A stretch of DNA of 26,743 nt, taken from positions 1-26,743 of the forward strand of contig JAQUPC010000013.1 of the NCBI GenBank assembly GCA_028716765.1, given 5' to 3'. Under the pieces are notes generated by a model, which saw only the letters and a program-made list of their open reading frames with translations, did not search any database and was not told the origin of the DNA. How positions within the stretch are numbered: the stretch's first letter is position 1; every line of letters starts with the position of its first letter. Origin of the DNA: Alphaproteobacteria bacterium. Lineage in GTDB: Bacteria > Pseudomonadota > Alphaproteobacteria > UBA9219. Below are positions 1 to 26,743 of the stretch, one piece after another. The translations under genes and the position numbers were made by a program.

Positions 1-251
1 GGTTCCAGCAGGGCTTCGGCAAGGTTGCGCGACGGGCGCAAGGCTGGGCCGGCGAAAATGACGTCGTCCATCTCGCTGCCGCGCATGCGTTTGGGCGAAT
101 TTTCGCCCATGACCCAGCGCAAGGCTTCCACAAGATTGGATTTGCCGCAGCCGTTCGGGCCGACGATGCCCGTCATCCCGGCTTGAATATCAAGGTCGGT
201 CGTTTCGACGAAGGATTTAAAACCCTGAAGGCGTAGACGTGTAAAGTGCAA
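1..251 (-). CDS. smc: SMC chromosome segregation ATPase, N-terminal fragment
   Basis: Only the first 83 codons are in the window; the gene runs off the left edge. The translation begins [14 protein letters not shown] and carries the Walker A P-loop GPNGCGKSN at about residues 32-40, then [10 protein letters not shown] and the [11 protein letters not shown] segment typical of SMC head domains. SMC forms the ATP-driven condensin-like complex with ScpA and ScpB that organises and segregates the chromosome. I place the start at the TTG of 249-251, since AGGAGG lies 5 bases upstream and homologues start at this residue. The stop TAA of the upstream gene directly abuts this TTG, so translation is probably coupled. 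SMC following a DsbA-like gene is a known alphaproteobacterial order; here a four-helix-bundle gene lies between them. Confidence 0.93.
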
Positions 252-680
252 TTAAGCCTCCTGGGGATCGGGGATCAGGGGTCGGGGATCGGCATTCTGC
301 TTCAGCCCCGTTGCACGCGATTTGCCCTCAAGTCTTGAATAAAGGCCGTTCAGCATGCGGCCAATCCGGTTGACTTCTTCAAGCAAGGCCTTGACTTGAT
401 GATTGGAAATATAGCCCAAGTTTTCTCCTATCATGATCTGGGTTTCAAGTTCTGCGGCAGAACCGTAAGCAATTTGAAGAAAACGCAAAAAATCTTTTGT
501 GCTTCTTTTCGATCTTCCCTCGGCAATATTCGAAGGAATTGAAATGGCTGCGCGCCGCATCTGGCTGGTCAAACCATACATCTCCTCCCGGGGAAAATGT
601 TTCGTGACATTATAGACTTGAGTCACCAAAGCCATGGATTTTTGCCATACATCCAGGTCTTTATGGCTGTTCACCGTCAT
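252..680 (-). CDS. Four-helix-bundle protein (23S rRNA intervening-sequence family, TIGR02436-like)
   Basis: The 142-aa product shows the family signature: HKDLDVWQKSMALV at the start, then LTSQMRRAAISIPSNIAEG, then a helix with FLRFLQIAYGSAAELE. Members form a pentameric four-helix bundle. They are often encoded in 23S rRNA intervening sequences or as scattered small genes, and their function is unclear. The family core ends near residue 120. The last residues, including PRPLIPDP, are translated from a GGGGATC-type repeat. The gene is bracketed by inverted copies of that repeat and lies between dsbA and smc, which normally adjoin, so it looks like a mobile insertion. The Shine-Dalgarno for smc lies inside its last codons. 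The start at 680 has only a weak ribosome site. Confidence 0.85.
   Translation of the reverse strand: MTVNSHKDLDVWQKSMALVTQVYNVTKHFPREEMYGLTSQMRRAAISIPSNIAEGRSKRSTKDFLRFLQIAYGSAAELETQIMIGENLGYISNHQVKALLEEVNRIGRMLNGLYSRLEGKSRATGLKQNADPRPLIPDPQEA
263..292. repeat. GGGGATC-type degenerate tandem repeat, left copy
   Basis: About four units of GGGGATC or GGGGTC lie in a row on the + strand. They are the inverted counterpart of the CCGATCCCC-type units at 689-725. This copy encodes the C-terminal residues of the four-helix-bundle protein. Confidence 0.7.
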
Positions 681-688
681 GTTCTATT

Positions 689-725
689 CCGATCCCCGGT
701 CCCCGGTCCCCGACCCCCGATCCCT
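689..725. repeat. GGGGATC-type degenerate tandem repeat, right inverted copy
   Basis: About five units of GATCCCC or GGTCCCC, inverted relative to 263-292, lie just upstream of the four-helix-bundle gene. The outer end reaches into the TAG stop codon of dsbA (724-726), so the insertion point seems to be exactly the dsbA 3' end. Confidence 0.7.
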
Positions 726-1341
726 ATTTTTTCTCCGCCAAAAGACGGTCGATCACGGCGGTAAACTCTTCCAGCTTGCGTGCGCCGACCAGTTTTTCCT
801 TTCCGTCGTTGAAAACGAACGTCGGCGTGGCGTCGATGCTGTATTTCCGTTGCGCTTCGGTGCGTTCGGCCACCAGCGCGTCCAGCATCTTCGAGTCCTT
901 GATGCAGGCCAAGGCCTTTTCCTCGGGAAGTCCGCCAAGCTTGGCATACTGCACGATCGTTTTTTCCGGATCCTTGCTTAAGGTCCACTGTTGGAGGTTT
1001 TTGAAAAGCACGTTGATAAACGGATAATACTGTTCGGCCGGCATGCAGCGCGCCACGGCGGCCGCCTTCAAAGCGACGCCGTCCAGCGGGAAGTCGTGGA
1101 AAATGAACTTTACCTTGCCGGTTTCGACATACCGTTTTTCGATTTGAGGCAAAATATCGACGGTGAACTCGGCGCAGTGCGAGCAGGTAAGAGAGGCGAA
1201 TTCCTGAATAGTCACGGGCGCGTCTTTCTTGCCCAGAACGTGGTCAGGGAGAGAGGCCTCCCCGGCGTGCAAACCGGAAGTGCCTGAAAACAAAAGAACA
1301 ACGGCGGCCATCAGGGCCCAAGAAAGCTTTGTCATGCGCAT
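724..1341 (-). CDS. DsbA-family periplasmic thiol:disulfide oxidoreductase
   Basis: The 205-aa protein has an N-terminal signal peptide (hydrophobic residues about 8-22, likely cleaved after LHAGEA). The active site CSHC is at 53-56 in the context SLTCSHCAEF, with the cis-proline loop ATPT at 171-174. This fits the DsbA/BdbD class of thioredoxin-fold oxidases, which introduce or shuffle disulfides in exported proteins. It has no embedded DsbB-like partner. In alphaproteobacteria a gene of this type is commonly found between the DUF721 gene and smc; that order holds here apart from two insertions. The stop codon overlaps the inverted repeat of the adjacent four-helix-bundle cassette. Confidence 0.9.
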   Translation of the reverse strand: MRMTKLSWALMAAVVLLFSGTSGLHAGEASLPDHVLGKKDAPVTIQEFASLTCSHCAEFTVDILPQIEKRYVETGKVKFIFHDFPLDGVALKAAAVARCMPAEQYYPFINVLFKNLQQWTLSKDPEKTIVQYAKLGGLPEEKALACIKDSKMLDALVAERTEAQRKYSIDATPTFVFNDGKEKLVGARKLEEFTAVIDRLLAEKK

Positions 1342-1404
1342 TTTCCCGTCCGAATCAATGTGTTGGGAGTATAGGGGAATCCTGTTCGTTAACTCAAGGA
1401 AAAC

Positions 1405-4400
1405 TCAAGGCTTTGGCATGCGCCTAAGCGGGTCCCGGCGCAAAAAGCGCTGGGAGTTCTGGAACATGTGGGCGTCCGGAAGGCCCCGAATATAAAGCAT
1501 TTTTGCGGGCACGCAGACTTCAAAGACACCCATTTCCGAGAACTGCGCATAATTGGGCAAATACGTCGCGTGATCGCCGCAAATGATCAAATGGGCCTGA
1601 GCAATATGCTTTCCGCAACTTTCCGGTTTGTCAGAGATAGACCGGGCAGCATCGGCGACTTTTTGCAGTTCATCCGTTAATTCGGGAAAGAGAGTCAGGA
1701 AGGGAGAGCCGCTATCGGGCCTCTCTTCCATATATTTTTGTATAAGGCCTAATTCATTGCGTTCGATGCCGATGATATCCGTTGTCAAATCGCCGGTGCC
1801 AAGCAGAACTTTAACGTAAACATCCTCGTCTTTTCCGCTTTCTATGCAGGCCTTGATAAGATCGAAAGCGTTTCTAGCCCCGATTTTCGTTTCAATCGTT
1901 GGGCAAATTTGCGGGATGATATATGTTTTCGAACGGGATGATTCTAAAACGATCTTGCTGTCGCCGATAATTTCAATGGCGCGTGCAATATCTTCGGGGG
2001 TTTCGGCGCGAGGAACGGCAAATCGCACCGAGCTGTTTTCATGCAGGAACAAGGGCAAGGCGTAGGCGATTCCCTTGACTTGCGCCTGATAAACTTCTGG
2101 TGCTTTGTGGGCAAGGGCAAAACCCCTGAGGTCGTCAAGGCCATATTTCTTTTTGAGAGCTTCGTTTTGTTCCGGCGATAGCAATTGATCCGGCTTAAAA
2201 TCCATCAAACGGACGGTAATGCTGTTGCGTTCACAGTTATGATAAATCTTTCTCTGATATAAGATTAGGTTTTTAAGATACATTTCCGTGCAATAGTACA
2301 GATCCAATAAATTTTGTTTCGAAGGATCTTCGAGGGCCTTAAATAAAATAGCCCGATTGGGTTCCTCGAGATAATAATTTTCGACGCGGCTCAATCCGAT
2401 AGGGTCTCGCCCGACTTCCATATCTTCCGGCTGATCGGCCTGAACGGAAAAGTCGAGGTTGGAAGGCATTTCAAATCCGGAAAGTTCAGCTACTTCCGGC
2501 CTGCCCAATACCTCGCGGGCATAATATACAAATTCCCAGTAGAGTGGCGGCAAATCAGGCAAAACAATCTCAGGCCTTCCGGCGTAAAGGCGGTTGCTGT
2601 TCGTATCGATTGTGGCCCAATCGCCGCTGCGCAACACAAAGGGTTTTTCGCCGTCGCAAGAAAGAAACGGAGTCGAGCCGTCGCGCGTGATTTCAAGGCC
2701 AATTTGTTCCGCTTGTTCTTCTTCTATGAGCAAGCCCGCGAGGCCTTTTGATCGCACAATCTGGCCAAAGTGGATGGCGGCTTTGCCGAGCACGATGATG
2801 CCTTGCGCACAGGATATCTGCCCGAATGAATCCGGCCCCGGGTTTTGCGCTACAAGTATGACGGGGGTTGTTTCGTCTGTGGCGCGAAGCCGCACGATGT
2901 CGTCCTGCGAAAAGGCGAGAAGACCGGCCATCGTTTTCCCCACGGAAGCGGGGAAAAGGACGGATGCCATTTCTTTATCCGCTTCAGAAACCGTGAGACG
3001 ATATGGCAGCGTCATCGCCTCCGGGTCGAGGCTAAGATAATTCTTACAGAATGCTTTTTCAGCCTTTTCTCTTTCGGGATCGTTCGCTTCGCTGCGCCGG
3101 CAGATTTTTTTGTATTTCTCAAAATCCTCCAGCACGCGGCTAAGCGTAACAGGTTCAGTCTCGCCGCCGGTTCCCAACATCACGTCTTCACTGCTTTTGA
3201 GGCGAGCCGCGAGGCGGGAAATCATGCTGATCATTTCTGGTGCAGTGGGGGCCCTCATTCCTTCTATGAGATCAAAGTATTCCATCCAGCGCAGCTGCTT
3301 AACCGCACTTTCAATCTCGTTTTGGCGTGCGCGCGAGTTCACTAATATTGCAGGTGGCAAAAGAGTATTATCGTTTCTATCGCCTGCGTTCGCCAGGTCA
3401 TCGTGACGGTTGGCCAAATCGCTCATGTTGCCAATGAAATTCGCGAGAAAAAGATCGTGAACAACAACAGCGAAAGGGTCTTCGCGCGTATGTTCACGGA
3501 TTATAACCCCCGAAAAATTATGGGGCGAGCAGGCCATCGTGCGGAAATATTTCGCGAAATCCAGCTTGGGATCGACAAATTCTTCCCGGTTATCCGGATT
3601 ATCATCCACCAGAAGAACCTTGGGTTTGAGCGCGGGCTTGTCATCAGAAATTTTCAGGGCCTCAGAGGTGCCGTCAAGGAACGATGACGGAAAAGCCGTG
3701 CGGCGAAGAAGTGGCTCAATCATAACGGGTTGGGTCACGCCCTCAATGTCTTCAAAACACGTGTTTTCTTTTGTCCATGCGATTCTTCTGTTGATTTCAT
3801 CGATCCCGGCGGCGGAGAAGAAAACGATCTTGGGCAGATCTCTGCCGGCCCATGCCTCTTCAGGGCGGTTGACGGCAAAAGCCATGAAAGACATAACGTC
3901 GGCACTTAGCCGGGCCAGAATTTTCGTTATGTCCAGGCCCTCATCATTCATAATATCGATATAAAGAACATCAAAGGGGTTGTCGGAAAGCCGGCCTCCC
4001 CTAAGGTAGTTGCGAAACGCGCCGGGCGAAAAGCTTTCGGCTATAAGCCCGATGCGCCCGGCTTTTTTCACGGAAAGATCCCTGCCGATTTCATTGTCGT
4101 CGACGAAAATGACCTTTCTTTTTTGCGCGGGCCTGTTTTCATTTCTCTCCTCTTTGGCGAGGGCATCAAAAGGATCGCGGAGTCCGAAAGCGTTTCTCAT
4201 GTGTTGCAGAATGATAAGCTTTGAAACTGCGGTTGCGTTTTCAAAAACGGTGTGTTCGCGCGTCCAGTTCATCAGGCTGTAAGTGTCGGCAAAAACGGAA
4301 CACAAAATCACTTGCGGAATCGCAGGAAGATCTGCCGGGAATTCGGATTGCCGTTCTTTGATGGCAGCGCTTAAGGCCAGCAAAACGTCGCGGGGATCGG

Positions 4401-4599
4401 TTCCGTCGTTGGAATAAACGTCGACAAGGATCACGTCGAAATCATGAACAGCCAGCAGCCCACGCTTGATCCGGCGGAGCAAGACCCCCGGTGGAAGGCT
4501 GTCGGGGCGGGCGCCGCAAGCTTTCAAATTCCAGCAAAAAGGCTCGAGAAATTCCTCGTCGTCATCGACAATTAAAACTTTTAACTTCGGTTCGTTCAT
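1405..4599 (-). CDS. Triple receiver-domain protein fused to a PEP-utilising (PPDK/PtsI-like) module
   Basis: The 1,064-aa protein has three CheY-like segments: about 6-140 (LIVDDDEEF, likely phospho-acceptor D60 in VILVD), 160-300 (VIFVDDN, D215 in VLYID) and 326-460 (VLLVDDN, D382 in VVVHD). A linker leads to a swivelling PEP-domain-like region at about 545-680: FPASVGKTMAG, then QGIIVLGKAAIHFGQIVRSK with H610 where PPDK and enzyme I carry the phospho-histidine, then GDWATIDTNSNRLYAG. The C-terminus (about 725-1050) resembles the PEP-binding barrel: DPIGLSRVE, ITVRLMD, VLLGTGDLTTD and LIICGDHATYL with C1007 at the place of the catalytic cysteine. No ATP-grasp domain is visible. Function is unknown; a PEP-linked phosphotransfer regulator is an inference. 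GC appears lower than in neighbouring housekeeping genes, and the gene separates dciA from dsbA, so it may have been acquired. Confidence 0.82.
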   Translation of the reverse strand: MNEPKLKVLIVDDDEEFLEPFCWNLKACGARPDSLPPGVLLRRIKRGLLAVHDFDVILVDVYSNDGTDPRDVLLALSAAIKERQSEFPADLPAIPQVILCSVFADTYSLMNWTREHTVFENATAVSKLIILQHMRNAFGLRDPFDALAKEERNENRPAQKRKVIFVDDNEIGRDLSVKKAGRIGLIAESFSPGAFRNYLRGGRLSDNPFDVLYIDIMNDEGLDITKILARLSADVMSFMAFAVNRPEEAWAGRDLPKIVFFSAAGIDEINRRIAWTKENTCFEDIEGVTQPVMIEPLLRRTAFPSSFLDGTSEALKISDDKPALKPKVLLVDDNPDNREEFVDPKLDFAKYFRTMACSPHNFSGVIIREHTREDPFAVVVHDLFLANFIGNMSDLANRHDDLANAGDRNDNTLLPPAILVNSRARQNEIESAVKQLRWMEYFDLIEGMRAPTAPEMISMISRLAARLKSSEDVMLGTGGETEPVTLSRVLEDFEKYKKICRRSEANDPEREKAEKAFCKNYLSLDPEAMTLPYRLTVSEADKEMASVLFPASVGKTMAGLLAFSQDDIVRLRATDETTPVILVAQNPGPDSFGQISCAQGIIVLGKAAIHFGQIVRSKGLAGLLIEEEQAEQIGLEITRDGSTPFLSCDGEKPFVLRSGDWATIDTNSNRLYAGRPEIVLPDLPPLYWEFVYYAREVLGRPEVAELSGFEMPSNLDFSVQADQPEDMEVGRDPIGLSRVENYYLEEPNRAILFKALEDPSKQNLLDLYYCTEMYLKNLILYQRKIYHNCERNSITVRLMDFKPDQLLSPEQNEALKKKYGLDDLRGFALAHKAPEVYQAQVKGIAYALPLFLHENSSVRFAVPRAETPEDIARAIEIIGDSKIVLESSRSKTYIIPQICPTIETKIGARNAFDLIKACIESGKDEDVYVKVLLGTGDLTTDIIGIERNELGLIQKYMEERPDSGSPFLTLFPELTDELQKVADAARSISDKPESCGKHIAQAHLIICGDHATYLPNYAQFSEMGVFEVCVPAKMLYIRGLPDAHMFQNSQRFLRRDPLRRMPKP

Positions 4600-4703
4600 A
4601 AATTTTTTCCGAATATGCGTTCTTGCAAAAAACCTGTAAATCGCTGCGCAGGATAACAGCCGGAAGTGTTTCAGCCAACGGGAATACGTTCAAATCTTTA
4701 TTA

Positions 4704-5201
4704 TTATTGGCCGGAAGGCCTGTCTTGCCTGACCGCTGCGCCAAATTCTTCCAGTGCAGCCCGAAGGTCATTGTTTTCTATATCTTTCGTGGCCTCCGTT
4801 AACCTTACCGTCTGATCCGGTACGGCGGCAGGAGAAGCCTCTTTTGCGATGGAAGCCGGGCCGTAATACGTCTCGAACACGATGCGCGAAATGACCTCAT
4901 AGCCGAAAAAGGCGGCAATGCGCTGCCGTATCTGATCCGTGCGGAAGGAAAACTCCATCGTCAAGCCCTGCGGAAGACGGATATGCAAAACGCCGTCCTT
5001 CCGCTGGCCCTGCGCCAATTTCTCCCCCGCTGTCTTGCCCTGCGGAAACGATATTTTGACCGGCGTCGTGACTTGGGCGTACTCTTCGCCCACGATTTCA
5101 CGCCAATGATTCAGCAGGGCGGCATATAGCCCCCAGTCCTTGCCGATGGCCTGGCGGGCCACGTTGTCCACGGTGGCGGCTATGGAGCGCGGGAGAAGCA
5201 T
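4704..5201 (-). CDS. DUF721 / DciA-like protein
   Basis: About 165 aa. The N-terminal half, with IGKDWGLYAALLNHWREIVGE followed by the strands VTTPVKISFP, GVLHIRLPQG and MEFSFRTDQIRQRIAAFFGYEVISRI, matches the DUF721 family, which includes DciA, a loader of the replicative helicase DnaB. The C-terminal 50 residues are low in conserved features. I prefer the ATG at 5199-5201 because homologues begin close to this point; an in-frame TTG at 5261 is an alternative. No clear ribosome site precedes either. Its ATG overlaps the divergent mutY ATG within the tetranucleotide CATG. Divergence from mutY and position upstream of dsbA and smc are typical for alphaproteobacteria. Confidence 0.8.
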   Translation of the reverse strand: MLLPRSIAATVDNVARQAIGKDWGLYAALLNHWREIVGEEYAQVTTPVKISFPQGKTAGEKLAQGQRKDGVLHIRLPQGLTMEFSFRTDQIRQRIAAFFGYEVISRIVFETYYGPASIAKEASPAAVPDQTVRLTEATKDIENNDLRAALEEFGAAVRQDRPSGQ

Positions 5202-6272
5202 GAAGCGAATTGTGCAGCAGAGAACTGTCGAGTGCAACAAGCTCCTGCGCTGGTACGACAAAAACCGCCGCGTTCTGCCTTGGCGGGCCTTGCCGGGGAA
5301 AAAGCCTGATCCTTATCAAGTTTGGCTGTCCGAGATGATGCTCCAGCAAACGACGGTGACGGCTGTAGGGCCGTATTTCCGGAAATTTTTAGCTCGTTGG
5401 CCAACGGTTCAGGCCTTGGCCAAGGCCAAACAAGATGACGTGATGCGCCTTTGGGCGGGGCTAGGGTATTACCGCCGCGCCCGTTTTCTGCATGAGGCGG
5501 CGCGGGTGGTGTGCCGTGATTACAAAGGCAGCTTTCCCGTTACGGAAAAGGAACTCCGGTCTTTGCCGGGCTGCGGCCCTTATACGGCGGCGGCGATAGC
5601 GGCCATCGCTTTCGATCGGCGCGCCAACGTCGTGGACGGCAACGTCGAGCGCGTCATGGCGCGCTTGTTCGCGGTCAAAACGCCGTTGCCGAAGGCGAGG
5701 CAGAAGCTGCGCGCTTTGGCTGAAAAGCTGTTGCCGTCCGAACGCTATGGCGATTACGCCCAAGCCTTGATGGACCTCGGCGCCATGATTTGCACGCCGC
5801 GCAATCCGAAATGCGGTCTTTGCCCGTTGGCCGGGGCATGTGTGGCCAACGCCAAAGGCATCGCGGAAGGCTTGCCGCGCCGCCGGCCTTCAAAAACAAA
5901 GCCGGTGCGCCGGGCCATCGCGTTTTATCTTACGAACGGCCGGGGGGCTGTTTTGCTTCGCAAGCGGCCCGCCAAAGGGCTTTTGGCAGGCATGATGGAG
6001 GTTCCTTCCAGCGAATGGCGAGCCGGGCCCATGCCCGAATTATCCGGCGTGCGGCTTGAAGCTCCGGCTAAAGTGCGCTGGCGGCTATTGCCCGGCACGA
6101 TTCGCCATGCCTTTTCGCATTTTGATCTTGAATTAAAGGTCGCAGTTGCCACAAGCTTGGGTTCGTGCGCGGGGAAATGGGTGATGCCGTCCGGACTGGA
6201 CCGGGAGGCGTTGCCAAGCGTCATGCGCAAGATCGTCGAATATGGAATAAAGAACGGAAAACGGGGATCGTC

Positions 6273-6276
<4 letters not shown>
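5200..6276 (+). CDS. mutY: A/G-specific adenine DNA glycosylase MutY
   Basis: The 358-aa enzyme removes adenine mispaired with 8-oxoguanine in base-excision repair. Visible marks are catalytic E45 in WLSEMMLQQTTV, the helix-hairpin-helix LPGCGPYTAAAIAAIAFD (122-139), catalytic D146 in VVDGNVERVMAR, and the iron-sulfur cysteines C198, C205, C208 and C214 in the pattern C-X6-C-X2-C-X5-C. The C-terminal third, from about 235, is the NUDIX-like 8-oxoG recognition domain. The start at 5200 has GGGAG about 4 bases upstream; an in-frame ATG at 5182 is less likely. The stop overlaps the GTG start of the next gene. Confidence 0.95.
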
Positions 6277-8230
<1,954 letters not shown>

Positions 8231-8241
8231 TTATTGAAAAA

Positions 8242-8333
8242 GAGTCATTTGAATCATTGCTTTATGGTCTTTAGCTGAGAAACAGGTGCAAAAGAGTCAC
8301 GGTGCAGGAGCGAAGGATTCTATAGATTGAATC
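8242..8333. promoter_or_regulatory. Cluster of five GANTC methylation sites
   Basis: GANTC sites occur at 8242, 8251, 8294, 8316 and 8329, five within 92 bases, where about 0.4 would be expected in random sequence. They lie upstream of ccrM, between its CtrA-like box and the DUF559 cassette. The arrangement suggests control of ccrM by its own methylation. Confidence 0.6.
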
Positions 8334-8406
8334 CTGAAAACAAACCACCACAAGATGCTGATAATTGTGATCCGGGCATTACATGTTACCTTGCAGATAG
8401 TACGAT

Positions 8407-8444
8407 CTGTCCCCCTCCCCTTGGGGAGGGGTTAGGGGCGGGGT
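8407..8444. repeat. Left 38-bp inverted repeat of the DUF559 cassette
   Basis: It begins CTGTCCCCCTCCCC and ends GTTAGGGGCGGGGT, with an internal hairpin CCCCTCCCC/GGGGAGGGG. It is identical to the reverse complement of 8847-8884. Confidence 0.9.
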
Positions 8445-8454
8445 ATGTAAGGCT

Positions 8455-8859
8455 ATGTCCAAGTTCCGGTTCCTTGCAAAACATAGGTGTGAGCCAGACG
8501 ATGCTCGCCGTGCCAAATCCTTACGCAAGGAAGCCCCTCTTGCGGAACGTCTGCTGTGGGAAGTTCTTCGTACCATGGCTAAAAGCAAGGCGCTTCGTTT
8601 CCGGCGTCAACATTCCCTGCCTCCCTACATAGTCGATTTCGCATGCGTGAAAGCGCGGCTTGTTGTTGAGGTCGACGGGCCTTCGCACGATGTCCGTATG
8701 AGCCAGGATGAACAACGCGATGCTAATCTGAAATCTCTTGGCTATGACGTCATGCGTTTTGCAAACGAAGATATCCGCAATAATCTTGAGAACGTTGTTG
8801 TTATGATTTTGAATCGCGCACTTGAGCGGATCGAATACCTTGACGCACCCCGCCCCTAA
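8455..8859 (+). CDS. DUF559 (Vsr-like, PD-(D/E)XK) endonuclease-domain protein
   Basis: The 134-aa protein matches DUF559: [23 protein letters not shown], then [27 protein letters not shown], then H79-like SHD, and finally [20 protein letters not shown]. The D and E-X-D residues in IVDF and VVEVDG are the likely metal-binding active site of a very-short-patch-repair-like nuclease fold. The family is widespread and its biological role is poorly known. The ATG at 8455 begins 10 bases after the left repeat, and the stop at 8857-8859 is inside the right repeat. It overlaps the rnhB 3' end on the opposite strand. A role in moving its own flanking repeats is a hypothesis. Confidence 0.85.
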
Positions 8860-9514
8860 CCCCTCCCCAAGGGGAGGGGGACAGGCCGTGCCTGCTGCCA
8901 GGGTGTCCGCAATGTGCGACGGGCGCGAACGATGTGCGGTGCCAGCAGGTGACGCCTAATTCGCGCAAAGCGATGAGATGCTGGGCCGTGCCGTATCCCG
9001 CGTTCTTTTCCCAGCCGTAGCCGGGGTGCTGTTCCGCCAGTTTTTTCATCAACCGGTCGCGGAAAACCTTGGCGACGATCGAGGCCGCGGCGATGGAAAG
9101 GCTTTTGCTGTCGCCTTTGACGATCGTCAGGGCAGGGCAGGCAAGCTTCGGCATCTGATTGCCGTCGATCAGGGCCTGATCGACCTGTACGCCAAGACCT
9201 TCCACGGCTCTTTGCATGGCAAGAAGGCTCGCGCGGAGAATGTTGATCGCATCGATCTCGGCCACGCTTGCTTCGGCAACGGCATGACAGCAGAGCCCGG
9301 TCAGGGCGGGGAAAAGACGTTCGCGCTGTTTTTCGCTGAGTTTTTTGCTGTCGCGAATCCGGCTTTCGATGTCCTGCGGCAGGCCTTCCGGAGGCAGAAT
9401 CAGGGCGGCGGCTATGACCGGTCCCGCCAAGGGACCGCGCCCCACTTCGTCAACGCCGCAAATGATTTTGCCGTCGTAGAAGCCATGCAGCTTTTCATAA
9501 TGAAGATCGGGCAT
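8801..9514 (-). CDS. rnhB: Ribonuclease HII with repeat-derived C-terminal tail
   Basis: The 237-aa enzyme removes RNA from RNA-DNA hybrids and misincorporated ribonucleotides. Active-site residues are D22 and E23 in [15 protein letters not shown]117 in ALIDGNQ and D135 in VKGDSKS; other marks are [14 protein letters not shown] and [17 protein letters not shown]. The normal protein ends soon after WHRTSFAPV (191-199). Here residues from about 210 to 237 are read from the right inverted repeat and then antisense into the DUF559 gene, giving a tail that includes [17 protein letters not shown]. The enzyme core is intact. The start at 9514 has a weak ribosome site. Confidence 0.94.
8847..8884. 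repeat. Right 38-bp inverted repeat of the DUF559 cassette
   Basis: It is the exact reverse complement of 8407-8444. It lies inside both the 3' end of the DUF559 gene and the extended 3' end of rnhB. Confidence 0.9.
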
Positions 9515-9839
9515 GAAGTTTCAACTCGGGGGTGAATCGTATTGATTTCATTGTATCATCAAGGCTGTTGCAGAATAGCGCCGAAAAACGGGCTTCGCGC
9601 AATAAAAAGGCGTAACGCGAAAAAAACAGTTGTCCTCAAGGAACAACAAGGTTAAGACATAGCGGCTTGCACAACGTGGCCATCGGGAGAATGACAGCCA
9701 CGCTCCGCAGGGAAACCCGGAAGATGCAAGAAACAGGATTGTTTGCCGCGCCCGTTATAACAAAAAAGAAACAGGAAACGGCCGCAAACAGATCAGCATT
9801 GGATGAATATGTGATCATCTCGAGCAACAGGAAAGATTC
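9515..9839. other. Intergenic region between rnhB and the DUF4167 gene
   Basis: About 325 bases with divergent transcription on either side, so promoters for both rnhB (leftward) and DUF4167 (rightward) should lie here. No clear sigma70 box, terminator or known RNA motif was recognised. A 50-codon open frame at 9691-9843 is listed separately. Confidence 0.5.
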
Positions 9840-9843
9840 ATGA
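9691..9843 (+). CDS. Possible 50-aa small protein coupled to DUF4167
   Basis: An ATG-started frame of 50 codons reads MTATLRRETRKMQETGLF and ends with a TGA overlapping the next ATG as ATGA, a classic coupling arrangement. GGGAG lies almost against the ATG, which is poor spacing. The product is basic and matches no family I know. It may be a leader or chance open frame. Confidence 0.25.
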   Translation: MTATLRRETRKMQETGLFAAPVITKKKQETAANRSALDEYVIISSNRKDS

Positions 9844-10433
9844 GACAGGGACCAAGCAGCGGCAGACGGTCACGTGGCCGGCATCACGGTGGCAGTAACG
9901 GCGGTCATAGCAATCACGGTGGTGGCGGTGGTGGAGGCGGTGCGCCTTCACCTCATGGCGGAAGCAACCGTCCGCGTTCCGCGGCGTCGCTGCGCCACCA
10001 GACGTTCGACAGCAACGGGCCTGAGGTGCGCGTGCGCGGCAACGCCTGGCAGGTTTATGAAAAATATCAGGCGCTTGCGCGCGATGCGACCAGCGCGGGA
10101 GACCGCGTGTCGGCCGAGAACCTGTTGCAGCATGCCGAGCATTATTTCCGGATCATCGAGGCCATCAACGAGGCCACGGCGAGCGAGCAAGGCCCGCGAG
10201 GCGGGTCCGCTCAACCCTTCGGCCAGCAACCGGACGTTCCCACGAATTATTACACGCCGGACGGACAGCTTTTGGGGAGCCCGAATGCGGCGGCCCCGAT
10301 GGCGGACGGTGCGGCGGGCGCGCCTGCGCAGGCCGAAGTGCAACGCCGCGGGCAAGCCCCAAGCCCTTTCTTCACCCAGGATGAGGCGAACGAAACGGCA
10401 GGCATGGCGGAACCGCTGGTGGCAAGACGTTAG
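9840..10433 (+). CDS. DUF4167-domain protein
   Basis: The 197-aa protein has a basic, glycine- and histidine-rich start (residues 1-45, with a run of glycines). The DUF4167 core follows at about 50-105: RHQTFDSNGPEVRVRGNAW, VYEKYQALARDATSAGDRVSAENLLQHAEHYFRII. The remainder is low-complexity, rich in A, P, Q and G. The domain is characteristic of alphaproteobacteria; its function is not established, though the basic glycine-rich N-terminus suggests nucleic-acid binding. AGGAAA lies about 6 bases before the ATG. mtaB follows after a palindromic repeat. Confidence 0.88.
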   Translation: MRQGPSSGRRSRGRHHGGSNGGHSNHGGGGGGGGAPSPHGGSNRPRSAASLRHQTFDSNGPEVRVRGNAWQVYEKYQALARDATSAGDRVSAENLLQHAEHYFRIIEAINEATASEQGPRGGSAQPFGQQPDVPTNYYTPDGQLLGSPNAAAPMADGAAGAPAQAEVQRRGQAPSPFFTQDEANETAGMAEPLVARR

Positions 10434-10450
10434 CCAGACGGCGGAAGACA

Positions 10451-10519
10451 GGCATCAGGTATCAGAAATGCCATCCAAGCCGCGCCCTCTGATTCCTGAT
10501 CCCTGTTTTCTGCCCTCTG
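10451..10519. repeat. Palindromic repeat spanning the mtaB start
   Basis: ATCAGGTATCAGA (10454-10466) pairs with TCTGATTCCTGAT (10488-10500) at 12 of 13 positions around a 21-base loop that contains the mtaB ATG. Part of it (ATCAGGTATCAGAAA) recurs inverted at the parE 3' end. It is translated as the MtaB N-terminus. Confidence 0.6.
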
Positions 10520-11763
10520 TTGTCACCTTCGGTTGCCGCCTGAACACCTATGAGTCCGAGGTGATGCGTCAGCATGCCGTAGCGGCCGGGCTGGCGGACG
10601 CCGTCATCGTCAACACCTGCGCCGTGACCGGCGAGGCCGAGCGGCAGGCGCGGCAAGCCATCCGGAAAATCCGCCGTGAAAAACCAAACGCCAAAATCAT
10701 CGTTACGGGCTGCGCCGCGCAGGTGAATCCCGATATGTTCGCCGCGATGGAAGAGGTCGATTACGTCATCGGCAACGACATCAAGATGCAACCGGAATCC
10801 TACCGCTTGCTTGAGGGCGAACGCATCCGCGTCAGCGATATTCAGAAAGTGCGCGACGCCGCGGCGCATCTGGTGCAGGGCTTCGAGGGAAAATCGCGCG
10901 CGTTCGTTCAGGTGCAAAACGGCTGCGATCACCGCTGCACGTTTTGCATAATCCCTTACGGGCGCGGGCCGTCGCGGTCGGTTCCCGTGGATGTTATTGT
11001 CGAACAGGTGCGGACGTTGGCGGCGCAAGGCTACCGCGAAATGGCGCTGACGGGCGTGGACATCACGTCCTACGGCGCGGACTTGCCGGAAGAAGTCTCT
11101 TTGGGGCAGATGATCCGGCGCGTGCTCGACCGTGTGCCGGACGTGCCGCGTTTGCGGCTTTCGTCGCTCGATCCGGTCGAGGTCGACGAGGATTTATGGC
11201 GGCTTATCGCTGACGAGCCGCGCCTGATGCCGCATTTGCATATCAGCATGCAGGCGGGCGACGATATGGTTCTCAAGCGCATGAAGCGCCGTCACACGCC
11301 GGCCGACATCATCCGGTTTTGCGAGCGGGCGCGAAGCTTGCGTTCAGGAATTGCTTTCGGGGCGGACATTATTGCCGGATTTCCCACCGAAACGGATGAA
11401 ATGTTTGCGAACACGCTGCGTCTCGTCGAGGAATGCGGAATAACGTGGCTGCACGTTTTTCCGTATTCGGCGCGTTCGGGCACGCCGGCCGCGCGCATGC
11501 CGCAGGTGAAGGGCGAGACCAGACGCGCGCGCGCCGCTGAACTGCGCGCGCTGGGCGAAAATGCCGTGCAAAAGCATTTGGACGCCCTGATCGGCCAAAG
11601 GCTTGACGTTCTTGTGGAAAAGCCTGAACTTGGGCGTACGCCCACGTTCGCCGAGGCACGGTTGCTTGCTCCGGCTCCGGTCGGCGAAGTGGTGACGGTC
11701 GCGTGCGAGGCGCGCGACGGACTTCAGATTGTGGCAAGGAGTGTGAAGAATTCTCATGAGTGA
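10468..11763 (+). CDS. mtaB: tRNA t6A37 methylthiotransferase MtaB
   Basis: The 431-aa radical-SAM enzyme converts t6A to ms2t6A at position 37 of ANN-decoding tRNAs. The N-terminal UPF0004 domain has cysteines C23 (VTFGCRLN), C51 (NTCAVT) and C82 (VTGCAAQ) for one iron-sulfur cluster. The radical-SAM motif C153-X3-C157-X2-C160 is in NGCDHRCTFC. The SIARSGT-like stretch FPYSARSGTPAARM and a TRAM-like C-terminus follow. Homologues begin close to VVTFGCRLN; the first 16 or so residues here (including PRPLIPDP) come from a palindromic repeat inserted at the gene start. The gene overlaps ftsY by 8 bases, a common alphaproteobacterial pairing. Confidence 0.93.
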   Translation: MPSKPRPLIPDPCFLPSVVTFGCRLNTYESEVMRQHAVAAGLADAVIVNTCAVTGEAERQARQAIRKIRREKPNAKIIVTGCAAQVNPDMFAAMEEVDYVIGNDIKMQPESYRLLEGERIRVSDIQKVRDAAAHLVQGFEGKSRAFVQVQNGCDHRCTFCIIPYGRGPSRSVPVDVIVEQVRTLAAQGYREMALTGVDITSYGADLPEEVSLGQMIRRVLDRVPDVPRLRLSSLDPVEVDEDLWRLIADEPRLMPHLHISMQAGDDMVLKRMKRRHTPADIIRFCERARSLRSGIAFGADIIAGFPTETDEMFANTLRLVEECGITWLHVFPYSARSGTPAARMPQVKGETRRARAAELRALGENAVQKHLDALIGQRLDVLVEKPELGRTPTFAEARLLAPAPVGEVVTVACEARDGLQIVARSVKNSHE

Positions 11764-12700
11764 AGCAACGGCTGAAAAACCCGGTTGGCTCTCCCGTCTT
11801 CGGGCGGGGCTGCATCGTTCGAGCGGCAAGCTGGGCGAAAGCATCGCCAGCGCATTCACGAAGCGCAAGCTCGATGCCGAAGCGCTTGAGGAACTTGAAG
11901 AGTTGCTTATTGCCGCCGATCTTGGCCCTACCGCTGCGGCAGGTCTGGTTGCCGATTTCGGCAAAAGCCGTTTTGGCAAGGACGTGACGGATCAGGAAGT
12001 ACGCGAAGCGCTCGCGGAATCCATTGCGGCTCTCCTCGAACCTTACGCCAAACCGCTTGAGATCGACGCCGCGCGCAAGCCCTTCGTCGTGCTTATGGTG
12101 GGCGTGAACGGCAGCGGCAAAACGACGACGATCGGCAAAATGGCGCGGCGCTACCATGAGGAAGGGTTGAAAACCGTGCTGGCCGCGGGCGATACGTTCC
12201 GCGCGGCCGCCACGAGCCAGTTGCAGGTTTGGGGCGAGAGGGCGCGCAGCAAGGTCGTTGCGGGCGAGCCCAACAGCGATGCGGCGGCGCTGGTTTTTCA
12301 GGCGTTGCAACAGGCGAAGGCCGACAAGGTCGACGTTCTGCTCGTCGATACGGCGGGACGGTTGCAGAACAAGACCGGCCTGATGGAGGAACTTGCCAAG
12401 ATCGCGCGCGTTTTGAAAAAAATAGACCCTGAAGCGCCGCATGCTACGCTATTGGTGCTCGACGCCACGACGGGCCAGAACGCGCATTCGCAGGTCGAGA
12501 TATTCCGCGAGATGACGAATGTCACGGGGCTCATTCTGACCAAGCTTGACGGCTCCGCCAAAGGCGGGGTTGTCGTGGCGCTGGCGGATCGCTTTCACTT
12601 GCCTATTCACCTGATAGGCGTCGGCGAAAGAGCCGACGATCTGCGCCCCTTCGACGCCAAAGATTTTGCGCAATCGCTGTTGGGGTTGGATGAGGCGTAG
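11756..12700 (+). CDS. ftsY: Signal recognition particle receptor FtsY
   Basis: The 314-aa SRP-type GTPase docks ribosome–SRP complexes at the inner membrane. It has a short N-terminal region, a helical N domain (about 15-100), then the G domain: G1 GVNGSGKTTT at 116-125, DTFRAAATSQL from 146, DTAGR at 198-202 and TKLDG at 262-266, ending with GVGERADDLRPFDAKDF. The acidic A domain found in E. coli is nearly absent, as is usual in alphaproteobacteria. The start overlaps the mtaB 3' end, so the two are co-translated. The convergent thioredoxin-like gene ends 5 bases downstream. Confidence 0.95.
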   Translation: MSEATAEKPGWLSRLRAGLHRSSGKLGESIASAFTKRKLDAEALEELEELLIAADLGPTAAAGLVADFGKSRFGKDVTDQEVREALAESIAALLEPYAKPLEIDAARKPFVVLMVGVNGSGKTTTIGKMARRYHEEGLKTVLAAGDTFRAAATSQLQVWGERARSKVVAGEPNSDAAALVFQALQQAKADKVDVLLVDTAGRLQNKTGLMEELAKIARVLKKIDPEAPHATLLVLDATTGQNAHSQVEIFREMTNVTGLILTKLDGSAKGGVVVALADRFHLPIHLIGVGERADDLRPFDAKDFAQSLLGLDEA

Positions 12701-12705
12701 CGGCT

Positions 12706-13158
12706 TTATTTGGGATCTCTTGCCGGGCCAGTCTTTCCTGACGGGTTTTGCTTTGATGGGAGAGCAGGCCTCAAATTAAATAATTTATGTATCTCCCTAT
12801 CGAGCGGCGATTTTGATGCGGCGCCCTCGATAAAACCAAGAGGCTTACCGCCTTTGAAAAAGACGAAGCAGGGAATTGCGCGTACTGTAAAGCTCGATGT
12901 CACCTTGGGGTTTTGATCGTTGATGGTCATCGATGTGTTTTCATCCGTATCAATCGTGAATATTCTCATTTGGTTTTCAGGATATTCTCTGGCTAGTTCT
13001 TCAACAACGGGCAGCATGGCGTTGCAAGGGGCCGCCCAATTTGCCCGGAAAAAGAGAAGCACGGGAACTTCAGATTGTAGCACTTTCTCTTCAAAGTCCG
13101 CGTCCGTGATTGAATATTTTTCAATGAAACTCTGCGGCTTTGGTTGATATTGTTTCAT
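12706..13158 (-). CDS. Thioredoxin-fold protein with a single active-site cysteine
   Basis: The 150-aa protein is thioredoxin-like: VPVLLFFRANWAAPCNAMLPVVEELA, and AIPCFVFFKGGKPLGF containing the cis-proline. The usual WCGPC is replaced by WAAPC (41-45), so the first cysteine is alanine and only C45 remains. A classical dithiol reductase is therefore unlikely; a monothiol, chaperone-like or trapping role is possible. An additional cysteine follows the cis-proline. There is no signal peptide. AGGAGG precedes the start with good spacing. It follows a second thioredoxin-like gene by 61 bases in the same direction, suggesting an operon. Confidence 0.82.
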   Translation of the reverse strand: MKQYQPKPQSFIEKYSITDADFEEKVLQSEVPVLLFFRANWAAPCNAMLPVVEELAREYPENQMRIFTIDTDENTSMTINDQNPKVTSSFTVRAIPCFVFFKGGKPLGFIEGAASKSPLDREIHKLFNLRPALPSKQNPSGKTGPARDPK

Positions 13159-13219
13159 TGTGGCCTCCTAAATTTGAAAGAGTTGTTCGTAAACCTTCTA
13201 TTAAAACGCGGCAACTCTG

Positions 13220-13657
13220 TTATGGTTTGGGAATCAAGCCGGTTTCCCCGAGGGGTGAATGCGGTCTGTTTCCGCTATGGCAATTTTCGCGCAGAACCTT
13301 ATCCAGGTCGTTTTGCAGTCTACTTTGGGGAACGGAGCCAAAAGTTTGTTTTTGAACTTTTCCTTCACAAAAATATATGATGGTGGGGAGCGTATTTGTT
13401 TTATATTTCTCTGCGGTTAAGGGCTCTTCGTCGATATTCATTATGCAAAACTTTGTATTGTTCCTTTGTGCGGTGTCCCTCGCAAATTCTTCGTAGGTGG
13501 GCATGATGTCGCGGCACCAACTGCACCACCAAGCATAAAAAAGAACGGCAACGACGTCCCCTTTGTGTTCGAGCACTCGTTCTTTGAAATCTTCATCCGT
13601 AATCGCGGCTACTCTGTTTTTCGGCTCTTGAACTTTTGCAAGCAGGTCTGTTGTCAT
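13220..13657 (-). CDS. Thioredoxin-fold protein with CSWC active site
   Basis: The 145-aa protein has the active site CSWC at 45-48 in YAWWCSWCRDIMPTYEEFA and the cis-proline loop TLPTIIYFCEGK. It is cytoplasmic by appearance, with no signal peptide. The dithiol motif is an unusual variant of CGPC. The tail after about residue 125 (CHSGNRPHSPLGETGLIPKP) is unlike thioredoxin and may derive from inserted sequence. It lies upstream of the monothiol paralogue, so the pair may act together, one as reductase and the other as a single-cysteine partner; that is an inference. GAGG lies about 9 bases before the ATG. Confidence 0.82.
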   Translation of the reverse strand: MTTDLLAKVQEPKNRVAAITDEDFKERVLEHKGDVVAVLFYAWWCSWCRDIMPTYEEFARDTAQRNNTKFCIMNIDEEPLTAEKYKTNTLPTIIYFCEGKVQKQTFGSVPQSRLQNDLDKVLRENCHSGNRPHSPLGETGLIPKP

Positions 13658-13692
13658 TGTGTTGCCTCGTTATTATATTCTTTTTGAAGAAG

Positions 13693-13708
13693 AAGAGACC
13701 GATCTCTT
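13693..13708. promoter_or_regulatory. Short perfect inverted repeat in the thioredoxin/amn intergenic region
   Basis: AAGAGA-CCGA-TCTCTT forms a 6-bp stem 36 bases upstream of the CSWC thioredoxin gene and on the far side of the amn promoter region. It could be an operator or a chance palindrome. Confidence 0.2.
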
Positions 13709-13845
13709 GATGGGCCATTATTGTCCGTATTTTCTATCAGCCGCTGGTCATGAGGCGCAATGTCGATTTATAGTTAACAGCCCTTAAAGATAGGCTAGGA
13801 TAGGAAAAGCCGATTATAGAACGTTCAGCAAGGTGAGAAATCAAA

Positions 13846-15363
13846 ATGATCATGAGGCTGTTTTCTCCGGCTCCGGCCAGCAAGGACGTCCGGAAGTTCA
13901 AGGACCCCGAAGCCGCGGTGGCCTATGTCCGGCAAATCTATGACGCCAACACGGCGTTTCTGCGGGACCGTTTTCAGTGCCTCGCCAAAGGCGTGTGCCC
14001 GACGGAAAAAGTGATTGCGTGCTATCCCTACGTCGCGATCACGACGCAGCAACCTACGCGCATCGACACGCGGCTTTCCTACGGCTTCGTGCCGGGGCCG
14101 GGCCGTTACAGCACGACGCTGACCCGTCCCGATATTTTCGCGCGCTACTACGCCGATCAGTTCGAGCAGCTGCTGAAAAACCATCAGGTGCCGCTTGAAG
14201 TCGGCGTCAGCGACATCCCGATCCCCCTTCACTTCGCCTTTCATGACGGCATCTACGTCGAGGGCAAGCTGGAGCATGAGCAGATCGAGCATATGCGGCA
14301 ATATTTTACCTTGCCCTATCTTTCCATGATGGACGACGCGATCGCGAACGGCGTATGGCAGCCGGGGCCGGGGAATGACAAGCCGCTTGCGCTTTTCACC
14401 GCGCCGCGCGTCGATTATTCGCTGAACCGGCTCCGCCATTACACGGGCACCGATCCGCAGCATTTCCAGAACTTCGTCATTTTCACGAACTACGGCTTCT
14501 ATGTGGACGAGTTCGTCCGCATGGGAACGGCGATCATGAATCAGGAGCCGAACCTTCTCATTCAGGACGGTCATCAATATACGCATCTGGCAGGGCCGGG
14601 CGGCATGATGATCCCGAACGCGGGTCTTGGCGCCCCGGAAATGACGGGAAATACCGAGCCCTCGGGCCCGATGCCGCAAATGCCCGCCTATCATCTTGCG
14701 CGCGAAGACCGCAACGGCATCACGCTCATCAACATCGGCGTGGGGCCGAGCAACGCGCGCAACATATCCGATCACATCGCCGTGCTGCGTCCGAACGCGT
14801 GGCTCATGCTCGGCCATTGCGCCGGGCTGCGCGAAGCGCAGAGGCTCGGCGATTACGTTCTGGCTCACGGCTACGTGCGCGACGATCATGTGCTGGACAA
14901 GGAGCTTCCTCTCTGGGTGCCGGTTCCGGCGCTGGCGGAAGTGCAGAAAGCGCTGGAGACGGTGGTGGGCGACGTGACGGGCCGCGCCGGTTACGAACTC
15001 AAGTCCGTGATGCGGACCGGCACCGTGGTGACGACCGACAACCGCAATTGGGAAATCGGCGGTTTTGCCGAACTGGTCACGCGCTTCAACCAAAGCCGCG
15101 CCATCGCCCTTGATATGGAATCTGCGGTGATCGCGGCCAACGGGTTCCGGTTCCGCGTCCCCTACGGTACGTTGCTATGCGTTTCGGACCGCCCGCTGCA
15201 CGGCGAGATCAAGCTGCCCGGCATGGCCAACAGCTTTTACCGCCATATGGTCGATCAACATCTGCTGATCGGCGTAAAGGCGATGGAGCTTATGCGCGAC
15301 AACACCGCCGAGACGCTGCACAGCCGCAAGCTGCGCAGCTTCGCCGAGACGGCGTTTCAGTAG
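13846..15363 (+). CDS. amn: AMP nucleosidase (first copy)
   Basis: The 505-aa enzyme hydrolyses AMP to adenine and ribose 5-phosphate. The N-terminal AMN domain (about 1-170) is followed by the nucleoside-phosphorylase-like catalytic domain with LINIGVGPSNARNISDHIAVLRP (about 297), MLGHCAGLR, LRTGTVV-like MRTGTVVTTDNRNWE and ALDMESAVIAANGFRFRVPYGTLLCVSDRPLHGE (from about 421). AAGGTGAG precedes the start by about 9 bases; a second in-frame ATG lies 6 bases later. Length is close to the family's usual ~480-500. A diverged second copy lies at 22782-24293. Repeats begin directly after its TAG stop. Confidence 0.95.
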   Translation: MIMRLFSPAPASKDVRKFKDPEAAVAYVRQIYDANTAFLRDRFQCLAKGVCPTEKVIACYPYVAITTQQPTRIDTRLSYGFVPGPGRYSTTLTRPDIFARYYADQFEQLLKNHQVPLEVGVSDIPIPLHFAFHDGIYVEGKLEHEQIEHMRQYFTLPYLSMMDDAIANGVWQPGPGNDKPLALFTAPRVDYSLNRLRHYTGTDPQHFQNFVIFTNYGFYVDEFVRMGTAIMNQEPNLLIQDGHQYTHLAGPGGMMIPNAGLGAPEMTGNTEPSGPMPQMPAYHLAREDRNGITLINIGVGPSNARNISDHIAVLRPNAWLMLGHCAGLREAQRLGDYVLAHGYVRDDHVLDKELPLWVPVPALAEVQKALETVVGDVTGRAGYELKSVMRTGTVVTTDNRNWEIGGFAELVTRFNQSRAIALDMESAVIAANGFRFRVPYGTLLCVSDRPLHGEIKLPGMANSFYRHMVDQHLLIGVKAMELMRDNTAETLHSRKLRSFAETAFQ

Positions 15364-15374
15364 GGGGATCGGGG

Positions 15375-15410
15375 TTAGAGGCTGGAGGCTAGCGGCTAGC
15401 GGGTTAAAAT
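15375..15410. repeat. AGGCTAG-type degenerate repeat, left copy
   Basis: Four degenerate units of GAGGCTAG or CGGCTAG lie 11 bases after the amn stop, preceded by GGGGATCGGGG as in the first repeat family. An inverted relative lies at 19759-19790; the two bracket the membrane-protein gene and the IS inserted in it. Confidence 0.6.
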
Positions 15411-15414
15411 AAGG

Positions 15415-15491
15415 CCCTCTCCCCTTGGGGAGAGGAAGCAAAATCTTAGTCTTAGCGCTTGCTAAGGCTTAGATTTTGCAGGTGAGGGGTC
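15415..15491. repeat. Palindromic repeat with conserved ends, copy 1
   Basis: It starts CCCTCTCCCCTTGGGGAGAG, followed by AAGCAAAAT, a variable hairpin (TTAGC/GCTAA flanked by AAAATCT/AGATTTT) and ends TGCAGGTGAGGGGTC. The ends match an inverted copy at 26067-26155, whose central hairpin differs in sequence. Confidence 0.75.
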
Positions 15492-15502
15492 AACTTTTAC
15501 GT

Positions 15503-15538
15503 ACCCCGCCCCTAACCCCTCCCCAAGGGGAGGGGGAC
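15503..15538. repeat. Solo copy of the DUF559-cassette inverted repeat
   Basis: 36 bases from ACCCCGCCCCTAACCC to GGAGGGGGAC are identical to the right end of the DUF559 cassette, with no nuclease gene attached. It contains the CCCCTCCCC/GGGGAGGGG hairpin and could also end transcription from amn. Confidence 0.8.
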
Positions 15539-15635
15539 TCTGCGGCGCTTACAGACAAAGGGGATTCCCAGTCCGATGTTTATGCCTTCCTTAATGCCAG
15601 TTTCAGGTCTTCCGGGAATGCCCACATGTTGGCGT

Positions 15636-16496
15636 TTAACGAACGTGTTTGACCTGTTCCCATTCGCGCTTAAGAACGGCATTTATAAGTCGGATAAGCT
15701 GTGATTTCCGCTCCCTGAACTTTTTGACGAGTGCTTCTTTGTCTGTCTTTCCTTCAAACATACATTCATCACAATCTAGCTTAAGTTTTTTACGCACTAT
15801 TTTATCAATATCAAGGTCATAAATACGGTACAAATGTCTCAACAACGCGATCAATGCACGATGATCGAGTTCAGAGGGATTCAATAGCAATTCTACTTTA
15901 GCTAAAAGTGTTTTTTCATATTTTGGAACGGGAGTGACCTTTCTTTTTCGATCACCCCATTCCGGAATCTCATGAATCAATTTTGATAGCGCACCACGCA
16001 GCTCATTGATCCATTTTTGACGGTTGACGGAACGTGCGTAAATACGGCCAGTGTAAAGCACCCCGGCAAATGTGAGGAATACGCCAATGCCACCAATACC
16101 TACGCCGACGTTGTAAATTTGTTTCGAAAGGGGTTTGGCACCATATTGAATAATTAACAAAAATCCAGAACCCCATATAATAACACACAGAAAAGCAACC
16201 GTTACCTCCAGAAAAAGCCTGAGGACACCACAACTCCGCCATCTTTCAAGAAACCGACAAAACCAACATCCTCTCTTGTCACCTATGGGATCATCTTCCA
16301 TTAATTTTTTGACCGCATCCCAATCTGGTGGTGGGCCGTTCGGTTTTGCATCTGATAAGTCCCACCATTTTTTCCGATGAACACGGATGAAATAGTCACA
16401 TGCAAGCACGAGTAAGGCTCCTCCAATTAGGAGGTATATACATACGAGCATCATCAAGAATGACGGTGGAGGGTCGTTAACTATTTCTCTAACCAA
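15636..16496 (-). CDS. Membrane protein of unknown function, start codon removed by IS insertion
   Basis: The open frame (286 codons from a TTG at 16494-16496) has three likely membrane segments: FLMMLVCIYLLIGGALLVLA (about 13-32), FLEVTVAFLCVIIWGSGFLL (about 105-124) and VGIGGIGVFLTFAGVLYTG (about 136-154). A charged cytoplasmic C-terminus rich in lysine and arginine follows. No family is recognised. Joining the two sides of the adjacent element through its duplicated target restores ATG ACA AAT GCG GCC in frame, with AAGGA 8 bases upstream, so the intact protein had about 295 residues. The present TTG has no ribosome site; expression is doubtful unless read-through from the element allows it. 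It is AT-rich compared with amn and fumC. Confidence 0.7.
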   Translation of the reverse strand: MVREIVNDPPPSFLMMLVCIYLLIGGALLVLACDYFIRVHRKKWWDLSDAKPNGPPPDWDAVKKLMEDDPIGDKRGCWFCRFLERWRSCGVLRLFLEVTVAFLCVIIWGSGFLLIIQYGAKPLSKQIYNVGVGIGGIGVFLTFAGVLYTGRIYARSVNRQKWINELRGALSKLIHEIPEWGDRKRKVTPVPKYEKTLLAKVELLLNPSELDHRALIALLRHLYRIYDLDIDKIVRKKLKLDCDECMFEGKTDKEALVKKFRERKSQLIRLINAVLKREWEQVKHVR

Positions 16497-16512
16497 TTCA
16501 GTAAACTCGGCC

Positions 16513-16520
16513 GCATTTGT
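16513..16520. repeat. Target-site duplication, left copy
   Basis: GCATTTGT lies immediately outside the left inverted repeat and is repeated directly at 19653-19660. Eight bases is typical of IS1-family insertion. Confidence 0.93.
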
Positions 16521-16538
16521 GGTAGTGGGTCAGTTTGA
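16521..16538. repeat. Left terminal inverted repeat of the IS1-type element
   Basis: GGTAGTGGGTCAGTTTGA is identical to the reverse complement of 19635-19652. The stop codon of the last cargo gene is 2 bases inside it. Confidence 0.95.
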
Positions 16539-16540
16539 AT

Positions 16541-16804
16541 TTATTCTGGAATAGAGAAAAACGGCGACTTCATGCCAAGCCGCCTATCGAAACGAGATAT
16601 TGTTGTCGGGACAAGAAAGTTTGAGTGTTGAGAACCAACCTCTATAACCCATTTTTTCCCGTCTGGTGATATGATCTTTGTTACACTATGTGCTTGACCG
16701 CTCTTATTGTGCACTATGCCTTGCTGAACGGTACATCCCCCTTGTCTAGCCCAAGCTATATATTGACTTAGTGTAGGGTGACCACCAAAGGGATGACTGC
16801 TCAT
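16541..16804 (-). CDS. Small IS cargo protein, possibly HicA-like
   Basis: The 87-aa product reads HPTLSQYIAWARQGGC, then strands VTKIISPDGKKWVIEVG, then FLVPTTISRFDRRLGM. The order helix–strand–strand–strand–helix and the final PTTISRFDRRLG resemble HicA toxins (compare PGTLRNILKQAGI), but the catalytic SHH-type histidine is not obvious. The gene follows the HicB-like gene by 5 bases, consistent with a coupled pair. Similar pairs accompany related IS1-type transposases in other alphaproteobacteria as far as I recall; a search would settle this. No strong ribosome site is visible. Confidence 0.6.
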   Translation of the reverse strand: MSSHPFGGHPTLSQYIAWARQGGCTVQQGIVHNKSGQAHSVTKIISPDGKKWVIEVGSQHSNFLVPTTISRFDRRLGMKSPFFSIPE

Positions 16805-16809
16805 GATAC

Positions 16810-17121
16810 TTACGCACTCAGAGCATAATTTAATTCACATTCTGGCGCGTTGTCGCCATCAGTTTTAGGGTTAAAATCCCCTGCACGCTTGTCCCATAAA
16901 TCAAAATAGTGCTGTGGGGCTTTTTCTATACCAGAGAACGGCTCCCCATTGTTTTTTTCGCTTTCTTTTGCTTCAAGCATAAGCGCAAGGCGTAAACGCA
17001 AGTTTAGCGTCTCCAAATCTGGGGCTTGGGCTCCAATGTCATATTCTAAGCATTGTGCTACCCAAAGATCATCCTCTTTGAATGCGATAACTCTGATTTT
17101 AGTTCCTGTGGTCATTCCCAT
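16810..17121 (-). CDS. Small IS cargo protein, HicB-like fold
   Basis: The 103-aa product begins with KIRVIAFKEDDLWVAQCLEYDIGAQAPDLETLNLRL, the pattern of a HicB-type partial RNase H fold (strand–DG–WVAQCLEYD–strand–helix). A less conserved C-terminal part with YFDLWDKRAGDF follows. There is no evident ribbon-helix-helix domain. The second ATG (17113-17115) has GGGGA at better spacing than the first. It is coupled to the next gene and lies 102 bases downstream of the transposase. An antitoxin role is inference from fold and pairing. Confidence 0.62.
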   Translation of the reverse strand: MGMTTGTKIRVIAFKEDDLWVAQCLEYDIGAQAPDLETLNLRLRLALMLEAKESEKNNGEPFSGIEKAPQHYFDLWDKRAGDFNPKTDGDNAPECELNYALSA

Positions 17122-17223
17122 GTCCCCTTTTTTGATTCTTAAAAAATATAATATGATTGGTTTAATAAGTTCTAACCAACAATAAATCTATAACACAATT
17201 TACTAGCAAATTCAATGGTTTAA

Positions 17224-18069
17224 TTATTGTTTATTTTCATAGGCTTCCGATTCATCAACCATCCGAACAATATCTTCCATTGACCAGAGCGTTTCGGACA
17301 CGCTAGCCGCCATTGCAGGGCTAACGCGCAACGTCTGGTGAATGCGAGCGAAATTGTAGTGCATGAAATAGATCGCCAGCGCGTAAAAATGATTTTCAAT
17401 CTTCTTTGAAAACGCATTTGTCAGGCGCGTAAAGCGGCGATTGCCCATGCGGATATTTAGGTTCTGGCGTTCGGCAAAGCTTGTACTTACCTGCTTAGGA
17501 TCGGGATTGCCTCTTATTACCTCCTTGCGAGTGCCTACGCATTCGGCGGGGCTATAACGCTTCTGTCCCTCTGTGTTTTCGCCGTAAATCTTCACCAGCA
17601 TGGCATAATCAACGTCTGTGCCGAATGCCGCCTCTACAGCCTCAATATAAGCCTTGTGGCCGTCACTGGTAAGCTGGACGCGGTTTGCAAGGCGGCTGGC
17701 AAGGTCAGAAATGAAAGCCTTGGCACACTCGCCGTCGCGGTTGCCGAGGTAGAAAGATGGGACAAGCTTTGTGTCGGCATCAATAGCTGTCCACGTCCAA
17801 ACGTCGCCAGCCTCGCCGCGCTTATCTTCCGGCACGTTCTTGGCCTTGGCATAAACGAACGACCAGATTTCATCGACCTGTAGGCGCTTGCAGGGAAGAT
17901 CGCGCAGGTTCTTATCCATGTAGTCAGCGCAAGCCTGTCCAGCATCAACTAGAAGCTTTGCAACGGTGTTTTTGCTGGCCCCTGTAAGACGAGTGATTGA
18001 ACGGATCGACATTCCCTCGACCATCATACCGAGGATTTGTGCGCGTTTCTGTGTGGTCAGCCTGTTCAT
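17224..18069 (-). CDS. IS1-family transposase, single open reading frame
   Basis: The 281-aa protein has an N-terminal helix-turn-helix (RAQILGMMVEGMSIRSITRLTGASKNTVAKLLVDAG, 9-44) and DDE catalytic segments: LQVDEIWSFVYAK, VQLTSDGHKAYIEAVE and TSFAERQNLNIRMGNRRFTRLTNAFSKKIENHFYAL. The C-terminus NFARIHQTLRVSPAMAASV is the family signature. Unlike E. coli IS1, no frameshift is needed. The ATG is at 18067-18069; a long AT-rich region upstream should hold the promoter. It appears intact. Confidence 0.92.
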   Translation of the reverse strand: MNRLTTQKRAQILGMMVEGMSIRSITRLTGASKNTVAKLLVDAGQACADYMDKNLRDLPCKRLQVDEIWSFVYAKAKNVPEDKRGEAGDVWTWTAIDADTKLVPSFYLGNRDGECAKAFISDLASRLANRVQLTSDGHKAYIEAVEAAFGTDVDYAMLVKIYGENTEGQKRYSPAECVGTRKEVIRGNPDPKQVSTSFAERQNLNIRMGNRRFTRLTNAFSKKIENHFYALAIYFMHYNFARIHQTLRVSPAMAASVSETLWSMEDIVRMVDESEAYENKQ

Positions 18070-18220
18070 GAAAACATTATATGACTAATAATGCTTAGCG
18101 TCAAGCATATTCTTTCTATTAGATGGTAAAATGTTCTACCTTCTATTTTCATCTAACACATTGATTTGACTCAAAACTTTACTTTTGACTAGTAGAATCA
18201 ATGAGTTATATAATCCAAAA
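18070..18220. promoter_or_regulatory. AT-rich region upstream of the transposase
   Basis: 150 bases of low GC hold the likely transposase promoter. A small palindrome GGTA-N8-TACC is present (about 18126-18141). No unambiguous -35/-10 pair was assigned. Confidence 0.35.
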
Positions 18221-18465
18221 AGGTGGAGGCAAACGGACTTGAACCGTCGGCTGCCAAGGTGGATAGCCCAGCGTGCCGCGAACCTGCTGCCCCCTACCGA
18301 GGGTCAATAGCCCTGCGGGATGAGTGTCGGCGTTACAGCGCCTTCACTCACCCGCCGATCCTTAGGGCACCCCGTGGATCATTGTTGGGGCGTCAAGTTC
18401 TTCTGATCATTACCTATCCTCCATAAAGCCACACATTAAGGGCGACCCGTCTCACCGGGTCGTTC
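18221..18465 (-). ncRNA. Candidate structured RNA with a tRNA-like 3' end inside the IS
   Basis: Read on the minus strand, this non-coding stretch holds a hairpin CGACCCG/CGGGTCG, the segment GGAGGATAGG, a nested stem GGGTGAGTG...CACTCATCCC enclosing GGCG/CGCC, then GGCT...AGCC. It ends with GACGGTTCAAGTCCGTT (a T-arm with 5-bp stem and 7-base loop) and TGCCTCCACC followed by TTTTT. GGAGG near 18420 could pair with CCTCC to close an acceptor-like stem of about 200 nt. I could not match it to tmRNA, RNase P RNA, SRP RNA or a group I intron. Confidence 0.35.
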
Positions 18466-18471
18466 TGCGTG

Positions 18472-19275
18472 TCACGACGCAGAATCTTCATCATCTGGGT
18501 AGATGAAATCGAGGGTATTCTGGAAGGCTTTCATAAACCGACTCTTCCCGGACCACTTACCGGGAGCAGGAAGTTCACGTAACAAACCGATAATTGCCGG
18601 GTGAATGCCCATCGGGCCGTCGCCGCCGCCGCCACGTGGCTTTTCCTGCGTCGGCGACTCTTTGCCTTCGGGGGCGCTGGGAGCAGTAATTGCTTGGGCT
18701 GGTCCACGAGCCGTGGCTATACCCCCTACAGGGGGCATGATAAGTTTTGTGCGCTCACCATTGTTTAGTGCGAAGAATCCGGCTTGTTCCGCAGATTCAT
18801 AAAACACCCTAATCGCAGGGGCTATCCGTTCCTTTACAATCTTATATTTATGTTCAAAAAGATTCCGAAGCCCAACTTCTGGCGGAAGGGTTTTTCCTTT
18901 GGCTTCCTCATAGACTTGGGCGAATAGAGGAACGGCGAGAAATGCCCGTATCTTTGCATTTTCTGCATCTTCGGGCCTAACAGGAGCGATAATTGCATAT
19001 GCTTGTTCGGTGAGGCTGATCCGATCTCCTTGGGACTCAACTAAACAAAAAAGCTTGGCCGCCGAAAGACGTGTAAGAAATGTGCCGTTGCGAACACCAC
19101 TATAGCCTAAAAAAGATGCCAGTTGGTCCATGGTGCATACTCCACCGCCTCGTTCATGAATCACTGCGGCAACTTTGATGGACGTATCAAGATTGAAATA
19201 TGGATATGCCGTACCAGATTGTGCGCGTACGCGCCTAATCTCAGGTTCTGGGTTGACTCGTTTTAGCTGTGTCAT
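18472..19275 (-). CDS. IS cargo protein with winged-helix-like N-terminus, unknown function
   Basis: The 267-aa protein starts with a basic segment, then YPYFNLDTSIKVAAVIHERGGGVCTMDQLASFLGYSGVRNGTFLTRLSAAKLFCLVESQGDRISLTEQAYAIIAP (about 25-98), which reads as a winged-helix domain with a wing at GDRISLT. A helical middle part (FAQVYEEAKGKTLPPEVGLRNLF) follows. A low-complexity linker rich in P, G and K (about 195-232, with GGGGDGPMG) separates a C-terminal helical tail, HPAIIGLLRELPAPG. GAGGAG lies 6 bases before the ATG. Two hairpins follow its stop. It may regulate the element or assist transposition; no family name is certain. Confidence 0.65.
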   Translation of the reverse strand: MTQLKRVNPEPEIRRVRAQSGTAYPYFNLDTSIKVAAVIHERGGGVCTMDQLASFLGYSGVRNGTFLTRLSAAKLFCLVESQGDRISLTEQAYAIIAPVRPEDAENAKIRAFLAVPLFAQVYEEAKGKTLPPEVGLRNLFEHKYKIVKERIAPAIRVFYESAEQAGFFALNNGERTKLIMPPVGGIATARGPAQAITAPSAPEGKESPTQEKPRGGGGDGPMGIHPAIIGLLRELPAPGKWSGKSRFMKAFQNTLDFIYPDDEDSAS

Positions 19276-19361
19276 TTTACGCTCCTCGGTATGATTCTCT
19301 CCGAGGACAGTAAACGCTTGTTCTTATAATGCAAGACAAAAATGGTAATGATGGAACATAT

Positions 19362-19586
19362 TCACTTTTTGTTCCACCTACTAGATGCGGCTTTTTTTGC
19401 TATCTTTTTGCGTTTATTAGAAGAAAGGGCTTTTGCCCTAGCCTTCCCCCCCCTCTGTCCCAAGGCAACGGCAGCGGGGTTCTTCCCATCGTCCACACGA
19501 TCAACCGCTTGCCCCGTGGCTATATCGCCAATGAGCTTCGCCAGTTGGATCGGGTCACGCGGTCTTTTAAGTCGAGTGTCAGCCAT
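19362..19586 (-). CDS. Small basic IS cargo protein
   Basis: The 74-aa product reads RPRDPIQLAKLIGDIATGQ, then GKNPAAVALGQRGGKARAKALSSNKRKKIAKKAASSRWNKK. The second half is very lysine- and arginine-rich and resembles the small proteins often labelled histone-like or RNA-binding in alphaproteobacteria. Nucleic-acid binding is inferred from charge only. It is the first gene of the element in the leftward direction, 49 bases inside the right terminal repeat, with no clear ribosome site. Confidence 0.65.
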   Translation of the reverse strand: MADTRLKRPRDPIQLAKLIGDIATGQAVDRVDDGKNPAAVALGQRGGKARAKALSSNKRKKIAKKAASSRWNKK

Positions 19587-19634
19587 GCTGACACAATAAC
19601 ATGGGCTGAAAATCCTGTCACCCTCACTTACGGG

Positions 19635-19652
19635 TCAAACTGACCCACTACC
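19635..19652. repeat. Right terminal inverted repeat of the IS1-type element
   Basis: TCAAACTGACCCACTACC is the exact reverse complement of 16521-16538. Confidence 0.95.
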
Positions 19653-19660
19653 GCATTTGT
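19653..19660. repeat. Target-site duplication, right copy
   Basis: GCATTTGT directly repeats 16513-16520. On the minus strand the three bases just outside (19661-19663) are the ATG of the interrupted membrane-protein gene. Confidence 0.93.
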
Positions 19661-19740
19661 CATCTATCCATTCCTTATCATCGCCATAATATAATATAAC
19701 GCTTAAAATATAAGCACTATGACTACGTTATTGCAACCCC
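19661..19740 (-). promoter_or_regulatory. Orphaned start codon and promoter region of the interrupted membrane gene
   Basis: On the minus strand the ATG at 19661-19663 is preceded by AAGGA and an AT-rich stretch with TATATTATATT-like sequence suitable for a -10 box. The coding sequence it served now lies 3.1 kb away beyond the element. Confidence 0.6.
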
Positions 19741-19758
19741 CCGTTCTGCTACAAGAAT

Positions 19759-19790
19759 GCCTAGCCTCTAGCCCCTAGCCTCAGTAAAAT
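19759..19790. repeat. AGGCTAG-type degenerate repeat, right inverted copy
   Basis: Units of CTAGCCTC and CTAGCCCC end 6 bases before the fumC ATG. They are inverted relative to 15375-15410. Confidence 0.6.
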
Positions 19791-19796
19791 GCGCTC

Positions 19797-21209
19797 ATGA
19801 CGCCATCCACATCATCCGAAAAAACCCGCACCGAAACCGACTCGTTCGGGCCGATTGAGGTTCCCGCCGCGCACTACTGGGGCGCGCAGACCCAGCGCAG
19901 CTTGCAGAATTTCCGCATCGGCGGCGAGCGCATGCCGCTGCCGCTCATTCATGCCTATGGCTTGCTCAAGAAAGCTGCCGCCCTCGCCAACATGAAGCTT
20001 GGCGTTCTCGACGCCAAAGTGGGCGAAGCGATCGTGAAGGCGGCGGACGAAGTCGTTGCCGGAAAGATGGACGGCGAGTTTCCGCTGGTGGTTTGGCAGA
20101 CCGGTTCCGGCACGCAAACCAACATGAACGTCAACGAAGTGATCGCCAACCGCGCCATTGAGATTTTAAAGGGGGAAAAGGGCAGCAAAAGGCCGGTTCA
20201 TCCGAACGATCACGTCAACATGGGGCAAAGCTCGAACGACAGCTTCCCGGCCGCCATGCACATCGCGGCGGCGACGCAAATCACGGACGCGCTTATCCCG
20301 GCGTTGCAGCATTTGCATGCCGCGCTGCTCAAGAAAACCGAAGAGTTTCGCGATATCGTCAAAATCGGGCGCACGCATTTGCAGGACGCCGTGCCGCTGA
20401 CACTTGGACAGGAGTTTTCCGGCTACGCCGCGCAAATAAAAAACGCGGTGGCGCGCGCGAAGGACGTTCTTCCGCGTCTTTATCCGTTGGCGCAGGGCGG
20501 AACGGCGGTCGGCACGGGCTTGAACGCCAAAAAAGGCTTCGCTGAAGAATTCGCGCGGCAGGTTGCCGGGTTGACCGGCAAGCCGTTCGTCACTGCCGAA
20601 AACAAGTTCGAAGCTCTCGCCAGCCACGATGCGATGGTCGAGACGTCCGGCATGCTCAACACGGTGGCGGTAAGCTTCATGAAGATCGCCAACGACATCC
20701 GGCTGCTCGGCTCCGGCCCGCGCTGCGGTATTGGCGAACTCAGGCTGCCTGAAAACGAGCCGGGCTCGTCGATCATGCCGGGCAAGGTCAATCCCACCCA
20801 GTGCGAAGCCATGACGATGGTCGCGGCGCAGGTGATGGGCAACAATGTCGCCGTCACCGTGGCGGGCGCAAACGGCCATTTCGAACTCAACGTATTCAAG
20901 CCGGTCATCATCCACAATGTGCTGCAATCCATCAGGCTGCTCGCCGATGTGGCGCGGAGTTTCACGGACAATTGCGTCATTGGCATACAGGCGGACACCG
21001 CGCGGATCAGCCAGCTGGTAAGCAGTTCGCTGATGCTGGTGACGGCGCTCAATCCGCATGTGGGCTACGACAACGCCGCGAAGATCGCCAAAAAGGCGCA
21101 CAAGGAAAACAAAACGCTGAAACAGGCGGCGGTGGAACTTGGCCTCTTGTCCGAGGACGATTTCGACCGCCACGTCCGGCCGGAGGATATGGTCCGGCCC
21201 GCGGAGTGA
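19797..21209 (+). CDS. fumC: Class II fumarate hydratase
   Basis: The 470-aa enzyme interconverts fumarate and malate in the TCA cycle as a homotetramer without an iron-sulfur cluster. Marks are [10 protein letters not shown] (102-111), [14 protein letters not shown] (135-148), [10 protein letters not shown] (191-200) and the superfamily signature [13 protein letters not shown] (323-335). Full length and intact. The ATG is preceded by an AGGCTAG-type repeat rather than a normal leader and has no strong ribosome site, so insertion may have altered expression. An NlpC/P60-like gene converges from the right; the two stops are adjacent. Confidence 0.96.
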
Positions 21210-21210
21210 T

Positions 21211-22371
21211 TTACCGCATACTTGCCATGACGTAGCTTTTCGGGGCGCCGCCGCGCGCCGCCGTTTTTTGCGGCGGTTTAGCGTCTTTTTGCGCGCCCGC
21301 CGCGTTTGCGGCAGTCAGGCGGGGCGTGCCTAACGCGTCAAGCAAGTCGACCGCGACAAGCCTGTATCCCTCCTGCAAGCTGCTTTCGATCTTCTCGTCA
21401 AGTTCGACCGTTTGAGGGCCTATGGTTCCGCGGCGGGAAAAATCTTTGTACACATTTTTCAACCGATTATTCTTGTCCTTCTTCGTAACGACGATGCCGA
21501 TGTGGCTGATTTTTCCGCCTTTGTGCTTGAACCCGATCAGGGTCATGGCCGGGAGATCTCCGTTTTTAATATCGTTTTCGCTTATATAGCAACCGCCGCC
21601 CATGTTGCCGATCGTGTAAATGATTTCGTCGGCCGACCGGACGTTGAGGTTCTTCATCGCCTGAAGCATGTATGGATTATTTTTCGACTTGCTTAGGTAA
21701 TCGACGGCGGCATGAATCCCTTTCAAGGCAAAAGCCGAGCAGTCGAGCGCATCATCGAAGGATTCGCCGCCCCAGCGATAGGGCGTGTTTTTCGCGTTAG
21801 CCTCGAGATAATCGTTAACGAAAGTTCCTATCTCGCCTTCGTTTTTATATCGGTGCGCCGCTTTACTTGCCGTTTTCGGCTTGGCGAACTTTCCTGTGTT
21901 GGCCCTGTATAAGGCAACCCATTCTTCCTGTGAGCGCTGCTCCAGTGCCTGACCGCGGCCTTTTGCCGCGGACTTTTTGTTTTTGACGGCCGGAGTTTTT
22001 TCCGCCCTTGTCCTGGCTTCGTGGAACGCCTTTTCTTTTTTATAAAATGCCGACCGCTGTTTATAATATGCCGATTGAGCTTCGCTATATTCCTTGCCGG
22101 ACGCGTAGTTGTTTCTCTGCGGCATGGACGCTTGCTCATCGGCCTTCTGCGCCGTCTTGACCGCCGGACCGGCTTGTTGCGCGAGGCTTGAGGCGCCATG
22201 CATGGCGGCTTTCGACATCGGTGTGGCCAGAGCCGGGCTTGCGAAGAGGGCCGCGCCGCACGTCAAGATCGCGGCAAAGGCAAATATTTTCAGGGCGTTT
22301 TTAGCAAGGCCTTTGGCGGCTCTGCCCACGGGTCTGGTTATAGCGGCGGCTTTTCTGAAAAATTCGTACAT
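21211..22371 (-). CDS. Secreted NlpC/P60-like cysteine peptidase domain protein
   Basis: The 386-aa protein has a long basic N-terminal segment and a hydrophobic stretch (28-48) ending at ASPALATP, which suggests a signal peptide. A charged linker with YYKQRSAFYKKEKAFHEA follows. From about 180 a CHAP/NlpC-like domain shows PYRWGGESFDDALDCSAF, with C211 as nucleophile, and KISHIGIVV, with H290 as the catalytic histidine; the third residue is not assigned. Such enzymes cleave peptidoglycan stem peptides. The C-terminus is rich in A, K and G. Substrate is unknown. A start within the first codons could differ, since the N-terminus before the hydrophobic segment is unusually long. Confidence 0.72.
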   Translation of the reverse strand: MYEFFRKAAAITRPVGRAAKGLAKNALKIFAFAAILTCGAALFASPALATPMSKAAMHGASSLAQQAGPAVKTAQKADEQASMPQRNNYASGKEYSEAQSAYYKQRSAFYKKEKAFHEARTRAEKTPAVKNKKSAAKGRGQALEQRSQEEWVALYRANTGKFAKPKTASKAAHRYKNEGEIGTFVNDYLEANAKNTPYRWGGESFDDALDCSAFALKGIHAAVDYLSKSKNNPYMLQAMKNLNVRSADEIIYTIGNMGGGCYISENDIKNGDLPAMTLIGFKHKGGKISHIGIVVTKKDKNNRLKNVYKDFSRRGTIGPQTVELDEKIESSLQEGYRLVAVDLLDALGTPRLTAANAAGAQKDAKPPQKTAARGGAPKSYVMASMR

Positions 22372-22781
22372 TGCAATGCCTCAAAAATAAATTTCAGGAA
22401 TAATTTTTTCTACAAAACAAGGTACTAAAAATAATTATTGTTATGATAGATACGACAATTCTTAATAAGTTTCAAGCAAATGCGTTCAATACAGTCACGA
22501 ATAAGCGCTGCCGCATTAAACATATATAGCGTTCAGGAAGCTTGAGATTTTTACGATAGAAAGAGAAAACGGCGTTTTCGTGGCGCAATTTTCCGGTCCC
22601 GGCCGGATCGGTGGCCGTTAACTATAAGGCGGCGCTTTCGTGCGTTTTGGCCGGGATAAGTATTTGATGAGACGCGAAAAGATAAGCTAACATCCGTTTA
22701 CCCGCGGCGATTCAGCACATTCGTCTACCGGTTGCCCGCGTTTTTATTTTTTAGCGCCGTTATTTCACCAGGACCTCTGAC
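22372..22781. other. Intergenic region between divergent genes
   Basis: 410 bases separate the leftward NlpC/P60-like gene and the rightward second amn. The left 150 bases are AT-rich and the rest is mixed. It should hold two promoters. No RNA motif, terminator or further gene was recognised. Confidence 0.5.
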
Positions 22782-24293
22782 ATGAAAAGCAAACCGTTGT
22801 TGCCGCTGGACGAGAACAGGAAAAATTTTACAAATGCCGAGGACGCCGTTTCCTACGTTCAGAAAATATTCCACGATGGCAGGCTTCATCTTCAGGAAAA
22901 CTGGCAAAGGTTTGTCGAAGGCAAACAGTTGCGGCACAAAGTGTCCGCCTATTATCCCTATGTGGCCATCACAGTCGACTGGAAACATGTCGGGCGTCAA
23001 CCCAAGCGCATGTCGCACGGGTTTGTCAGCTATCCCGGGCGTCATGTCGCGACGCTGACCCGGCCATTTTTCTTCGAAAAATACTACAAGACGCAACTCG
23101 CATGGCTGCTCAAGAACCACAAGGTTCCCATTGAAGTGGGCGTCAGCTCATGCCCGATTCCGATTGACTATGCGTTCGTGAACGGTCTGCCCGGCGAGGA
23201 AACGTTGACGCTGGAGCGGTACAGGAAGAAAAGCGAATATTTCGATCTCATCAATCTTCGTCACGAAGAAGACAACGCGGGTTCCGGGCATATGCTGGCT
23301 TTTGCCGGCGGCAACTATTCGCTTTCCCTTTTTTCCGCGCCCCACGTGGATTCAAGTTTGCGCCGTCTTGTGCACTACACCGGAACGGACCCGAAGGATT
23401 TTCAACGCTTTGTCATTTTCACGAATTTCGACGATTATGTAATCGATTTCAAACGCACGGCGCTGGAGATTATGAGTCCCGATGACGATCCGGCCGTCGC
23501 CGCATACCGGAGGCAGTATACGCGATTGGTCGGGCCGGGAGGATGCATAACGTATAACGCCAACAACGGCGACAAGAATCCCGAAAATCATCCGGTTTGC
23601 CGGATATCGCAAATGCCAACCTATCATTTATGCCGCGATGACGGGGCCGGCATTACGCTAATCAACATCGGCGTCGGCCCTTCGAACGCAAAAAACATAA
23701 CCGACCATCTTGCCGTGCTGCGTCCCGACGCCACGCTTATGCTGGGGCATGCCGCGGGGTTGAGCCCGGAATTGGAAATCGGCGATTACATCCTCGCGCA
23801 GGCTTATTTGCGCCGCGACAAAATCCTGGACGACAAGGTTCCGACCGATGATCCCGTGCCGCCGTTGTCGGAAGTGCAACAGGCCATCGAGGCGGCGGTC
23901 AGGCAGATCACCAAACGCAACCGGAAAACGGTCAAAACCATCCTCCGCACCGGCACGGTCATTTGCGAACTTGACCGCAACTGGGAGCGCGGCGATATAA
24001 AGAAACTGGAGAGATCGATTAACGCCAGCCGCGCCATCGCGCTCGATATGGAATCCGGCACGATCGCCGCCAACTGCTTTCGTTGGTGCGTTCCCTACGG
24101 CACTTTGTTGATCAATTCCGACATGCCGTTGATCGGACGACCGAAAATGCCCGGGCCAGCCGGTCTGTTTTTTCAGCGTCAGGTAAGCCGGCATATGCAG
24201 ATCGGCATAAGAGCTATGGAAATTTTACGCAAAGACCCGAATTTGCACAGCCGCAAGCTGAAACCGCCGCTTTTCGGCCGCGCGTTTTTATGA
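22782..24293 (+). CDS. amn: AMP nucleosidase (second copy)
   Basis: The 503-aa protein is a clear paralogue of the gene at 13846: the same AMN domain opening (ENRKNFTNAEDAVSYVQKIF), then HYTGTDPKDFQRFVIFTNF, LINIGVGPSNAKNITDHLAVLRPDATLMLGHAAGLS, ILRTGTVICELDRNWE and ALDMESGTIAANCFRWCVPYGTLL. The catalytic-domain motifs are kept in both copies, so both are probably active; the intervening loops are diverged, which argues for an old duplication or separate acquisition. AGGA lies about 9 bases before the ATG. The C-terminus LHSRKLKPP mirrors that of the first copy. Confidence 0.93.
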   Translation: MKSKPLLPLDENRKNFTNAEDAVSYVQKIFHDGRLHLQENWQRFVEGKQLRHKVSAYYPYVAITVDWKHVGRQPKRMSHGFVSYPGRHVATLTRPFFFEKYYKTQLAWLLKNHKVPIEVGVSSCPIPIDYAFVNGLPGEETLTLERYRKKSEYFDLINLRHEEDNAGSGHMLAFAGGNYSLSLFSAPHVDSSLRRLVHYTGTDPKDFQRFVIFTNFDDYVIDFKRTALEIMSPDDDPAVAAYRRQYTRLVGPGGCITYNANNGDKNPENHPVCRISQMPTYHLCRDDGAGITLINIGVGPSNAKNITDHLAVLRPDATLMLGHAAGLSPELEIGDYILAQAYLRRDKILDDKVPTDDPVPPLSEVQQAIEAAVRQITKRNRKTVKTILRTGTVICELDRNWERGDIKKLERSINASRAIALDMESGTIAANCFRWCVPYGTLLINSDMPLIGRPKMPGPAGLFFQRQVSRHMQIGIRAMEILRKDPNLHSRKLKPPLFGRAFL

Positions 24294-24307
24294 TCGGGGG
24301 AAAATTC

Positions 24308-24706
24308 CTACGTATTCTGTTGAATGGCCCGCTTGGCCGCTTCGGCGAGAAAGCCGCTTCGTGTCATGCCGCGCTTGTGAGCCGTCACGTCGATGGCTTC
24401 CACCAAGCCTTCGTCGAGGCTGATGTTCAGCCGTACGGCCTTGCCGGGCAGGTCGGCGCGCACGAGAATGCGTCCGGCCTCCTTAACATCGGGGTCGCGT
24501 TCGATTTTATCGAGCGGGCGCTGTTTGGGAATGGCATCGCCGTCCTCGATCATCAACAAAAGATGTCCGCGCAAGGCTTCCTCGGCGTTGCGGGCCGCTT
24601 CTTCCATCGTCTTGCCGAAGCTGGTGCAGCCGGGCAGGTCGGGAAAAAAGACTCCAAAGCCCTTTTTCGCGCGTTCGATGATGGCGGGAAAGTATTGGGT
24701 GGTCAT
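24308..24706 (-). CDS. hicB: HicB-family antitoxin with ribbon-helix-helix C-terminus
   Basis: The 132-aa protein opens with the HicB fold YFPAIIERAKKGFGVFFPDLPGCTSFGKTMEEAARNAEEAL. It ends with a ribbon-helix-helix type DNA-binding segment, VRLNISLDEGLVEAIDVTAHKRGMTRSGFLAEAAKRAI. HicB neutralises HicA and represses the operon. The gene follows hicA by 4 bases. It is unrelated in sequence to the HicB-like IS cargo protein. Confidence 0.9.
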   Translation of the reverse strand: MTTQYFPAIIERAKKGFGVFFPDLPGCTSFGKTMEEAARNAEEALRGHLLLMIEDGDAIPKQRPLDKIERDPDVKEAGRILVRADLPGKAVRLNISLDEGLVEAIDVTAHKRGMTRSGFLAEAAKRAIQQNT

Positions 24707-24710
24707 GGTC

Positions 24711-24923
24711 TTACCTGAGTTTTATGCCGCTCTGCCGTTCAATGTTTTTTAACGTGCCTATCGGTATGTCCTTAACGGGATGGGCCACCGTGACCTTGCC
24801 GTGCTTTACGGGATGCACAAAGTGATGATGGCTCCCCGTAATGCGTTTCAATGTCCAGCCGTCCTCTTCAAGTTTCATGATAATCTCACGGCTGCTCATG
24901 CTGCCGCGTGTGCGTCGTGTCAT
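24711..24923 (-). CDS. hicA: HicA-family mRNA interferase toxin
   Basis: About 70 aa with the HicA core: SSREIIMKLEEDGWTLKRITGSHHHFVHP, where the SHHH segment carries the catalytic histidine, then KVTVAHPVKDIPIGTLKNIERQSGI. HicA cleaves mRNA independent of ribosomes. I choose the ATG at 24921-24923 because GAGGA lies 6 bases upstream; ATGs at 24935 and 24899 are alternatives. It is the first gene of a typical hicAB operon. Confidence 0.9.
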   Translation of the reverse strand: MTRRTRGSMSSREIIMKLEEDGWTLKRITGSHHHFVHPVKHGKVTVAHPVKDIPIGTLKNIERQSGIKLR

Positions 24924-24935
24924 GACAATCCTCAT

Positions 24936-25066
24936 TCACAATGAAAATTAGGCCTTCGGTGAAGAGGCGTGACACCAGTTTGTGTATTTATACACAAAAT
25001 TTAGGATGTGTCAACAATTTATTTCCCCCTCTGCTTGCCCCATTGACCATAATTGCTTAGTTAATC
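24936..25066. promoter_or_regulatory. hicAB promoter region with a palindrome
   Basis: TTGTGTATTTATACACAAAA contains the inverted repeat TTGTGTA-TT-TATACACAA (about 24980-24997), a plausible operator for HicB upstream of hicA. The region also serves the divergent gene at 25067. Confidence 0.45.
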
Positions 25067-26065
25067 ATGCTGTTGTTAGAGGTGGTTAGGTATGTCACGG
25101 GGCGGATGAAGATGTTCATTCTAAAAAAATTGAGGGACTATGTGCATCAAAACATACGATCAATCATTGCAGCAGCAGTGTTGCTTCTCTTGCTGTACTG
25201 GTTGGGAAGTGATGTCACGTCAAGAACAAACTTTATAGTCTTTGGGTTCGCTTTCGTCGGAATCGGGACAGTGTTTTGGGACCATGCGCAAAGAGTTGAG
25301 GAATTATCAAAACGGCTGTTAAATGCCGAAACGGCACTAAATCGTATTGGCGATTCATTCTCTTATAGGTTGATTGTTGCCATAAAGCCGAAATGGTTCG
25401 AAATTCTACAAAAAATATGTGGAGAAAAAGATAAGTTCAAAGAGTTGATGGATGGAGGCGCTGAAAAGAATTTGGAAGAAGATTTCAGTTTTATCGAATT
25501 TTATGACAGCCTCAGCGAGCAAAAAATGTTGTGGTCTGATGTCCACAAGACTTTTGTGAAAGAATTTTTGGTTGCTGAGCCTTTGTTTCCGGAAGGAACT
25601 CAAGCATCGCAAATTGTAGCAAAAATGTTAAACGTCGGGAATTTTAGCAGCGTAAGAATATTGATTGCGCCGTCCAGTGTGTCGTTGTGGGATTACCATA
25701 ATGATAAGGGTGAAAAAATTAGCCTTGATTTTTCACAAATTCCCTTCGATGAAATCAAACGACTATTGATAACAACTTCTCATAGGGATCCTTTTCTTAC
25801 AATGAAGGGCATAAAAACATTTCCAACGTTTTTGCAAAGAAAATTTGATGAATACAATGTGAAATACAAACCCCACCCTTATTGGAGGCTTGCGCATATG
25901 AAGAATTATTTTGATGAGGAATTTGAAGATAAAAACAAGATCTTACCCGAGGGGCTTACGTTGTATGACAGCGAAGCCGATTGTCATGAATTTGAGACGG
26001 AATTTTATAAATTGACTTTGCATATCGATTTTTCCAAACACCCTTCGCTAATTGAGGGCTGGTAA
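25067..26065 (+). CDS. Membrane-anchored protein of unknown function
   Basis: The 332-aa protein has two N-terminal hydrophobic segments: SIIAAAVLLLLLYWLGS (about 33-49) and FIVFGFAFVGIGTVFW (about 56-71). A short heptad-like helix AQRVEELSKRLLNAETALNRIG follows, then a large soluble domain of about 240 residues with no motif I recognise. The ATG at 25067 has no clear ribosome site; the ATGs at 25103 and 25109 (MKMFILKK) are alternatives. Base use is AT-rich relative to fumC and parE, suggesting transfer. The TAA stop directly abuts a palindromic repeat. Confidence 0.65.
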   Translation: MLLLEVVRYVTGRMKMFILKKLRDYVHQNIRSIIAAAVLLLLLYWLGSDVTSRTNFIVFGFAFVGIGTVFWDHAQRVEELSKRLLNAETALNRIGDSFSYRLIVAIKPKWFEILQKICGEKDKFKELMDGGAEKNLEEDFSFIEFYDSLSEQKMLWSDVHKTFVKEFLVAEPLFPEGTQASQIVAKMLNVGNFSSVRILIAPSSVSLWDYHNDKGEKISLDFSQIPFDEIKRLLITTSHRDPFLTMKGIKTFPTFLQRKFDEYNVKYKPHPYWRLAHMKNYFDEEFEDKNKILPEGLTLYDSEADCHEFETEFYKLTLHIDFSKHPSLIEGW

Positions 26066-26066
26066 T

Positions 26067-26155
26067 GACCCCTCACCTGCAAAAACCAAGAACTTACTTT
26101 TCGCTTCGCTCAAGTAAGTCCATGTTTTTGCTTCCTCTCCCGCAAGGGGAGAGGG
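26067..26155. repeat. Palindromic repeat with conserved ends, copy 2 (inverted)
   Basis: It begins GACCCCTCACCTGCAAAAA and ends TTTTTGCTTCCTCTCCC...GGGGAGAGG, matching copy 1 (15415-15491) in opposite orientation. The centre differs: here ACTTACTT/AAGTAAGT forms the hairpin. It lies between convergent genes and may act as a bidirectional terminator. Confidence 0.75.
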
Positions 26156-26180
26156 GTGCCAACGTCGAAGACGTGCATTG

Positions 26181-26216
26181 TTTCTGATACCTGATCCCTG
26201 CCATCTGCCTTCTGAC
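26181..26216. repeat. CTGATACCTGATCCCTG-type repeat at the parE stop
   Basis: It contains TTTCTGATACCTGAT, the reverse complement of a segment at the mtaB start (10454-10468), followed by CCATCTGCCTTCTGACC and then the parE stop codon. Confidence 0.6.
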
Positions 26217-26743
26217 CTAAACATCCACGTCCTTCACGAACCGCGCGTTTTCCTGAATGAACTGAAAGCGCAATTCGGCTTTGCGGCCCATGAGGCTTTC
26301 GACAAGTTGTTCCGTTTCCTTGATCGCCTCAAGCCTGTCCTCGGCGTGCGCGGGGGCCACCACGACGCGGAGGAGGGAGCGCGTGCGCGGGCTCATCGTC
26401 GTTTCACGCAATTGCGCGGGCATCATTTCGCCGAGGCCCTTGAAGCGGCTGGTCTCGACCTTACGCCCGTTGAACTCGGCTTGCAGCAATTCGTCGCGGT
26501 GCGCGTCGTCGCGGGCATAGACGGTTTTGCCGCCTTGCGAAAGGCGATAGAGCGGTGGCTGGGCGAGATAGAGCCGCCCGGCGTTAATCAACCCCGGCAT
26601 CTCGCGGTAGAAAAACGTCATCAGCAGCGCGGCGATATGCGCACCGTCCACGTCGGCGTCGGTCATGATGATGACGCGCTCATAGCGCAGCTTTTTGAGA
26701 TCGAACGCGCTGCCTATGCCGCAGCCGAGCGCCTGCACGAGAT
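26217..26743 (-). CDS. parE: DNA topoisomerase IV subunit B, C-terminal fragment
   Basis: The last 175 or so codons are present; the gene continues beyond the right edge. The TOPRIM segment IIMTDADVDGAHIAALLMTFFYR carries the DxD metal-binding residues. GGKTVYARDDAHRDELL, RFKGLGEMMPAQLRETTM and the ending RFQFIQENARFVKDVDV fit ParE better than GyrB (GyrB usually reads KGLGEMNPEQLWETT). With ParC it decatenates daughter chromosomes. The stop is directly followed by a repeat. Confidence 0.9.
   Translation of the reverse strand, partial: LVQALGCGIGSAFDLKKLRYERVIIMTDADVDGAHIAALLMTFFYREMPGLINAGRLYLAQPPLYRLSQGGKTVYARDDAHRDELLQAEFNGRKVETSRFKGLGEMMPAQLRETTMSPRTRSLLRVVVAPAHAEDRLEAIKETEQLVESLMGRKAELRFQFIQENARFVKDVDV

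Follow-up and report, generated by a model that had tools for sequence, protein, structure and literature searches.

The REC-PPDK gene and its locus

The window, that is, the whole stretch of 26,743 nucleotides that was analysed, contains at positions 1405-4599 a single open reading frame encoding a protein of 1064 amino acids (P0001, hereafter the window protein). The gene lies on the minus strand, which an earlier sequence-only reading of the frame had not given, and comprises three receiver domains (REC1 to REC3), a linker, a swivel and a barrel. Together with its two neighbours it has the following features:

1405..4599, minus strand: whole gene, REC-REC-REC-linker-swivel-barrel, 1064 residues (from the list of open reading frames and the translation, with GC3 taken per segment)
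4174..4587, minus strand: REC1, residues 5-142, with D13, D14, D60, S101 and K127, the complete receiver set
3676..4122, minus strand: REC2, residues 160-308, with D167, D168, D215 and S262, lacking the conserved Lys
3214..3624, minus strand: REC3, residues 326-462, with D332, D333, D382 and S422, lacking the conserved Lys
2965..3165, minus strand: linker, residues 479-545, which matches PPDK from about residue 337 onward
2560..2964, minus strand: phosphohistidine swivel domain, residues 546-680
2770..2772, minus strand: codon of His610, the phospho-acceptor position (His in 19 of 20 rows of alignment A6 and 28 of 28 rows of a second alignment)
1465..2472, minus strand: PEP-binding barrel, residues 710-1045, with R738, R797, E903, D937 and C1007, and G936 where PPDK has Asn
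1579..1581, minus strand: codon of Cys1007, the catalytic acid position (Cys in 19 of 20 rows of A6 and 27 of 28 rows of the second alignment)
724..1341, minus strand: DsbA-like gene, 63 nt downstream of the REC-PPDK gene, named by reading its translation
4704..5261, minus strand: DUF721-like gene, 104 nt upstream of the REC-PPDK gene, from the list of open reading frames, start codon uncertain

The architecture described by the sequence-only reading, three receivers followed by a swivel and a barrel, was recovered in full, with D60, D215, D382, H610 and C1007 each found in the translation where that reading had placed them. Of the profiles it had proposed as checks, PF02896 matches the window protein at residues 714-1032 (E = 2.2e-7, above the Pfam cut-off), whereas PF00072 and PF00391 are unmatched at E <= 10. 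The PPDK profile TIGR01828 matches residues 541-982 (E = 2.2e-8; 32.6 bits versus an equivalog cut-off of 843), and residues 545-1050, where a PEP-utilizing enzyme had been expected, thus carry two such matches; the barrel, moreover, folds like that of PPDK. The swivel contains the catalytic His and is recognized as a phosphohistidine swivel through TIGR01828 and the PPDK fold, while PF00391 matches some relatives and exceeds its cut-off only in L175.

Similar to PPDK (TIGR01828; PDB 1kbl and 5jvj), the window protein has a linker, swivel and barrel in the same order and with the same catalytic residues. In contrast with PPDK, whose N-terminal region is an ATP-grasp domain, it has receivers at this position and reaches only 32.6 of the 843 bits expected of a true PPDK. 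Indeed PF01326 is unmatched in the window protein at E <= 10, in agreement with the earlier statement that ATP-grasp is lacking. Homology to PPDK begins at PPDK residue 309 by profile and 337 by fold; as this start lies in the PPDK linker, the nucleotide-binding part would be the piece that was exchanged, and it appears that the ATP-grasp region was swapped for a receiver. An ordinary or broken PPDK was ruled out because the relatives share the same start and domain order. An identity as enzyme I (EI) or PtsP was likewise ruled out, as PF05524, the HPr-binding domain of EI, is unmatched in the window protein at E <= 10 and unreported in the relatives scanned; a GAF domain is also unreported in the window protein, which is closer to PPDK by both profile and fold.

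The sequence-only reading knew of no protein with this order of domains. Fusions of receivers to PPDK are, however, already in print. The available text of PMC5847659 mentions REC-PPDK combinations for Bacteroides and Heimdallarchaeota, and that of PMC4395418 names PPDK as an effector attached to receivers that lack the Asp. As in the window protein, a receiver is joined in these fusions to PPDK sequence, with no domain detail in the available text, which does not state whether ATP-grasp is kept. The present family differs in that the receiver Asp is retained, ATP-grasp is undetected and its members are Micavibrio-like. The claim of an unfamiliar order must therefore be tempered as regards the combination of REC with PPDK. 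No description of an ATP-grasp-less REC-PPDK, or of the present family, was found in the portions available of the open-licence literature searched. As far as these sources extend, what is new here is a receiver standing in for ATP-grasp, the REC-PPDK fusion as such being already known.

The GC3 of the gene is 0.53-0.58 in every segment, whereas seven other window genes lie at 0.69-0.79, and this lower value suggests that the gene arrived late at the DUF721/DsbA locus. At 18 of 30 DUF721 loci of relatives DsbA is present on the fetched piece, with the two matches 78-836 nt apart and without the 3.2-kb insert; no DsbA was detected there at the remaining 12.

Relatives and their distribution

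A full-length search of 5.8 billion proteins, in which 7995 candidates were scored, returned the window protein itself and nothing else. A search with residues 541-1064 identified P0002 (708 amino acids, 34% identity), and an alignment search identified P0003 (732 amino acids) and the fragment P0004, plus five EI-type proteins. Both P0002 and P0003 have only one receiver, ahead of the swivel and barrel that the window protein also has.

A 20-member profile (A6) served to search the order of genome G046, represented by 142 genomes. Its rows exclude two PPDKs truncated by the contig and bearing PF01326 (L178 and L180), L179 (a 937-residue frame, PPDK by length), the fragment P0004, L122, whose frame is broken, and the REC-less L127. 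The family is carried by 19 of the 142 genomes; in 16 the protein is full length, starting before model position 10 and reaching the end of the barrel with 425-936 bits, and three further genomes (G492, G541 and G427) carry partial members. The background, among the matches listed, comprises PPDK-length frames of about 900 amino acids that score at most 265 bits and start near position 158. The separation of family from background is imperfect, as two further genes of G492 score near the background although the tree places them within the family: L227, at 290 bits, and L228, which begins with a receiver-like segment and scores 254 bits. The 33 genomes of the order of G001 were surveyed with a weaker profile (A1) and PF02896; two of them, G001 and G029, have REC-bearing members, and shorter relatives without a receiver occur in the same two and in G007. 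REC-less relatives of 500-562 amino acids that keep the barrel are encoded at L120:1946-3484, L121:6851-8353, L123:5048-6736 and L127:502-2157. In G001 and in G029 one REC-bearing copy coexists with one that is REC-less, and the two may form a pair.

More widely, a sample of 398 genomes from the phylum of G046, presumably Pseudomonadota, gave at E <= 1e-60 a full-length match only in G046, already among the carriers above; the other matches listed start at position 144 or later in frames of 852-1230 amino acids, as for PPDK. A class sample of 385 genomes (profile A5) gave mainly PPDK-length frames plus several shorter ones. At most two first-look candidates per genome were scored in both scans, such that short or diverged copies may have escaped detection. 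Searches of plasmids by tblastn gave PPDK-like matches, at 21-24% identity in the 20 of 30 records listed, pattern scans of genome contigs and viral contigs for the family gave no lead, and a PHROGs search gave nothing below E 0.03.

The search for the same architecture elsewhere, which the sequence-only reading had advised, has thus yielded REC-swivel-barrel relatives in two orders, with three receivers only in the window protein among the members seen. The domain order is kept among proteins that are 15-31% identical to P0001, and, as judged from these searches, the family is divergent and occurs in two Micavibrio-like orders of the Alphaproteobacteria. Its 27 rows in a 43-row tree are split by a branch of 100/99 from 11 PPDK and five EI rows, these labels, here and in the alignments, being given by frame length plus PF02896 or profile score; P0001, P0002 and P0003 form one group (100/97). 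Several long branches were flagged by the program, and the tree omits EI_L092 (wrong frame), L122, PPDK_L129 and PPDK_L130.

Two members depart from the usual form. One REC-bearing gene is divided into two overlapping frames (L122:3812-4639 and 4626-5987), with the break in the swivel region, which may reflect a sequencing error, a pseudogene or a frameshift. Another (L222:2493-5225, 910 amino acids) has an extra N-terminal region before the receiver that resembles a HAD-type phosphatase by eye; no HAD-type match was present in a Pfam scan of L164, which is the same gene.

Conserved residues and a candidate phosphoryl route

Six columns of the swivel and barrel, which we take from the residue roles in Clostridium symbiosum PPDK to be catalytic in PPDK and EI, are conserved in the 20 rows of A6 as follows: His 19, Arg 19, Arg 20, Glu 20, Asp 20 and Cys 19. 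Only 28 of 501 swivel-barrel columns in A6 reach 90% or more. In the second alignment, which has 28 rows of which five are receiver-less, the same columns contain His 28, Arg 26, Arg 28, Glu 28, Asp 28 and Cys 27, and all six are among the 24 of 501 columns at 90% or above; the corresponding hypergeometric p of about 6e-9 is descriptive only, because rows are related to one another (for example L211/L212 and L215/L173). The placement of the swivel His differs between A6 and the second alignment for the gene L165/L226, the sole His difference among REC-bearing rows, and between alignment A2 and the second alignment for the REC-less L120 and L121.

The receivers share with those of PF00072 the acidic pair, the acceptor Asp and the Ser, probably the order of strands and helices, and in REC1 the Lys (Lys127), so that the residue set is complete there. 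They differ in being long, divergent and below the Pfam cut-off, in an output that is not DNA-binding, and in the absence of the conserved Lys from REC2 and REC3. Even in the sister protein P0003 PF00072 scores 19.5 bits (E = 0.0011) against a gathering score of 30.2. The acceptor Asp is nevertheless kept in 19 of 20 rows of A6, where only two further REC3 columns reach 90%, and in all 23 REC-bearing rows of the second alignment. The second acidic residue of the pair is present in 18 of 20 and 21 of 23 rows, respectively, while the first is Gln in nine of the 20 rows of A6 and Ser in one. The predicted model of the receivers of the window protein is of low confidence, and structure searches barely probed REC1 and REC2, such that absences from the fold lists carry no weight for these domains.

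Our preferred reading, which we hold tentatively and at somewhat less than an even chance, is that the gene encodes a PPDK-derived phosphotransferase in which receivers occupy the place of ATP-grasp and the phosphoryl group moves from PEP to His610 and on to a receiver Asp. PEP would bind the barrel and phosphorylate His610 on the swivel, with release of pyruvate; the swivel would then turn as in PPDK, docking on a receiver rather than on a nucleotide site, and the group would pass to D60 in the complete REC1 or to D382 in REC3, which lies next to the swivel. The charging of the receivers would in this way follow the PEP/pyruvate state, and histidine kinases or phosphotransfer proteins could trade phosphate with them. 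Sequence and fold establish the domain order, the lack of a detectable ATP-grasp, the conserved His, Asp and barrel residues and the distribution of the family; the PEP turnover, the His-to-Asp transfer and its direction, and all downstream partners are what we infer. The route from PEP through His610 to Asp is favoured as it requires no unseen acceptor. Counting against it are Gly936, the Gln at the first acidic position, the Lys-less REC2 and REC3 and the low-confidence receiver model, as well as the REC-less relatives, whose existence indicates that receivers are not always needed.

It could further be argued, more tentatively still, that the family as a whole is charged directly by PEP, from swivel to receiver Asp within one polypeptide, constituting a phosphorelay that dispenses with histidine kinase and HPr and in which the three receivers of the window protein might act as several outlets or as a phosphate store. 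The broader suggestion, a putative coupling of PEP-dependent phosphotransfer to two-component signalling, is plausible. Should a receiver indeed be charged from PEP by way of the swivel His, PTS-type and two-component phosphotransfer would meet within a single protein, and a metabolite-fed phosphorelay would have arisen by re-aiming the moving domain of PPDK through exchange of the partner domain that it swings towards. Under another mechanism, too, the family represents a conserved receiver output in Micavibrio-like bacteria.

Neighbouring genes and alternative readings

The main rival to direct transfer from PEP to a receiver is a response regulator whose receivers are phosphorylated by histidine kinases and so control the phosphorylation of His610 from PEP, with a separate protein or metabolite as acceptor; we regard this as unlikely, if far from negligible. 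The complete residue set of REC1 is consistent with such a role, as are the signalling genes that directly adjoin the family gene at three of the 20 REC-bearing loci whose neighbours were read (a count that leaves out L214, L216 and L229, where the family frame was dropped by the ORF picker). At L223 this is a HisKA-HATPase-REC kinase, encoded 64 nt upstream in the same orientation; at L217 it is a REC-HATPase protein, and at L221 a kinase gene convergent with that of the family. It should be emphasized, however, that six carrier genomes contain 14-36 HisKA matches each, and three adjacencies in 20 are therefore a weak signal, little above chance. The sequence-only reading had also proposed a search for an associated histidine kinase or HPr-like gene, and in the window's list of open reading frames, inspected by eye, neither adjoins the gene. 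Nor did clustering of neighbours reveal a recurrent acceptor gene next to the family: besides the signalling genes it reflects mainly synteny common to pairs of loci (such as L211/L212, L162/L220 and L214/L215), and the family proteins scanned have no reported Pfam domain able to serve as another acceptor. A glycosyltransferase cluster occurs in L220, L224 and L228, not adjacent to the family gene.

HPr (PF00381) was found in five of ten carrier genomes and not in G478, G510, G046, G479 and G507, draft genomes that may be incomplete. Transfer from an EI-like protein to HPr is thus unlikely to be the general function of the family, as far as gene content indicates.

A pseudoenzyme that senses PEP, binding it without turnover and signalling by a change of shape, is improbable. 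The sequence-only reading had raised such a doubt from the divergent surroundings of His610, IHFGQ in place of TSHAA. The divergence of this loop speaks for the reading, IHFGQ being the form that the window protein has of a loop that varies in the family around a conserved His. Also in its favour is position 936, beside the barrel Asp, which is Asn in 14 of 20 rows of A6, in 21 of 28 rows of the second alignment and in 13 PPDK rows, but Gly in the window protein and Thr in its two nearest sisters, P0002 and P0003; in addition, the relative L225 has Ser for the Cys and Lys for an Arg. Against this stand the six catalytic columns of A6, on whose conservation a pseudoenzyme was rejected as the main reading. 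Since the catalytic His, the barrel Arg, Arg, Glu, Asp and Cys, and the receiver Asp are each present in at least 19 of 20 rows, loss of activity appears unlikely for the family as a whole, whereas for the window copy Gly936 leaves some doubt over activity.

Slightly less probable again is a protein that regulates the genuine PPDK of the cell, which it would join through the barrel, the usual dimer contact of PPDK, and adjust under receiver control. The barrel folds like that of PPDK, and in carriers such as G046 there is also a match of PPDK length (912 amino acids), but conservation of all six catalytic residues would be superfluous in a purely regulatory subunit. Finally, a chance or chimeric frame without such domains, to which the unmatched PF00072 and PF00391 and the full-length search might point, has almost no prospect of being correct, as it is contradicted by P0002 and P0003, the profile matches in the 142 genomes and the PPDK fold match, and a chimera was ruled out by the even GC3 across the gene.

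Several other genes were noted in the remainder of the window. Two AMP nucleosidase-like paralogues lie about 7.4 kb apart on the plus strand (13846-15363 and 22782-24293, the second named by eye), the first being 74% identical to that of L001, the nearest genome contig, and placing the window in a Micavibrio-like alphaproteobacterium. Features on the minus strand, all assigned by eye, are two adjacent thioredoxin-like genes with the motifs AAPC and CSWC (12706-13158 and 13220-13657), an IS1-like transposase (17224-18069) and two HicB-like antitoxin frames (16810-17121 and 24308-24706).
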